DNA of 64,000 nt from an uncultured Spirochaetota bacterium (GCA_903821875.1 CAIJMU010000146.1:1-64000), one strand, 5' to 3'; counted from the stretch's first letter, positions 1-64,000 are shown. Numbers and translations: made by a program. Notes: generated from the sequence alone by a model not told the origin.

Positions 1-944
1 ATGGTCTTGCCCAATCCCATTTCATCGGCGATAAGGGATCGACCCGCGATGGCCGCGAAGAGGATGCCGCTGCGCTGGTAGGGGTAGAGCCTTGTCTTGA
101 GGATGCCATCCAGAGCCAGGGCGGAACTCCACTGTTTCTCGATAAGGGCCTTCCTCCGCTGGTTCTCACGACCGGCCAGCACGAAGGCCAGGGCATCGTC
201 GTAGCAGCGGAAGCCCTCGTCCAGGGCAGTAGCCCGGGAGAGGAAGATCTCGAAACTGGCCACTGCCCCGGGCTTGAGGACGAGGTCCCCGCCGAACCAG
301 CGGGGAGCCAGGGTCGCGAACTCCTGGGCCTTGTCGGTCCCGATGCGGAGGCGGACACTGCGCCGTTCGCCGTAATGGAGGTAGACCGAGGAGTAGGGAG
401 GCTGGTAGCCCTCCTGTATCGCCTTCTTCGCCCCACGCCGCCTGGAGACATGGCCCAGGACAGCCTCGATATGCTTGCAGGTTCCAAGGTGGCTGGTCCT
501 GAAATCGAGACACTCACAGTAATTAAGGCCTGCTCCGCCATCCCGCAGGGCCACCTTGTAGCTTTTTCCCGAAGCCGGGTTGTGCACGGAATAGTCCCCG
601 AAAAACGGATGGCCCCTGTCGAGCCTCGTGATGCCCAGGGGGCGCTCGGGAACGAACTGTTTCCTGAGCGCTTTCTGCCAGTCTTCGGCGCTCAAGGCCT
701 CCGGCTTGCGATGGTAGGGGATAATGTCCTTCCCGGCGGCCTTCCGGGGCTTTCCGGGTGCTGGTCTCTTTGCTCCGGCCCTGGACGCAGCCAGGCCTTT
801 GGATGAAGCAGCCTTTTTTTTAGCCTGGGGCTTTTTCTTCAATGCCCAGTTCGTGCTGTCAGAGGGCGTCTTCTTCGGAGCGGCAGCTTTTGCGGCGGGA
901 GAGGCGTGTTTGACGGGCTTTGCGGAGGGTGGTCGTGCACTCAT
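1..944 (-). CDS. SWIM zinc-finger SNF2-family helicase, N-terminal part (runs off the window)
   Basis: About 314 residues of the N-terminus are visible; the reading frame stays open to base 1, so the ATPase body lies outside the window. The start is the ATG at 944-942. The first ~80 residues are a Lys/Ala/Pro-rich, probably disordered tail. Next comes a SWIM zinc-binding pattern (CEC near 555-535, then CKH about 12 residues on). At the window edge is the SNF2 helicase motif I (ADEMGLGKT, bases 3-30). SWIM plus SNF2 is a known architecture for Swi2/Snf2-type DNA translocases that remodel protein-DNA or RNA polymerase complexes. It diverges from tetR at 1037. Family assignment is firm; specific role is not known. 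Confidence 0.88.
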   Translation of the reverse strand, partial: MSARPPSAKPVKHASPAAKAAAPKKTPSDSTNWALKKKPQAKKKAASSKGLAASRAGAKRPAPGKPRKAAGKDIIPYHRKPEALSAEDWQKALRKQFVPERPLGITRLDRGHPFFGDYSVHNPASGKSYKVALRDGGAGLNYCECLDFRTSHLGTCKHIEAVLGHVSRRRGAKKAIQEGYQPPYSSVYLHYGERRSVRLRIGTDKAQEFATLAPRWFGGDLVLKPGAVASFEIFLSRATALDEGFRCYDDALAFVLAGRENQRRKALIEKQWSSALALDGILKTRLYPYQRSGILFAAIAGRSLIADEMGLGKT

Positions 945-1016
945 GGTAAGTCAGTATCCGTTCAAAACACCCACGTCGTCAAAGGTCCTGCTTCGGGGGC
1001 TTGACTATCCATCCTT

Positions 1017-1034
1017 TTCAACCATATGGTTGAA
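1017..1034. promoter_or_regulatory. TetR operator, copy 1 (perfect palindrome)
   Basis: TTCAACCATATGGTTGAA is a perfect 18-bp palindrome ending two bases before the tetR ATG. Its 16-bp core recurs exactly at 1694-1709, before the exporter gene. The site occupies the place where a ribosome binding site would be, so a bound repressor would block tetR expression. It also lies in the divergent space of the helicase gene. Confidence 0.85.
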
Positions 1035-1036
1035 CC

Positions 1037-1648
1037 ATGAAAGGCAAGGTGCTGGACGAGCGGGCTGCAGACAGGATCAAGGGGGCAGCCAAGGAAATCT
1101 TTCTCGCGAAGGGCTATGACGGCGCGACTATGCAGGTTATCGCCGACCTGGCTGGAGTCAATAAGGCCCAGCTCCACTACTACTTCCGGAGCAAGGACAG
1201 CCTCTTCATGATGGTTTTCCGCGAGGAGTTCCAGGCCTTCCTCCAGACCAAGATTGGCATCCTCCGCGATGAAAAGCTGGGGCTCAGGGAAAAGCTCGAG
1301 CTCTGGATCGATGCCCAGGGGGCCTTCCTCTCGGCCCAGCCGCAGCTGCCCTTATTCATTGTCACCGAGATCAACCGGAATCCTGGCCTGATCCAGGGGC
1401 TCATGTCCGAAATGAAACTGCAGTTGCTCTCGGGACTTCTGGGAAACCTGGGAAGGGATCCTTCGCTCAAGGATGCTGCTGTCACCCTTGAGGACCTGAT
1501 GACCATGATGGTTTCGCTTCTCGTCTTCCCCCTCATCGCCGCCCCTCTGTTCCAGCTCCTCCTGGGCCTTGGCCCCGAGGGCTGGTCACGGGTCCAGGGG
1601 CGGCAGATTGAACTCGCCAAAGAACTGATCCGGCGATACCTGCCCTAG
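1037..1648 (+). CDS. TetR/AcrR-family transcriptional regulator
   Basis: A 203-residue protein of normal TetR length. Residues about 12-58 form the N-terminal helix-turn-helix domain (TMQVIADLAGVNKAQLHYYF), followed by an all-helical ligand and dimerisation domain. It is the first gene of the block and probably controls itself and the downstream RND/LolA/porin genes, since an identical palindrome precedes both units. No clear Shine-Dalgarno sequence precedes the ATG because the operator sits there; either translation is leaderless or weak, or the GTG at 1049 (after AAAGG) is used. The ligand is unknown; lipids or hydrophobic toxins would suit an RND exporter. Confidence 0.93.
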   Translation: MKGKVLDERAADRIKGAAKEIFLAKGYDGATMQVIADLAGVNKAQLHYYFRSKDSLFMMVFREEFQAFLQTKIGILRDEKLGLREKLELWIDAQGAFLSAQPQLPLFIVTEINRNPGLIQGLMSEMKLQLLSGLLGNLGRDPSLKDAAVTLEDLMTMMVSLLVFPLIAAPLFQLLLGLGPEGWSRVQGRQIELAKELIRRYLP

Positions 1649-1693
1649 GACGGTGCGCAGCCGGTCCCGGGAGGGTGATTTTGTGACATTATA

Positions 1694-1709
1694 TCAACCA
1701 TATGGTTGA
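1694..1709. promoter_or_regulatory. TetR operator, copy 2, before the RND exporter gene
   Basis: TCAACCATATGGTTGA is a perfect 16-bp palindrome identical to the core of the site at 1017-1034. It lies 24 bases before the preferred TTG start of the exporter gene and after the tetR stop. Two exact copies of a 16-bp palindrome flanking a TetR gene are best read as its operators. Confidence 0.85.
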
Positions 1710-1732
1710 ATCACTTGGTAAGGAGCTATGAA

Positions 1733-3985
1733 TTGAGAAGATTCTGGGAAGCCATGCTGCGGAAGAGCCTCTGGGTCGTGCTGGCCTTCGCCCTGGTAAC
1801 AGTGGTCATGGTGGTCGGAGCCAAGCGGATAGTGAAGGACACCTCCGCCGAGGCCATGAATCCCGACCACAACGCCATCGTGGAGTTGAATGACAGCATC
1901 AACAGGGATTTCAATGTGGGGAGGAACGAGATCTTCGTGCTCCATGCCGACAGCGTGTTCACGCCGAAACATCTGACCGAAATCCGTGCGATCACCGCTG
2001 GACTCGAGGCGGTCCACGGCGTCAAGAAAGTCACGAGCCTTACCAACGCCTCGCGCCTTGTTGAATCGGACGGCGTGCTCAGCTCAGGGGACATGGTGCC
2101 GGCCGACAACCCGGGTGAAGAGGAGATAGCGGGCATACGACGCTATCTTGATACCAATTACCTCTTCAAGTCGGGATTCCTGGCGGCCCGGGACGGCAGT
2201 TCGACCAACATAGTCGTGGAGTTCGAGGACAGTGCCGACCTTCCGACCATCATGGCCGACATGGTGCGACCCGTGGAAGCCCACTGGACCAGCACCTACG
2301 ACCTTACGGGCATCCCCTCCCTCGAAAGCTACCTCCTTGACGCGGTGAAGATCGACCTGCCCTTCCTCGGTGGCCTGGCGATCTTCGTAATACTGCTCAT
2401 GTTCGTTATCAATTACCGCTCCTTCCTCGGCGTCTGGCTTCCCCTCCTCCAGATCCTCGTGGGCCTGGTCTGGGGCGCGGGCAGTTTCGGCTGGATCGGG
2501 ATGAAGTTCCAGTCCCTCACCATAATTGCACCCATCGCCATACTCGCAGTCGGAAGCTCCTTCTCCCTCCACCTCCTGGGGCGTTACTTCCTCGAGCTGT
2601 CGCGGGGCAGGGAAAAGCGGAAGGCCATCCTGGAGGTCATGAACCACACAGCCCTCGGGGTCTTTGTCTCGGGTCTCGCCATCACCGCCTCGATGCTTAC
2701 CTTCCTCCTGTCGGACCTCGGCATGGTGCGGGGGCTGGGACTCTTCAGTGCCCTCGGCGTCTTCGCTGCGATGATTTCCTCGTTGACCCTTTTTCCGGCC
2801 CTCCTCCAGATCCTGCCCGCGCCGAAGGTACGCGTGAGGCTCGAGGAGGGTGGCGGCCTCGGCAAGGCGCTCGGGGGGCTCGGGCGCTGGATCGCCGCCC
2901 GTCCGAAGGCTGTCCTTGGCAGCGGCGCTGCCCTCCTCCTCGTGGCCTCCTTTGGGATATTCCTCATAGTACCCAATACCTCCCTGATCGGCTTCGTCCG
3001 CCCGGATTCCTCGGTCATCCTGGGCATGAAGGCCGTGGACAAGGCCTTCGGCGGTTCAACCTCAGCGAGGATGCTCGTCGACGGGGACCTCCACGATCCG
3101 GAGCTCCTCAAGGCCCTCCTGGCCTATCAGGAAGACGTTCGCTCGATACCCGGGGTAGGGCCTTCGACCTCAATAGCAACCCTCATGCGTACCCTCCATG
3201 AGACCCTCACCGGCGAGGCAGGCATGCCCCAGACCCAGAACCTTGTTGCCCAGGAGCTCCTGGTCTACGAATCCTCAGGCAGCGTCGACGACCTCACATC
3301 GCTGGTCAATCTCGACTTTACCCAGGGCATTGTCACCTTCATTACGCCACGGCTTTCTACCCACGAAACGAAGGCCCTCTTTGCTAAGCTCCAGCAACGC
3401 GCGGACCTCATCATCGGCGACAGGGCCCTTTTCCAGTTTGCAGGCGATGTCCTCACGGAAACGGCCATCGAGGCTGTCATCATCCGCGACTTCATCATCA
3501 GCCTTACCCTGGCCCTCGCCCTGGTCATCCTCATCGACAGCCTCATCAGGAGCCTCAGGGCGGCCCTCGTGACCATCATAGTCCTGGCTTCCACCATCAT
3601 CCTGCAGTACGGCGTCATGGGCCTTGCGGGCCTTCCCTTCAACCTGGCGACAGCCCTCGCAGGAGCCCTGGCCATCGGGGTGGGCGACTATGCCATCCAC
3701 CTCACGGTCCGCTACATGGAGGACCGGAAAAGCGGACTTTCCCCCGAGGAAGCCATCGCGACCGCCCTCTCCACCTCGGGACGCTCGGTAGCCTTTACGG
3801 CCATGACCATCGGTGGCGGCTTCACGGCCCTGATTTTCAGTCGCATCATGCCCGTCGCGACCCTCGGTGGCGTGATGGTCCTCACCGTGGTCCTCGTCGG
3901 AGCGGCCACCCTCACACTCCTGCCGGCAGCCTGCGTGCTGTTCCTCAGGAATCCCCAGAAGACCAAAGGAGGTCAAATATCATGA
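1733..3985 (+). CDS. RND/MMPL-family transporter
   Basis: A 750-residue inner-membrane protein with the duplicated RND layout: TM1 (~8-28), a large periplasmic loop, TM2-6 (~205-365), TM7 (~385-410), a second loop, and TM8-12 (~580-740). It resembles the MMPL/Patched-like exporters of lipids or hydrophobic compounds rather than the larger AcrB pumps. The start chosen is TTG at 1733, seven bases after AAGGAG (1720-1725). An in-frame TTG at 1706 lies inside the operator and has no ribosome binding site, and the nearby ATG at 1728 is out of frame. The stop overlaps the next start (ATGA). With the LolA-like and beta-barrel genes it probably forms an envelope export route. Confidence 0.9.
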   Translation: MRRFWEAMLRKSLWVVLAFALVTVVMVVGAKRIVKDTSAEAMNPDHNAIVELNDSINRDFNVGRNEIFVLHADSVFTPKHLTEIRAITAGLEAVHGVKKVTSLTNASRLVESDGVLSSGDMVPADNPGEEEIAGIRRYLDTNYLFKSGFLAARDGSSTNIVVEFEDSADLPTIMADMVRPVEAHWTSTYDLTGIPSLESYLLDAVKIDLPFLGGLAIFVILLMFVINYRSFLGVWLPLLQILVGLVWGAGSFGWIGMKFQSLTIIAPIAILAVGSSFSLHLLGRYFLELSRGREKRKAILEVMNHTALGVFVSGLAITASMLTFLLSDLGMVRGLGLFSALGVFAAMISSLTLFPALLQILPAPKVRVRLEEGGGLGKALGGLGRWIAARPKAVLGSGAALLLVASFGIFLIVPNTSLIGFVRPDSSVILGMKAVDKAFGGSTSARMLVDGDLHDPELLKALLAYQEDVRSIPGVGPSTSIATLMRTLHETLTGEAGMPQTQNLVAQELLVYESSGSVDDLTSLVNLDFTQGIVTFITPRLSTHETKALFAKLQQRADLIIGDRALFQFAGDVLTETAIEAVIIRDFIISLTLALALVILIDSLIRSLRAALVTIIVLASTIILQYGVMGLAGLPFNLATALAGALAIGVGDYAIHLTVRYMEDRKSGLSPEEAIATALSTSGRSVAFTAMTIGGGFTALIFSRIMPVATLGGVMVLTVVLVGAATLTLLPAACVLFLRNPQKTKGGQIS

Positions 3986-4734
3986 CTAGGTCAATCTTCC
4001 CCGCCATCGCGCTCGCTCTCGTCTCGACGCTCCCCCTCGCCGCCCAGGGACTTACCGGGCCCGAGATCATGGACAGGCACTTCCACAAGGCCAAGCCCGG
4101 AACCCTCGTCATGACAATGTCCATGACAATTACCAAGAACGGCAAGAACCTCTCGCGCTCCATGACCACCTGGGGCATGGGCGACAATGCCAAGGGCGAG
4201 GTGGAACGCAAGCTCATCAAGTTCCTCGCGCCGGGAGACATCAAGGGTTCGGGCTTCCTCTCGTCCAAGAAGGTGGATGGCTCGACGGAGAGCCAGCTCT
4301 GGCTCCCCGCCATGGGAAAGGTGAGGCGGCTTTCGTCGGGGGCTTCTGACCAGGACCAGGCCTTCTTCGGCTCGGACTTCACCAACCGCGATATTTCAGG
4401 CTTTGTCGAGGCGGAGTTCACGTATGATCTCAAGGGCGAGGAGGAGGGTGCCTTCATCGTCGAGGCGAAACCCAGGTCCCAGATGACCTACGAGCGCCTC
4501 GTCTATCGTATCGATACGAAGGACTTCGGCGCCAGGCGGATCGACTACTGGAAGGGTGGCAAGCTCTTCAAGTACCAGACCCTGGCCTACACCGAGGTCG
4601 ATGGCTTCGCCCTTCCTTCACGCATCCTGATGACCGCCTCCTCGGGCTCCACGACCGAGATCAGGCTCAGCGAGCAGAAGGTCGGCCAGGACTTCGGTGA
4701 CCAGGTCTTCACCGAACGATTTCTCAAGCAGTAG
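3982..4734 (+). CDS. Outer-membrane lipoprotein-sorting (LolA-like) protein
   Basis: A 250-residue protein with an N-terminal signal peptide (hydrophobic stretch ~5-20, cleavage expected near AAQ-G). The body is typical of the LolA-like periplasmic proteins annotated as outer membrane lipoprotein-sorting protein, which bind acyl chains in a half-barrel. These are often encoded beside MMPL transporters, as here. The ATG overlaps the exporter stop by four bases, so the two are translationally coupled. Likely role: a periplasmic carrier for the exporter's substrate. The cargo cannot be named. Confidence 0.82.
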   Translation: MTRSIFPAIALALVSTLPLAAQGLTGPEIMDRHFHKAKPGTLVMTMSMTITKNGKNLSRSMTTWGMGDNAKGEVERKLIKFLAPGDIKGSGFLSSKKVDGSTESQLWLPAMGKVRRLSSGASDQDQAFFGSDFTNRDISGFVEAEFTYDLKGEEEGAFIVEAKPRSQMTYERLVYRIDTKDFGARRIDYWKGGKLFKYQTLAYTEVDGFALPSRILMTASSGSTTEIRLSEQKVGQDFGDQVFTERFLKQ

Positions 4735-4742
4735 GTACACTG

Positions 4743-5987
4743 ATGAAAACAATACTGTCCTTTCTGCTCGGCCTGTCCCTGGCTGCAGGCTCCTTTCTCG
4801 GTGCCCAGGAGTTTGCCGGAACCCTCAGTTCCGGGCTCGGGTGGTGGGTCCAGGGCCATTCCATCCTTCCGACAGCAGTCCTGTTCGAGTCAGGAATCAA
4901 GGGTACGCTCGGGGACGGGGCGAATCCTGCGGCCCAGTATCTCGCCCGAGTCCGTGTTGGCTTCGACTCGACACCCGGCAGCGCCAGCCCGACTGCCGCG
5001 ACTTCCATGGCGCTCGACGAGGCCTGGATCAAGGTCTTCCTCGGGCCACTGGACTTCTGTCTGGGAAACCAGGTGGTAGCCTGGGGTGCCACCGATGCCT
5101 TCGCGCCCATCGATATCGTGAATCCGCTGGACCTTAGCCTTCCTGTTGCCTCGCGAAAGCTTCCGACAGCCATGGGACGCGTGATCCTCAACGGCCAGGG
5201 TTTCTCCCTCGACCTTGTCGCGCTTCCGGTCTGGGCAGCCTCCCTCCTGCCAGATACCCGCTGGCAGACTGCCACCGCGAGCTTCACGCCTCCCACAGGG
5301 ATCGTAGTCGATTCGCGTAATGTGGTGACAGACACACCCCAAGCCATCTGGGACAATACCCAGTATGGCGGCCGCCTCGCCGCAAGCCTCGAGGTCTTCC
5401 AGGGCTGGGACCTCGGCTTCTCGTATTTCCACGGCATCGCCACCACCCCGACGGCGAGCACTGCGATGCAGGTGGTCTCTCCCGGACACGTGACTGTCAC
5501 AGTTACCAAGAGTTTTGACCGCTACAGCCTGCTGGGCTTCGACACAGCCCTTGCCCTCGAGGGGGGGCTCCTTCTCAAGGGTGAGGCGGCCTACCGTCTC
5601 CTGGACGGAGGGGACTGGCTTGAGCCTGCGGCTGGACTTGCAAGCGCAACTGGCGTGGGAGGTCTCGAGTACAGGATCGCAGGCATCAAGGCAATTGGTG
5701 AATTTGCCCTCGACTGGGCCAAGGGTGCCACGAGCGCGGATGACAGCCTGGACAAGACCCTCATCGTCGCCCTCAGCGCCGATCCAGACTCAAGCCTCTC
5801 GCTCAAGCTGCGCGCAGGCTACAGCTTCGATGGCAGCTACTTTGCCTCGCCGGAAATGGCCTACACCATAACGGACGGATTGAAGGCCAGCCTGAGCGGC
5901 TATGCCTTCTTCGGCGAAACGGGAACCCGCTTCGGAGAGTGGAAGGACAACGACCTCGCCGAGTTCAAGCTGTCGTATTCATTTTAG
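4743..5987 (+). CDS. Probable outer-membrane beta-barrel protein
   Basis: A 414-residue protein with a signal peptide (cleavage near LGAQ-E), alternating hydrophobic/polar strands, many Gly and aromatic residues, and a C-terminal Phe (KLSYSF) typical of Bam-assembled barrels. It lies 8 bases after the LolA-like gene and is the last gene of the tetR-controlled block, consistent with an outer-membrane exit or receptor for the RND system. It resembles DUF1302-type barrel proteins in overall character, but this was not verified. The 3' end overlaps the convergent MFS gene by four bases. Confidence 0.75.
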   Translation: MKTILSFLLGLSLAAGSFLGAQEFAGTLSSGLGWWVQGHSILPTAVLFESGIKGTLGDGANPAAQYLARVRVGFDSTPGSASPTAATSMALDEAWIKVFLGPLDFCLGNQVVAWGATDAFAPIDIVNPLDLSLPVASRKLPTAMGRVILNGQGFSLDLVALPVWAASLLPDTRWQTATASFTPPTGIVVDSRNVVTDTPQAIWDNTQYGGRLAASLEVFQGWDLGFSYFHGIATTPTASTAMQVVSPGHVTVTVTKSFDRYSLLGFDTALALEGGLLLKGEAAYRLLDGGDWLEPAAGLASATGVGGLEYRIAGIKAIGEFALDWAKGATSADDSLDKTLIVALSADPDSSLSLKLRAGYSFDGSYFASPEMAYTITDGLKASLSGYAFFGETGTRFGEWKDNDLAEFKLSYSF

Positions 5988-7219
5988 TGCCCTGTCGGGT
6001 CCGGCGCAGCTTTGGCGGTTGTCCATCCGGAACCGTGCTGCTGCCGGGCCAGGGCCAGGGTCAGTCCAGCCAGGGCTGCGATGAAGAGGAAGGCATAGAG
6101 CCCTGTGACCGCCATGATGGAGCCGGTCCCGAGGAATCCAAGGACTGTCGACGTACAGAAGATGCCCAGGATGGCGCCGAAACTGCCCGCTGCCACGAGG
6201 TAGAAGACAAAGCGTTTGGCCCGGTGTCGGGTTCCGCAGAGGATTACCAAGAGTGGCCAGACAGGGCCGCAGGAACAACCCAGGAGGAATACTGCTGTAG
6301 TTGTGACGAGTGGCAGACCCTGAAAGAGGACAAGGATCAAGACGCTGGCGAGGATGCCGGCTCCATGGATCCCGAGCCGCGGTGTCGGCGACGCGACCGG
6401 GAGGAATACATAGATAGAGCGGCCTGCCGCAACCCCGACCCAGAAGAGGGTGAGCTGGAAAGCCGCCCTGGATGGATGCATGAGGTAGCGATTCTCCATA
6501 TAGATTGGCAGCCAGCTTGCCAGGGTGACTTCGATCATTACGTACAGGATCATGGCGGCCACAAACCAGGGAAAGGTCCTGGTCTGAGGAACTTCGGCGC
6601 CCTCATCGGGACTCTTACCCGTCGATTCCCTGCCTGCCTCGCTGCCCGAATTTGCCTTCCCCGGGCGTATCCCCATGAGGCCGTAGACCGCGATTGCTAT
6701 TCCGAGTGCGAGCAATCCGACTGCGAGGCCGATCAATGCGTCCGCGACTCCGCGGGCCTGGAGCATTCCTATGACCAAGGGAGCGAGGATCGCCCCGATG
6801 CAGTAGAAAAGCTGGGAGACATGGATGGATCGTCCCTGGTCCCCGCCACCGAGGGTGGACAGGATTCCTGTTCCATTTGATTCCACCAATCCTCCGCAGC
6901 CACCGATGAGGGCCATGAACAGGAGGAAGGCCGGGAAGTTCGGCACGGCTCCGATGAAGGGGAGGACAAGGCCCGTCAGAATCATACCTGCAACCAGGAT
7001 GATTTCAGGTGTGACCCGGCTCCGCCCTGAAAGGCGACCGCTCAAGAGGGAAAACGCCGTAAATAAAGCATACTGGAGGAAGAAGGCCATGCCGAACATC
7101 CAGGGATCGACCTCGTAGCGCCGGGCAAGTCCAGTCAGCAGGGGCGGGAGTGAGTTGGCAGAGATCGAGAAGCCGGCGATGCTCAGGATGGTTCCAGCAA
7201 CCTTGGCTCGGCCATCCAT
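5984..7219 (-). CDS. Major facilitator superfamily transporter (sugar/fucose-permease-like)
   Basis: A 411-residue protein with about 12 hydrophobic segments and a hydrophilic central loop (~205-230), the normal MFS size. The ATG at 7219 is preferred: the open frame continues upstream, but that part overlaps the aldo/keto reductase gene and is rich in Arg/Pro. The glycine-rich loops and overall pattern suggest the fucose/glucose permease group, and the upstream neighbour is a sugar-dehydrogenase-like aldo/keto reductase, so a sugar or sugar-derivative substrate is inferred. It ends tail-to-tail with the barrel gene. Confidence 0.82.
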   Translation of the reverse strand: MDGRAKVAGTILSIAGFSISANSLPPLLTGLARRYEVDPWMFGMAFFLQYALFTAFSLLSGRLSGRSRVTPEIILVAGMILTGLVLPFIGAVPNFPAFLLFMALIGGCGGLVESNGTGILSTLGGGDQGRSIHVSQLFYCIGAILAPLVIGMLQARGVADALIGLAVGLLALGIAIAVYGLMGIRPGKANSGSEAGRESTGKSPDEGAEVPQTRTFPWFVAAMILYVMIEVTLASWLPIYMENRYLMHPSRAAFQLTLFWVGVAAGRSIYVFLPVASPTPRLGIHGAGILASVLILVLFQGLPLVTTTAVFLLGCSCGPVWPLLVILCGTRHRAKRFVFYLVAAGSFGAILGIFCTSTVLGFLGTGSIMAVTGLYAFLFIAALAGLTLALARQQHGSGWTTAKAAPDPTGH

Positions 7220-7245
7220 CCGTCGGAAACCAGGAAAAGCGGAAA

Positions 7246-8271
7246 TCAGAGTGTCCCGACGCGTATCCCGGCCCCCAGGTTTGGCATGCCAGGACCTGGA
7301 TACTCCTTGCCGAAGGGCAGGATCATGGGCTCTTCGAAGGGCCTGAAGGGCACCATGGCGGCGATTTCGTCGAGTCTCGACAGGATCTCCGGGGGCAAAG
7401 GTCCAGCCAGTCCGGCCGAAAGGCTCTCCTGGAGCTGCGATGCGGTCCTGGCCCCGATGAGGACACAGGAAATGTCCAGGTTTCCCAGCACCATCCGCAA
7501 GGCGATTTCGCGTATACCAAGGCCCGTCTCGTCGAGGAGGGAATAGAAGGCCAGGAGCTGCGCCTGGCGTGGGCGGGAAAGCCACATCGGTCGCTGCCGA
7601 ACGATCTCGTCATGGCGCCGTGCCAGGCCTCCTTGTCCGTAGACCGAGCCGACAAGCACAGCCATGCCGCGGGCCTTGGCCGCCGGAAGGAGTTCATCGG
7701 CGGCCTCACGATAGAGGGCATTATAATTAAACGCGGTAAGGACAGAGTCGAAGAGGCCTCCCGATACCTGATGGGCAAGTTCAGAGACCGTGGTTCCGCC
7801 GAGGCCTATGGCACGGACTAGCCCATCCGCCTTCAGCTTCTGGATGAAGTCCAGGGCTGGGCCAGCGGGGCTTCGCCTGTCGGTCCACCAGTCATAGATC
7901 CCGGGGCGATCGGGTTCGTGTATCGACAGGATATCGATGCAGTCACGACCGAGGAGGCGACGGCTCTCGTCAAAGGACAGTGATAGGCCCTTCACGTCAC
8001 GGGGATCGAAGGGCCTGGGTCGCCCCCCGAGTTTCGTGGAGACAAGGAGTGCGTCCGACTTCCGGCCGAGGGCGCGAAAGGCTTTTCCGAGGATTTCCTC
8101 GCTGTCACCATAGGCCGGGGCAGTATCGACCAGGGTGATACCCCTGTCTATGGCACAGTCGAGCATGCGAATTGTCTCATCGATCCCCTCGCCCAAGGTC
8201 GAGGTATACAGCCCACCAAGGGCAATCTCGCTCGTCCTGAGCCCTGTCTTTCCCAAGAAACGCTGCAACAT
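7246..8271 (-). CDS. Aldo/keto reductase (D-threo-aldose 1-dehydrogenase-like)
   Basis: A 341-residue (alpha/beta)8 oxidoreductase of the AKR superfamily, using NAD(P)H. The catalytic tetrad is visible as Asp49, Tyr54 (APAYGDSE), Lys80 (STKLGG) and His118 (LSIHEPD). The insert near 85-105 and the C-terminal part suit the aldose/fucose dehydrogenase branch. The gene begins six bases after the ankyrin gene stop and is followed 26 bases later by the MFS gene, so the three are probably one transcript. The substrate is an inference from family and neighbour only. Confidence 0.85.
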   Translation of the reverse strand: MLQRFLGKTGLRTSEIALGGLYTSTLGEGIDETIRMLDCAIDRGITLVDTAPAYGDSEEILGKAFRALGRKSDALLVSTKLGGRPRPFDPRDVKGLSLSFDESRRLLGRDCIDILSIHEPDRPGIYDWWTDRRSPAGPALDFIQKLKADGLVRAIGLGGTTVSELAHQVSGGLFDSVLTAFNYNALYREAADELLPAAKARGMAVLVGSVYGQGGLARRHDEIVRQRPMWLSRPRQAQLLAFYSLLDETGLGIREIALRMVLGNLDISCVLIGARTASQLQESLSAGLAGPLPPEILSRLDEIAAMVPFRPFEEPMILPFGKEYPGPGMPNLGAGIRVGTL

Positions 8272-8277
8272 CTGTGA

Positions 8278-11202
8278 CTACTTCAGCTTTGTTGCCAGTG
8301 CGGTGAAGCCCTTGCGCCTTGCGATGTCGGCCGCGGTTTCGCCGAAGATGTTACGCATTGTCTTGTCTGCGCCCAGGGACAGGAGCTTGTCCACTCCCGC
8401 GTCGTTGCCTGCAAGGGCTGCGTAGATGAGGAGGGTATTGCCGAGCGGGTCGACGCTTTTCAGCCGGGCTGTCGGTGAGACAGTGTTCGTGATGGCTGTG
8501 GCGACTGGGTTGGACAGGAGGGCATCGAGTGTCGCCTGGCCCCTGGAAAGCGCGAGGCTGGCCGGGGTCTCGCCGTCGGAGGCACGGACAAAGAGGTCGG
8601 CGCCGGCAGCAGCCAGGAGAGTGATGATCGGGAGGTTGGCTGCCTTGATGGCAGCGTGGAGGGCAGTGGTCGAGCCCACGTCGCGGATGTCGATGACTGC
8701 GCCGCGGAGGATGGCCCGTTCGACCGCTTCGGCACTGGCTCCCTTTTCGACGAGGATGCGGAGGGGACTGAATCCATCTGAGTCCTTGCGGTTGACGGTT
8801 GCCGGCGTGAGGATGATGTCGAGGAAGGCGAGGCCCTGCAAGGCAGCATCCTGGACGGGATTCCTGCCGGTCGCATCGTTCGCCAGGATGTCCGAGCCGA
8901 CGGCCACGAGGGCCTTGGCCGACTCCGGGTCGCCGGATTCGACGGCGAGGAGAAGGGGTGTCTTTCCATCGAGGTTCCGGCTCTCCGGATCGGCCCCGGC
9001 GGTAATGAGCTTGACCGCGAGATCGGGGCGGCCCGAGCGGGCGGCTACTGCAAGGGGGCTGTCGCCGTGGTTGTCGCGGGTCTCAAGGGGGACCTTGCGC
9101 GAAAGCAGCACAGCGATGCCTTCGGCATCCTTCTTGCGCACGGCGTGGTGCATCGCAGCCTCCCCCGAGAAGTTGCGTGCGGCGATGTCTGCACCTCCGT
9201 CGAGGAGGAGGATGAGGCTTTTCCGGGAGCTCCACAGCAGGGCGGCGTGAAGGGCTGTGTCGCCCATCGTGTCGCGGGCGCTGATGGAGACGCCTAACGC
9301 AAGGAGGGCTTTGGTGGAGTCTGCCGCGTCTGCCTCGACAGCTACTGCGAGCGCGGTCTTTCCGTCGGAGTTGCGCGCATCGAGTTCGACGCCCTTTTCC
9401 CCGAGGAAGCCCATGGTCGCGGCGAGGTTCCGACGCGCTGCGTGGTGCAGGATGGTGTCGCCGTTCTTGTCGCGCGAGGCTATGACAGCGGTGTTGAAGA
9501 GCCACTCGAGGGGGCCGCCTGCAGCCGAGAGCCCGAGCGAGATGGGTGTCTCGCCCTTGGAGTTCTGGACAAAGACATCGGACTTGGCGACGAGGAGGGC
9601 CTCTCCCTGTGGCCGCTGCCCGAGGCGGATGGCCATGTGGAGGGCAGTATCACCGACATTGTTGCGCGCGTTGACTTCTCCGCCCTTGGCCACGATGAGC
9701 GAGATTGCCGGCTGGGACGCTTTCAGGGCAATTGCGATGGACAGGGGGGTATTGCCAAGATTGTCGCGGACGTTGACGTTCTGCGGGTTGAGGAGGGCGT
9801 TCAGCGTGTCGGTCCTGTCCACGCCGCCGCCGGTCGAAGCTGCTGCAGTGAGGGATTCCGTCGAGGCCCGCATGATGGCGATGGAGAGCGCACTTTCGGC
9901 CCTGAGGTTGGCTGCGAAGATGTCCGCCTCTTCAGCGAGGAGGAGGGGTATGTAGCCGTGCCGCATCGAACGCGCGGCGATGATCAGGGGGAGGTCCCCC
10001 TCTGCGTTGGCGGTGTTCACGATTGCGGGAGCTGCATTGATGAGCTTTCCGATGAGGACTTCCTCGTAGCCCAGCTGTATGCCGAGGTGCAATACGGTGT
10101 TTCCGTTCTTGTCCTTGAGGGAGGGATCGGCCCCCTTCGCCAGGAGGAGTTCGATCATGCGCTTGCGATCGCTGTCGGGAGAGATGTGGAGCGGCGTGTT
10201 GTCCACACTGTCCCGCGCGTTGGGGTCCGCCTTGTTGGCCAGGAGGAGGGTTGCCCCGTCGATCCAACCGGCACGGACGGCTTCATGGAGGGGGGCCGAA
10301 CCGGAACTGTTGCGCGCGTTGGGATTGGCCCCACGCGTGAGGAGGAAGTCCGTGAGCCCGAGCTGCCTGCGCTCGACTGACATATGGAGGGGTGTCTTTC
10401 CTTCCTCGAAGCGTATCGAGGAGTAGTCCACGGCACGGACAGTCTGGGCGAACCAGGAAAAATCGGAGAGCTGGGGGTTTGCGCCTTTCAGGATGAGGGT
10501 TTCGGCGATGCGCGCTGCCTCGGTGCGGTCTGGATGGAGGAGGGCGAAATCGAGGGCGTTGCGGCCCGACGCATCCCGGGCCAGGGCATCTGCACCGACC
10601 GCGAGGAGGGTCTTGACCCCCGTTTCGGAGAGCTTGTCCGCCGCGATCATGAGGGCTGTCGAGCCCTCGGCGCCCTTGGAGTTCACATTCGCAGCAGTGA
10701 AGACAGCCTGGATGATGGCATCGCCCTTGGAGAGTGCTGCCTCGACGAGGGTCGTATTGGACGCGTCCTTGGAGAAGAGGTTGCTGTCTTTCTGGGCGAG
10801 CAGGGTGGCGCACTCGACCTTGCCTTCCTCCACCGCGAGGCGGAGAGGGCTTCGCTGCTGACGGTCGAGCGAATCGGTTTTAGCCTGCATCGACAAAAGG
10901 AGGGTGATTATGGCAGGAGCATCCTGCTCGACGGCGTTGTGGAGGGGAAAGTTGCCGTTCGCGTCCGCCTTGTCGACGGCTGCCCGGTTCGAGAAGAATT
11001 TGTTGATCGAGCCGAGATCCTTCGAACCTATCATGCTTGCAAGGTCCGGAGGCGCGGCTTCGGCCGGAGCCGGAGTCGGCGCTGCGGCGACCGGGGTCGG
11101 CGCTGGCGGAGGGGTGGCGCAGGCCGTCAGTGTGAGCGCAGCAACCAACAGAGCGATGATTCCCAGGCCGGTCAGGGCGCGGATCGGACGTGCCATGTTC
11201 AT
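8278..11202 (-). CDS. Large ankyrin-repeat lipoprotein
   Basis: A 974-residue protein. The start is fixed by AAGGAG (11210-11215) seven bases before the ATG at 11202-11200. Residues 1-28 are a lipoprotein signal ending in LTAC with Cys28 as the lipidation site. An Ala/Pro-rich linker follows (~29-55), then roughly 25 ankyrin repeats run to the C-terminus (repeated patterns such as GNTPLHxAI and LLxxGADxxARN). There is no other recognisable domain. Ankyrin arrays bind proteins; a lipid-anchored array would act at the periplasmic or surface face of a membrane. The partner is unknown. At about 2.9 kb it dominates its operon with the reductase and MFS genes. Confidence 0.9.
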   Translation of the reverse strand: MNMARPIRALTGLGIIALLVAALTLTACATPPPAPTPVAAAPTPAPAEAAPPDLASMIGSKDLGSINKFFSNRAAVDKADANGNFPLHNAVEQDAPAIITLLLSMQAKTDSLDRQQRSPLRLAVEEGKVECATLLAQKDSNLFSKDASNTTLVEAALSKGDAIIQAVFTAANVNSKGAEGSTALMIAADKLSETGVKTLLAVGADALARDASGRNALDFALLHPDRTEAARIAETLILKGANPQLSDFSWFAQTVRAVDYSSIRFEEGKTPLHMSVERRQLGLTDFLLTRGANPNARNSSGSAPLHEAVRAGWIDGATLLLANKADPNARDSVDNTPLHISPDSDRKRMIELLLAKGADPSLKDKNGNTVLHLGIQLGYEEVLIGKLINAAPAIVNTANAEGDLPLIIAARSMRHGYIPLLLAEEADIFAANLRAESALSIAIMRASTESLTAAASTGGGVDRTDTLNALLNPQNVNVRDNLGNTPLSIAIALKASQPAISLIVAKGGEVNARNNVGDTALHMAIRLGQRPQGEALLVAKSDVFVQNSKGETPISLGLSAAGGPLEWLFNTAVIASRDKNGDTILHHAARRNLAATMGFLGEKGVELDARNSDGKTALAVAVEADAADSTKALLALGVSISARDTMGDTALHAALLWSSRKSLILLLDGGADIAARNFSGEAAMHHAVRKKDAEGIAVLLSRKVPLETRDNHGDSPLAVAARSGRPDLAVKLITAGADPESRNLDGKTPLLLAVESGDPESAKALVAVGSDILANDATGRNPVQDAALQGLAFLDIILTPATVNRKDSDGFSPLRILVEKGASAEAVERAILRGAVIDIRDVGSTTALHAAIKAANLPIITLLAAAGADLFVRASDGETPASLALSRGQATLDALLSNPVATAITNTVSPTARLKSVDPLGNTLLIYAALAGNDAGVDKLLSLGADKTMRNIFGETAADIARRKGFTALATKLK

Positions 11203-11285
11203 CGGAGGTCTCCTTGTGTACATATTCGGGCGATCGGAGGAGGGAATCGACTGGAATATCGCAGGAAAGGCAGCTCCTCTTACTT

Positions 11286-12065
11286 CTAGGGCAGGGCTTC
11301 CACCACAAGGCCGTCCCAGGCAGGCCTGGCGCCGACGTCGCTGCCAAGGGTCTCGCAGCGCTCTTCTATCCAGGCGTGCGGGTGGTCGTGCGTCATGTGG
11401 ATGAGCCAGGTCTCCTGCACTCCGACCGCACGCGCGACGTCGATGGCCCCCGCGATGGACTGGTGGGTCGGATGCGGCCTGTCGCGGAGGGCGTCGATGG
11501 CCAGGACGCGCGTGCCGCCAAGCTTTGCCATCGTCGCCGGGGGGATATCGGAGCAATCCGGGAGCCAGGCGAAATCACCGAAGCGATACCCGAGGATCGG
11601 AAGGAGTCCGTGGAGCACGGGCAGGGGCGTTACCGAAATAGTACCAATGCTGAATGTCGAGGCCGGAGCCTCGCGGAGCTCGATCCTCGGCTTGCCGCCA
11701 CCTGCCTGGACTCCCTCCCGGAATGCGTAGGAAAAGCGTTCGGAGACCTCGGCGAGGGTAGGCGCATTGCCGTAGACCGGGAGGTGCTTTTCCCAGGCGA
11801 GGGGCCTGATGTCGTCGAGGCCGTGGACGTGGTCGGCGTGCGCATGCGTGAGGAGGATGGCGTCGAGGTGGTCGATGCCGGCTGCGAGCGCCTGGAGGCG
11901 GAACTCGGGGCCTGTATCCACCACGATCATCGTCGGGCCGTCTACCACGAGGAGGGAGGTCCTCCACCTCCGGTCCCTGGGGTCGGAAGAAAGGCACACG
12001 GGGCAGCGGCACCCGATCACCGGGACGCCGTGGCTTGTCCCAGTGCCAAGGAAAGAAAGACGCAT
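11286..12065 (-). CDS. Metallo-beta-lactamase-fold hydrolase (PhnP-like phosphodiesterase family)
   Basis: A 259-residue cytoplasmic protein. It starts with LGTGTSHGVPVIGC, typical of the PhnP/phosphoribosyl cyclic phosphodiesterase group, and carries the two-metal motif THAHADH plus later metal ligands (PVLHG, DCSD, HMTHD). The ATG at 12065 lies 14 bases after the stop of the upstream secreted NlpC/P60-like gene, suggesting co-transcription. The reaction is probably hydrolysis of a cyclic phosphodiester; the physiological substrate is unknown, as no phosphonate genes are nearby. Confidence 0.85.
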   Translation of the reverse strand: MRLSFLGTGTSHGVPVIGCRCPVCLSSDPRDRRWRTSLLVVDGPTMIVVDTGPEFRLQALAAGIDHLDAILLTHAHADHVHGLDDIRPLAWEKHLPVYGNAPTLAEVSERFSYAFREGVQAGGGKPRIELREAPASTFSIGTISVTPLPVLHGLLPILGYRFGDFAWLPDCSDIPPATMAKLGGTRVLAIDALRDRPHPTHQSIAGAIDVARAVGVQETWLIHMTHDHPHAWIEERCETLGSDVGARPAWDGLVVEALP

Positions 12066-12079
12066 CGCGGTCGCTTCCC

Positions 12080-13462
12080 TCAGTCCCCGGCACCGCTTAG
12101 TCCAGGCGCTTCGAAATCGCGGGAAGCCTTCACCCTTACCAGATGCACCATCTGGCCAGCGGTCCTCGCGCTGAGGGTGATGAGGCTTGTCTCGGCAGCG
12201 CTTTCGAAGACATCCACAGTAAAGGCGCCGCCTGAGTCGAACCAGGGCAGGAGCACTGCGACGTGATAATGGTGCCTGAGGCCGCGCTTGTCCTGTTCGC
12301 TCAAGGATGCGAGGTAGAAGTAGCCCGGGTCGTGGATTGCCTGCCACCAGAGTAGTGCGGCGAGACCCTCGGTCGGGAAGCCAGCGTCCTGTGCGTAGTC
12401 GGGAAACTCGAGGTACTCGCGACCGCCATTGACGGCAGAGCGCGAGGGCGCGACAAGCGAGAAGGGGGACTGGCGGAGGTCAGATTCCAGGATTGACTGT
12501 TGCCTCGGGGACTCGAGGGCAGCACGTGCCGCAAAGGCGAGGTTCCTCGTCCAATCGAGGCCGAAATAAGGATCCAGGGCCTCCTCGAAGCGCTCGACCA
12601 CGGAGGATTTCCTGGTTTCCTCGAGCCGCTGGGAGAGCTCCGCGGCGCCGACAAATGCTCCTGTTTCAGGACGGATAAGGCCGTCGACGACCCACTGGGC
12701 GAAGCCCGAGCAGTTGAGTCCTGCCGTCTTTGCAGGCTGGGGGAGTCCCGTTGCTATATAGACCGGTCGGCCTTCCTCGTCCAGCCCACCGTCGTCAGCG
12801 TAGCGCAGGGATGTAAGTCCCGCGCGGATTTTTCCTGCGAGGATGGAGACGTCTGCGTACTGGGCCGGATCCGGTTCGAGGAGGGCCCAGTCTACCGTAG
12901 CGCGGGTGGCTTCGATGATCGCAGAGGTTTTGATTGTGAGGCAGGTCTTCCAGTCGAAGGGGAGGGGAACGCCCTCCCTGAGTACGCCGCCGTAGATCAC
13001 GAGGTCGAGGTAGACCCTGCCTGAATCTGGATAGACCCTGATGAAGGTACCAGGATCACTCTTGAGGAAGAGCTTGATCTGGAGGATGGCGCCGCTCGTG
13101 CTGTCCTTCTTGGCAACCCAGGAACCCTGGGAATAAAGGGGCCATGAACCGTCGCGGCGCGCGGAATAGACGAGGTACAGGGAGGGGCCGGAGCGGATGG
13201 ACTGCCGCTGCCACGTGCCCCAGGGATTCTCAAACCGGCCCCGTGCCAGCTTTTGGGCTACAGCGGGTGAGGCTGAGATGAAGGTCTCGAGGTCTCGCTG
13301 GCGGAGGTCGGAGTTCTCAGGTATCGAACCCAGGGGATGGTCCCCGGGCAGGGCGATCGGCGACTGGGTCGCCGCGAAGGATGGCCCACCGTTGCAGATG
13401 AGGAGTAAGCCGAGGGCAGGCAGAAGCGCCTGCCACCTCCGAGCTGGGATGGTTCTGGTCAT
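12080..13462 (-). CDS. Secreted NlpC/P60-like cysteine hydrolase
   Basis: A 460-residue protein with a signal peptide (hydrophobic core ~12-30, cleavage near SFA-A). A GLNCSGFAQW motif puts a candidate nucleophile at Cys251, as in NlpC/P60 peptidases (usual form DCSGF). A later HHYHVAVLLPW segment supplies candidate His398/His400. The spacing between Cys and His (~150 residues) is longer than in classical NlpC/P60 domains, so it is a divergent or enlarged member, perhaps a periplasmic peptidoglycan amidase or endopeptidase. The ATG at 13462 has GGAGGG only two bases upstream, which is unusually close. It is divergently oriented to the gene at 13630. Confidence 0.65.
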   Translation of the reverse strand: MTRTIPARRWQALLPALGLLLICNGGPSFAATQSPIALPGDHPLGSIPENSDLRQRDLETFISASPAVAQKLARGRFENPWGTWQRQSIRSGPSLYLVYSARRDGSWPLYSQGSWVAKKDSTSGAILQIKLFLKSDPGTFIRVYPDSGRVYLDLVIYGGVLREGVPLPFDWKTCLTIKTSAIIEATRATVDWALLEPDPAQYADVSILAGKIRAGLTSLRYADDGGLDEEGRPVYIATGLPQPAKTAGLNCSGFAQWVVDGLIRPETGAFVGAAELSQRLEETRKSSVVERFEEALDPYFGLDWTRNLAFAARAALESPRQQSILESDLRQSPFSLVAPSRSAVNGGREYLEFPDYAQDAGFPTEGLAALLWWQAIHDPGYFYLASLSEQDKRGLRHHYHVAVLLPWFDSGGAFTVDVFESAAETSLITLSARTAGQMVHLVRVKASRDFEAPGLSGAGD

Positions 13463-13629
13463 GACCCTCCGATTATCGGCGCGATCAGCCACTTCGGAAA
13501 TAAGGCTTTCATGCCGAAATTCAAGATAGGGGTTGCCATGCGTTCCGTGGACCCTCCGTGGACCTTCTGTCTGGTCCGCTTGCCTTCGCGGACCCGGTGG
13601 GGCGCCTATCACTTGTTTCAGAGGTATCC

Positions 13630-14700
13630 ATGGCCTTGCGGCGACTACTCCTTCTGGCAGCCTACGGCGCCTTTGCGCTTTTTTTTGCCCCGGCTTATGG
13701 CGACTCCGACGATCCCCGGATTTGGGGAGCGAACGACCAGGCCCTGATCGGGTCGAGGCTGCCTCTCCTTCCCGAGCTTCCACCCCCTCCTGCCGCCGAA
13801 GGCTCCCAGACTCCAGCTCCCGAAGCAGTCCCGCCCGCGACGCGGCAGCCTCCTGCAGCCCAGAATCCAGACTCCTCCCATGATGCACCGACCGACTTTG
13901 CGCCTCTTTCCCCTCCCGGAGATATCGACATTGGCCTCGCAGGCCATCGCATCCTGGCCTTTTACGGCAAGCCCGGTGCCCGGAGCATGGGCATCCTCGG
14001 GGAGTATCCCAAGGAGGAACTGGCCAGGCTCCTGTTCGGCTATGCGCGCATGTATTCCGATGCGGAGAACGGCACGGGCATCATACCAGCTTTTTACATT
14101 ATATATGGCGCCTGCTGGCCAGGCGGCGAGATTGGCTACCTCCGGGATTCCGTAGTACGCGAATGGGTTGACTATGCAGCCAGCCAGGGCATCATCGTTT
14201 TTCTCGACCACCAGATCGGCAAATTCGGCGTCGACCAGGCCATGGCACGGCTCCTTCCCTGGCTTGCTTCACCCAACGTCCATCTCGCCCTGGATCCGGA
14301 GTGGCGCACGACCGAGCCGATGCGTACTATTGGTTCCATCAGCGCCGAGGAGCTCAACCAGGCCCAGTCCATGATGGCAGGGTGGCTCTCGGGGCATGAA
14401 CTGACGGATGAGCGCCTCCTCGTCGTCCATCAGTTCACCTCAAAGATGATAAGCGGCCGGGATCGCGTCAGGTCTGACTATGCGGGTGTCCGTCTCATCC
14501 ACACCGCCGACGGCTTTGGCAATCCCGACTTGAAACGCAACAGCTATGCCTGGAACGCGAAGGCCTTCAATATGCCCCACAAGGGCTTCAAGCTCTTTTT
14601 CAAGACCTGGGTGCGGGGTGCCGGCTATGACGAGCCCCTCCTGACCCCCACCGAAGTCCTCGCCCTCAATCCTGTCCCGGACCTCATCATCTACCAGTAG
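13630..14700 (+). CDS. Secreted protein of unknown function with a Pro-rich linker
   Basis: A 356-residue protein. The ATG at 13630 follows GAGG and gives a clean signal peptide (~5-23). Residues ~35-90 are Pro/Ala-rich and probably a flexible tether. The globular part begins at HRILAFYGKPGARSMGILGEY (~103-123) and contains regularly spaced hydrophobic strands with conserved-looking acidic and aromatic residues (HLALDPEW, VVHQFT). This looks like a TIM-barrel, glycosidase-like fold, but I do not recognise a named family with certainty. It is divergent from the NlpC/P60-like gene, with which it shares an envelope location. Function not assigned. Confidence 0.7.
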   Translation: MALRRLLLLAAYGAFALFFAPAYGDSDDPRIWGANDQALIGSRLPLLPELPPPPAAEGSQTPAPEAVPPATRQPPAAQNPDSSHDAPTDFAPLSPPGDIDIGLAGHRILAFYGKPGARSMGILGEYPKEELARLLFGYARMYSDAENGTGIIPAFYIIYGACWPGGEIGYLRDSVVREWVDYAASQGIIVFLDHQIGKFGVDQAMARLLPWLASPNVHLALDPEWRTTEPMRTIGSISAEELNQAQSMMAGWLSGHELTDERLLVVHQFTSKMISGRDRVRSDYAGVRLIHTADGFGNPDLKRNSYAWNAKAFNMPHKGFKLFFKTWVRGAGYDEPLLTPTEVLALNPVPDLIIYQ

Positions 14701-14897
14701 CCGAGCCCCGCCTTCCCCAGGAAAGCCCTCGCCTGTTGGCAGCTCAATTGACCTACTCACCCCCGGGCACTAGACTTGTCTGAGCGATGGTTCAACCTGG
14801 GTTTCGGGGCTGTGCTGGAAAGTGGCTCCCGAAGGCCCTGGATCATCAGCTTTGTCACTCATGACCCCAATCGAAGTCATGAGGCGGGAGATACACG

Positions 14898-16694
14898 ATG
14901 AATGAGCAATCCAGCCACACGGCAAAAAAGACCCTCAAGCTTGGAACCAAGATAGTAGTCATGACGCTGGCGGCTGTCGTTCTTGCCGTCACGGCGGGCA
15001 TAGTCGTCCAGCGGAGCGTCATCAGGAGCCAGGGCATCACGATGACTCTGGCTACCATGCGGGCGGCCATCCTCGAAGCCGAGAGCACGAGGGCCTCCAT
15101 CTCGGCCCTCAACAGCCTGGGAGCCTTCGACCAGAAAAAACTAATGGAGGACTTCAAGCAGAGCGGCGAGCTCCGTGCCTCCGCCCTTTACAAGACCGTT
15201 CCTGTTGTTGCCGCCTGGACCGCCATCCAGAAAGTGGCCGAGCAGGAGGGCTATGAGTTCCGCATACCCAAGCATCAGGCACGCAACGCCAAGAACCTTC
15301 CCACCGCTGCCGAGGAGCTCTTCCTCGTGGAGCTTGAGAAAGGCAAGCGGGCGGACTATTTCGTGGCCGACGAGGCGAGCGACACCATCCTCTACGCCAG
15401 GCCCATCGTCCTGTCCGAGGACTGCCTTGCCTGCCACGGGGATCCACGCACGAGCCCGACCGGCGACGGCAAGGACAAGATCGGCTTCACCATGGAAGGC
15501 TGGAAGGCGGGGGAGGTCCATGGCGCCTTCGTCCTCAAGACCGGTTTCTCCCGCCTCAACGCAGTCATCGCCGCGGGCATGTTCCAGACCATCGGATGGG
15601 TCGTACCGCTCGCCATACTCATAGCAATTGTATTCTTCTTTTTCATCAGGCGTTCCATCGCTGCTCCCATCGGCGAAAGCGTCAAGATGACCGTGCTCCT
15701 CGCCGGGGGCGACTTTTCGCGGGAAGTACCTGCGGCGCTCCTTGACCGTGGAGACGAACTAGGGGAACTCGGGCGCGGTTTCCAGGGGATGATCGCAAAC
15801 ACTCGCAAGCTCCTCGAGGACGTCGCGGGAGGTGTGAAGACCCTCGTGGACTCTGCTGCGAACCTTTCGGAAGTCTCCGAAACCACGGCCGAGTCAGTGC
15901 ACTCAGTATCCGAAAAGACCCAGACGGTAGCGGTTGCGGCCGAGGAGGCGAGCGCCAACACCCAGTCAGTCGCGGCCAGCATGGAAGAGGCGGCGACAAA
16001 TCTCTCCTCGGTGGCTGCCGCCACCGAGGAGATGAGTTCCACCGTGGCCGAGATCGCCGGCAACTCCGACCGTGCCCGGAAGATCAGCGAGGAGTCTACC
16101 ACCCAGGTGCGCTCCATCACCGAGCTCATGCAGCAGCTCGGAAAGGCCGCCAAGGAAATCGGAAAGGTCACCCAGACCATCACCGATATCTCCTCGCAGA
16201 CCAACCTCCTTGCACTCAACGCCACAATCGAGGCAGCCCGCGCCGGCGCTGCCGGCAAGGGCTTTACCGTGGTCGCCAACGAGATCAAGGAACTCGCCCG
16301 CCAGACTGCAGCCGCCACCGAAGACATCAAGCTCAAGATCGCGGGTGTCCAGGATTCTGCCGATCATGTCATCGGCGACATCCACAAGGTAGCGGATGTG
16401 ATCAAGGACGTCGGTGACATCGTCGCGAGCATTGCCGCATCGATTGAGGAGCAGGCCTCTGTCACGAGGGAAGTGGCCGAGAACATCGCCCAGGCTTCGC
16501 TGGGGGTACGCGATGCCAACGAGCGCGTTGCCCAGACCGCGAGCGTCTCGGCCTCGATCGCCCGCGACATGGCTGGCATCAACAGCTCCATGGGAGTCAT
16601 TGGCGAGGGAGGCGAGCGGGTTCGCACGAGCACGGATGAACTCGGCAGCCTCGCCGAGCAGCTTGAGTCAACTGTTGGGAAGTTCAAGACCTGA
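14898..16694 (+). CDS. Methyl-accepting chemotaxis protein with a c-type heme sensor domain
   Basis: A 598-residue receptor: TM1 (~18-38); a periplasmic domain (~40-225) of the Tll0287/DUF3365 type with a CLACH heme-attachment motif at 176-180; TM2 (~231-250); a HAMP region (~250-305); and a cytoplasmic signalling domain with the conserved hairpin tip (~430-470, QTNLLALNATIEAARAG). CxxCH covalently binds heme c in this family, so the receptor probably senses redox state, oxygen, NO or another heme ligand and feeds CheA/CheW. It is monocistronic: 197 bases without a gene precede it and a strong terminator follows. GGGAG lies before the ATG. Confidence 0.93.
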   Translation: MNEQSSHTAKKTLKLGTKIVVMTLAAVVLAVTAGIVVQRSVIRSQGITMTLATMRAAILEAESTRASISALNSLGAFDQKKLMEDFKQSGELRASALYKTVPVVAAWTAIQKVAEQEGYEFRIPKHQARNAKNLPTAAEELFLVELEKGKRADYFVADEASDTILYARPIVLSEDCLACHGDPRTSPTGDGKDKIGFTMEGWKAGEVHGAFVLKTGFSRLNAVIAAGMFQTIGWVVPLAILIAIVFFFFIRRSIAAPIGESVKMTVLLAGGDFSREVPAALLDRGDELGELGRGFQGMIANTRKLLEDVAGGVKTLVDSAANLSEVSETTAESVHSVSEKTQTVAVAAEEASANTQSVAASMEEAATNLSSVAAATEEMSSTVAEIAGNSDRARKISEESTTQVRSITELMQQLGKAAKEIGKVTQTITDISSQTNLLALNATIEAARAGAAGKGFTVVANEIKELARQTAAATEDIKLKIAGVQDSADHVIGDIHKVADVIKDVGDIVASIAASIEEQASVTREVAENIAQASLGVRDANERVAQTASVSASIARDMAGINSSMGVIGEGGERVRTSTDELGSLAEQLESTVGKFKT

Positions 16695-16769
16695 ACAGAC
16701 CATAGCCTTTTTCAAGGAAACGGAAAGAAAAAAAGAGAAGCGCTAAGTCATTGCCAGCATAGAATTAAA

Positions 16770-16800
16770 GCTCCGGGCGAATCCGGGGCTTTTCTTTTCC
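16770..16800 (+). terminator. Rho-independent terminator after the chemotaxis receptor
   Basis: A stem GCTCCGG / CCGGGGC (16770-16776 with 16783-16789) and a six-base loop are followed by TTTTCTTTTCC. It lies 75 bases after the receptor stop and just outside the integrated element. Confidence 0.85.
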
Positions 16801-16829
16801 CTTCCCTTCTATTGCTTCCCTAGCCTTCC

Positions 16830-16861
16830 TTTTGTAGACTCAGTGTAGACGGCATGTAGAC
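16830..16861 (+). repeat. 11-bp-phased repeat cluster 1 (three TGTAGAC units), left end
   Basis: TTTTGTAGAC opens the cluster; TGTAGAC then recurs at 16833, 16844 and 16855, exactly 11 bp apart. It lies just before the integrase ribosome binding site. Homologous clusters sit at 18305-18354 and 20591-20611. One helical turn of spacing suggests a site for a protein that binds one DNA face (integrase arm, excisionase or Rep). Confidence 0.8.
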
Positions 16862-16872
16862 GGGAGGCGGCA

Positions 16873-17934
16873 ATGGGAGTCCATGTTAGGGTGAAACGCG
16901 GCAAGCTCTACCTTGACGTCTACACCGGCGGGAGGCGGACATGGGAAGCGCTTCACATGACCCTGAGCGGGGACAAGCAGACCGACAAGGAAATGATGAG
17001 GACGGCCGCTATCGTGAAGGGGAGGCGGGAGCTGGCGCTAGCCTCCGGGGAACAAGGCATCATTGACCCGGCGGCGGGCAGGAAGTCACTGGCGGCCTAC
17101 GCGAAGGAGCTAGGGGAGCGCGCGCGGTATCAGTCATTCAAGACCTGCGTGCCCCACATAGTGGAGTTCGCGGGCAGCCTTACGCTGGGGGCGGTGACGG
17201 AGCGGACGGTAGAAGCCTTTCAAGACTTCCTTCGGAGCCAGAAGCTTTCTCTGTCCACCTGCGCGCGGTTTGACGCCTTCTTTCGGCAGGTTCTCAAAAC
17301 CGCAGTCCGGGACCGGTTGATACCGCGCTCCCCCGCCGGTGGAGTGAAGACCATCAAAGCCCCGGACGCGGAAAGGACCATCCTCACGCAAGCCGAATTC
17401 GCGGCGCTTGTGCGGACTCCGGTAGGCGGGACGCTTGGGGCGGACGTGAAGCGGGCTTTCCTATTCGGGTGCATGACCGGCTTGCGGGTATCGGACTTGA
17501 AGCGCGCCACATGGGGAAACATTGTCCGGGAGCCTGTCCTTTCAATCAACATGACCATGCAGAAAACCGGCAAGACAATCCTTGTCCCCTTGAATCCTGG
17601 GGCCTGGGGATTGATAAAGGACTCACAGACCCTTGACCGCGCGGAGCCGCTATTCCCTGTTGTCGCGGGGACAAAGACGAACCCGACAAAGTACCTCAAG
17701 GCATGGGCGGCAGCGGCGGGGCTGACACGCCCGCTCGGTTTCCATGACGCTAGGCGGGCTTTTGCCAGTTGGACACTCGCTGCGGGGGCGGACGCTACCA
17801 CGGTGCAACGGCTTTTAGGTCACTCGAAAATCAGCATGACAGCATTGTACGCAAAGACGGGCGCGGCAGCCTTCAGGGCGGCGGTGGACTCGCTACCGGC
17901 GCTGGACATGACCGAAAGGCAGGCGGGGGCATGA
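16873..17934 (+). CDS. int: Tyrosine recombinase (phage-type integrase)
   Basis: A 353-residue site-specific recombinase. An N-terminal arm/SAM-like DNA-binding region (~1-155) precedes the catalytic domain. Visible catalytic residues are Arg in TGLRVSDLK, His and Arg in HDARRAF, His in LLGHSK and the nucleophile Tyr in TALYAK. GGGAGG lies five bases before the ATG. It would cut and join the element at its att site. Its stop overlaps the next start (ATGA). The repeat cluster directly upstream may be an arm-type binding site or a promoter operator. Confidence 0.95.
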   Translation: MGVHVRVKRGKLYLDVYTGGRRTWEALHMTLSGDKQTDKEMMRTAAIVKGRRELALASGEQGIIDPAAGRKSLAAYAKELGERARYQSFKTCVPHIVEFAGSLTLGAVTERTVEAFQDFLRSQKLSLSTCARFDAFFRQVLKTAVRDRLIPRSPAGGVKTIKAPDAERTILTQAEFAALVRTPVGGTLGADVKRAFLFGCMTGLRVSDLKRATWGNIVREPVLSINMTMQKTGKTILVPLNPGAWGLIKDSQTLDRAEPLFPVVAGTKTNPTKYLKAWAAAAGLTRPLGFHDARRAFASWTLAAGADATTVQRLLGHSKISMTALYAKTGAAAFRAAVDSLPALDMTERQAGA

Positions 17935-18308
17935 GCGAAACCGAGGAAGGGCCGGACCCGGTACCGAAGTCAAGAATTGAGAAACGCTACGCTCGCGCGC
18001 GGGAGAATTGGAACCATGCACTGAACCCTATGCGAGAGTTCATTGACACGCTCGCGGGACCGGACCCGGAGGGCGCATCCCCGGTGACCGCCCCGGACCC
18101 TGCCCCGCTGCCCTCGCCTCCGGTGAAGCTCAATATTCGCGGAGGCCTGAAGGACCTCGCGGTCATGCTTTTGAAGCTCGAGAACGAGGGGACAATTGAC
18201 CATGTGACCGACAAGCAGGCGGCGGAGTTATTCACAGTCCGGGGCGCTCCGGTGAACCCCGACAGTCTGAAAAGCGTGCGAAACGCCAACTTCGGAGGGT
18301 CAAGGTAA
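17931..18308 (+). CDS. Element protein of unknown function (125 aa)
   Basis: Translationally coupled to the integrase by ATGA overlap. The first half is charged and Pro-rich (PDPAPLPSPP); the second half (~65-125) contains a helical segment ending KSVRNANF, and the region DKQAAELFTVRGAPVNPDSL resembles a small helical DNA- or protein-binding unit. No known family is recognised. Its position between integrase and the HTH gene suggests an accessory role in excision or replication control. The 3' end overlaps the second phased repeat cluster. Confidence 0.7.
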   Translation: MSETEEGPDPVPKSRIEKRYARARENWNHALNPMREFIDTLAGPDPEGASPVTAPDPAPLPSPPVKLNIRGGLKDLAVMLLKLENEGTIDHVTDKQAAELFTVRGAPVNPDSLKSVRNANFGGSR

Positions 18309-18354
18309 ACCCTCGGGAAACAAATACCCATGCTTTTGTAAACTCTAGGTAAAC
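18305..18354 (+). repeat. 11-bp-phased repeat cluster 2 (GTAAAC units), before the excisionase-like gene
   Basis: GTAAAC occurs at 18305, 18338 and 18349, with GGAAAC at 18316: four of five successive 11-bp phases. The part TTTTGTAAAC (18334-18343) matches TTTTGTAGAC of the outer clusters at 9 of 10 bases. It ends 62 bases before the HTH gene start. Confidence 0.7.
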
Positions 18355-18415
18355 ATAATTAGTACGTAAAAGGGCTAGCTTTATCCTATCGCTAGAAGCG
18401 AAAGGAGAAGCAAGC

Positions 18416-18658
18416 ATGTCTGACAATGCAAAGCCCGAAGGGGCACCCCTCACCATGCGGGAGGCGGCGGCCTACCTCGGCATGAAACCGTCCTATTGTT
18501 ACAAATTGGTCATGCGGGGCCGACTGCCCTGCTACCGCCCCAACGGAGGCAAGCTCTACTTCACCCGTGCAGACCTCGAGGCCTTCACCCTCCGGGGACG
18601 GCGGAGCGCGGACTTTGAGCTGAATGCGAAGGTGGACGCGCTCGGGGGCCGGGCATGA
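18416..18658 (+). CDS. Excisionase-family helix-turn-helix DNA-binding protein
   Basis: An 80-residue protein. Residues ~12-60 match the MerR-like excisionase/HTH_17 fold: LTMREAAAYLGMKPSYCYKL, then a wing RGRLPCYRPNGGKLYF and the ending TRADLEAF. AAAGGAGAAG precedes the ATG. In integrated elements such proteins steer excision or repress transcription by bending DNA at repeated sites. The phased GTAAAC repeats just upstream are the obvious candidate target. The stop overlaps the next start. Confidence 0.88.
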   Translation: MSDNAKPEGAPLTMREAAAYLGMKPSYCYKLVMRGRLPCYRPNGGKLYFTRADLEAFTLRGRRSADFELNAKVDALGGRA

Positions 18659-19206
18659 CGCGGCCTGATTACGTGTACCGCTTCACGCGGCACCGGACAG
18701 ACGGACAGGGAACGCGTTTTGACCTCACCGGGTGGCACGGGCCGGGATGCTATGCGCCTCTCGTTTGTCCACTGAAGCGGACCGGGGAGCCTGTCCTTTA
18801 CGTGAACCGCTGGCGGGTGAAGGAAGGCGCCGCCCCGGACCCGCGCAAGGGCGGGCTGATACTCGCGGCACCGGGCAAGGCGAAGGGCGAAAAGGGCCGG
18901 AATGTTTCCAGCATATTCGAGCCTTCCCCTGATCATCCGGGGCGGGGCTATGGGGACATTGGACCGCGCAAGGATGCAATCTTGACCATCCGGGACGAGG
19001 AAGCCGGGACGCTGACCGTCCTCGTCTTTCTCAAGCTCGGGCAGCAAGCTGAGACGCTTTTCCTCTCGTGGCTTGACGGTGGAGTGGCGGAGGAAGTGGC
19101 TGCCCCGGCGCTCCTCACGTTTGAAACCCTCAAACCCTCAGACTTCCAATGCTTAGATAACAATGTGCAGTTCGCATCAAATATTGATACAGAGCCTGAA
19201 ATATGA
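18655..19206 (+). CDS. Element protein of unknown function (183 aa)
   Basis: The start overlaps the HTH gene stop (ATGA). It is a soluble, basic-to-mixed protein with no signal peptide or membrane segment; it has many Gly/Pro turns and two hydrophobic strand-like stretches (AILTIRDEE, LTVLVFLKLG). The C-terminal 30 residues are richer in A+T codons than the rest. It precedes the Rep-like gene with overlapping ends, so it may help replication, for example as a single-strand-binding protein, but nothing in the sequence proves this. Confidence 0.65.
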   Translation: MTRPDYVYRFTRHRTDGQGTRFDLTGWHGPGCYAPLVCPLKRTGEPVLYVNRWRVKEGAAPDPRKGGLILAAPGKAKGEKGRNVSSIFEPSPDHPGRGYGDIGPRKDAILTIRDEEAGTLTVLVFLKLGQQAETLFLSWLDGGVAEEVAAPALLTFETLKPSDFQCLDNNVQFASNIDTEPEI

Positions 19207-20093
19207 TGGACTCCCTGAGCGTGTTCCTACCGGGTGCCCTTGCCCCGCTGGACCGGCTTGCGGGCCTCCGCCCTCTCCGGCAGGACGGGTGCTATCGGGG
19301 CACGCTCGGGAACCTCCGCGTCATTCAAGGGCTGGACGCTGTCTTTGTGGAGGGGAGCCTCCCAAAGTACCTGAACGGGGGGAACGCGCTGCCCTTGACC
19401 CGGCAAGGCCTCCGTGCCGCCCTCGGGAAGCTGGAAGCGGAAAGCGGCATGGACCTGGGGAAGGGCCAGGTCTACCGGCTCGAGGTGGGCCGGACCCTCC
19501 CAGTCAAAGCGCCTCCGCGAGAGTACCTTGCAGCATGGGGACCGCTGGCGCGCTTCGGCAAGCATACCCACGGCAACGGCGGGACCGTCACGTTTGCCAA
19601 TGGAGGCCGGAGCTTCAGCGGGTACGACAAGGGCCAGGAAACCGCCCCGGAGGCCCTGCCCTGCCCTCTGGACGGGGGCTTCGCCCTCCGGCTTGAGCTG
19701 CGCTGGAAGCGGGGCCTGAAGCGTGTTTTCGGCCATCCTGTCAGCCCGTGGGAGCTGGCGGAGGCGGACAACTACGTGTTGGCGGCAAAGGCATGGGCGG
19801 CTCTCTACTTCAAGGTGCCCAAGCAACGGGAGGTTGTACTAATTATGAACGGAATGACACCGAAGGGCTTCAAGGATACGCTTGCGGCTCTAGGGCTTCA
19901 GGCCCTCGGGCTGGACAGGGCCGAAACCATCATCCGGGACGGCCTCGCCTCCGGGGCGCTGGACCGGCTGAAGGCTTCAAGGATGCGCGCGGACCTCCGG
20001 GAGCTGGCGAAGGATTCGCGGGTGACTACCACGGAAGCATTGACGGATGAAATTGACTCGAAGGTCCGGGCAATTGCGCGGTTCGCACGTTGA
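19203..20093 (+). CDS. Replication initiator-like protein (filamentous-phage gene II/X, Phage_CRI-like)
   Basis: A 296-residue protein. The N-terminal half has features I associate with the phage/plasmid replication proteins of the gene II/X (Phage_CRI) group: FVEGSLPKYLNGGN (~52-65), YRLEVGRTL (~90-98) and GYDKGQE (~138-144). The C-terminal third is helical. Such proteins nick a double-strand origin to begin rolling-circle replication. The start overlaps the preceding stop. The family call rests on motif memory, not a search; a related rolling-circle Rep family is the main alternative. Confidence 0.6.
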   Translation: MMDSLSVFLPGALAPLDRLAGLRPLRQDGCYRGTLGNLRVIQGLDAVFVEGSLPKYLNGGNALPLTRQGLRAALGKLEAESGMDLGKGQVYRLEVGRTLPVKAPPREYLAAWGPLARFGKHTHGNGGTVTFANGGRSFSGYDKGQETAPEALPCPLDGGFALRLELRWKRGLKRVFGHPVSPWELAEADNYVLAAKAWAALYFKVPKQREVVLIMNGMTPKGFKDTLAALGLQALGLDRAETIIRDGLASGALDRLKASRMRADLRELAKDSRVTTTEALTDEIDSKVRAIARFAR

Positions 20094-20143
20094 ACGCTAA
20101 GATACTACGCGAAGAAACGCGGAGAAAACGCGGAGGGGGACCA

Positions 20144-20572
20144 ATGACGAAAGGCACGCGGGGGAAACCGTTTACGAAAGGCAACCCCGGAGGCGGGCGG
20201 AAAAAGATACCGGCCTCCGTGACTGAAGCTTGCAGGTTACTCACTGAAGACGCGATAGGGGTACTAAAAAAGATACTCTTGAATGAGCTGGCACGGGACG
20301 CGGACCGGCTCCGCGCGGCGGAGGCCCTTCTCAACCGAGGCTGGGGAATGCCCTCACAGTCTCTCGAGCTGTTGAAGGCGGATGTTCAAGAAATGCCTCG
20401 CGTGATAACGGTGCAAATTATTGATCCACGCGCAGAGGATGAGCTTTCCGAACCCTTTCGCGCCTCACCGAACCCTTGCGAGTCTTCGCCGAAGACCCGC
20501 GCGCAAGAGCCTGAGAAACTGGCGGTGAAGCCCCGGCGGGCAGGTCCGGGTGTTCGGGACTTCATGTCTTGA
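20144..20572 (+). CDS. DUF5681-like phage-associated protein (142 aa)
   Basis: The ATG at 20144 follows GGAGGGGG by four bases and is preferred over the in-frame TTG at 20090. The N-terminus (KPFTKGNPGGGRKK) looks like the Gly/Lys signature of DUF5681 proteins found next to phage terminase genes. Residues ~25-75 form a helical region (ACRLLTEDAIGVLKKILL...RLRAAEALLNRGW). The tail is Pro/Ser-rich. No large terminase accompanies it here. A DNA-binding or packaging-adaptor role is plausible but inferred. Confidence 0.65.
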   Translation: MTKGTRGKPFTKGNPGGGRKKIPASVTEACRLLTEDAIGVLKKILLNELARDADRLRAAEALLNRGWGMPSQSLELLKADVQEMPRVITVQIIDPRAEDELSEPFRASPNPCESSPKTRAQEPEKLAVKPRRAGPGVRDFMS

Positions 20573-20575
20573 AGC

Positions 20576-20594
20576 GGGCTTTTGCCCTGCTTTT
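20576..20594 (+). terminator. Short hairpin after the last element gene
   Basis: GGGC-TTTT-GCCC (20576-20587) is followed by TGCTTTT, four bases after the last stop. The stem is short, so termination would be weak. Its T-run is shared with the first bases of repeat cluster 3. Confidence 0.4.
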
Positions 20595-20611
20595 GTAGAC
20601 GGTTTGTAGAC
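20591..20611 (+). repeat. 11-bp-phased repeat cluster 3 (two TGTAGAC units), right end
   Basis: TTTTGTAGAC at 20591-20600 is identical to the start of cluster 1. TGTAGAC recurs at 20594 and 20605, 11 bp apart, in the same orientation as cluster 1. It lies beyond the last element gene and marks the probable right end region. Confidence 0.75.
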
Positions 20612-20890
20612 GGAGCTTTGGGCATCATAGGCAATTCATTGTATGGAAACATATTATTACAATTGGGCGTACTCAAGACCTGAGTATGCCTGATTGCTAT
20701 AATGGTATTATTTTGAGCCGGAATTGCTAGTCGGGCTTTTTGCCTAGTCTGAAAGGAGTACGCGAAAGCCAGGAGGGCATCTCTCTGGGGGGGGGGGCGG
20801 TGTCAGCCCCAACTCGATGCCCCAAACGTGCGGGCATTTGTGAGGGCCCAAACTGGGCGGCCTGTGTTTGAATTTGAGGCCGACAGCACA
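20612..20890. other. Non-coding stretch between the element and the Rpn relic
   Basis: No gene seen. It is more A+T-rich than its surroundings up to about 20730. It holds an imperfect inverted repeat at 20666-20690 (GGCGTACTCA / TGAGTATGCC, 9 of 10 pairs, five-base spacer) and an uninterrupted run of 11 G at 20787-20797. Either the true right att site or host promoter DNA may be here. Confidence 0.6.
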
Positions 20891-21415
20891 TCAAAGTTCT
20901 TCGATCTCCTTCTGGCTTAGCCCGGTCGCCTTTTCGATGATGTCCACCGTCACACCTAGATGCATGAGGTTGCGTGCCGCTTCGCGCTTCCCCTCGAGCT
21001 TCCCATCACGCTCACCCTCGGCCCGGGCTTCCTCGATGTAGGTAGCCTGGTCGTGCAGCCATTTCTGACGGGCTTCGTACTCGTACATGAGTTCGGGGTT
21101 ATCATGGAATTTCTGGTATGCTTCATCGACTTCGGCAAAGAACTTGTCGTGTTCTGTAAGAGCCTCGATCATGGCGGGGTTGCCTCCTTCCCGCTCCAGC
21201 AACTGTTACAAGTTCACGAGTCGGCCGCAATCAGGGCTCCGATCCATCAAGGGGATTTCGAGGGTGACCAGTGTTGCCTGATCTGTCAGGACAAAACGTT
21301 TTTCCGGATCGGAATCCTCGATGTCGGCTATCCTGCAGACTTTCATAAAACGCGGCTTGTCCTTTCTCATTTTGCTACAGGAGCCACGCGAGGCTTGCGC
21401 CGAGTTAGGGCTCAC
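20891..21415 (-). pseudogene. Broken Rpn-family (PD-(D/E)XK nuclease/putative transposase) gene
   Basis: Two open stretches (21415-21209 and 21205-20891) lie in the same frame and are separated by one TAA at 21208-21206. Joined, they read as the C-terminal ~170 residues of an Rpn-family protein: FVLTDQATLVTLEIPL, then YEYEARQKWLHDQ, the charged EEARAEGERDGKLEGKREAARN helix and a final helix. The N-terminal catalytic part is missing, because the arsC gene begins upstream. So the gene has both an in-frame nonsense codon and a 5' deletion. A TTG at 21202 could restart the tail but would make no nuclease. Confidence 0.8.
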
Positions 21416-21840
21416 GTCCCCTTCCGCTCCGTGATAAACGCCTGAACCGCATCCCTGATCTGGTCCCGGACCCTGCGCACGCCTTCCATGATCTCAAGGT
21501 CGCTGCCCCTCATGCCCGAGGGATCATCGAAGGGCCAGTGGAGCTTCTCGGATAGCCCGGGGAAGATCGGACAACGTTCGGCGGCCTCCTTCGAGCAGAC
21601 AGTGACGACAACCTGGAATACCTTTTTCGCTTCGAAGAGGTCAAAGACGCTTCTGGTGGGCTTGTTGGAGATGTCGATACCGACCTCCGCCATCGCGCGG
21701 ACGACGTAGGGGTTGAGCTTCCCCGGCTCGAGCCCTGCGCTTTCGACCTCGAAACGGCCTTCGCCGAATTCCTTCAGGAAGGCTTCGGCCATCTGGCTGC
21801 GCGCGGAATTATGGACGCAGAGGAAGAGGACCCGGATCAA
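21412..21840 (-). CDS. arsC: Arsenate reductase, thioredoxin-coupled (low-molecular-weight phosphatase fold)
   Basis: A 142-residue protein reducing arsenate to arsenite. The P-loop is CVHNSARS with Cys8 as nucleophile; Cys82 and Cys90 supply the disulfide cascade of the Staphylococcus-type enzyme. The start is TTG at 21840, overlapping the ACR3 stop (TTGA), so translation is coupled to the transporter. The open frame extends far upstream, but that part is a shadow of ACR3. Product arsenite would be exported by the preceding gene. Confidence 0.93.
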
Positions 21841-22892
21841 GGCTGTCCCTTTTTCCCGAAGGCCGGGTCCAGGCGTCCGGCTACCCAAACGAGGCCGATC
21901 ATCACGGGTACCTCGATGAGGGGGCCGATGACCGCGGCGAAGGCCTGCCCCGACCCGAGGCCGAAGACCGCAACTGCAACTGCTATCGCGAGCTCGAAGT
22001 TGTTGCTCGCTGCCGTGAATGCCAGCGTGACCGTCCTGGCGTGGCTGCCGCCGATGGCACGGCCCATGGCGAAGCTGATGAGGAACATCACGACGAAATA
22101 GATGAGGAGGGGTATCGCTATCCTGACCACGTCGAAGGGGAGGGCGAGGATCCTCTCCCCCTTCAGGCTGAACATCACGAGGATCGTAAACAACAGCGCT
22201 ACGAGGGTTATTGGAGAAATCCTCGGTATGAAGGAGGAGCGGTACCAGACCTCTCCCTTGAGCCTGCGGAGGAAAAACCAGGACAGGATGCCGGCTGCGA
22301 AGGGCAGGCCGAGGTAGATGCCGACGCTTTTGGCGATAGCTCCAATGCTTACGTTCACTGCGCTCCCGGCCAGGCCGAAGAGGGGAGGGACCAGCGTCAC
22401 GAATACCCATGCGTATATTGAGTAGAATAGGACCTGGAAGACCGAGTTGAAGGCGACGAGGCCAGCGCAGTACTCGGTATCGCCTTTGGCCAGGTCGTTC
22501 CACACGATGACCATGGCGATGCAGCGTGCCAATCCTATCATGATGAGTCCGACCATGTACTCTGGCTTGTCGCCGAGGAAGATGATGGCCAGCGCGGTCA
22601 TCAAAATGGGACCAATTACCCAGTTCTGGACCAGGGAGAGGATGAGGACCTTCCTGTCCCGGAAGACGTCCTTGACCTCGTCGTAGCGCACCTTGGCCAG
22701 GGGAGGGTACATCATCAGGATGAGGCCGATCGCGATGGGGATGTTGGTGGTCCCGACCGAGAGGCGGTCCCAGAAGGCGGCGACGCCGGGGACCAGGGAT
22801 CCGGCCAGGACACCGAGTGCCATGGCGAGGAAGATCCAGAGCGTGAGCCAGCGGTCAAGGAAGGAGAGGCGCTTGGTAATCCCTTCGGACAT
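21837..22892 (-). CDS. acr3: ACR3-family arsenite efflux permease
   Basis: A 351-residue protein with about ten membrane segments, including the hallmark [12 protein letters not shown] with the functional Cys124. It exports arsenite using the proton motive force. It is the first gene of a two-gene arsenic operon. No ArsR repressor is encoded alongside, and the 175 bases upstream (22893-23067) separate it from the divergent START-like gene. Regulation must come from an unlinked regulator or be constitutive. Confidence 0.95.
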
Positions 22893-23067
22893 ATAAACTC
22901 CTGGGAAAGGTGCTAGGGTGGAAGCGGACTGTGACGATTGTTGGTTTGGTGCCGGGCAATGTCAAGGCTTCGCAGACGGCTTCATCGACTACTGACGCCA
23001 GGCGGCGCATGCTAGTATCCACCGGAGACGCAGCGGAACTGGGTGTCTGCGCCCAAGGGAGAAGGAA

Positions 23068-23802
23068 ATGGCTGTTTCCCCGAGACCAGCAAGCGAATAC
23101 TTGATGGCTGAGCAGTACGTGACAGAGCCGGCAGCCTTTGCCCAGGCTATCTTCGAGGAGTTTTACCGCCTCATTGCTTCCCCAGGCTGGAAGAGCCACG
23201 CCGGCCGCCCAAGCCCCAAGGACGGCTCCTGCCTGGTCGAGTCCTGCCTGGTGGCGGGACCCTTCGCCGCTTCAGGGGTTTTCCTGACCCGTTCCACGGG
23301 AATCATCGGGATGTCCGCCGGGGAGCTTTTCGATCACCTTGTATCCCCCGAAGGTTATGCGGTCATAGACCCGATGAGCGATCCCCGTGACCATCTGGAT
23401 CCCCCCTTGGAGCGCTATTCCTGGAAACCGGGCTGTCGCCTCGAAGCCGCCCGATCAGCAGCCCGGCTGCCCCTCATGCGGGAACGGGAGTTTGTCGTCC
23501 TGAATGCGATCGACCCGGGAGCGCGACTCTTCGTGTCCAAATCCATCCTCCACGCGGCCTGCCCCGGCGGGAGCCGCTATTCCGCTCTGGCCCCGGCCCG
23601 AAAGGGACCGATCAGGGCCCTCAATACCTTCGGCATAGAGGTTGCGGTTCTGGATCAGGGGCGAAGCAGGGTACGCTGTATCAATTATGCCGACCTCGCG
23701 GGGATCATCCCCCCGGGACCGCTCAACACCGTCAATACGAGGTTCTTCCTCCAGGCCCTCTACAAGAGGATCGCGCGCCTGGCCAGGTTGCAGAGCGCCT
23801 AA
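23068..23802 (+). CDS. START-like lipid-binding-domain protein
   Basis: A 244-residue soluble protein. GGAG six bases before the ATG at 23068 supports this start; an ATG at 23104 is the alternative. The pattern of strands with FDHLVSPEGYAVIDP in the middle and a long C-terminal helix (NTVNTRFFLQALYKRIARL) fits START/SRPBCC proteins, which enclose a lipid or other hydrophobic ligand. It is followed 46 bases later by an FAD-dependent oxidoreductase of the retinoid/carotenoid group, which suggests a shared hydrophobic substrate. Ligand unknown. Confidence 0.7.
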   Translation: MAVSPRPASEYLMAEQYVTEPAAFAQAIFEEFYRLIASPGWKSHAGRPSPKDGSCLVESCLVAGPFAASGVFLTRSTGIIGMSAGELFDHLVSPEGYAVIDPMSDPRDHLDPPLERYSWKPGCRLEAARSAARLPLMREREFVVLNAIDPGARLFVSKSILHAACPGGSRYSALAPARKGPIRALNTFGIEVAVLDQGRSRVRCINYADLAGIIPPGPLNTVNTRFFLQALYKRIARLARLQSA

Positions 23803-23848
23803 CTTTGTCTTGACCTTGCAGGCTGCTTGACGCAAGAATCCCCGCCAT

Positions 23849-25465
23849 ATGAAGCAGCATGATGTCGTGGTAGTGGGTGGCGGCATGGCGGGACTCACTG
23901 CTGCCGCCTATCTCGCCCGGGCCGGGCTCGGGGTCCTCGTCTGTGAAAAGGAGGCGAAGAGCGGCGGCCTTGTCAGTTCCTTCGAGCGCGATGGTTTCAC
24001 CTTCGATGGTGGCGCCCGGGCTGTAGAGAATTCTGGCATCGTGCTTCCCATGCTGAGGCAGCTTGGCCTCGAGATCGAATTCGTCCCGAGCACGGTCTCG
24101 ATAGGAATAGGTGCCGAACTGCTCCGGCTCACCTCGGGAGATAGCCTCGCCGACTACCGGGCCCTCCTCGAGCGTGAATTCCCGCAAAGCAGGCCCGATG
24201 TCATCCGGATCATCGCCGTGATCCGCAAGGTGATGGACTACATGGATGTCCTCTACGGCATTGACAATCCCCTCTTCCTGGATCTCAAGAGCGACCCCAG
24301 CTATGTCTTCAAGACCATCCTGCCCTGGATGCTGAAATACCTCTTGACCATGCCCAAGGTCGCCCGGCTCACAGAGCCGATCGACCAATACCTTGCCACG
24401 CTTACTTCCAACCAGGCCCTCATCGACGTCATCGACCAGCATTTCTTCAAGAAGACGCCCTGCTTCTTTGCACTGAGCTATTTCAGCCTCTACCTCGACT
24501 ACCTCTATCCCAAGGGCGGTACGGGTGTCATCCCTGCGAAACTCGGACAGTACATACTTTCCAAGGGCGGGAATATAAGCTGTGGCATGGAGATTGTCGC
24601 TGTCGATCCCGGGCGGCACAGATTGCGTGACTCAATCGGAGCAGAGCATTCCTACAGGAAACTCATCTGGGCAGCTGACCAGAAGACCCTCTACCGCATC
24701 CTCGATGCCGCGACATTGCCAGTAGGGGCGAAGCGCCGGCTGGTGGAGGCAAGGCAGGCGGACCTCGCCGACAAGAAGGGTGGAGACTCGGTCTACTCCC
24801 TCTTCCTTTCCCTCGACATCGACAGGAGCTACTTCGCCGAGGTGGCGAGCGCCCACCTTTTCTATACGCCATCGCGGCTCGGACTTTCCACAGTGGATCT
24901 CGATGAGCTTAGGCTCCCGGCCCCGGCTGAAGGACAGTACTCCCTCGATCGATCCCGCATCCTGGCCTGGACCAGGCGCTACCTTGAACTGACGACCTAT
25001 GAGGTCTCCTGTCCCGCCCTCCGCGATCCGAACCTGGCACCTGAGGGAAAAACAGGCCTGATTGTGAGTACCCTGATGGAGCATTCCCTCCATCGCCATG
25101 TCTCTACCCTCGGCTGGTACGAGGAGTATCGCGCCTTTTGCCGGGCCTGCATCGTGGATGTGCTTTCCGCAGGCATTTTCCCGAGGCTGAAGGCGGCTGT
25201 CATCCAGGCTTTTGACTCCACACCGCTGACCATAGAGCGACTAACGGGCAATGCCGACGGAGCCATCACCGGCTGGGCCTTCACCAACGATCCCCAGCCT
25301 GCGGTGCATGACCTGCCCGCAATCGCGAAATCCATACTCACGCCCATCCAGGACGTCCTGCAGGCCGGTCAGTGGACCTTCAGTCCCGCAGGCCTGCCCA
25401 TCAGCATCCTGACGGGGAAGTTAGCTGCCGACCAGGCGATCAAGGACCTGGCAAAAGCCCGGTAA
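23849..25465 (+). CDS. FAD-dependent oxidoreductase, phytoene desaturase / retinol saturase-like
   Basis: A 538-residue flavoprotein. An N-terminal dinucleotide fold (VVVGGGMAGLTAAAYLARAG, residues 6-25), GGLVSSF and a C-terminal FAD-binding segment (~505-525) match the phytoene desaturase/all-trans-retinol 13,14-reductase superfamily. A central hydrophobic part (~150-215) may be the membrane- or lipid-binding face. It acts on C=C bonds of an isoprenoid or other long unsaturated chain. No carotenoid synthesis genes (crtB, crtE) are in the window. The 3' end overlaps the convergent SDR gene by 26 bases. Confidence 0.83.
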   Translation: MKQHDVVVVGGGMAGLTAAAYLARAGLGVLVCEKEAKSGGLVSSFERDGFTFDGGARAVENSGIVLPMLRQLGLEIEFVPSTVSIGIGAELLRLTSGDSLADYRALLEREFPQSRPDVIRIIAVIRKVMDYMDVLYGIDNPLFLDLKSDPSYVFKTILPWMLKYLLTMPKVARLTEPIDQYLATLTSNQALIDVIDQHFFKKTPCFFALSYFSLYLDYLYPKGGTGVIPAKLGQYILSKGGNISCGMEIVAVDPGRHRLRDSIGAEHSYRKLIWAADQKTLYRILDAATLPVGAKRRLVEARQADLADKKGGDSVYSLFLSLDIDRSYFAEVASAHLFYTPSRLGLSTVDLDELRLPAPAEGQYSLDRSRILAWTRRYLELTTYEVSCPALRDPNLAPEGKTGLIVSTLMEHSLHRHVSTLGWYEEYRAFCRACIVDVLSAGIFPRLKAAVIQAFDSTPLTIERLTGNADGAITGWAFTNDPQPAVHDLPAIAKSILTPIQDVLQAGQWTFSPAGLPISILTGKLAADQAIKDLAKAR

Positions 25466-26366
25466 GGTCCTGGCTGGAAGCCCATGCCTTCCTGCCCAGC
25501 TCGCGGTCAAGGGCGTGGGCGGCTGGCTTTTCCTCGAGTGTCAGGTGGAAGAACCGGCCCGAGAAGTTGGCTGATTCGGGGGCGGCCGCCAGGAAATAGA
25601 GGGCCTGGCCCGAGATGGCAGGATCCTTGAGCATGGGCTGGATCACGAGGCGGCTGAAGAGCCTGTAGAGCGGGCCGTTGTTCTGGCCGATATTGGTCCG
25701 GACGTCGCCTGGATGCATGGCGTTTATGGTGACCCCGCTGCCCTCGAGCAGGTCGGCGAACTCCCAGACACAGAGCAGCTGGGCTGTCTTCGAAGCGCCA
25801 TATCCGCGCAGGCCCGTGTAATGCCTCCTGTTCCAGCCGAGGTCCTCGAGATCAAGGCCTCCAAAGCGGTGTCCCTCGGAATTCACCTGGATGATCCTGG
25901 CGGGAGCGCTCGCCTTGAGCCGGTCGAGGAGGAGGGACGTAAAGAGGAAAGAGGCAAGATGATTGACACAATAGGTAAGTTCAAGGCCGGCGTTGGTCAT
26001 GATACGAGCTGTGGAATGGAGGCCTGCGTTGTTGATCAGGACATCGATGCGCGGACAGGCGGCCAGGACCTCCGCAGCCGCGCTGCGCACCGAAGCGAGA
26101 TCGGAGAAATCGCCGACTACCAGGTCTATCCGGATCCCATGCCGCGCAACGAGGTCTGCACGGATGGGCTCGGCTTTTGCCCGGTTGCGGCAGACCATGA
26201 CGAGGTCGGCACCTCCGGCTGCCAGCCGCTTGGCGGCTTCGAGTCCGACACCAGAGGTCGAGCCGGTGACGACACAGCACTTCCCCCGCATCGAGGCTTC
26301 GCTGCTCTTCTGCACAGCCTTGCGGCTGGCCAGGAATTGCAGCTCTTCGGGGAGTTCCCGCTTCAC
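25440..26366 (-). CDS. Short-chain dehydrogenase/reductase (retinol dehydrogenase-like)
   Basis: A 308-residue NAD(P)-dependent oxidoreductase. The cofactor motif is TGSTSGVG, with NNAG following, and the catalytic Tyr-x-x-x-Lys appears as YGASK. The start chosen is GTG at 26366, preceded by GGAAGGGG; the ATG at 26291 is the other option. Sequence style is that of the retinol dehydrogenase/WW-domain oxidoreductase SDR branch. It starts 16 bases after the NTF2-like gene stop, so the two are co-transcribed. It converges on the FAD oxidoreductase. Confidence 0.88.
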   Translation of the reverse strand: MKRELPEELQFLASRKAVQKSSEASMRGKCCVVTGSTSGVGLEAAKRLAAGGADLVMVCRNRAKAEPIRADLVARHGIRIDLVVGDFSDLASVRSAAAEVLAACPRIDVLINNAGLHSTARIMTNAGLELTYCVNHLASFLFTSLLLDRLKASAPARIIQVNSEGHRFGGLDLEDLGWNRRHYTGLRGYGASKTAQLLCVWEFADLLEGSGVTINAMHPGDVRTNIGQNNGPLYRLFSRLVIQPMLKDPAISGQALYFLAAAPESANFSGRFFHLTLEEKPAAHALDRELGRKAWASSQDLTGLLPGP

Positions 26367-26382
26367 GCGTTCACCCCTTCCC

Positions 26383-26859
26383 TCATCCGAAGTACTTCCG
26401 CATGAAACCGCGGTAGCCCTTCCTGAATCCCGGAATGCCATTGAAGATGTCACCCCAGAGATCGTAGTAGTCGCGCTGGGCGATGATCCTCCCGTCAGCG
26501 TGGAGGGTCAGCTTGGTGGAGCCATACATGGGGGTGCTCGGGAATTTCCGGAACATCATGGTCATCGTCCACTCAAGGAAGATCGAGTCCCCGCCCTGGG
26601 CCACCCTGTGGATGTCCATGCGCAGCTGCTCGCAGCGCCTGGTAAGCCTGTCACAAAGCGCGATGAACGCTTCCTTGCCTTCCACCCGCTGGATGGAATC
26701 CTGGAACACCACGTCGGGATGATAGTGGGGAAAGATATGCGACCAGTCGGGCTTGCCCTCGGTGTTGTAGGTCCTGGACCAGAGATCCTTCACCGTGTCG
26801 ATGGAGAGTGCCGTCGGTATTCCAGCAGCTGCTGGACGCGTTGATTCTTCGCCATTCAT
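26383..26859 (-). CDS. NTF2-like/SnoaL-type small protein
   Basis: A 158-residue protein. Its pattern (long N-terminal helix, HPDVVFQDSI, FLEWTMTM, LTLHADGRIIAQRDYYD) is the cone-shaped NTF2/SnoaL fold that holds small hydrophobic ligands, as in ketosteroid isomerase relatives. DYYD near the end is typical of this family when placed beside SDRs. The ATG at 26859 gives normal length; upstream codons belong to the space after the PhyH gene. It may be an isomerase/cyclase or only a binding protein. Confidence 0.8.
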   Translation of the reverse strand: MNGEESTRPAAAGIPTALSIDTVKDLWSRTYNTEGKPDWSHIFPHYHPDVVFQDSIQRVEGKEAFIALCDRLTRRCEQLRMDIHRVAQGGDSIFLEWTMTMMFRKFPSTPMYGSTKLTLHADGRIIAQRDYYDLWGDIFNGIPGFRKGYRGFMRKYFG

Positions 26860-26975
26860 GGCGACACCATACTGGAAGAGGCGGGAAGGGGGAAGAGCCA
26901 GGGAGGCGTATCCCCGAGCCCTTCCCAATTATTGCATTTCCACGGTTCCAGCCTCTTTCCCCGCCCTCAGTGCCC

Positions 26976-27770
26976 TCAGTGCCCGCGCATCTTCCGGTTG
27001 AGCAGGAGCTCCGGATAGGTTGTGCCCGGATCGCCGTAACGGTTGACCCCATGGTCCCGGCCTCGCGCGTGATAGAGCTGGTGCCTGGCGAGGTTGTCGG
27101 GAGGCAGCCTGGTCGAAGAGGCGATGTAGCGCATCGTATAACCTGTGCGCCAGCGCGAACTGGCGTTCGAGGGGCTGCCATGGATGAGCTTGGCATGATG
27201 GAGGCTGGCCTGGTTCTCCTTCAGCAGCATGGGTCTTTTCAGGCCCTCGTCGAACTGACCCTTCCGAATCTCGGTCACGAAGACGTTCTTGTCGGCGGGG
27301 ACGTCGTAATAATCCGAAAAACCATTGTCGTGCGTCCTGGGAATGACATACATGCAGCCGTTGCCCTCATCTGAGTCGTCGAGGGCCAGCCAGACAGTCA
27401 CCACCTCCATGGGCTCCAGCATGCCCTTCCAGTAGTTGGAATCCTCGTGCCAGGGCACGCGGAGGCTGCCTCCCGGGGGCTTGGCGATGAAGTGGCTGGA
27501 AAAGAGGTCGAGGTCCGGGCCGAGGATGTCCTCGACGACATCGAGTACCCCCTCGTCGAAGAGCCACTCGAAGAGGGCGATATCGGTGAAGTGGGGGACG
27601 TCCATCAACTCGGGACGCTGCTCTGGCTTGAGGGCAGCCAGCAGCTCGGCGAAATGGGTCTTCAGCGCCTTGAACTTCCAGTCGCTCAGCATCGGTGCCT
27701 GGCGAAGGAGATACCCTTCGGTGTTGTAATAGGTCAGTTCCTGCTCGCTGAGCTTCTTCAATCCTGCCAT
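26976..27770 (-). CDS. Phytanoyl-CoA dioxygenase (PhyH) family protein
   Basis: A 264-residue Fe(II)/2-oxoglutarate oxygenase-fold protein. The metal triad is visible as His108-x-Asp110 (PWHEDSNYW) and His197 (LIHGSP); Arg206 or Arg208 would bind 2-oxoglutarate. GGAGGG lies five bases before the ATG. Such enzymes hydroxylate an aliphatic carbon and need oxygen. It sits 105 bases downstream of the UroD-family gene in the sugar-transporter run, hinting at modification of an imported compound. Substrate unknown. Confidence 0.88.
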   Translation of the reverse strand: MAGLKKLSEQELTYYNTEGYLLRQAPMLSDWKFKALKTHFAELLAALKPEQRPELMDVPHFTDIALFEWLFDEGVLDVVEDILGPDLDLFSSHFIAKPPGGSLRVPWHEDSNYWKGMLEPMEVVTVWLALDDSDEGNGCMYVIPRTHDNGFSDYYDVPADKNVFVTEIRKGQFDEGLKRPMLLKENQASLHHAKLIHGSPSNASSRWRTGYTMRYIASSTRLPPDNLARHQLYHARGRDHGVNRYGDPGTTYPELLLNRKMRGH

Positions 27771-27875
27771 CGATTCCCTCCACGTCTACAGGTTCGTGCA
27801 GCGGGAGCCGACGGCCCCCCACTCTGCAGCGGGCGGGCAGCATCCTTCAGCCACCCGGTACCGCCATAGTGGTCA

Positions 27876-29033
27876 TCAATATACGCATTTCCTTGCCTCA
27901 TCGGCGAAGGCCATGATGAGATCGGGATCCGCATCGAAGAAGTGGTCCGAGGGGGCGAGGATGAAGCCTCCGCCCTCACCCGCCTCCGCGAAACAGCGAC
28001 GGACGTAGGCCCTCGTTTCCTCGGCTCTACAGCCGGAGAAATAGTGGACCTGGTTGAATCCACCGATCATGCAGACCCTGTCGCCGATCCGGCGCTTGGC
28101 TTCCTTGAGGTCTACGTCCGCACCCATCTCCGGAGGGGTGAAGGTCTCCATCGCGTCGGGCTTCATCGCCGCGATGTCCTCGAGGATGGGCATCATTCCG
28201 CCGCAGGTGTGGTAGACGATGCGCTGGCCCGCCTCGTGGGCTGCGGCGATGAGCTTCGAGTCATAGGGTGCGACAAACTCGTTGAAGAGTTTGGGCGAGA
28301 TCAGCGTCGATGAACCGTCCCCCCCTCCGAGCTCGTTGAGGTCGAACCTGGCTCCCTTCATCGAGGCGATGTAACCCAGTTTCCGCGCCTGGAGGATTTC
28401 AAGGAACTGATGCACCCAACTAGGATCATCAAAGGTCTCCATGATCATCTTCTCGGTGCCGAAGAGGCAGCAGGCGTCCTGCCAGCATCCCGGCTGCCCG
28501 AAGACGTCGAAGCAGGGGATGTGGCCACGGATGAGGCCGCGGTCGCCGAACTCCTCGGCCTCCTTGTTGACCGCTTCCACGTCGCAGAGCGGGATGGTGG
28601 CGTAGCTCGCGATGATATCGATGTCGCCCTTTTCCTTTACGAGGGCCTCGGTCACCCAGGAGGTGTAGTTGTTGATGCCCAGGGTCATCGTCAGCGTCTT
28701 GCCTGGAGTATTGAACCTGAAATGCCTCTGGATACCCTCGTCGGCCTGGGCGTCCTCCATCTCGATGTGCCATTCAGGGGAGGAGATCAGCCTCGTTTCG
28801 AGGAATCCCGTCTTCGACTGCCCGGGATTGTAATAATTGCCCTTGGCCGTGTCTGGCCGGTGGGGATAGACCCAGCGGATGGGGTCCATCCCGAAGTGGT
28901 TGAAAAACGCTTCGTTGGAAATGCCCCCCATGTACTTTTCGAGGAAATAGGGCATGACGTGATGCGTGGTGACCGGGAGACGGTCAGCCCTTCCTCCATC
29001 GAGGGTGGTGATCAGGCGTTGCTTGGGGGTCAT
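27876..29033 (-). CDS. Uroporphyrinogen decarboxylase (URO-D) superfamily protein
   Basis: A 385-residue TIM-barrel protein. It contains HTCGG (near base 28210), the zinc-binding pattern of the methyltransferase-like branch, and ends with DFDA/LIMAFADEA-type helices. True HemE is smaller, lacks this Cys motif and sits with heme genes, so this is a corrinoid-type methyltransferase relative or another catabolic member. AGGAGGAAC precedes the ATG. It begins 12 bases after the permease stop and is clearly part of the ABC operon; members of this family recur in sugar-uptake operons, role undefined. Confidence 0.83.
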   Translation of the reverse strand: MTPKQRLITTLDGGRADRLPVTTHHVMPYFLEKYMGGISNEAFFNHFGMDPIRWVYPHRPDTAKGNYYNPGQSKTGFLETRLISSPEWHIEMEDAQADEGIQRHFRFNTPGKTLTMTLGINNYTSWVTEALVKEKGDIDIIASYATIPLCDVEAVNKEAEEFGDRGLIRGHIPCFDVFGQPGCWQDACCLFGTEKMIMETFDDPSWVHQFLEILQARKLGYIASMKGARFDLNELGGGDGSSTLISPKLFNEFVAPYDSKLIAAAHEAGQRIVYHTCGGMMPILEDIAAMKPDAMETFTPPEMGADVDLKEAKRRIGDRVCMIGGFNQVHYFSGCRAEETRAYVRRCFAEAGEGGGFILAPSDHFFDADPDLIMAFADEARKCVY

Positions 29034-29045
29034 GCGGAGTTCCTC

Positions 29046-29900
29046 CTATTCCTTGACTGCGCCCTCGACGAGGCCCGCGATGAGCTGTCGCTGGATGAAA
29101 ACGAAGATGACAAGGACAGGCAGCACAACCAGTATCGAGGAGGCCATGAGGTTGCCCCAATTGGTTTCGTACTGCCCGACAAAATCCATGATGCCGACGG
29201 GAAGGGTGCGATGCTCCTTCCCTGTCATGATGACAAGGGAGAAGAGGAACTCCTGCCAGGTCAGGAAGAAGACATAGGCTCCCGTGGCTCCGATGCCTGG
29301 CTTGAGGAGGGGCACGACGACCTTCCGGAAAGCCTCGAACTTGGTGGCGCCTTCGACCAGGGCAGCTTCCTCGAGTTCGACGGGTACGCTCATGAGGAAG
29401 CTCCGGAGCAGCCAGACGCCGATGGGTACCGAGAAGGTCAGGTAGGCCACGAGGAGTCCGAGGTAGCTATCGATGAGGTGGAGGGCAGCCAGGATCCTGT
29501 AGATCGGAATGATGATCGCGGCGAGGCAGAACATCTGGCTGAAGATGATCATGGCCAGGAAGAATTTCCGGCCCGGGAACTGGAGCCGCGTAAAGCCGTA
29601 GGCGCCGAGCAGGGAGATGATCACCGCTGCGACCGTGGTCACCGAGGACATCGCGAGGCTGTTGAGGAAATAGCGCAGGAAGGCCTTGTACTGCAGTGCC
29701 TGCTCGAAATTGATGAAGGTCCACTGCTTGGGAAGGAAGCTGACAGGGAAGGAAAATTGCTCTGTCTGGCCCTTGAAGGCTGTCGACAGCATCTGCGTTA
29801 TCGGAAACAGGATGAAACAGAGTATCGCAATCAACGCCGAGCCCCACAGCAGTTTCAGGGCCAGGCTCTCCCGGGCACGCACATGTCTGCGGGTAATCAC
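29046..29900 (-). CDS. Carbohydrate ABC transporter permease (MalG/LacG type)
   Basis: A 284-residue inner-membrane permease with six TM segments and the EAA loop that docks the ATPase (ELEEAALVEGATKFEAFRKVVVPLLKPGIGA). It starts with GTG at 29900, overlapping the stop of the partner permease (GTGA). Together with the MalF-type protein and the binding protein it imports a sugar or sugar-like solute. No ATPase gene is present in the operon, so a shared MsmK/UgpC-type ATPase encoded elsewhere is required. Confidence 0.93.
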   Translation of the reverse strand: MITRRHVRARESLALKLLWGSALIAILCFILFPITQMLSTAFKGQTEQFSFPVSFLPKQWTFINFEQALQYKAFLRYFLNSLAMSSVTTVAAVIISLLGAYGFTRLQFPGRKFFLAMIIFSQMFCLAAIIIPIYRILAALHLIDSYLGLLVAYLTFSVPIGVWLLRSFLMSVPVELEEAALVEGATKFEAFRKVVVPLLKPGIGATGAYVFFLTWQEFLFSLVIMTGKEHRTLPVGIMDFVGQYETNWGNLMASSILVVLPVLVIFVFIQRQLIAGLVEGAVKE

Positions 29901-30850
29901 AGTTTCTCCCTTTTGAAGATAATGCGTATGTACTGGATGCTCAGTACACTTACCAAAAGGAAGCTGAGGACGGCGAAGCGCGAGGCATTGCCGAAATTGA
30001 AGTTGGTGAAGGCGAGTTCATAGATGTAGGTCGGCGCGATGTGCGTGGACCTGATGGGTCCGCCACCGGTCATGACATAGATGATCTCGAAGTAGTTGAA
30101 AGTCCAGATCGAGGTCAAAAGGAGGGTAGTGCGGATGACGCTGGCTATCGAGGGCAGGGTGATATAGAGGAAACGCTGAAGGGTCCCCGCCCCGTCGATT
30201 TCCGCCGATTCGTAGAGCGACTTGGGTACGCCCTGCAAGGCCGCGAGGTACATCAGCATGGAGAATCCAAAGCCCTTCCATATGGCAGCGACCACTACCG
30301 AGGCCATCGCAAGACCAGGCAGCCCCAGCCAATCGATGTGGAGGTTGCCGAAACCCAGGCGGGTGAGGGCGGAATTGAGGAAGCCGAACTGGGCGTCGTA
30401 GAAAAGCCTCCACACCATGCCTGCCACGACACCGGGAATGACCCAGGGGATGATGATGAGGCTCCGGGCAAGCCAGCGGAACCTGAAGGTCCGGTTCAGG
30501 ACCAGGGCTGTGGCAAGGCCGAGGGCGAACTGGAAAAATGCGACCAATACTGTCCACAGGAGGGAGTTGCGGATCACCATGAGGGCGATCGGGGTCTTGA
30601 AGAGCTTCTGGAAACCCTTGAGGCCGAAGAACAGGGGTACGGGCTTGGTCAGGCTCGTGTCGAAGAGCGAGAGGTAGATCGTGTAGCCGACGGGGATGAC
30701 CACCAGCAGAAACATCAGGATTATCGCCGGTCCCGTGAAGGCGTATCCCGTCAGCGCGTTTGCCAGGCGCTGGCGGAAAGGCCTGCGCCTGGCGCGTTTG
30801 GCTGCTGCCGAGGCATCGCCTCCAGCGGGTGCTGCTATCATTTCGGCCAA
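29897..30850 (-). CDS. Carbohydrate ABC transporter permease (MalF/UgpA type)
   Basis: A 317-residue permease with a basic N-terminal tail (KRARRRPFRQR), six TM segments and the EAA loop (SLYESAEIDGAGTLQRFLYITLPSI). The start may be TTG at 30850 (with AGAGGGGGG upstream) or the ATG at 30841. A perfect 28-bp palindrome lies between it and the binding-protein gene, which may lower permease expression relative to the binding protein. Confidence 0.93.
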   Translation of the reverse strand: MAEMIAAPAGGDASAAAKRARRRPFRQRLANALTGYAFTGPAIILMFLLVVIPVGYTIYLSLFDTSLTKPVPLFFGLKGFQKLFKTPIALMVIRNSLLWTVLVAFFQFALGLATALVLNRTFRFRWLARSLIIIPWVIPGVVAGMVWRLFYDAQFGFLNSALTRLGFGNLHIDWLGLPGLAMASVVVAAIWKGFGFSMLMYLAALQGVPKSLYESAEIDGAGTLQRFLYITLPSIASVIRTTLLLTSIWTFNYFEIIYVMTGGGPIRSTHIAPTYIYELAFTNFNFGNASRFAVLSFLLVSVLSIQYIRIIFKREKL

Positions 30851-30874
30851 GATCCCCCCTCTTCGGTCAAGAAA

Positions 30875-30902
30875 GGCGGGCGGGGCTCGAGCCCCGCCCG
30901 CC
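30875..30902. promoter_or_regulatory. 28-bp perfect palindrome between binding-protein and permease genes
   Basis: A 14-bp GC-only arm, GGCGGGCGGGGCTC, is followed directly by its exact reverse complement (centre CTCGAG). It lies 20 bases after the binding-protein stop and 24 before the permease start. As RNA it is a very stable hairpin with no T-run, fitting 3'-end protection or partial attenuation rather than full termination. Confidence 0.85.
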
Positions 30903-30922
30903 TGTGATCAGGTCAAGTATGC

Positions 30923-32155
30923 CTAATCCTGCAATGCGTCGATAGCCGCAGCTGCTTCGTCGAGCGCAGCCTTGGTATCCATCTCCCCGAGGAGGATCTT
31001 GCCGGTAGCCGTCCTCTGGATTTCCGCGATCTCGGGATAATTCGGAACCGAGGGACGGAACAGGGCGAGCGTGAGCTGCTGGTAGATCGTGTCCGGGAAC
31101 TTCCGCTTCTCCTTGAGATAGGCGTTGGCAGCGGCCTTGTTGGCCGGGGTCAGCATCGTGATCTTCTGGTTGACGTCCTTCTTTGTGCTGTACTTGACGA
31201 ACTCCCAGGCCAGGTCCTTGTTTGCGCACTGCGCGTTGATGCCGATGTTGAAGCCGCCGAAGGTTCCGACTGACTTGCCGTTGGTGGGCTTGGGAAGGTT
31301 GGCCACTCCATAGTTGAGTTTCGGCGCGCGGGATGCGATGGAATCCTGGCCCCACTCGCCGTAGAAGAACATGCCCACCTGTCCGGCGGTAAAGAGCTTG
31401 AAGGATTCCTCCTCGTCACGTCCCACCGTTCCAGGAGGGCTGACCTCGGCGCAGGCCTTCCAGAAATTGAGGGCCGCGACGCCGGCGGGGCTGTTGAGGA
31501 GGGCTTTCTTGCCGTCGTCGCTGATGATCTTGCCGCCACCGGAGAAGGTGAAGGCGTCGGTCATGCACTGGATGGCGTCGCCCTTGCCGAGCCAGACAGC
31601 GGTTCCGTACTTGTCTCCCTTGGTGAGCTTCTTGGCCGCGACCAGGAACTCGTCCCAGGTGACCGGTGGCTTGTCCGGATTGAGGCCGGCGGCCTTGAAC
31701 ATGTCCTTGTTGTAGTACATGAGGGCCCAGACGCCTACGTCGAAGGGAACGGCGTAGGTTTCGCCGAGGTAGCTGCCCGCTCCCCAGGCGCCAGGGAAGT
31801 AGTCGTCGGCCTTGATGCCCGAAGTCTTCATCAGGTTGGTGATGGGCATGACGTACTTGGCCGCTGCGTACTGGGAGACCCAGATCTGGTCCAGGAGGAG
31901 GAGGTCGGGTCCCTGCCCCCCCGCGACGGCAGTGAGCATCTTGTCACGCAGTTCGACGTAGGGGAAGGACGTGACCTGAACCGTGCAATTGAACTTTGCC
32001 TCGAAATCCTTGACCGCGTTCTGCTGCGCCGTCTGGATGTCGATGGCCGCCTGCTGCAGGGTCCAGAAAGTAAGGGTCTTCTTCTGCGCCCAGCCGAGGG
32101 TCGGCAGGAGCGCCATCATGATGGCCATGGCCACCAGCAATCTTCTCATCTTCAT
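30923..32155 (-). CDS. Extracellular solute-binding protein, family 1 (sugar ABC importer)
   Basis: A 410-residue protein with a cleavable signal (MKMRRLLVAMAIMMALL, cleavage near GWA-Q) and the family 1 start KTLTFWTLQQ. The periplasmic domain contains the usual GQGPDLLLLD and AVPFDVGVWALMYYNKDMF segments. GGAGAG lies seven bases before the ATG. It captures a sugar or oligosaccharide for the two permeases downstream. It follows the ROK regulator by 78 bases in the same direction. Confidence 0.93.
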   Translation of the reverse strand: MKMRRLLVAMAIMMALLPTLGWAQKKTLTFWTLQQAAIDIQTAQQNAVKDFEAKFNCTVQVTSFPYVELRDKMLTAVAGGQGPDLLLLDQIWVSQYAAAKYVMPITNLMKTSGIKADDYFPGAWGAGSYLGETYAVPFDVGVWALMYYNKDMFKAAGLNPDKPPVTWDEFLVAAKKLTKGDKYGTAVWLGKGDAIQCMTDAFTFSGGGKIISDDGKKALLNSPAGVAALNFWKACAEVSPPGTVGRDEEESFKLFTAGQVGMFFYGEWGQDSIASRAPKLNYGVANLPKPTNGKSVGTFGGFNIGINAQCANKDLAWEFVKYSTKKDVNQKITMLTPANKAAANAYLKEKRKFPDTIYQQLTLALFRPSVPNYPEIAEIQRTATGKILLGEMDTKAALDEAAAAIDALQD

Positions 32156-32233
32156 CTGTCGTCTCTCCTTGCAAAAGTGTGTCCTGCGAAAATGTGCATA
32201 TCAGCGATGACCGAAGACCAGCCCCTCCTTCCC

Positions 32234-33502
32234 TCACTCCGCGATGTTGAGGAATAGATCCTGAAGCACGAGCACGATCCCTCCATACAGGGTGATGTCC
32301 CTTCCCAGGGTCGAGGCGACAACCCCGACCTTGTCCGCGATGGAAGGGAAGGCCCTCCGGCGGACCGCCTCCTGGATCTGAATAATTAGTATTGAAAGGT
32401 CGATGTCACCGAGGTCGTTGGCCGAGATGATGATCCTCTCCGGGCAGAGGATGTTGGCGAGTGTGACCGCGCCCAGCCCCAGCACCCTGCCGTGCGCGGT
32501 AAGCACCTCGACCGCTTCGGCCCCGCCTGCAGCCGCCTCCTCGAAAATCCCCTTGATCCGGAGGACAGCCTCCGAGTTCGGCAGCTGTCGGGCGGGAATT
32601 TTCCAGGTCTGGCCCCTGCGGCGGTCATAGTCATCGATTATGTTGTGGAAGTCCGAGTAGAGTTCGAGACATCCAATGTTTCCGCAGCGGCACTCCGGCC
32701 CGTTGAAGTTGACGGTGACATGGCCGATCTCCGCAACGACATCCTCGGCCCCCCTGTAGAGCATCCCGTCGATGATCGCTCCCGCGCCTGTGCCGAAACC
32801 GATCATGTATATCGCCAGGTTGGATACACCACCGCCGCCCCCGAACCAGCTCTCTCCGAGCGCAGAAATGTTGGCATCGTTCTCGACGAAGACATTGACC
32901 GAGAACTCGCGCCGCACGGCCTCTTTCAGATGGATGTCACGCCAGTCGAAGGGCGCCGCCGAGGGCTGGCCGCTTCCGTCCGTGACACGGCTTCGGAGGA
33001 TGCCGTTCCCTGAATTCAGCGGACCGGGGGCAGCTATGGAAATTCCCAGGAGATCCTGGCTGTCCATGTCGAAGTCACGCATGAGGTCCCGGATAATGCC
33101 TACGACCCTCTCTTCAATCATAACGCTTGCGAACTCGCTGTCCTTGAAAAGTTCCAGATACTGTTCTGATTTGTGCAGGATATTCCCCGCCAGGTCGCAA
33201 ATGGCTGTCTGGACCAGGCTCCGACCGAGGTTCATAGCGATGATCCGGTGCTTTTCCTTGTTGATGGACAGGAATACCTGTTTTCGTCCCTGGGTACCAG
33301 AACTCATGTCCTTTCCTGTCTCGAGGATGAGTCCCAGTTCGAGGAGGGCGTTGGCGATCATTGTGATGGTCGCCTGCGTCAGCCCTGTCAGAAGGGCTAT
33401 CCGCTTGCGCGAAATGTTTTCATTCTGCTGGATGATTTTTAGGACAAGAGCTCGATTGTGGATTTTTACGAGTTTATGGTTGCTCCCCAATCTTTCGTCC
33501 AA
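32234..33502 (-). CDS. ROK-family transcriptional regulator (NagC/XylR type)
   Basis: A 422-residue protein with an N-terminal winged helix (ISRKRIALLTGLTQATITMIANALLELGLI, ~30-60), then a ROK sugar-kinase-like domain. The ROK signature is visible: EIGHVTVNFNGPECRCGNIGCLE, with the zinc-binding Cys cluster. It most likely represses the downstream importer until its sugar or sugar phosphate binds. It is the first gene of the leftward run, and an A+T-rich hyphenated palindrome lies 56 bases upstream. Confidence 0.93.
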   Translation of the reverse strand: MDERLGSNHKLVKIHNRALVLKIIQQNENISRKRIALLTGLTQATITMIANALLELGLILETGKDMSSGTQGRKQVFLSINKEKHRIIAMNLGRSLVQTAICDLAGNILHKSEQYLELFKDSEFASVMIEERVVGIIRDLMRDFDMDSQDLLGISIAAPGPLNSGNGILRSRVTDGSGQPSAAPFDWRDIHLKEAVRREFSVNVFVENDANISALGESWFGGGGGVSNLAIYMIGFGTGAGAIIDGMLYRGAEDVVAEIGHVTVNFNGPECRCGNIGCLELYSDFHNIIDDYDRRRGQTWKIPARQLPNSEAVLRIKGIFEEAAAGGAEAVEVLTAHGRVLGLGAVTLANILCPERIIISANDLGDIDLSILIIQIQEAVRRRAFPSIADKVGVVASTLGRDITLYGGIVLVLQDLFLNIAE

Positions 33503-33916
33503 GAGGCCCTCCCAGGCAGCTCCGACAGGCGACGGGAAGTTTCCCGAAGCGAGTAAGTTAATTCATTTAAAAATGTAATTCCGCAGCTGTCAAGCAAGAA
33601 AATACAAAAAGAAGCAAAAAAAAGGCTAGTACGAGAGTGGCGGGTACGAAGAGGATGTGGATTTCAGGAGAGATTGGCATCGAGTTCAAGAACGATGCAG
33701 AAGGTTATAGGCCCTTTCCTGCGCCTGGTCCTGCCCTTCGTTCTCGGGTGGCTGGTCATCCAACCGTAGCCGCTCGGGATGATATCGCCGCCGTTCCGGG
33801 CCAAACAGCTTGCCGCTCCTGACTCTGCTTCAACGCGGCAGGATGACATTCGGGGGCCCCTTGGACTAGACTGGAGGGGCAGGAATACATCCACGAAACA
33901 GGCAAGGAGTTCTCTA
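33503..33916. other. Divergent 414-base intergenic region (ROK regulator / cyclase-like regulator)
   Basis: No gene supported. Bases 33550-33630 are strikingly A+T-rich against the GC-rich surroundings and probably hold the ROK-operon promoter. The remainder up to 33916 reads as open frame but lies upstream of the well-placed GTG start of the next gene and has no recognisable protein content. Confidence 0.6.
33558..33580. promoter_or_regulatory. Candidate ROK operator
   Basis: TTAATTCATTT and AAATGTAATT form a hyphenated, near-symmetric A+T-rich repeat 56 bases before the ROK gene start. ROK repressors of the NagC/XylR group bind A+T-rich symmetric sites, and this is the only such site in the gap. 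Confidence 0.4.
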
Positions 33917-36900
33917 GTGCAGGCCCCACCCGGCTCGATAACCTTCTTTTTTTCCGACATGGAAGGGAGCACGGTATTGGCCCAGGAGTTTCCGGACGAG
34001 TGGGATGCGATAAAACAATGTCACGATGACATCCTCCAGTCATGCATCGAAGAGTGGAACGGTCATGTTTTCAACATCGTCGGCGACGCTTTCTGTGCCG
34101 CATTCTCCGACATCGTGGAAGCTACCGAAGCCGCGGTCGAGGTCCAAAGACGACTCGGAGTCGATATCCATGGGCACAGGATCAAGGTCAGGATCGGTCT
34201 CCATACGGGATCGGCCGAGCGATGCGGCGATGACTATCGCGGCTATATGACCCTGGCACTGGCGCACCGGGTCATGTCCGCGACCCACGGAGGACAGATT
34301 CTCGTCTCAAACGACCATGCAGAGTTGCTTGGAACGGGGCTTACGGAGGGTTTGAATCTCCGGGACATGAACGAGAACCTCCTGAAGGGAATTCTCAAAC
34401 CCCAGCGACTCTGGCAGGTCCTGGCTCCGGGACTGCGGGAGGAGTTCCCTCCCCTGGCATCCCTGAGCGCCGTACCCAACAACCTCGGCTCGCAGACAAC
34501 CGGCTTTATCGGGCGAGTGAGGGAGGTCGGGCAGATCCGCGACCTGCTTGAAAAAAGCCGCCTTGTGACCCTCACGGGGGCCGGCGGGATAGGGAAATCG
34601 AGGATCGCCGTCCAGGTCGCTTCGGAAGTCCTGACCGATTACCCCGGCGGAGTGTGGATCATCGAACTGGCTCCCCTGGCCGAGCCCCATCTGGTGCCCC
34701 AGGCCTTCTGCGACGTCCTGGGGGTGACGCCAGGCAGGGGAGCGTCAGCCCTGGACATGTTGATCAACTATCTTTGTCCCAAGAAGATCCTCCTCGTCGT
34801 TGACAATTGTGAACATCTGGTCGAGGCTTGCGCCGATCTCATCCATCCGCTCCTGCAGGCCTGTCACGGGCTCCGCGTCATCGCCAGCAGCCGGCAGAAC
34901 CTCGGCCTCTCGGGCGAAAGCATCTACCAGGTTCCCGCCCTTTCCCTTCCGGGACCGAAGAGCAGCATGGAGATCATCCGGGAATCCGAGGCGGTCCGGC
35001 TTTTCCTCGAGCGGGCGAAGGCGGTGCGGCCCGATTTCGAGATCACCGAGGCCAATGCCACTGCCATCGTCCAGATCTGCCGGCGTCTCGACGGTCTGGC
35101 CCTCGCCATCGAGCTGGCCGCCTCCCGGGTGAGGATGCTCAAGGTCGAACAGATTGCCGCCAAGCTCAACAATGTCTTCAATCTGCTCACCGGGGGCAGT
35201 CGCTCGGTCCTGCCCCGACAGCAGACCATCCACGCCCTGATCGATTGGAGTTATAAGCTTCTTTCGGAGGAAGAACGGATGGTGCTCAGGCGGCTCTCCG
35301 TGCTTGTCGGGGACTGGACCCTGGGAGACGCGGAAGCCGTCTACACGAGCGAAGACACCTTCGAACTGCTGACCCGGCTCGTAGACAAGTCCCTCGTGGT
35401 CGTGGACCACGATCGTGGGGAGGAGGTCCGTTACTACCTCCTCGAAACCATTCGCCAGTATGCCTGCGAGCAGCTGGCCGAAGCCGACGAGAGCTCCGCG
35501 ATGAGGGACCTGCATCTCGATTACTTCCTCGGTCTTGCCGAGCGGATCGCCCCGAACCTCTACCGGCGCGACATGCCGCGCTGGCTCGCTTCCATCGACG
35601 CTGCCAATGACAATTTCCGTTCTGCCCTTGACTGGGCCCGCGACAAGCAGGTCACGAAGGGGCTGCGCCTCTGCAATGCCCTCTTCCGTTTCTGGCTCAT
35701 CCGAGGGGAAAACAGGCTCGAGGGACTTGAGAGGATACGCGATTTTCTCGAGGCGAGCGCGGGCAGCGCTGGCCGGGAACGCGCCTGGGCCCTCTACCAC
35801 GCCTACGTGCTGTCGGGATTTCCCCGCTACCAGAATGCCCCTGCGAACAGCGAGTGGCGCACGGAGTGCATAAGTCTTGCCCGTGATTCAGGCGACCTCG
35901 TCTGCGAGGCGCGCATGCTCGCGGAATTCGGCTTTCATGAATACGCGGATGGCAATCCCGATTCCGCCCGCAGCATCCTTGAAGAGAGCTTGAGCAAGGC
36001 GCGGACAGCGGGTGATGACATAGCGGTCGGCTACTCCATCTACTACTTAGGATGGGTTGCCGCGGATCATTCAGACTACGTGAAAGCCCTGGCCCTCTTC
36101 GAGGAAAGTGTCGGGATCCTTTCCCGCGTCGGCGAGCTCAGGCGCTGGGGCATCGCCCTCTTCTCGATCGGGGACATCTCCGTCGACCAGGGCAACTGGA
36201 GCGTGGCACGTAGCTATTACAAGAAAGCCCTGGCCATCGCGGAGGAGGAGGAGAACCGCTTCGCTACCTCCCTCTATCTCGCCAACCTCGGAAATCTGGA
36301 ACTTGGCCTGGGCGATTTCCGAAAAGCGACCGAGACCCTGGAAATAGCCCGCAAACTCGTCTACGGAACTCCCGACGACCAGTTCCTGCCCTACATACTT
36401 TTCTACCTTGGAGAGGCAGAGCGCCTCGGTGGCTCCCCCGAAGCTGCGGCGACCTGGTACAACGAGGCTCTGACCATCGCTAGGACGAGTGATGAAAGGA
36501 TCCATAACCTCTGTGTCCTGGCCGAAACCGAAAGGCTTCTTGGACGCGTCCTCGAAGCCAAGGCGCGGCTCCAGTCCGCGCTTTCGACGACCTATAAGTC
36601 ACACGACCGCTGGGAATCATTCCTGCCCCTGGCCTACACTGCCTACTTCGCCATCGGGCACCTGCGTGCCCATGACGCCGTCGCCCTCCTGTCCTGGATA
36701 GGGGCCTGGCTTGAGGACATTTCCTTTGTCCTCCCCCCCGTCTACAAGGCGGAATTCGAAGAGTACCTGGGTCGGAGCAGGGAACTCATGTCCGAGCCCG
36801 AGTTCGATGCCGCGACACGCCAAGGAAAATCGCTGGCCAAGGAAGAGGCGCATGGACTCGCAGAGCGCATTCTCTCTGAGGCGGAAGCTTCGGTAGCGCC

Positions 36901-36925
36901 TGGGGCAGCCAAGGCGGACTGTTGA
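33917..36925 (+). CDS. Cyclase-like domain / NB-ARC ATPase / TPR regulatory protein
   Basis: A 1002-residue cytoplasmic STAND-type protein. The start is GTG at 33917, with AAGGAG (33904-33909) seven bases upstream and the cyclase domain beginning at once (GSITFFFSDMEGST). Order: class III nucleotidyl cyclase-like domain (~5-165); NB-ARC ATPase (~190-480) with Walker A TGAGGIGKS and Walker B ILLVVDN; then a helical TPR array to the end. The cyclase domain keeps both metal-binding Asp positions (FSDMEGS, VGDAF) but seems to have lost the substrate Lys (FNIVGD in place of FKTVGD) and the catalytic Asn (ALAHR in place of NRVAR), so activity is doubtful. Probably a signal-sensing switch. Confidence 0.87.
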   Translation: MQAPPGSITFFFSDMEGSTVLAQEFPDEWDAIKQCHDDILQSCIEEWNGHVFNIVGDAFCAAFSDIVEATEAAVEVQRRLGVDIHGHRIKVRIGLHTGSAERCGDDYRGYMTLALAHRVMSATHGGQILVSNDHAELLGTGLTEGLNLRDMNENLLKGILKPQRLWQVLAPGLREEFPPLASLSAVPNNLGSQTTGFIGRVREVGQIRDLLEKSRLVTLTGAGGIGKSRIAVQVASEVLTDYPGGVWIIELAPLAEPHLVPQAFCDVLGVTPGRGASALDMLINYLCPKKILLVVDNCEHLVEACADLIHPLLQACHGLRVIASSRQNLGLSGESIYQVPALSLPGPKSSMEIIRESEAVRLFLERAKAVRPDFEITEANATAIVQICRRLDGLALAIELAASRVRMLKVEQIAAKLNNVFNLLTGGSRSVLPRQQTIHALIDWSYKLLSEEERMVLRRLSVLVGDWTLGDAEAVYTSEDTFELLTRLVDKSLVVVDHDRGEEVRYYLLETIRQYACEQLAEADESSAMRDLHLDYFLGLAERIAPNLYRRDMPRWLASIDAANDNFRSALDWARDKQVTKGLRLCNALFRFWLIRGENRLEGLERIRDFLEASAGSAGRERAWALYHAYVLSGFPRYQNAPANSEWRTECISLARDSGDLVCEARMLAEFGFHEYADGNPDSARSILEESLSKARTAGDDIAVGYSIYYLGWVAADHSDYVKALALFEESVGILSRVGELRRWGIALFSIGDISVDQGNWSVARSYYKKALAIAEEEENRFATSLYLANLGNLELGLGDFRKATETLEIARKLVYGTPDDQFLPYILFYLGEAERLGGSPEAAATWYNEALTIARTSDERIHNLCVLAETERLLGRVLEAKARLQSALSTTYKSHDRWESFLPLAYTAYFAIGHLRAHDAVALLSWIGAWLEDISFVLPPVYKAEFEEYLGRSRELMSEPEFDAATRQGKSLAKEEAHGLAERILSEAEASVAPGAAKADC

Positions 36926-36955
36926 GCCGCCCTTTCCTCGGTTGCCGCTGGCCGA

Positions 36956-38206
36956 TCACGTGTCCATAGCGGTCGATCCCGCGGGAAAGTCCGGGCTCGA
37001 GTATAACCAGTCGGGAAGATAATATTGCTTGATACCATTTCTTCCGCCTGAGTTGAATCGATCGAGGGACAGCACAAGCTTCGGGTGATGGTCCCGGATG
37101 TCCTCCAGTACCGAGAACTCCCGCTTGCTCGTCTCGGGGCTTGGAAGGAGATAGGCCACCTGGATGTACTGGAGCTCCCCATTCCGCTCAGCGACAAAGT
37201 CCACTTCCCTGTCGCCTGATTTTCCCACGCTGACGCGCCAGCTGCGACGGATCAGCTCGAGGTACACCACGTTTTCGAGCATCCCACCGATGTCGTCGAT
37301 CCGCCACGGAATGAGGACATGGCGCAGGCCCAGGTCAGCCAGAAAGAGCTTCTCCTGGTAGGCCAGCACGGCCTTGCCCCTGATGTCGTAGCGCTGGACC
37401 GGATAGAGCAGCTGGGCCTCAGCCAGATACTGAACATAGTTCTGAACAGTTTCGACCGAAAGACTCCGGTGTTCCGATTTAAGCCAGTCGGCGATCGACT
37501 TGGCCGAGAACAGATTGCCCAGATTGCCTGCCGCAAAGCGCAGCAGGAGGGTCAGGAAGGCGGGATCCCGGACCTTGTGCCTTTCCACGATGTCCTTGAG
37601 CACGACGGTATCGAGGATGGCGCCCAGGTAGTCCCGGCCAAGATCGGGAGACTCCTTTGTCATGCGATCGAAACCCAGTCGATGCAAACCTGGCAGTCCC
37701 CCCCATCTCAGATAGAGCAAGAGAGCCTCTTCCCCCGGCCCGGTGGCGCGGAAATCGCAGAACTCGCGGAATGAGAGGGGATAGACGGGAATAACCACGT
37801 GCCTTCCAGCCAGAAGCGTCGCCAGGCCGGCTGAAAAAAGATTGGCGTTGGAACCGGTGACCACGAGATCGCACCAGGCTTCAGCCAGCAAGGAGTTTAT
37901 GCAGCGCTCCCAGCCCTCGACTTCCTGGACTTCGTCCACCATCAAGGTCTGCCGCAGGTCAGCCTGCGGAAAGCGGGACTTCACGTAGCGATAGAGAGAC
38001 TCAGCTGTTGCGATCTCAGCAAGCTCAAGGCTTTCCATGTTGAGGATGAGGAGCTGATCAGCGCGTCGCCCCTGCGACAGGAGTTCCTGGCCGAGGAGCT
38101 CAAGCAGACAGCTTTTACCCGATCGGCGCATTCCCGACAGGACCTTGATTACAGGCTGCCCCATCCAGCTCTGGATCTTCTCAATATACTGGGGTCGGTC
38201 ATTCAT
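36956..38206 (-). CDS. AAA+ ATPase with DUF4143 C-terminal domain
   Basis: A 416-residue protein. Walker A is GMRRSGKSCLL and Walker B TLMVDEVQEVEGW, in the AAA_14 domain (~18-150). The C-terminal ~200 residues are of the DUF4143 type with a REVDFVAE nuclease-like motif resembling restriction endonuclease folds. Such proteins are common, often single-copy mobile genes, with undefined function (possible defence or toxin roles). It is convergent with the cyclase-like gene, 30 bases away, and is probably a lone transcription unit. Confidence 0.9.
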   Translation of the reverse strand: MNDRPQYIEKIQSWMGQPVIKVLSGMRRSGKSCLLELLGQELLSQGRRADQLLILNMESLELAEIATAESLYRYVKSRFPQADLRQTLMVDEVQEVEGWERCINSLLAEAWCDLVVTGSNANLFSAGLATLLAGRHVVIPVYPLSFREFCDFRATGPGEEALLLYLRWGGLPGLHRLGFDRMTKESPDLGRDYLGAILDTVVLKDIVERHKVRDPAFLTLLLRFAAGNLGNLFSAKSIADWLKSEHRSLSVETVQNYVQYLAEAQLLYPVQRYDIRGKAVLAYQEKLFLADLGLRHVLIPWRIDDIGGMLENVVYLELIRRSWRVSVGKSGDREVDFVAERNGELQYIQVAYLLPSPETSKREFSVLEDIRDHHPKLVLSLDRFNSGGRNGIKQYYLPDWLYSSPDFPAGSTAMDT

Positions 38207-38269
38207 ATCTTTAAGTATAACCGAAGATATCGCCGTTTGCTACAACTTCTTAAGGTATATAGGGGCACT

Positions 38270-38328
38270 CGGTCAATCCAGCCCCGTGGAACGGTCAGTC
38301 CAGCCCCCAGAGCGGTCAAGCCAGCGCA
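38270..38328. repeat. Three imperfect tandem repeats of 21-22 bp
   Basis: CGGTCAATCCAGCCCC, CGGTCAGTCCAGCCCC and CGGTCAAGCCAGCGC begin at 38270, 38292 and 38313. The third copy contains the stop codon of the NlpC/P60 gene (38316-38318), so the array lies at the 3' end of the leftward peptide operon and upstream of the ATPase gene. Confidence 0.75.
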
Positions 38329-39542
38329 ACCGCTCGGTTCATGCGCGAAAGCAAGGGGCCGCTCGTACTGCTGACTCCCATATCGAGGGGGCTGACGATC
38401 GTCCTGTTCGCATGCTCTCCACCGTAGGACCAGAGGGCATGGAGAGCGTAGGACATGCCTTTCTCCTGCCCCAGATGGAGGAGGATATGCCCAGGCATCC
38501 TCAATAGGCAGAGCGGAGAATCGAGGGACTGGAGCCGCGCGAGGCGGGTCGGGAAGTCCTCACCGTCCATGAATTCAAGGACGGTCTTCAGGCATGAGGC
38601 CTGCTGGCTGCCGTTCCTCGGAAGAAAAACGCCCATTGTCTTGAAGATGTCCTGCACGAGCCGGGAGCAGTCGCGCCCCAGGCGGCCTCCGGAGCTGTCG
38701 CCCCAGGCATAGGGCTCGCCCAGCATTTTAAAGGCCTGCCCGAGGACCTTCGCCTGCGTGAAGGGCAGAAAATCAGGGGACAGGGCCTTGCCTCCGCCCG
38801 GGGACACTGTGCGGCGCCACTGCAGCGCTCCATCGGCGTCGCGCCGGGGAAGGAGGAGGGTCTGCGGGTCTCCTGTCTCGCCTTCGCAGGGAATGCGCGC
38901 ACCCATCTGGAAGAGGAGCTCTTCTCCGTCTACGGCAAGCTGAAACCAGCTCGCTTTGACAATCAGGCTTCGTCCGCGTTCGAGGACCTGCCTCAGCGTG
39001 CCGGCCCTGTCGCATAGTGCGACATCATTCCTTTGCAGCCATCCGGCGTAGAAGGGTGCAATGCAGAACAACCACTGCCCATCCAGGCTTTCGTGCAGGA
39101 TTGCAAGAGGCGTTGCGGGATCGAGGGCGCTGTGCTGAAGGAGGTCGATCTCCTCGTAGCCGGTAGCTGCCTCGTGGATCGCCGTTCGCGTTGGAAAGGC
39201 ACGGATGTCGGAGCGGCGCACCGTGATACCGCAGCAATTGCCCGAAAATGCCCTGACCTTCCCGAGGTCAAGCGAGATCCTGAACGCCTCCCTTTCCTCG
39301 GGGAGGAGGAGTTCGCCGCGACACCAGGCCTCGTCTGGCAGCTCTCCGCAGCCGGCGATGGCTGCCGCTATTTCCTGGGCTGACCAGGCGTCCAGCGCGA
39401 GGGGGTCTGCGAGGGGCAGGAACGAGCTCCTGATGCCTTCATTGAGTCGATCTATCCCCTCGGCAGGCAGGAGCACCCGATCCGGGTCGGAGAGCTTGGC
39501 CGCCCAGAAGGAGGGATCCCCGAATTCGGTCCCCATGATCAC
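38316..39542 (-). CDS. Cytoplasmic SH3-NlpC/P60 endopeptidase (YkfC-like)
   Basis: A 408-residue protein without a signal peptide. The N-terminal ~250 residues look like SH3b-type substrate-recognition domains; the C-terminal domain has the NlpC/P60 nucleophile in GRDCSRLVQDIF, MGVFLPRNGSQQ, and the His in MPGHILLHLG. This is the layout of YkfC, which cleaves the gamma-D-Glu-diamino acid bond of imported murein peptides. The ATG overlaps the stop of the preceding beta-lactamase/C39 gene (ATGA). Last gene of the leftward opp-type operon. The role in murein-peptide breakdown is inferred from architecture, location and neighbours. Confidence 0.82.
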   Translation of the reverse strand: MIMGTEFGDPSFWAAKLSDPDRVLLPAEGIDRLNEGIRSSFLPLADPLALDAWSAQEIAAAIAGCGELPDEAWCRGELLLPEEREAFRISLDLGKVRAFSGNCCGITVRRSDIRAFPTRTAIHEAATGYEEIDLLQHSALDPATPLAILHESLDGQWLFCIAPFYAGWLQRNDVALCDRAGTLRQVLERGRSLIVKASWFQLAVDGEELLFQMGARIPCEGETGDPQTLLLPRRDADGALQWRRTVSPGGGKALSPDFLPFTQAKVLGQAFKMLGEPYAWGDSSGGRLGRDCSRLVQDIFKTMGVFLPRNGSQQASCLKTVLEFMDGEDFPTRLARLQSLDSPLCLLRMPGHILLHLGQEKGMSYALHALWSYGGEHANRTIVSPLDMGVSSTSGPLLSRMNRAVALA

Positions 39543-42006
39543 GGAATGCCGGGGATCGCCCTGCCCCGGGGAACGATAACGTAGGTCGCGCCGCCCGAGG
39601 CCTCGAGCCAGCGCGCCTCCAGTTCTGCCCTCCTGTAGGTCCTTGGAACGCCCGCATCGTCGAGCGAAGCCGGTTCATGCATCAAAGGGTCGCCCTTTGC
39701 GTCGAAGCCGACGAGAAGCGTCAGGTGCCCCGAACTCCTCCTGAGCGGGGCATTTGTCAGTACCCTGCCTGTATCATTGTCCCAGGAGACGCTGAGGGCC
39801 AGGGGAATGCCCGCTGCGATCAGGGCTTCGAGACGGTCAAGGCTTGTGTAGCGGACGACGAAGGCATCGCAGCCGCAGGCTCCAGCATGGGCGATATTGA
39901 AGGCCCAATTGCCACAGCCCCCCCAGGCGGGATCGAAGACCCCGGCCACGGCAGAGCGCACCGAGGCTTCCTCGGCCGCTTCGACGCCCCCGGTTCCCTC
40001 GCGGGCCCTCCGCCAGCCTTCGAGGATCATGGCGAGGCAGGTGGCGCTGCACCAGGTGCTGCCCCCGTCTGGATAGAGCATCTGGGACCAGGCAGGGACT
40101 CCGGGCACGGATAGTGCGCAGGCTCGGGAGCCTCGCGAAGTCCAGCTCGTCCAGGTGCCGCCCTCGGGACGGCGGGTCGACCAGGCGAGGCCCGCGTTGA
40201 CAAGGAGCGGCCCTGGTCGGGCCCTGTCGCCATCGAGGCTGGCAAGGACGAAGCAGAGCTGGAATGCATCTGCGGGTTGCTTCAGGACAAGTGTATCTGT
40301 CCTGACCTCGCCCCACTCATCCTTCTGTCCGCGGATCGAAAATCGAGCAGCTTCTCCTCCTCCCTCGGACCATGATCCCATGCCATACCATCCCGTCCAG
40401 TGGCCCTCGATCCGGGCCCTGAGCCGTACATCGATGCGGGCCTTGCCCGCCTCTGAGCGCGCGTTCCACGAAGGGATGGCTTCAAAAGCCGGCACGGTGG
40501 TCTCGAGCACCGGACTCACGACCATCCCGCCTATCGCATTCACCTCGCCCCCCCCTGGCGCCAGCAGCTGCAGTCCACGGGCGTTCGGCCAATCCACCTC
40601 GAGTCCGTCCTTGCCCATGGTGACTCCATCGAAGTCCCAGGCTCCGAACTCACCGAAGGAATTCCGCCAATTAATAAGACCCGTACGATAGCGCCTGTCT
40701 ATGCATTCCTCGATGATGGCAGCCTGGATTTCCTCTTCGCAGCGGTACCAGGAGCTGTAGCTCCCCCGGAACCTCACGGGTTGTGCTTGCGTGCCCCCGA
40801 TCAGGTAGACATAAGCCCATCCTTCGGCGATATCGAAGGTACATCCGCCCAGGAGCCCCCAGGCGTCCGCGTGGTGGCACCAGGGCTGATGTCCGCCCGC
40901 TGGCAGAAGCCGATCCCCTCCTAGTTCGTCGCGGACACCCGCGATCCGCATGAGCCCAAGCCCGCTCTCCCGCGTACTGCCGCCGTAGAGCGAAGCGTTC
41001 CGGATTTCAGGATTCCAGGTCCAGCGACTCGTCATCATGAGGCGCATCGCATGTTCCGAGACAATCCGGACTCCGTCCACTTCGCCTGAATTGAGGAAGA
41101 GGCGAAGGATCGTGCCGAGATCGCGAGCCGAGATGCGCAAACCGCCCTGGGGGCCAAAGAGGCTGCCGTTTGTACCAGGTTCGTAGGCTTCGGCCTCCTC
41201 GGGGCCATGGCCTTCCTCAAGACGGCAGCCGCAGCTGGGCCTCTGACCACCGTAGTCGTCGATCTGCGGGTACCAGGGACCCTGCGCATCCCAGCGTCCC
41301 GTCCGATCCATCGCGCGGTAGAGGGTTGAAAGACGGGCGAACCCCGCATCGGAAAGGTTTAGTACGTTGTATCCGGCGTCGATGCCCAGCGGCTCGAAGA
41401 CCCTCTCCCTCATGTAGAGATCGAATCGCCTCCCCGACAGGCGCTCCATGACGGTCGCGAGAACGCCATAATTGAGATTGCAATAGCAGAAATAGTTGCC
41501 GGGCGAAAGGTCCCGACCGCAGCTGTCGGCATGATCGCCGGCGCCAGCCCAATGGCCCCTCCCGCTCGCATCGGGTCCGACATGGTCGACGAGTCGCTGC
41601 GGGAAGGGCAGGCTGTATCCGTCGTCGTCCCGAAGCGAGGAAGTGTGGGAGAGGAGCATCGCAGCGGTGATCGCGGTATCAGGGAAGGCGGGATTCCGGA
41701 GGACAAAACCGAGATAGCCGGAAAGATCCGAGTCGAGGTCGAGCAGTCCCTCATCGACAAGAATCATGGCGCCCAAGGCAGTAACTGGCTTCGAGATCGA
41801 AGCCGCGCGGAACTTGCTGTCCATGTCTATGGCCCTGTTTCGCTCCGGATAGGCGGTATCGATGTGCCCAAAGCCCAGGGCCAGCTCGAAGGGCGCTTCG
41901 CCAGGACAGAGGACCAGGACCTGCAGGGATGCAAGGCCTTCGCCGGGCTTTGCGTATGTCCTGGCGAGTCGCTCCAGAAGTTTCGCGCGGTCCTTCCGTT
42001 CATCCT

Positions 42007-42010
<4 letters not shown>
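39539..42010 (-). CDS. Serine beta-lactamase-fold hydrolase fused to a C39-type cysteine peptidase
   Basis: An 823-residue two-enzyme protein with no signal peptide. Residues ~20-430 are a class C beta-lactamase/D-peptidase fold, with the nucleophile motif Ser71-I-S-Lys74 and Tyr176-x-Asn178. A beta-sandwich region follows (~500-620). The last ~180 residues are C39-like: Cys in [12 protein letters not shown] and His in [11 protein letters not shown]. The C39 part with its preceding sandwich is a known pair; joining it to a beta-lactamase domain is unusual. Both ends overlap neighbours by four bases. It probably trims imported peptides, perhaps releasing D-amino acids. Confidence 0.83.
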
Positions 42011-42959
<949 letters not shown>

Positions 42960-42963
<4 letters not shown>

Positions 42964-44003
42964 GAGGCCCTCCCCTGGTAGCGCGCGCGCATCGCCTGGA
43001 TGGCGGGAGGCGGATCGACCTTCGGGGAACGGGGATCGAGGAGCCAGGTGGCTGCGTGGTGGGTAGGACTCACCTCGAACATCGGCGGCTCGTATTCGAA
43101 ATCGATCTTCTGCGCACGGGGATTCCGCGGGGCGAATGCATCTCCCTTGATCTCGTTGAAGAGATTCGGAGGCGTGCCAGCGATCGAGTAGAGGTTCTGG
43201 CCCTTGACGCCCAGCTGGGGCAGGGAGGACAGCAGGGCCCAGGTATAGGGGTGCCTTGCGTCGTAGAAGATCTCCTCGGCGGTGCCGGTCTCGACGATCT
43301 TGCCCGCGTACATCACGGCTACCCGATCGGCCACATTCGCAACGACACCGAGGTCGTGAGTGATATAGATTGTGGTGAAACCGAAATCCTTCTGCAGGGC
43401 CTTCACGAGTTTTAATATCTGCGCCTGGATGGTTACGTCGAGGGCTGTGGTTGGCTCGTCGCAGATCAGGATGCGGGGCCCGGCAGCAATGGCCATGGCG
43501 ATCACCGCGCGTTGTCGCATCCCCCCGGAATATTCGTGGGGCAATTGTCTTGATCGGGATGCCGGTTCCGGGATGCCAACGCGATCGAGGAGCTCCACCA
43601 CGGCGCTGCGAGCCTGATCCTTTGTCATGCCCTTGTGAAGGGTCAGCACCTCGCCGATCTGCCTGCCTACGGGTACAAGGGGATTCAAGGAGGTCATGGG
43701 ATCCTGGAAGACCATGGCGATCTTCCTGCCCCTGAGGCCCATCCATTCCCCTTCAGTCCTCTGTCTGGTCAGGTCCCTGCCCTCGAAGTCGATGGAACCC
43801 GAATCGACCCAGCCGTTCTGGTCGAGCATGCCGATGAAGGTCTTTGTGAAGACCGACTTTCCCGATCCCGATTCTCCGACTATGGCAAGAGCCTCGCCCT
43901 CGTAAAGTTCCAGGCTCGCGCCACGGATCGCGGTGAGGACCCTGCCGCGCAGGCGGAACTTGACGACCAGATCGCGGACCTCTAGGACGGTGGTGGAATT
44001 CAT
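42960..44003 (-). CDS. oppD: Oligopeptide ABC transporter ATPase (OppD type)
   Basis: A 347-residue ATPase: Walker [10 protein letters not shown], signature [15 protein letters not shown], Walker [13 protein letters not shown], switch His in THDLGVVA, and a C-terminal Cys-poor OppD tail. The ATG at 44003 overlaps the oppC stop (ATGA). It pairs with OppF to drive import through OppB/OppC. Confidence 0.93.
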
Positions 44004-44968
44004 GTGTGGTTCCTCGGATCGGAGGCGTCGGAGAAGGCGTTGCCAAGCACATAGAAAGAAATAGTTATGATGGAGAGCAACACAGTCGGGAAGATCAGCT
44101 GGTAGCGCAGTTCCTCTGACATCATTATCATGCGGCCCTCGTTGACGAGGTTGCCGAGCGAGGGGATGGAGACCGGAAGCCCGAGGCCGATGTAGGTGAG
44201 AAAGACTTCCCAGCCGATGGTACCCGGAATCGAGAGGGCGGTCTGCAGCATTATGACGGATACCAGGTAGGGCAGGAGGTTTTTCGCGATGATGCGCCTG
44301 GTCGGGGTGCCGAGACAGCGCGAGGCCAGGTTGTACTCGCGGTCGCGGATGATGACGATCTGGTTCCGCACAAAGCGGGCCAGACCGAGCCAGCCCACCG
44401 AGCACATGGCAATGACCATGGTCTGGAAGCTCGGCTTCATGATGTAGGCCAGGAGCATGAGGAGGACTGTCGTGGGGATGTTGTCCAGGACGTTGTAGAT
44501 CTCTGTCATGACCCGGTCGAGACGGCGCACGTAGCCCCAGAGCGCTCCGAATGCGATGCCAATGAGCATCTCGGCGAGGCCGACCGAAAGGCCTATGAGA
44601 AGGCTTGTCCTCGTGCCGCTCCAGATCCTCGCCCAGAGGTCCTGGCCGATGGAATTGGTACCCAACCAGAATTGCCCGCCGGGGGGGACATTCCGGTACT
44701 GCATGCCGGTGGCAGGGTCGTTGAAGATGGTCGTGGGATCGCGTTGCCCTGGCAGGAAGGGCTGGACGAAGGTAAACAACAGGAGGATGCCGAGCATCCA
44801 GAGGAAGAGGCGGGAACTCCGCTTTGCGAGGAACATGCCAAGTGTCGATCGCCAATAGGAATAATTGGAATATCCCGCCCTTTCGCCCGCGCTCGCGTCA
44901 TAGTCGGCAAACTCGAAGAGCCTTGAGTCGATGGCTTTCATGGCCTCTGCATCAGGGGCCCTCATCAT
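44000..44968 (-). CDS. oppC: Oligopeptide ABC transporter permease (OppC type)
   Basis: A 322-residue permease with a cytoplasmic N-tail, TM1 at ~55-72, the conserved FWLGTNSIGQDLWARIWSGTRTSL segment of OppC proteins and the ATPase-docking loop NLASRCLGTPTRRIIAKNLLP. The ATG at 44968 overlaps the oppB stop. Central permease of the peptide importer. Confidence 0.93.
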   Translation of the reverse strand: MMRAPDAEAMKAIDSRLFEFADYDASAGERAGYSNYSYWRSTLGMFLAKRSSRLFLWMLGILLLFTFVQPFLPGQRDPTTIFNDPATGMQYRNVPPGGQFWLGTNSIGQDLWARIWSGTRTSLLIGLSVGLAEMLIGIAFGALWGYVRRLDRVMTEIYNVLDNIPTTVLLMLLAYIMKPSFQTMVIAMCSVGWLGLARFVRNQIVIIRDREYNLASRCLGTPTRRIIAKNLLPYLVSVIMLQTALSIPGTIGWEVFLTYIGLGLPVSIPSLGNLVNEGRMIMMSEELRYQLIFPTVLLSIITISFYVLGNAFSDASDPRNHT

Positions 44969-45909
44969 CTGGATCCCTCACCCTTTACGAGCCGTATCCG
45001 CGGGTCGAAAAAGGCCATGAGGAGATCCCCGAGGAAGAGGCCCAGGATGCCGATCGAGGAAAATATGAGGACCAGGGCCTGGACCATGGTGTTGTCCTGG
45101 CGCTGGATGACATCCACCAGGAGGCCGCCCATGCCGGGGATGGAGTAAAGGCTTTCGATATAGATCGAACCCCCGATCGTAGTGAGGATGGCTGCGGGGA
45201 GGTACTGGGCCATGGGCACATAGGCGTTCCGCATCACGTGTCTGACCATGATCGCGCCGGAGGAGAGCCCCTTGGCGCGAGCAAGTTTTACATAGTCCTT
45301 GCTGAGTTCATCCACCATGTAGCGACGCATCCACATGGCGTAGAAGGCGATGCCGTTGAGGGACATCGAAATGCCGGGGAGTATCCAGCTAAGGGGCTGG
45401 TACTTGTCGAAAAGGAGGGGCAGCTTAAAAAGGCTCGTCCCGTAGAGCTGCACGAAAAGGAGGTAGACAGCCAGGGGCACCGCATGGGCAAAGACGATAT
45501 AGAAGGTGCCGAGTCGGTCCTGGATGCGATCCTTGTGCTTCGCCATCGACACGCCCATGGTCAGGCCGACAGACATGGCTACCACTACAGCTACCAGGCC
45601 GAAGCCCACTGAATAGGGAATGCGCGGAGCCAGGATCTTTGTTATCGGGACGTCCCGGCGGTAGATGTTGGATACCCCAAGGTCACCCCTGAGCAGGTCC
45701 GAGTAGAAATGTCCTAGTTGCTGGTACCAGGGATCGAGCAGTCCCATTTTCTGGAGGCCAGCCTGTATCGCTTCCTTGCTCATCTTCTGGAACCTGTCAC
45801 CAAAGTACCCTTCGATGGGCAGGAGCCGCATCAGGAGGAATACGAATGAGACGACTATGAAAAGCGTGACGAGTGATTGTGAAAGCCGCTTGAAAGCATA
45901 CCTTAGCAT
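44965..45909 (-). CDS. oppB: Oligopeptide ABC transporter permease (OppB type)
   Basis: A 314-residue permease beginning with the typical MLRYAFKRLSQSLVTLFIV first membrane segment and containing the docking loop DYVKLARAKGLSSGAIMVRHVMRNA. It lies 69 bases after oppA, and that gap contains a 12-bp-stem RNA hairpin. Pairs with OppC. Confidence 0.93.
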   Translation of the reverse strand: MLRYAFKRLSQSLVTLFIVVSFVFLLMRLLPIEGYFGDRFQKMSKEAIQAGLQKMGLLDPWYQQLGHFYSDLLRGDLGVSNIYRRDVPITKILAPRIPYSVGFGLVAVVVAMSVGLTMGVSMAKHKDRIQDRLGTFYIVFAHAVPLAVYLLFVQLYGTSLFKLPLLFDKYQPLSWILPGISMSLNGIAFYAMWMRRYMVDELSKDYVKLARAKGLSSGAIMVRHVMRNAYVPMAQYLPAAILTTIGGSIYIESLYSIPGMGGLLVDVIQRQDNTMVQALVLIFSSIGILGLFLGDLLMAFFDPRIRLVKGEGSR

Positions 45910-45938
45910 GGCAACCTGGCCCCCCAGCCCCGAATGAG

Positions 45939-45966
45939 GCGGCCCTTGCCAAGGGGCAGGGGCCGC
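45939..45966 (-). promoter_or_regulatory. RNA hairpin between oppA and oppB
   Basis: A 12-bp stem (45939-45950 with 45955-45966, including one G-T pair) and a four-base loop lie 12 bases after the oppA stop. There is no T-run. Its position matches that of the palindrome at 30875-30902 in the other importer operon, suggesting stabilisation of the binding-protein mRNA and lower permease expression. Confidence 0.75.
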
Positions 45967-45978
45967 GATGGAGCCTTG

Positions 45979-47805
45979 TTACTTGGCAGCTGCCGCCGCG
46001 AGGGCTGCCTGGCGGTCCGCCTCCCACTTGGCTGCGAGTTTGGCGTAGTCCTCAGCGTTCAGTGCCTTGTCGAGGACTACCTGGCCTTTGAACTTGAGGC
46101 CTGACATGCCGAAGGGGGCGAAGGAGGCGGTGAAGGGTTCTAGCCTGGTTGCGTCCCATCCGCCGCCGCCGTTCTTGTAGGGGATGACCCAGGCTTCGTT
46201 GATGACGAAGGCTTCGGCCCTGGCGAAGAGGGCAAATCGCCTGGCCATATCCTTGGTTTCCGCCTGCGCCGCCTTGACGAGGTCGTTGTAGTTGGGCTTG
46301 TCGGCCGTGCCATAGCCTGTTGCGAGTTCGGGGAAGTTGTAATTGGAGCCTTCTACGAAGGGATCCGTGAAGGTTTCGGGATCGGCGTAGTCGGGACCCC
46401 AGTTGACTTCTTGCATGGCGTAATTGCCCGGTCGGCGCGTGGCGCCAAGGAAGCCAGAGCTCGGGAAGGCCTGGGGGATCACGTCGATATAGTCCTTGCC
46501 GAGCAAAGTCTCGAGCTGCTGCTCGATGACCTGGGCGCGGTTGGTCCATTCGGACGAAGATGAGTTGTAGGGCATGAATATCCTGACCGGGAAGCTGGCC
46601 TTGCCGGCAAGCTCCTTCATGGCCTGCGCCTTCCACTTGAGGGCGGTGGCCCTGTCGAAGGAATCCTTTTTCACGATGGAGGCCAGATCGCCCGTGTTCA
46701 CGTAGTCCTTGCCGGCTGCTGAGGCGAAGCCGGGGGGTGTGATGGTGTTCTGCATGCGGCGCTCGGGAGCGTAGGGCTCCTCGGTGAGGAGGGCAGCCTT
46801 GCGGTCGAGGGCAGCGAAGAGGGACTTGCGGAAGGCAAGGTTGTTGACCGCCACCTTCCAGTTGTCAGGCTGGAACTCTGCGGCGAAGGTGGGCTTGAAG
46901 TTGAGCGCATAGAAATAGCTGTAGGTATTGGTACGGGCAGGATGTATCTGGGCCTTCTTCGCGGGATCCTTCATCCAGGAATCAAGGATGGAGGAGGGGA
47001 GGAGGGCACCGGTGATCTCGCCGCGGAAAAAGAGCTCGGGCCCGAGGGTTCCCGCTTCCTTGTTGTACTTGAAGATCAGGCGGGGAACATAGACATTGGC
47101 CGCGTCCCAGTATTTTGTGTTTTTCGTGAGCAGGCGGGAAGACTGAGGCTCATAGCTCGTCATGACATAGGCCCCATTGTAGAGGATGGTCGTGTTGTCG
47201 CTCCCGAAGGTCGTGCCCATCCTGGCCAGGAAGGCACCGTTGACGGGAAGGAAGGAAACGTAGGTGAGCATGGAGAGGAAGTAGGCTGTCGGCTTTTCGA
47301 GCGTGTACTCGACGCTGTACTTGTCCTTGGCCTTGACGCCAACAGTGGCAAAGTCCGTGCTCTTGCCCTCATAGAAGTCTTTGGAACCCTTGAGTAGGCC
47401 GACGAGGACGTCGGAAACCTGGGAGGCGTTGGCCTTGGTCATGATGTACTGGGCCGAATCCACCCAATCCTGGGCTGTCACTTCAGCAACTTCCTTGCCG
47501 CTTGAGTCCACCCATTTGATGCCCGGCTTGAGTGCGAAGGTCCACACAAGGCCATCGGGTGAGCTGGTCCAGGACTTTGCCAGGGAAGGCTTGAGGACGC
47601 CGTAGCGGTCGTACTCGACGAGGGTGTCCACCATGTTGGCTGCCATCTCCTGGTCGCTCGTGGAACCGCTGACCAGGTAGTTCAGGGTCGAGATTTCCCC
47701 GGAATATATGGCAGTGTAGTCTCGGGAAGGGCGATCTGCCGCAGCCGCCGGCAAAAGGCTGCCAAAAGCAAGGCAGAGGCAGAGAGGCAGGAGAATCTTC
47801 TTCAT
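45979..47805 (-). CDS. oppA: Peptide ABC transporter substrate-binding protein (family 5, OppA type)
   Basis: A 608-residue periplasmic binding protein with signal peptide (MKKILLPLCLCLAFG, cleavage near AAA-D). Family 5 features include LAKSWTSSPDGLVWTFALKPGIKWVDSSG and the later YADPETFTDPF segment lining the peptide site. It is the first gene of the opp operon. In view of the downstream peptidoglycan-peptide hydrolases, murein tri/tetrapeptides are the likely ligands, but the sequence alone does not fix this. Confidence 0.93.
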   Translation of the reverse strand: MKKILLPLCLCLAFGSLLPAAAADRPSRDYTAIYSGEISTLNYLVSGSTSDQEMAANMVDTLVEYDRYGVLKPSLAKSWTSSPDGLVWTFALKPGIKWVDSSGKEVAEVTAQDWVDSAQYIMTKANASQVSDVLVGLLKGSKDFYEGKSTDFATVGVKAKDKYSVEYTLEKPTAYFLSMLTYVSFLPVNGAFLARMGTTFGSDNTTILYNGAYVMTSYEPQSSRLLTKNTKYWDAANVYVPRLIFKYNKEAGTLGPELFFRGEITGALLPSSILDSWMKDPAKKAQIHPARTNTYSYFYALNFKPTFAAEFQPDNWKVAVNNLAFRKSLFAALDRKAALLTEEPYAPERRMQNTITPPGFASAAGKDYVNTGDLASIVKKDSFDRATALKWKAQAMKELAGKASFPVRIFMPYNSSSSEWTNRAQVIEQQLETLLGKDYIDVIPQAFPSSGFLGATRRPGNYAMQEVNWGPDYADPETFTDPFVEGSNYNFPELATGYGTADKPNYNDLVKAAQAETKDMARRFALFARAEAFVINEAWVIPYKNGGGGWDATRLEPFTASFAPFGMSGLKFKGQVVLDKALNAEDYAKLAAKWEADRQAALAAAAAK

Positions 47806-47982
47806 CGTTGTCCATCCTCATAGTTTGAAACGTTGGCGTGCGGAAAGACCGCAGCTTGATGTTCCCGGCATCCGGGTCGTTGCTGCCAAGCATAGTACAT
47901 GGCAAGCTACTATTGTGCTCCTTTCCCACTTCCTTTGGGCAGTGGCTCATGCTGAAGGGGCAAAGGGAAGGTCAAAAGGGAA

Positions 47983-48016
47983 AATGGGGCTATACTGCTT
48001 GCCCATATAGCCCATT
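47983..48016. promoter_or_regulatory. Inverted repeat upstream of alanine racemase
   Basis: AATGGGGCTATA (47983-47994) and TATAGCCCATT (48006-48016) are inverted copies with one extra G in the left arm and an 11-base spacer. TATACT at 47991-47996 resembles a -10 box, so the repeat overlaps a possible promoter 70-100 bases before the racemase start and lies in the oppA-alr divergent gap. Either an operator or a leader hairpin. Confidence 0.5.
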
Positions 48017-48082
48017 GGCAGGAGCATCCATGCTGGAACAGCGTATTGAATCCCGGGCCTGCCTTCCCGGAGGGCCAATCCA

Positions 48083-49267
48083 ATGATGCGAGCCACTCGA
48101 CTCGAAGTGGATCTCGGCGCCCTGTCGGAAAACCTGGCTTCGCTCCGCGCCTTCCTCGCCGAGAGGGAGAAACCACCCCTCGTGGCGGCTGTCCTCAAGG
48201 CCAATGCCTACGGCATGGGTGCGGTTGAAGTCGCCAGGGAACTCAGTGCCTCTGGCATCGACATGCTCGCCGTCGCCTGCCTCCCCGAAGCCCTGGAAGT
48301 GGAGCGGGCTATCGATAATGGGCCACCCATATTTGTCATGGGACATACCCCGGACGAGTACCTCGCCGTGGCTGCCGAGCACGAGCTCATCCTGACGATA
48401 TTTGATGAGGGCCAGGCAGGCATCCTCTCCCGGGAAGGCCTGCGCCGTGGGCGAAGGATCAGGGTTCATCTGAAGGTGGACACGGGGCTCAACCGCCTCG
48501 GATTCAAGCCGGGCAGGGGAGCGGCCGAACTTGTCGCCCGCATCGCTTCCCTTCCAGGCCTCGACTGTGAGGGCATTTTCACGCATCTCGCCCTGCGCGA
48601 CGAGGCTTCCGACGCTTTTCAGTTCGCTCTCTTCACCACTCTGATCGCCGAGGCTGAAGCCCTCGGCCTGCGATTCCGGCTCAGGCATGTCTGCGACAGC
48701 ATTGGCCTGGCGCGCTATCCAGAGTACTGGCTTGATCTCGTGCGCCCGGGAGCAGTCCTCTACGGCCTACGGCCAATGAACGCCCCCCTCATGAGCAGCA
48801 CGCCCCTTCGCACGCCCTACGCCCTCCTGAGCCGTATCTCGCGCATCCGCGAGCTCGCAGAGGGCGAAGCCGTGGGCTATGACGACAGCTATGTCGCACC
48901 GAGGGGAGGGTCTCGCCTGGCCACCCTGCCGATCGGCTACGGCGATGGCTATCCGCGCTGCCTTTCCAACAAGTCCGAGGTCCTCCTCCGTGGTCGGCGG
49001 GCGCCGGTCGTGGGCCTGATAAATATGGACCAACTGACCTTTGATGTCTCGGGGATCCCCGATGCAGTCGAGGGTGACGAGGTTCTCCTCCTCGGCTCCA
49101 CTTCCCGGCATGGGATTTCCGGCATCGACGCCCTCGAACTCGCCGGTCTCGCGGGCACGAACCGCAACGAGATCGTGACCGCCATCGGCCGCCGCGTTCC
49201 CCGCATCTATACGCGGGGTGGCAGGGTCGTAGGGGAGCGCGACTATCTACTGGATAGGAGCCGATAA
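48083..49267 (+). CDS. alr: Alanine racemase
   Basis: A 394-residue PLP enzyme interconverting L- and D-alanine. The PLP lysine is Lys39 (AAVLKANAYGMG) and the opposing catalytic Tyr is in AVGYDDSY; GLINMDQL, TLPIGYGDGYPR and the N-terminal barrel are typical. The usual His of AYGHG is Met here. Either of two adjacent ATGs (48083, 48086) may start it, after GGAGGG. It supplies D-Ala for peptidoglycan and could recycle D-Ala freed by the divergently encoded murein-peptide operon. Confidence 0.93.
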   Translation: MMRATRLEVDLGALSENLASLRAFLAEREKPPLVAAVLKANAYGMGAVEVARELSASGIDMLAVACLPEALEVERAIDNGPPIFVMGHTPDEYLAVAAEHELILTIFDEGQAGILSREGLRRGRRIRVHLKVDTGLNRLGFKPGRGAAELVARIASLPGLDCEGIFTHLALRDEASDAFQFALFTTLIAEAEALGLRFRLRHVCDSIGLARYPEYWLDLVRPGAVLYGLRPMNAPLMSSTPLRTPYALLSRISRIRELAEGEAVGYDDSYVAPRGGSRLATLPIGYGDGYPRCLSNKSEVLLRGRRAPVVGLINMDQLTFDVSGIPDAVEGDEVLLLGSTSRHGISGIDALELAGLAGTNRNEIVTAIGRRVPRIYTRGGRVVGERDYLLDRSR

Positions 49268-49288
49268 TTGGAAAGAATACAGCCTGAT

Positions 49289-49304
49289 GGCCGCAGCAGC
49301 GGCC
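49289..49304. terminator. Hairpin between the convergent alr and pfaD genes
   Basis: GGCCGC-AGCA-GCGGCC is a perfect 6-bp stem in the 95-base convergent gap. It has no clear T-run on either side, so it is at best a weak or Rho-assisted two-way terminator. Confidence 0.4.
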
Positions 49305-49362
49305 CTGCACTCTGCCCTTCTCCTAGATCTCATCGACGATTGCCGCAGTGGAGGAAGTGCTC

Positions 49363-50985
49363 TCACCTCGCCGGTCTATACGTCCTCTGCTCAAGCGTCA
49401 GTTTCACTCCCTGGAGCCTGAGCAGCTGTACGCGCTGGAGGTAGGCCGCTCCTCGGAGTATCTGGAGGGCCACATCAGGCGCACTGCGGGCGTCGAAGGC
49501 TTCGAGGTAGCTGCCTTTTACCCAGGCATTGAAGGCGCCAAGGCTCGGACCGGCCCAGATCTGGTAATCGAGCTCGCGGCCCTTTTCGCCTGAGTTGGAC
49601 CAGCGGGATGAAAGACCTAAATACCAACGAAATATGAGGGCCATCTTGCGCTTGGGACTGCTCATGGCCCGCTCGAGCATCTCGGGGTCACGCTGGCGGA
49701 AGAACCCGATTGTGCTATTCCAGATATCATCAAGGCTGGCGCGGAAGATCTGTTCTTCGATCTTCAGGCGCTCAGGCTTCGGGATCGCCTCGATGGAGTC
49801 GTATTCCCTGTAGAGGTCGTATAACTTCTGGGCGCGCATGGGAAACATGGTGCCGCGCTTGAGAACCTGGAGCCTGACGCCCATCTCGAACATGTCTGCG
49901 GCTGGAGCCATTGTTACGTCGGCCATCTCGGCCTCCGCGAGCAGTTTCCGTGTATGTTCCGAGGCGCCTGATTCGATGCAGGCCTGGTTGACGCTGCCGA
50001 GGACCACATAGGCAACTCCCATGGTAAAGGCGGCAAGGGCAGCTTCCGGAGTCCCGATTCCACCGCCGCCGCCGACACGGAGTGGAATGGCATAGTTGCG
50101 TTCGCTCATGATTTCGTCGCGCAGGGCCATGATGGAGGGGATCAGGGTCAGGAAGGGCCGGTTGTCGGTGTGGCCGCCTGAGTCAGCCTCGGCGGTGATG
50201 TCGTCGGCCATGGGTACGAGCGTAGACAGTTGGGCTTGTTCTGCCGTGATCCTGCCCTGCTCCAGGAGCCTGGCGACAATCTTGGGGGGGGCGGGCTCCA
50301 TGAAGCGGCGGGCGGTTTCAGTGCGGGATATCTTGGCAATTACCTTGTTTCCGATGGTAACGCTGCCGTCGGACTTCCGGCTGAGGCCGGCCACGCGGTA
50401 GAGGACAATGTGTTCTGTCAGTCCGAGGTAGGCCGAGGCTTCGACGGTGTGTACGCCGAGTTTAAGGAAGCGCTCGACCGCACCCCTTTCCAAAGCTTCC
50501 TCGGCTGGGGCATGGATGAGGTTGCAGGCGTAGGGTCCATCGGGAAGTTCTGCCTGGATCCGGCGGATGCCCTCTTCGACGCGGTCGGGCACGAGGCCGG
50601 CGCAGCCAAAGGAGCAGAGGAAGCCCTGCTTGCCCAGGGCGATCACCAGATTCTCCGAGGCGATGGCGTTGGCCATGGCACCGCCATGGTAGGCATACTT
50701 TACACCGTGGGCAGCCTTGAAAGCGGGGTCACCGAGGTCTTCGGCCAGGAGTGCCCCGGCGAAGGCGAGGACTGGAGCGCCCGGAAAGGGAACCAGCGCG
50801 TTTGCTGCTCCGAGCTGACCATGAGCCTCTGCGAGATACACAGGGCTGGCAAGATCGAGCAGTGCCGATTTTACCTGGCCAGCAGCCGTTCCAAGCTTTC
50901 CTGGATCGACATTCCATCCCGGAGGAAGCTCATGTTTCGTGTCAATTGATATGGTATCCATGGTTTGCTCCCTGCCCGCGTTCAT
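49363..50985 (-). CDS. pfaD: PfaD-type enoyl reductase of the PUFA synthase
   Basis: A 540-residue FMN-dependent TIM-barrel reductase related to nitronate monooxygenase/FabK, with PFLTLIPSIMALRDEI, LRVGGGGGIGTPEAALAAFTMGVAYVVLGSVNQ (phosphate/FMN site) and the PfaD-specific C-terminal extension ending near YLQRVQLLRLQG. It removes selected double bonds during polyunsaturated chain building. The ATG overlaps the pfaC stop by four bases; an ATG at 50961 with GGGAG upstream is a credible alternative start. Last gene of the operon. Confidence 0.95.
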   Translation of the reverse strand: MNAGREQTMDTISIDTKHELPPGWNVDPGKLGTAAGQVKSALLDLASPVYLAEAHGQLGAANALVPFPGAPVLAFAGALLAEDLGDPAFKAAHGVKYAYHGGAMANAIASENLVIALGKQGFLCSFGCAGLVPDRVEEGIRRIQAELPDGPYACNLIHAPAEEALERGAVERFLKLGVHTVEASAYLGLTEHIVLYRVAGLSRKSDGSVTIGNKVIAKISRTETARRFMEPAPPKIVARLLEQGRITAEQAQLSTLVPMADDITAEADSGGHTDNRPFLTLIPSIMALRDEIMSERNYAIPLRVGGGGGIGTPEAALAAFTMGVAYVVLGSVNQACIESGASEHTRKLLAEAEMADVTMAPAADMFEMGVRLQVLKRGTMFPMRAQKLYDLYREYDSIEAIPKPERLKIEEQIFRASLDDIWNSTIGFFRQRDPEMLERAMSSPKRKMALIFRWYLGLSSRWSNSGEKGRELDYQIWAGPSLGAFNAWVKGSYLEAFDARSAPDVALQILRGAAYLQRVQLLRLQGVKLTLEQRTYRPAR

Positions 50986-53900
50986 GCTTCCTCGATCGAC
51001 AGTACTATGTCTTTGACCTCATAAATGCGCAGACCGTCCTTGGAAAGGTTGGCATCGCCGGTTATGGTCAGCCTTCCGCCCTCGCGAGAGATGCCGGTGA
51101 TATGGACGTCGACTGTCATGGCCTTGTTCGTGGGGGTAATCTGGCCACGGTACTTCCAGACTACCGTCGAAAGCGGAGCGATGAACCTTGGATTCCTGAA
51201 CCCTGCCCCGAGATCGTTTTTCAGGGCGTAGACCTGGAGGATCTCGATGATGGCCTCGATGCCGAGGGAGCCAGGCATCACGGGGTCCTGGTGGAAGTGG
51301 TAGCGGAAGAACCAGTCGCCCGCATCGATAGCCCGCTCGCCCAGGATGTAGCCCTTGCCGGATTTGCCGCCGCCTTCGACGATGGTCACGGTATCGACAA
51401 AGTGAAGCTGTCCCCCGGCAAGCCGGTAGTGGGGCTTCCCCGGCGGCGCCCTGAAGTATGGATGTTTGGCATCGACAAGGCTGATCACTTCCAGTTCTGC
51501 GGCCGGGATATCCTGACCGATAAACCAGGGCGCAGTCGTGCGTCCGTTGTCTATGCCGAGCTGGTTGGCCAGGGACTCGCCTGAGAAGTAACCAAATACA
51601 GCTTTTCCGTCATAGAACACCTCACCCTCGACGCTGAGCGCGAAGGTAAAACTCTGGATGATCGCCCCACCGGCCATGCTGGTGCTGAGAAGCACCGAAT
51701 CGTTGACGATGGTCTTGCCGCGGAGGTCGAGCCTCTTGCGGAGATTTCCCGTTCCGTCGAGGTTGCGGAAGAAGAGATCCCGGTCGGGATAGGTCAGTGT
51801 CGTTCCCATGTAGCCTGAGATGAAGCCATTGGGCTGGAGGGCGATTTCCATGATGATGGAATAGGGCATCCAGGCCTCGTGGCTGTTTTTCCTGAAGTAC
51901 CAGGCATCGGCGGGTACGTAGTACTCGGCGCGGCAACTCGCCGGCTTTTTCAGGTCGAGGGGAGTCCCATGGACCTCGACAACCTGGGTGACAAGCTGGA
52001 GGTCGCCACAGGGGGTGCGGGGAGGTATCCGGTTTTTGTAGACATCAAAGGCCGGACCAAAGCAATTGGAAATATCGCCGGTGGCAAACTCAAAGAGGTG
52101 CCAGGGGCTGAAGGGAGCCTTGTTCGGCACCCGGTTCTGCCCACTCATGAAGGGGGCTTCGAAGTGCATGATCGGCGCCACACCCTTGATCAGGGCTGCG
52201 CTCCTGTCTGTTTCGATCCGCATGAGTGGGCGCGAGGGATCTCGGAAGGGAAGCGTGTCTTCATCGTCGATGAGCCGGGCGGCGTAGGGAGCGTCGGGAT
52301 CCTGTTCCTTGATCATGACGCTGAGGTTCTTGAAGTCGACCACAACGCGGCCGTTCAGGATGATGTCGATGTTGGCCTTCATGAAGGGATGGGGTTCCAT
52401 GCCGATGGCGGTTACTTCCATGCGGTAGGTCAACACATTGGACTGGGGGGTAACCTGGCCCCGGCAGCGGACCGTCTGGCATTCACCGTGGAGGGGCTGG
52501 AAGCGGGCGTTCGTCGTGCCCGAGTGCATGCCGAGCCAGAGCATGTAGAACATCGCCAGCTGTCCGCAGCCCTCGGACATCAAGGATCCGGCCATGACCT
52601 GGTCATCCTTGAAATGGCAGGGAAAGTACCAATGCTCTGGTTCGAGGCGCTTCTGGCCCTCCAGGAGGCCCAGGCCCCAGTGGCCGCCCCGCGGATCGAT
52701 TGAAGTAACACGCTCGATCATCAGGAACTTCTCGGAAGAAAACTTGAGCGAGGGGTTCCTGCCACCCTGGTCGTAGGTGGGGCCGAAGCAGCCCGCCACA
52801 TCGCCGGCTACCAGGCGCATCATGTCCTCAAACTCGTACTGACTGCGCGTGTTCGGGATGAGGGGGGTGAATTGACCCTTCCTGGCATCGGCGAGTTCGG
52901 CTCGGTCCTTGTCGTTAAGGATGACACCCTTGCCCTCGTCCAGTTCACCATCGGTAAAGAAGCCGGCGCAACCGCCACGCATGATCAGGACCTTCCTGCC
53001 GCCCACGTAGCAGTCGTAGTGGAAGAAGAACAAGAGCTGTTCGCCGTTTTTGGCATAGGAGTCGATGTGGATTTCGTAGCGGAGCGTTTCCCCGCCAAAG
53101 GCCATGTCCTCGAGAAAGGTGAGCTGGCAGTCGAGGAGGCGGTAGACCCGAACTCCCTTGGCCATGAAATCGATGCCGATATAGGAGATGAGGAGGAGGT
53201 CACACTGGCCCGATTCAACCGAGACAGACCAGGGAATCTGCCCATCGATCAAGTAAGGCGCGTCGAGGGGAATGTCATACTCGGTGGCCATATAGGATTT
53301 CCTGTACTCAAGGCGCGTGGCGTCGAGGTCAGTCACCCTGGTTACCAGGAGATAGTCAGTTGTCGGCAGGCGGACGCGACGGGGGTAGCTGTCGATGAGG
53401 GCGTACTCGCTTCCGAAGACCTTGCCAATGCTGCCTTCTGCGAATTCCGTCAGGGCCTGGGTGTCGAAGATCACCTGCCTGGGCTTGCTGAAACGCTCAA
53501 CCAGGCTGATTGGCTGGGCGCGATAGCGGCGCGCCCGGGGAGGGGCCAGGGGAGTGGATAGGGGAGGGGCCAGGGGAGCCGCGGCAGCTGGGGTTGGAGC
53601 AGGCGCAGGAACTACTTCGTGGGCAGTGGCAGGGGCCAGTGGGGCCAAAGACTGAGCGGCAGGAATGCCCGCCTGTAGTCTGATGAGGGCAGCCATCTGC
53701 TTCTGGGCTGCCTGGCGCATTTCGAGAAAGGCCCGATGGGCGGAGTACTGGCCGGCGATTTGGCGGGGGACAGTGGTGATGGAGGAGGTCTTCACGGGGG
53801 CATCAACTTCCTTTGCCGTTTCAAGGCGATGGACAGGGAGCCGGCCTGGAGAAAGCCGGGAGAGCTTCGTGCGGATCGAAATCACCAGGGGATCATTGAC

Positions 53901-56591
53901 ATGAGTGGCCAGGGCTTCAGCAACAGGGGCTCCTCCGAGCACAAGGGTTTTGATCAAACCGACCTTGGCAGGCCTTGTCGGGGTTTTAGCGAGTCTGGGA
54001 ATGGACGGAGCCTGCAGGACCAGGTGGGCAGAACAGAGGTCGCGGCCAAGGCCGCTCAGGGCAGCCCAGCGGTGGCCCCCACGGCCCAGTGTCACTACGC
54101 TTGCCAGGATCGCAGGCATTCCGGCTGCCGAGAAGCTGTGCCCAAGCTGGGATTTAATACTGACTGGTACTATGCCCGGATAGAGCGATCCCAGCGCCTC
54201 CTGTTCCGGGTGATCCTCCTCGGCGAAGCCGCTGGCGCTGGCTTCGACCAGGGTCATGTCAGAAGGCGATTTTCCCGCTTCCCTCAGGGCCCCGAGTGCC
54301 GCGGTCTCGATGGCCTCCCTCGTCGTCCCCTGAGCGAAGGCCAGGCCCTCCACGGTGGCATAGACCCGTCCCGGCTCGGCCTGGGACGCTCTCTGGAGGA
54401 CAAAGGCTCCCGCACCCTCGCCGGCTGTCCATCCCTGGGCTGAAAACGCGGCTCCGGCGGTGGAGCTCCCTGACGAGACGGGGCCGTACTTCAGACGAAG
54501 TGTCAGGTTTTCAAGACTCCCGGCCAGGTCCACCGCAGCTATGACAATTGCTTCGACATCGCTCGTGCGAAACAGGCTGTCGGCCACTTCGATGCAGCGA
54601 TACACCGAGTTTTCCTCGGAGGAAATGGTAAAGGCAGGCCCGGAAAAGTCCCAGAGCGAGGATATGCGCGAGGCCATGATGTTCCCGATGAAGCTGGTGT
54701 ACTGATTGAGTTGGGCGGCCCCCGCCACCGAGTCCTTGGCCAGGGCCTGCAGTGCTGAAAGTTCTTCAGTTGTCAGTGCGATTCCCTGATCGGAGAGGCT
54801 TTGAGCGATCTGTGAATCGAGGTTTACCCGCCCACGGTACTGGTGAAGTTCCTCCTCGATGCCCATGGCGACCAGGACGGCCACGTTGCTGCCGGCCCTG
54901 AGTCCCGCGTCGAGGGCCGCGTTGTCGGCCACCTTCATCATCAGCAACTGCTGGGGAATGAGGGTATCCTGATCGTTCGGTGGAACCTTGAAGCGCAGGA
55001 AGTCGATGTCGAAGGATTCCAGGTATCCGGCACAGGGAGCCTCGGCTCTGAGAGCCGCAGCAGTCATGCCCTTCCAGCGCAGGGGGGGGAGTCCGCGGAA
55101 GACAGTGCGGCCACTGCCCACCAAGGCAGCGAATTCGTCAAGGTTGCGGACAGATCCGAAATGTGCGTCCATGCCGACAATGGCCAAGGCTTCGCGGGCG
55201 CGGGCCGGCCTCAGTGGAGTAGTGCGGATGATGGCTTGTCCGGATTGCGGTGCCTGCTGGAGGACAAGGTGGGCATTGCTGCCTCCGAAACCGAAGACGC
55301 TCACGCCGGCAATGCGGGGCTTCCCCTTGTCCGGCCAGGCTACCGCGTCCGAGGGAATCTGTGCCGCGCCGAAATATCCGGAAGGCGAAGAGAGAGGCTC
55401 CGTGAGATTGGGGGTGCCGGGGATCGTGCCCTGCGATAAAGAACCAATTGCCTTCATCATTCCCGGCATTCCCGCGGCAGTGAGAAGGTGGCCCAGATTG
55501 GATTTCACCGAACCGAGGAGGGGTCTTGTCCCGGTCCTGCCGAAGAACGTTTCCAGGGAAGCGAGTTCGACCTTGTCTCCCTTGGGAGTTCCCGTGGCGT
55601 GGCATTCGACAAAGGCGACATCGGTTGGAGATACCCCCGCATCGGCATAGGCGCGCTCAAAGGCCAGGACCTGGCCCTTGGTATTGGGACTTAATACGAA
55701 TTCGCCCCTGCCATCATTGGTGAGCGCGCCACCGCGGATGAGGGCCAGCACCCTGTCGCCGTCCCGAAGGGCATCATCGTAGCGCTTGAGCAGCATCATG
55801 CCGGCGCCCTCACCGGCAAAGAGTCCCTGGGAATTTGCGTCGAGCGGTGCACTGACCTGGTTGGCCGGGTAGGCCTGGAAGATGGAGAAACCCATGTTCA
55901 CGAACAAGGGATCGGCAGCGCTGACGGCCCCGGCCAGCATCAGGTCGGCCTTTCCAGTCGCCAGCGCATCGCAGGCGAGTTTGACCGAGTAGCATGACGA
56001 GGCGCAGGCCGCATCGAGCGAAAAATGACTTCCCCCAAGCCCCGTCGCCTGGGCCAGGAGGGCCGAGGGAAGGCCGGCGATCAGGCCGTTGTCGGGGTGG
56101 ACCTCGCGGGCAGGGGCAAAGGGCTTCAGGTCAAAACCCCCGCCGATGAGCTGCTTGAGTCCGGCTTCGACAGCCTTGTGGTAGAGGGGAAGGAAGAGGT
56201 GGTTCGAGGTCTTGGTGGGAAAGGACAGGTTGCCGAGGATCACGCCGCAACGGGCCAGGGCCGGGGAGCCCCAGTAGCCTGCATCCTCAAGGGCCCGCCT
56301 GGCGACAAAGAGCGAGAACTGGAACAGGTCGTCGAGGCCTGCCAGATATCCAGGATCGAGCCTGTAGCCCTCGGCATCGAAATGAAAGTCGCTGATGTAG
56401 CCGCCATGGAGGCAGTAATAGCGGTCCACGTCGCCTTTTTTCCCGAGGTAGGCTTCGGGATCGACTCCCATCTGGGCAAAGGTGGCTTTCGAACGCGAGT
56501 TCTTCTTCGCCATGAGGTTCTCCCAGAACTCGAGGGGAGTGCTGGAACCGGGGAAAAGGTTGGCAATACCAATTATTGCTATGTTTTCCAT
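50982..56591 (-). CDS. pfaC: PfaC-type PUFA synthase subunit (KS-CLF-DH-DH)
   Basis: A 1869-residue multidomain protein. KS (~1-450) has the active triad Cys196 (DAACASS), His331 (ECHATGT) and His368 (NLGH). The second KS-like unit (~470-850) is a chain-length factor: the active Cys is replaced in TISSEENSVY. An Ala/Pro-rich linker (~1000-1045) leads to FabA-type hot-dog dehydratases; catalytic segments are CHFKDDQVMAGSLMSEG and RYHFHQDPVMPGSLG, with degenerate hot-dog partners between them. It condenses and dehydrates/isomerises the growing acyl chain in trans with PfaA. The start lies inside the 3' end of pfaB (13-base overlap). Confidence 0.95.
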   Translation of the reverse strand: MENIAIIGIANLFPGSSTPLEFWENLMAKKNSRSKATFAQMGVDPEAYLGKKGDVDRYYCLHGGYISDFHFDAEGYRLDPGYLAGLDDLFQFSLFVARRALEDAGYWGSPALARCGVILGNLSFPTKTSNHLFLPLYHKAVEAGLKQLIGGGFDLKPFAPAREVHPDNGLIAGLPSALLAQATGLGGSHFSLDAACASSCYSVKLACDALATGKADLMLAGAVSAADPLFVNMGFSIFQAYPANQVSAPLDANSQGLFAGEGAGMMLLKRYDDALRDGDRVLALIRGGALTNDGRGEFVLSPNTKGQVLAFERAYADAGVSPTDVAFVECHATGTPKGDKVELASLETFFGRTGTRPLLGSVKSNLGHLLTAAGMPGMMKAIGSLSQGTIPGTPNLTEPLSSPSGYFGAAQIPSDAVAWPDKGKPRIAGVSVFGFGGSNAHLVLQQAPQSGQAIIRTTPLRPARAREALAIVGMDAHFGSVRNLDEFAALVGSGRTVFRGLPPLRWKGMTAAALRAEAPCAGYLESFDIDFLRFKVPPNDQDTLIPQQLLMMKVADNAALDAGLRAGSNVAVLVAMGIEEELHQYRGRVNLDSQIAQSLSDQGIALTTEELSALQALAKDSVAGAAQLNQYTSFIGNIMASRISSLWDFSGPAFTISSEENSVYRCIEVADSLFRTSDVEAIVIAAVDLAGSLENLTLRLKYGPVSSGSSTAGAAFSAQGWTAGEGAGAFVLQRASQAEPGRVYATVEGLAFAQGTTREAIETAALGALREAGKSPSDMTLVEASASGFAEEDHPEQEALGSLYPGIVPVSIKSQLGHSFSAAGMPAILASVVTLGRGGHRWAALSGLGRDLCSAHLVLQAPSIPRLAKTPTRPAKVGLIKTLVLGGAPVAEALATHVNDPLVISIRTKLSRLSPGRLPVHRLETAKEVDAPVKTSSITTVPRQIAGQYSAHRAFLEMRQAAQKQMAALIRLQAGIPAAQSLAPLAPATAHEVVPAPAPTPAAAAPLAPPLSTPLAPPRARRYRAQPISLVERFSKPRQVIFDTQALTEFAEGSIGKVFGSEYALIDSYPRRVRLPTTDYLLVTRVTDLDATRLEYRKSYMATEYDIPLDAPYLIDGQIPWSVSVESGQCDLLLISYIGIDFMAKGVRVYRLLDCQLTFLEDMAFGGETLRYEIHIDSYAKNGEQLLFFFHYDCYVGGRKVLIMRGGCAGFFTDGELDEGKGVILNDKDRAELADARKGQFTPLIPNTRSQYEFEDMMRLVAGDVAGCFGPTYDQGGRNPSLKFSSEKFLMIERVTSIDPRGGHWGLGLLEGQKRLEPEHWYFPCHFKDDQVMAGSLMSEGCGQLAMFYMLWLGMHSGTTNARFQPLHGECQTVRCRGQVTPQSNVLTYRMEVTAIGMEPHPFMKANIDIILNGRVVVDFKNLSVMIKEQDPDAPYAARLIDDEDTLPFRDPSRPLMRIETDRSAALIKGVAPIMHFEAPFMSGQNRVPNKAPFSPWHLFEFATGDISNCFGPAFDVYKNRIPPRTPCGDLQLVTQVVEVHGTPLDLKKPASCRAEYYVPADAWYFRKNSHEAWMPYSIIMEIALQPNGFISGYMGTTLTYPDRDLFFRNLDGTGNLRKRLDLRGKTIVNDSVLLSTSMAGGAIIQSFTFALSVEGEVFYDGKAVFGYFSGESLANQLGIDNGRTTAPWFIGQDIPAAELEVISLVDAKHPYFRAPPGKPHYRLAGGQLHFVDTVTIVEGGGKSGKGYILGERAIDAGDWFFRYHFHQDPVMPGSLGIEAIIEILQVYALKNDLGAGFRNPRFIAPLSTVVWKYRGQITPTNKAMTVDVHITGISREGGRLTITGDANLSKDGLRIYEVKDIVLSIEEA

Positions 56592-59005
56592 ATTGCCGCC
56601 TTTGTGACTATCGAACCCTGGAAGAATTTGTGAAGGTTCAGCTGGACACCGGAACTGACGAGCTTGGCCACTGCCCTGAAGATCGTGAGCTCTTCGCCGA
56701 CGCCACGGGAATTGACGAGGATGGTGGAGTGCGGACGAGCTGGACTTGTTTCTCCGCGGGCCGGCTTGAGGATCCTTTCTATCCAGGTGCCCAGCGAGCT
56801 CCCGGGACCCATTTCGACAAACACCCGGGCTCCTTTTTCGTAGACGGCGTTGACCAGCCGGGGGAAATCGACGGGGTCACAGAGGCATTTTGCGATGCCA
56901 TTGGCAATGGACTTGGTCCTTTGGGGAACCGGCAGGTAGCAGGAACTCGAGTAGATCCTGGTGTCGAGACGGTGGTTCACCTCCATCGTGAACAGCCTTT
57001 CCATTTCTTCGAATTCACCATGGGCGGGCGAACTGTGGATGGCATTGGCCATGTCGAGGCAGAGGGCACGGACTCCCAGTTTCTTGAACACTCTCTGGCA
57101 GTCAGGCGGATAACCGCCGATGACCAGGCTGTCTGGGGTGCTGATCAGCGTGCAATACACCCGCGTCTCTCCCTCGAGCGCTGCTTGGACCTGGGCATAG
57201 GTTGCCTTGATCGTGTAGGTCTCCCAGAGCTTTTCCTTCGTCGTCTCGGCTACATCGAGCCCCCAGAGCTGGCGGAGGGTCCGCAATTCGCCGGCCAGGC
57301 GGTGGTTGAAGGTGTCAGAGCCAGAGAGCCGCTCACTCATGGCTCCGGGAGTATCCCAGCTACCGAGGGCGGCAAACATGCTGATCTCTCCCATGGAATA
57401 GCCCAGGGCAAAATTTGCCTTGAGGTCAAACACGTCCTGGAAGACCTTGGTAAACAGGCAGGCAAAGCCGACTCCACATTCCGCGATGACGGGGAGGTTG
57501 TTCCGTAGCTCGTGGTCGCGGCGCTTGAGCTCATGTCCATCGGGCCGGACAAGCGTCCGGGGATTGAGCACTGTGTCACCGAGGGTCCGCCCGATATCGT
57601 CGGCGAGCTCTGCCACGGTCTGATAGACTTCAGGGAAGAGATGGAGGATCTCACGGCCGAGGCCGACATAGGTAGCCCCGATTCCCGGGTAGACAAAGGT
57701 TACGTTTTCGGGGCCGTCAAAGGGCTCGTGGGCAAAGTAGCTTCCCTTGGGTGTCTTCCAATCCTGCTGGAATTCGAGGGCGTGGGCGACCCCTGTATGG
57801 GCAAGGTGGGCTTCATGAGCCAATTCCTCACGCGACTCGGCCAGCAGGCAGAGCCTGAGCCGCCCTCCGCGGTTGAGGAAGCGGTGGTAGCAGGCGGTGG
57901 CAAGCGACTTGTGGTCACTGGCTGTGGCTATCGAGGTCTGCAGCCATTTCAGCTCCAGCTGTAGTTCGGCACCGGTATCGGCAGCCAGGAGCACCAAGGC
58001 GAGGTCACTTGCAGCCAGGTACCCATTGGGACGGCTTGTCTGGGCACGGTTTTCAACGACAATCCAGTGGCTATAATCCTCGGGGGTCTGGCAACTGTAG
58101 GCGGCAACATAGGCCTGTCCCCGATGGGGATACATCGGGCGCGCATCACCCGGAAAATAGAAGGACGAGCCCTCCCATACCGGGCTCGCAGGCCTCTGCC
58201 AGCCCGTGGTTCCCGGAACATAGCGCTGATGAAGGACCAGGACGGTTTTGAGGAGGCCGGCGACCTGGGAAAACCCGCTCCCCTCTCCCGTGACGGAGCG
58301 GAGACTTCCGACGGCAGTGGTCGCTTCTTTTGATGACGCATAACCCGCTACCAGGCCCTCTGCCTCGAGTGAAGAGAGCACTGGATCAGCCTGGGCCGTG
58401 GCCTCGACGTAACGAACCTCGGCGGCTGTCACCCAGGCCTGTGCCATGGCGGCCGCACAGCACTCCGACACCTGGCCCTTCGACGAGATTCCAGCCAGGA
58501 ACGCATAGGGAATGGCCCCCTGTGCGGCTGCAGCATCGGCAGAGGTCAGGAGGAGGGCTGCCAGGCCCCGTGCCTCGTGGTAGCCGGCGAACTCGGCACC
58601 GAAACTGATGTTCGCATGAGGGGGAAGTCCGGCAGCCATGGCGCCTTGAGGCGACACCCCGACCATGGCCACAGGGTTGCTGTCTTCGGCGACCCAGCCC
58701 CTGATCAGTGCTATCCCCTGCGTCAGGCTGGATACCACACTCAGCGACGCAACACTCTCCGAGAGCACTTTCCCCGAGGCGGGATCCCAATCGTCGCAGA
58801 CGACCAGCACGCGGAGTTTCAAGATCTCAAGGCCTGTATCCTCGGCCATCTCGCGGACTGCAGCCAGAACATGATTCCCACGGTCAGACCAGGGTGCAGA
58901 GGCGGAACTGACTGGAGTCCCCAGGAACACCCGACGGTCAAAGCGGTCGAGCGTGAGCTCAGTGGAGAATCCGGCGGACATGCCGATGACAGCGAGTGTC
59001 TTCAT
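56579..59005 (-). CDS. pfaB: PfaB-type PUFA synthase subunit (degenerate KS plus acyltransferase)
   Basis: An 808-residue protein. The N-terminal ~400 residues resemble a decayed ketosynthase: VEATAQADP stands where VEAHGTGT is expected, and no active Cys motif is seen. The C-terminal ~400 residues are an acyltransferase with TFVYPGIGATYVGLGRE and the nucleophile in GYSMGE. PfaB is known as the subunit that influences which PUFA is made. Start and stop overlap pfaA and pfaC, so the three are translationally coupled. Confidence 0.88.
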   Translation of the reverse strand: MKTLAVIGMSAGFSTELTLDRFDRRVFLGTPVSSASAPWSDRGNHVLAAVREMAEDTGLEILKLRVLVVCDDWDPASGKVLSESVASLSVVSSLTQGIALIRGWVAEDSNPVAMVGVSPQGAMAAGLPPHANISFGAEFAGYHEARGLAALLLTSADAAAAQGAIPYAFLAGISSKGQVSECCAAAMAQAWVTAAEVRYVEATAQADPVLSSLEAEGLVAGYASSKEATTAVGSLRSVTGEGSGFSQVAGLLKTVLVLHQRYVPGTTGWQRPASPVWEGSSFYFPGDARPMYPHRGQAYVAAYSCQTPEDYSHWIVVENRAQTSRPNGYLAASDLALVLLAADTGAELQLELKWLQTSIATASDHKSLATACYHRFLNRGGRLRLCLLAESREELAHEAHLAHTGVAHALEFQQDWKTPKGSYFAHEPFDGPENVTFVYPGIGATYVGLGREILHLFPEVYQTVAELADDIGRTLGDTVLNPRTLVRPDGHELKRRDHELRNNLPVIAECGVGFACLFTKVFQDVFDLKANFALGYSMGEISMFAALGSWDTPGAMSERLSGSDTFNHRLAGELRTLRQLWGLDVAETTKEKLWETYTIKATYAQVQAALEGETRVYCTLISTPDSLVIGGYPPDCQRVFKKLGVRALCLDMANAIHSSPAHGEFEEMERLFTMEVNHRLDTRIYSSSCYLPVPQRTKSIANGIAKCLCDPVDFPRLVNAVYEKGARVFVEMGPGSSLGTWIERILKPARGETSPARPHSTILVNSRGVGEELTIFRAVAKLVSSGVQLNLHKFFQGSIVTKAAIWKT

Positions 59006-62000
59006 GAGCGCTTGAAAGCATCCACAAGGGACGCACTGATCGTCACTTCAGCGGCACGCACTTCGGCGAGGACCCTGCCGCTGGCGTCCACTACATCCAG
59101 ATCGGCCAGCAGGCGGGTCGCATCCTGCACAACCACGCTCAAGGCCAGGAAGAACGGTTCTCCGGGCTCGACTTCGCGATAGGCGGTCCATCTCCCCGTC
59201 GATGAGGGCAGGCTGCCCTTGCCAAGGCGCTCGCGCATCCACACCAGCATGGCCTGGTAGACGAGGTCATTGGCAAAGAGGTTCGAAGAGTCGACGGGAA
59301 ACTCTCCCTGCACGGCACGCACCGAGGGGTCGATGCGTGCTGAAAGGATCAGCCCCTGATCATCACAGGAAAGGAGCCGGACCAGACCCCGCAGCGAAGG
59401 CCCGTGGAACAGTGTCCCGTCCTCGTAATAGATGCTCGCATCCTTCCCCTGGCCCGAAGGCTGCGGCAGGGTTCGGAGGGGAGAAACCGAAGGGCTCCTT
59501 TGGAGGCGCAGCCGGGCTCCGTAATGGGCGAGAGGAAGCTTCCTGCCGCAGTCGCTCGATACCTTGACGTCAATGGTCAGCGCATCGGCAGATTCTTCGG
59601 CCAGCACGAGGTCAAGCGCATAGTCGGTCGCTTCTGAGCCATCGAGAATCACGCCCTTGTAGAGCTGATAGGACTCGAGGCCCGCATAGGAAAAACCGGG
59701 ATACAAGGCTTCAGCCGCCTCCGCCATCCATGCAATTGCGGCCACTGTGGGCAGGACGCTGTGGCCCCCAATGACGTGGTCGGCGAGGAAGGGGTTGCTC
59801 TCCCGACGCAGGGCCTTGATCACGCGGCAGGATTCAGGCTTTTTTTTTTGCTCGCCCCCACCCTTCATATCGTTGCCTGCAAGGATCTGGGGAGAGCGGT
59901 TCGTTGTGGCCGTCAGCTCCTTCACCAGAAGCTCGGCTCCCGCTGCCTGGGGAATGATGTACACTCCACGAGATGCGAACATCCGTTTGAGTTCAGGCGT
60001 CACCATGCCGCCATCCCAGGGTCCCCAGTTGAAAGCAAGCACCTGGGCCTCGGGATGCAGGGCCTTGAAGCGGAGGGCAGTCTTGTTGAGGATCTCGTTG
60101 GCCATCGAATAATCTGATTGGGCCGGATTGCCATAGAATCCGGCTGCCGAAGAGAACAGGACGAAGTGCTTCAAGTCTCCCGGCGTCACAGAGGCCAGGA
60201 GGGATGCCAATCCATCCACCTTGGTACGGTAGACGGCATCGAAGTCAGCCAGGGTCTTCTGCTCGATCAACTTGTCTGCCAACACCCCGGCGCCGTGGAT
60301 CAGCCCGTTAACCGCACCAAATTCAGCGATGAGGGGGGCGAGGGCAGCCTTGAGCTTTGTGGAGTCGGTGACATCCACACTGAGGTACTTCGCCCTGCCG
60401 CCGGCCTTTTCGATCCGGGCAATCGACGCGGCGATTTCGCGGCTCGAGAGGACCGGCGCCAGCACCTGCGAAATCTTCACGGGGGTCGGCTTTTCGCCTT
60501 CATTGATAAGGGTCTGCATGGCGGCTGTCTTGAGCAGCGCCTCGTCTTCGATCCCCTGGGCCCAGGCGGGCTCGTGGGATGGATAGGCTGAACGACCGAG
60601 CAGGATGAAGGTGGCACCCGAGGCGCGGGCAAGTCGAGCAACGCAGGCTGCAGTCACGCCCCTGGCTCCGCCTGAGACCAGGAAGACTGAATCGCTGTCC
60701 ACCGAATTGCCCGAAGTCAGCGAATAGCTGTCCGTCGCTTCCGCTCTCAGGGTTGAACGACCCGCTTCGTCATGGGCAACTTCGCGGAGACTCAGATCGG
60801 CGTCCAGGAATTCATCAGCCAGAATCGCAGCAGCCCGCCCGGGGGAAAGCGAAGCACTGAGGTCGACCGCACGGCAGAACACTGTAGGCCACTCCTGGCC
60901 CAGGGTTTTCACCAGGCCCGCGAGACCGCCCTGAACGAGGTCAGATGTCAGGTCACCCTGGTAGCCGAGGTGCCCGCCCTGCCAGGTGGCTGTCATAAAA
61001 CTGGCGCGCGCCTTGGAAGCCAATCTGACCCTGCAGAGCTTGGCCAGAAGGAAGGCGAGTTCGAGCCCCTGTTTCGAGGTCGCAGGGAACTCAATGCCCG
61101 AAATCACCAGCTGCGGATGCAGGTAGATGACGGCGTCGAGGGCTCCGGCTCCTGCTACCAGGGCGGACACCTGTTCTTCTGTCAGGGCGCCGAGCGATAC
61201 CCTTTGGGCTGTTTTGGGGAAGGCTTTCTTCGTGTTCGACCTGACCCAGGAAGGTGTCACGACTACAAGGTTCCACCCTTGGGCGCAAAGGAGTCCGGCC
61301 AGTTCCACCGCTACAGCCTGGCCATTGTCGACCACGAGGGCGCGGGCCCCGGGTGCCGGGGCTTCGATCCGACTGACCGACGCCAGTCGCCTGAGGACGA
61401 CGACAGCGCTCGGTGATCTCTCCAGGGCGACCGCGCTTGGCGGCAGTTCAGTGACTGCCGATTGGGTAGCGGAAGGAATGGCTGCAACTGAAGCCGCGGT
61501 AGCTCCTGGGGCCATCGAATGCATGTAGTCCACGATCTGTCCCAGGGTGCGCAGTTCGGCCAGATCTTCGGGTTTCAACTCAGGCAGTCCGGGAACTTCT
61601 TCCTGGACCTTGCCCAGAATCTCAACCCGCTTGATCGAGTCGATGCCCAGGTCAGCTTCCATGTCCATGTCCAGTTCCAGCATGCCTTCCGGGTAGCCGG
61701 TTTTTTCGGCAACGACCTGCATCATCACCTTCTGTATATGGACCAGGTCGATGGCTGTACCGGAAACCCGGACAGGCATTGCCTCTGACAAGGGAGGCGC
61801 GTCGGAGGATGACGCGACCAGAATGCTACCCTCAGGCAGCTTCGAATTCATGTAGTCAACGATCTGGCCCAGGGTGCGCAGTTCGGCCAAATCTTCAGGC
61901 TTCAGTTCGGGTAGCCCGGGTACTTCTTCCTGAACCGCGCCTAGAATCTCGACGCGCTTGATCGAATCGATGCCCAGGTCGGCTTCCATGTCCATGTCCA

Positions 62001-64000
62001 GTTCCAGCATGCCTTCCGGATAGCCTGTCTTGATCGCGACGACCCTCATCATCACGCTCTGGATATGGGCTACATCGATTGCCGTGCGGGAGCTGGGGAC
62101 CTGGGCTGCCAGCGGTATTCCCCCCGCAGGAACCTTCGAATGCATGTAGCCCACGATCTGGCCCAGTGTGCGCAGTTCTGCCAAGTCCTCGGGCTTCAGT
62201 TCGGGCAGTCCGGGAATCTCCTCCTGGACTGCGCCAAGAATCTCAACCCGCTTGATCGAATCGATGCCCAGGTCGGCTTCCATGTCCATGTCCAGATCCA
62301 GCATTCCTCCAGGGTAGCCAGTCTTTTCGGCGACTATCTTCATCATCACGTTCTGGATATGGGCTACATCGATCGTGGGTGCCAGCGAGGCCCTGGGGCT
62401 GGGGGGGGGCGCTGCCGAAATGCTCTGGGGTTGCGAGGAAGGGGTGGGAGACGCATGTGTCGGAGCCGCCGGGGTGACAGCCTTAGGCAGGGGGACGGCA
62501 GCGCCCGGATGCACTTCAACCGAAGCTGTCGGCGCTATCGAAGCTGTCAAACCCTCAAGCGCGCGTGTCTGAGCCGAAAGGAAGTTTTCGTGTACCCTCA
62601 GGGTATCGGTCTGGAACTCGTGGTACATCGAGAGTGTCCGGTCGAGGCTTTCAGGCAAGGGTCCTGGACCCTGGGCGCTGAGCACAGACTGCACCGTACG
62701 GGCATAGTCGGTCGGTCCTTGCAGGTACTGCTCGTGAACCTGGAGTAGGTCCTTCTGACTCTGAACGAGCTGCCCCACGGAACGCTCCAGGGACTGGATC
62801 ATCGCCATAGATGAATCGGGGGATTCGCCACCTGCCGCTGTGCCCTCCGCTGGGCCCCCCGCATCACGATAGACCACGCGTTCGACCACTTTCTCGACGA
62901 TCTGGGGCGGCCCGCCGGGGAAGGCCCCAGACTGAATCCTATAGCCGTCAACCAGGGCATCGGCGTAGTTCTTACGGGTTTTGTCGCTCACGTAGGGTGC
63001 AGCGTTGAGCTTGATGGTCATAGGCGACTTCTTGCGACCCGCAGCAGCTCGACTAACAAGGTTGTAGGGGTCGAGCGTGTCCAGCTCCACCCCTGCGACG
63101 GCAAGTTCGACAGCAGCAAGGCGGTATTGGCTGTCGGAAGGCTTTTTCGGGTTCGCGTTCACGGCTACCGCCAGGACATCGGTCTTGTCGGCCAGAATGC
63201 TTTCGACCAGCTTGGTCAGCACGTTCTTGGGGCCGAACTCCACGAATATCCTTCCGCCTGCTGCATAGAGGTTTTCTATCTGCTCCACAAAATGCACCGA
63301 CTCCAGCATGTGGGACTTCATGGCGGTCTGTATCGCTGTCGGATCTTCGGAGTGCGCCTTGCCAGTGCCGTTCGAGAAGACGGGAACCTTCGGAGCGTGG
63401 AACTGGACCTTGTCGATGGCCTGAGCCAGTGGCTTCTGGGCATGACCAACCAGGGGGGTGTGGAAGGCGGCAGAAACCGAAAGCTGGACAACCCTGAAGC
63501 CCTTGGCTTTGAGCTGCTCAAAAGCCGATTGAATGGCCTTTGTCGGCCCCGCCACCACCACCTGGTTCCTGGAGTTGTAGTTGGCGATCGAAACGCCTTC
63601 CTGTCCCTTGATTTCGGCTGCCACCAGGGCAGGGTCACCGACCACGGCGATCATGGTTCCCCTGTCGAAGTCTGCATCCAGCGGGGCTGACATCGCCTGA
63701 CCTCTGCTCCGCGCCAGGGCCAGGAAGTCCCCGTCGTCGAGAACGCCCGCTGCCCACAGCGCAGACCATTCCCCAAAGCTGTGACCGGCGGTGAAGTCAG
63801 CGACAAAGCCGGCGTTCTGGAGGATCCTGTAGGCTCCCATGCTGAAGGCACCAATGGCCGGCTGTGCGAACTGGGTTAGCTGGAGGGTCTTCTCCTGGGC
63901 ATCCCGAGCCTCGGAGGAAAACACGGGGGTCGGGAACACGATTCGTGATAATTGATCCTGTTTTTGGAGCGTGAACTCCCTGTCCATCGCCTCGAAGGCA
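59002..64000 (-). CDS. pfaA: PfaA-type PUFA synthase subunit, C-terminal part (AT-ACPx3-KR-DH; cut by window end)
   Basis: The frame is open to base 64000, so the N-terminal ketosynthase lies outside. Visible, counting from the ATG codon at 63987: malonyl-CoA:ACP transacylase with GHSFGEW (Ser70); an Ala/Pro-rich linker; three tandem acyl carrier domains (~550-620, ~650-720, ~750-820), each with LGIDSIKRVEIL for phosphopantetheine; a ketoreductase (~1090-1390) with SGGARGVTA and the catalytic Ser/Tyr in FSSAAGFYG...YSMAN; and a C-terminal dehydratase-like domain with DHVIGGHSVLP. No phosphopantetheinyl transferase (PfaE) gene is in the window. Confidence 0.95.
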   Translation of the reverse strand, partial: AFEAMDREFTLQKQDQLSRIVFPTPVFSSEARDAQEKTLQLTQFAQPAIGAFSMGAYRILQNAGFVADFTAGHSFGEWSALWAAGVLDDGDFLALARSRGQAMSAPLDADFDRGTMIAVVGDPALVAAEIKGQEGVSIANYNSRNQVVVAGPTKAIQSAFEQLKAKGFRVVQLSVSAAFHTPLVGHAQKPLAQAIDKVQFHAPKVPVFSNGTGKAHSEDPTAIQTAMKSHMLESVHFVEQIENLYAAGGRIFVEFGPKNVLTKLVESILADKTDVLAVAVNANPKKPSDSQYRLAAVELAVAGVELDTLDPYNLVSRAAAGRKKSPMTIKLNAAPYVSDKTRKNYADALVDGYRIQSGAFPGGPPQIVEKVVERVVYRDAGGPAEGTAAGGESPDSSMAMIQSLERSVGQLVQSQKDLLQVHEQYLQGPTDYARTVQSVLSAQGPGPLPESLDRTLSMYHEFQTDTLRVHENFLSAQTRALEGLTASIAPTASVEVHPGAAVPLPKAVTPAAPTHASPTPSSQPQSISAAPPPSPRASLAPTIDVAHIQNVMMKIVAEKTGYPGGMLDLDMDMEADLGIDSIKRVEILGAVQEEIPGLPELKPEDLAELRTLGQIVGYMHSKVPAGGIPLAAQVPSSRTAIDVAHIQSVMMRVVAIKTGYPEGMLELDMDMEADLGIDSIKRVEILGAVQEEVPGLPELKPEDLAELRTLGQIVDYMNSKLPEGSILVASSSDAPPLSEAMPVRVSGTAIDLVHIQKVMMQVVAEKTGYPEGMLELDMDMEADLGIDSIKRVEILGKVQEEVPGLPELKPEDLAELRTLGQIVDYMHSMAPGATAASVAAIPSATQSAVTELPPSAVALERSPSAVVVLRRLASVSRIEAPAPGARALVVDNGQAVAVELAGLLCAQGWNLVVVTPSWVRSNTKKAFPKTAQRVSLGALTEEQVSALVAGAGALDAVIYLHPQLVISGIEFPATSKQGLELAFLLAKLCRVRLASKARASFMTATWQGGHLGYQGDLTSDLVQGGLAGLVKTLGQEWPTVFCRAVDLSASLSPGRAAAILADEFLDADLSLREVAHDEAGRSTLRAEATDSYSLTSGNSVDSDSVFLVSGGARGVTAACVARLARASGATFILLGRSAYPSHEPAWAQGIEDEALLKTAAMQTLINEGEKPTPVKISQVLAPVLSSREIAASIARIEKAGGRAKYLSVDVTDSTKLKAALAPLIAEFGAVNGLIHGAGVLADKLIEQKTLADFDAVYRTKVDGLASLLASVTPGDLKHFVLFSSAAGFYGNPAQSDYSMANEILNKTALRFKALHPEAQVLAFNWGPWDGGMVTPELKRMFASRGVYIIPQAAGAELLVKELTATTNRSPQILAGNDMKGGGEQKKKPESCRVIKALRRESNPFLADHVIGGHSVLPTVAAIAWMAEAAEALYPGFSYAGLESYQLYKGVILDGSEATDYALDLVLAEESADALTIDVKVSSDCGRKLPLAHYGARLRLQRSPSVSPLRTLPQPSGQGKDASIYYEDGTLFHGPSLRGLVRLLSCDDQGLILSARIDPSVRAVQGEFPVDSSNLFANDLVYQAMLVWMRERLGKGSLPSSTGRWTAYREVEPGEPFFLALSVVVQDATRLLADLDVVDASGRVLAEVRAAEVTISASLVDAFKRS

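Follow-up and report, generated by a model that had tools for sequence, protein, structure and literature searches.

What kind of unit is a compact block of genes that pairs a tyrosine integrase with a filamentous-phage-type Rep, and carries neither capsid nor conjugation genes? Such a block lies in the stretch of 64,000 nucleotides from an uncultured Spirochaetota bacterium that was analysed here, which we will call the window. The original prediction left two possibilities side by side, an integrated rolling-circle plasmid and a phage satellite that borrows the particles of another phage. The first is well supported by Rep (its family, motifs and fold), by the att sites and by a circular relative, as well as by the recurrence of the gene order elsewhere. 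The second has little support. The block is probably a minimal integrative rolling-circle element of the plasmid/IME type.

Gene content and ends of the element

Six intact ORFs, all on the plus strand, span 16873-20572 of the window (Table 1). The original prediction of six co-directional genes is correct in place and strand, but their description as overlapping is only partly right because, besides 4-nt overlaps between several neighbouring ORFs, there are gaps of 107 nt 5' of the HTH gene and 50 nt 5' of the last gene. In profile searches, the tyrosine integrase and the excisionase-like HTH protein were identified as predicted, and the other four window proteins have no significant family match when searched singly. 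The integrase residues R205, K231, H291, R294, H317, and Y326 are all present in an alignment with two relatives, and the HTH_17 protein has homologues in the relatives L017 and L034. ORF2 and P4, expected to match nothing known, indeed hit no family. ORF2 was considered RteC-like by eye, which was rejected for want of profile support. P4 is predicted to be beta-rich, a fold search of the PDB gave no significant match to it, and its gene is located directly 5' of rep in most relatives examined. The DUF5681 or packaging-adaptor resemblance claimed for the last gene stays below threshold in profile searches, and its PHROG matches are weak. No Zot, capsid, or conjugation genes were found in the elements by ORF and profile searches, in agreement with the absence of capsid and conjugation genes noted at the outset, and a search for RNA families found none.

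The GTAAAC-type tandem repeats 5' of the excisionase gene are a possible operator or origin. They resemble the TGTAGAC arm-type sites of the integrase and have the same 11-bp period, so a shared regulator or origin is possible.

The ends first given for the block, 16830-20611, are too narrow. The longest repeat between its two outer regions is the 11-bp sequence TCAAGACCTGA, and a repeat of at least 11 bp arose in 3 of 500 shuffles in which both sides were shuffled. The left copy is made up of the last codons, stop included, of a methyl-accepting chemotaxis protein (MCP) gene, and the core ends at this stop codon. From core to core the element measures 3,989 bp. The core-to-left-arm spacing is 149 bp in the window and 147 bp in L034, and the right arm-to-core spacing is 68 bp in the window, 70 bp in L034, and 71 bp in L017. 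The terminator hairpin of the element lies 83 bp past the core, compared with 78 bp for its counterpart in L034 (2528-2557). Since the repeat, the arm-site spacing, and the terminator position agree, the element is placed at about 16684-20683. The element therefore has direct repeats at both ends, lies at the 3' end of a gene, and has its integrase gene adjoining one end, as an integrative element does. The two att copies (16680-16698 and 20666-20690) are inverted repeats about the common AGACC centre, with arms that differ between the copies.

An empty site was sought in relatives through the target gene, the right flank, and the joined-site pattern, and no orthologous locus was found; the ends of the window element thus rest on the 11-bp repeat and the spacing. 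The target also differs, being the MCP gene here and tRNA genes in the relatives with mapped ends, and ARAGORN finds no tRNA gene within the 64 kb. The hairpin with a T run in the right flank is probably the original terminator of the target gene, displaced by the insertion. Just beyond the right end, 20891-21415 looks by eye like the remnant of an Rpn/PD-(D/E)XK-type gene, and similar DNA occurs elsewhere in the genome.

The element is present as a single copy in its own genome and its GC content (0.607) equals that of the window (0.610), which would suit an immobile, domesticated block or a chance cluster of genes with no present mobility. However, the ORFs and catalytic residues are intact, att repeats are present, the distribution is patchy, and one relative is circular, all of which make this reading very unlikely.

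Table 1. Features of the element and its surroundings in the window, and sizes of the complete relatives
Feature	Position or size	Strand	Details
Methyl-accepting chemotaxis protein (MCP) gene, target	14898-16694	+	ORF list; identity by eye
attL core TCAAGACCTGA	16684-16694	+	11-bp direct repeat; centred in GTTCA-AGACC-TGAAC
Terminator hairpin of element	16767-16792	+	11-pair stem, T-rich tail; downstream of target gene
Left arm-type sites	16833-16861	+	three TGTAGAC repeats, 11-bp period; same pattern in L034 and L017
Int	16873-17934	+	tyrosine integrase, 353 aa; PF00589 2e-21, PF13102 2e-9
ORF2	17931-18308	+	no family match; C-terminal part common with L034, 55% over 91 aa
GTAAAC-type tandem repeats	18303-18356	+	11-bp period; 5' of excisionase gene; kept in L034 (4250-4310)
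HTH_17 excisionase-like protein	18416-18658	+	80 aa; PF12728 5e-12; TIGR01764 above cut-off
P4	18655-19206	+	183 aa; no family match
Rep	19203-20093	+	Phage_CRI/Rep_trans-type rolling-circle initiator, 296 aa; D3, E94, Y141, K143, R163, E165
DUF5681/KGG-like small protein	20144-20572	+	alternative TTG start at 20090; weak terminase-small-subunit-like resemblance
Right arm-type sites	20594-20611	+	two TGTAGAC repeats, 11-bp period
attR core TCAAGACCTGA	20673-20683	+	11-bp direct repeat; centred in GGCGTACTCA-AGACC-TGAGTATGCC
Hairpin with T run, right flank	20714-20744	+	sequence and fold
L017 (Spirochaetales SZUA-475)	about 4.4 kb		tRNA 3'-end repeats
L019	about 4.8 kb		tRNA 3'-end repeats
L026	about 10.2 kb		tRNA 3'-end repeats
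L023	about 11.4 kb, bounded at about 1141 and 12540		tRNA-Met 3'-end repeats

The initiator protein

When the window Rep was queried alone against family profiles, no significant match was obtained. Its homologues, on the other hand, are recognised: of the nine family members that were aligned, seven hit Pfam PF05144 (Phage_CRI) at E<=1, with a best value of 8e-9, and five of these seven, together with two further relatives, exceed the PF05144 gathering score when scanned singly. The Rep-like call made on the 296-aa protein is thus upheld through clear homologues and not through the window protein itself. A PDB sequence search using the Rep alignment returned nothing significant.

Rep_trans/Phage_CRI proteins share an N-terminal D and the motifs RxD, T/SxY/ExG, YxKxxE, and W/LxRxE (PMC5714925, PMC4797284). 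The corresponding positions in the window Rep are D3, R92-L-E94, T128-V-T130, Y141-D-K143-G-Q-E146, and R163-L-E165, with RxE (E94) in motif I where the family has RxD. The catalytic D3, Y141, K143, R163, and E165, and likewise T128, are identical in all 15 aligned relatives, and E94 in 14 of the 15. The motif pattern of these initiators is therefore represented by D3, E94, Y141-K143-E146, and R163-E165.

In an AlphaFold2 model (pLDDT 77, pTM 0.67), Rep is predicted to adopt the crescent beta-sheet fold, and the top PDB matches of the model are the RCR initiator RepDE and a relative. The Z scores against the three solved plasmid RCR initiators are 12.0 (4cwe), 11.6 (4cwc), and 10.9 (4cij), and the next entry scores 6.7. 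Given the Phage_CRI matches, the motifs, and this fold, the possibility raised in the original prediction that the Rep-like protein has an unrelated fold is not borne out. Judged by its sequence and its modelled structure, the 296-aa protein is a rolling-circle initiator. A search for the nick site by codon conservation in rep revealed no outstanding stretch (the longest common exact run is 15 nt), and no dso or oriT was identified for the element.

The best viral structural match of the Rep model is an Inoviridae G2P, and this proximity is in favour of a phage satellite, which would excise and replicate on infection by a helper and travel in the particles of another phage. A filamentous phage could package it as ssDNA, or packaging could go through the small terminase-like protein encoded after rep. 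A precedent is RS1 of CTXphi, a satellite of a filamentous phage (PMC11389934). The DUF5681/KGG-like gene following rep also has sub-threshold matches to terminase small subunits, and small proteins of this class are found 3' of rep in several relatives (two in L034, and also in L031 and L023). However, these terminase matches remain below threshold, no capsid gene was recognised in any relative examined, and no Zot/pI was found in the window element, the L034 circle, or 12 element-bearing genomes. Across the order, Zot matches are confined to 10 of 294 genomes; they are weak, and the ORFs concerned all measure 521-785 aa and may not encode pI at all. T4SS coupling proteins are commoner there (46 of 294). 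The carrier genome itself has no match to Zot or T4SS coupling protein families, and therefore no resident helper of those kinds was found. On this evidence, a satellite seems unlikely.

Known satellites differ from the element in further ways. Those of the RS1 type likewise combine Rep with integration and have no particle genes, whereas the window element has its own tyrosine integrase and no resident filamentous helper was found. In PICIs, int is accompanied by a small gene for an HTH regulator/excisionase, by rep, and, at the end, by a small gene of the terminase-like kind. The window element has the same plan, but with an RCR-type Rep in place of primase-type replication and with a terminase resemblance that is below threshold.

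A probable circular relative and the proposed cycle

The relative L034 is a 5,615-bp IMG/VR contig (IMGVR_UViG_3300012931_000783) that starts and stops within rep and has an exact terminal overlap of 123 bp, giving a circle of 5,492 bp. Assemblers turn a circle into a contig with a terminal overlap, and L034 is probably, as far as its sequence tells, the free circular form, with the reservation that a terminal overlap may also arise from a tandem array. A search of IMG/VR for further circles with other Rep subfamilies returned L034 again and no other. L034 has the gene order and strand of the window: int, ORF2, xis, P4, and rep come first, and of the two DUF5681/KGG-like ORFs behind them, the second is homologous to the last gene of the window, so that all six genes recur in the same order. 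It has in addition a reverse-strand ORF of 233 aa with no assigned function. The tblastn identities between L034 and the window are 49% for Int, 55% for part of ORF2, 50% for Xis, 51% for P4, 75-81% for pieces of Rep, and 61% over 74 aa for part of the last gene; in the alignment, the two Reps are ~76% identical. The attP core of L034, GAGTCCTGCCCCTGCTA, resembles the 3' end of tRNA-Met and is located between two sets of arm repeats.

The pairing of a Phage_CRI-type Rep with an integrase could also be what is left of a filamentous prophage after the loss of its structural genes, since inoviruses are able to integrate and have sizes of 5-20 kb (PMC6813254). This origin is very unlikely, because the same reduced gene set is present in L034 and L017, the int-xis-P4-rep core is found again in divergent hosts and in a second phylum, and repeated loss of identical genes is not to be expected. 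The recurrence of the set and of its core indicates instead that the reduced form itself is the unit that spreads. The element resembles Inoviridae in its Rep family (Phage_CRI, G2P) and in the small circular genome, and differs from them in having no detected pI/Zot or coat genes and in possessing its own tyrosine integrase and HTH_17 excisionase.

For the preferred reading, a minimal integrative rolling-circle element, a cycle can be drawn up from what is established about tyrosine integrases and Phage_CRI initiators. What the sequence shows is the gene content, the att repeats with the geometry of the arm sites, the catalytic residues, the predicted fold, and the existence of a circular relative that has these genes too; we infer that Int, Xis, and Rep are active and that the role of Rep is replication. 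Int would insert the circle, about 3,989 bp in size, into the 3' end of the MCP gene, an event that would retain the stop codon of this gene and bring in a new terminator. Excision would be carried out by Int together with the HTH excisionase. Rep would then nick one strand via Y141 and drive rolling-circle copying of the circle, which could reintegrate afterwards. The most speculative step, proposed by analogy, is that Rep also acts as a relaxase, such that the element would move through the conjugation channel of a helper; Rep might serve transfer in this way because initiators of the RCR type can also work as relaxases in ICEs and IMEs (PMC5704250).

Among described systems, Streptococcus IMEs carry RCR-initiator-type relaxases of the MobT/Rep_trans, Rep_2, and PHA00330 kinds (PMC5704250). 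The window element and its family are like them in several respects: each has its own integrase at one end, the insertion site is the 3' terminus of a tRNA or protein gene, no enzyme for replication/transfer is present other than an RCR initiator, a coupling protein is often missing, and cargo is swapped. It differs in that its Rep is on the Phage_CRI side of the superfamily, the hosts are Spirochaetota and Margulisbacteria, the conserved P4 has no recognised fold, and any mobilisation of the element is putative. The initiator fold and active-site motifs are also those of pT181-type Rep_trans plasmids (RepD and RepSTK1 structures), but these plasmids stay free, while the window element integrates.

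Distribution, cargo and novelty

In the order, 14 of the 294 genomes searched have Rep matches, the last two being marginal, as do 6 of 393 genomes in a phylum-wide sample. Of 59 near-relative genomes searched, a single one has Rep in addition to the genome that the window comes from, and it is absent from the one genome of the same genus. The original prediction allowed that the block might never be bounded, or might never be absent, in close relatives; it is both bounded and missing from most relatives. A search of named phages gave no relatives, and a search of plasmids gave one weak partial match, in a Parabacteroides plasmid.

In the relatives, the tyrosine integrase gene directly follows a tRNA gene (Met, Leu, Ala, Thr, Asn, or Val), and in four complete relatives the boundaries are tRNA 3'-end repeats, 17 bp long at the shortest and at least 40 bp at the longest (Table 1). 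In L017, a 17-bp direct repeat from the 3' end of tRNA-Met encloses the TGTAGAC-type repeats. The core common to the family consists of int, a small HTH gene, P4, and rep, to which the Treponema type usually adds a protein of 55-65 aa. In Candidatus Termititenax (Margulisiibacteriota), the element L031 (157-6180) keeps this gene order, running int, HTH, a small ORF, P4, rep, and one further small ORF, and adjoins tRNA-Asn. Its Rep groups in the tree with the Treponema Reps, at a fork that does not reach the starred level of support.

Neither integrative elements that use RCR initiators nor the filamentous-phage type of Rep is new. For the combination seen here, its hosts, P4, and the defence cargo, no description was found in the open-access literature, the scope of the search. 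Small integrative RCR-initiator elements have been documented mainly in Firmicutes, and the plan is now extended to Spirochaetota and Margulisbacteria. This family pairs the plan with a phage-type initiator in elements as small as 4 kb, its defence systems are interchangeable, and metagenomes contain what is likely a natural circle of it. How an element spreads with neither capsid nor conjugation genes could be tested in this compact system.

The defence genes lie inside bounded relatives: Hachiman HamA (E 1e-131) and HamB (1e-223) at 2549-5593 of the tRNA-Met-bounded L023, and a reverse transcriptase, with retron type VI as its best PADLOC match and an HTH protein adjoining, at 5418-6609 of L026. 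One could imagine a family of minimal elements, spanning phyla, in which P4 together with the DNA-binding-like protein encoded after rep would constitute a packaging or transfer module. Its members would then be satellites of an unknown helper and would spread exchangeable antiphage systems, Hachiman and the retron-type RT, among spirochaetes and their neighbours; we hold this to be quite unlikely.

Other genes accompany rep elsewhere. A similar small cysteine-containing protein, recognised by eye and with no family match, is encoded beside rep in the distant relatives L018 (6875-7318) and L052 (7281-7607). The close relative L016 (6477-7675) has an intact rep (Rep 74%), a shortened P4, and no integrase that could be found, and is probably a decayed copy. 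A DnaA-domain ATPase (PF00308, 8e-41) is encoded a few hundred bases 3' of rep in L029 (4509-5291). In the distant relative L051 (7296-9849), a ParA-type ATPase with a small downstream ORF lies beside rep, a plasmid-like partition trait.
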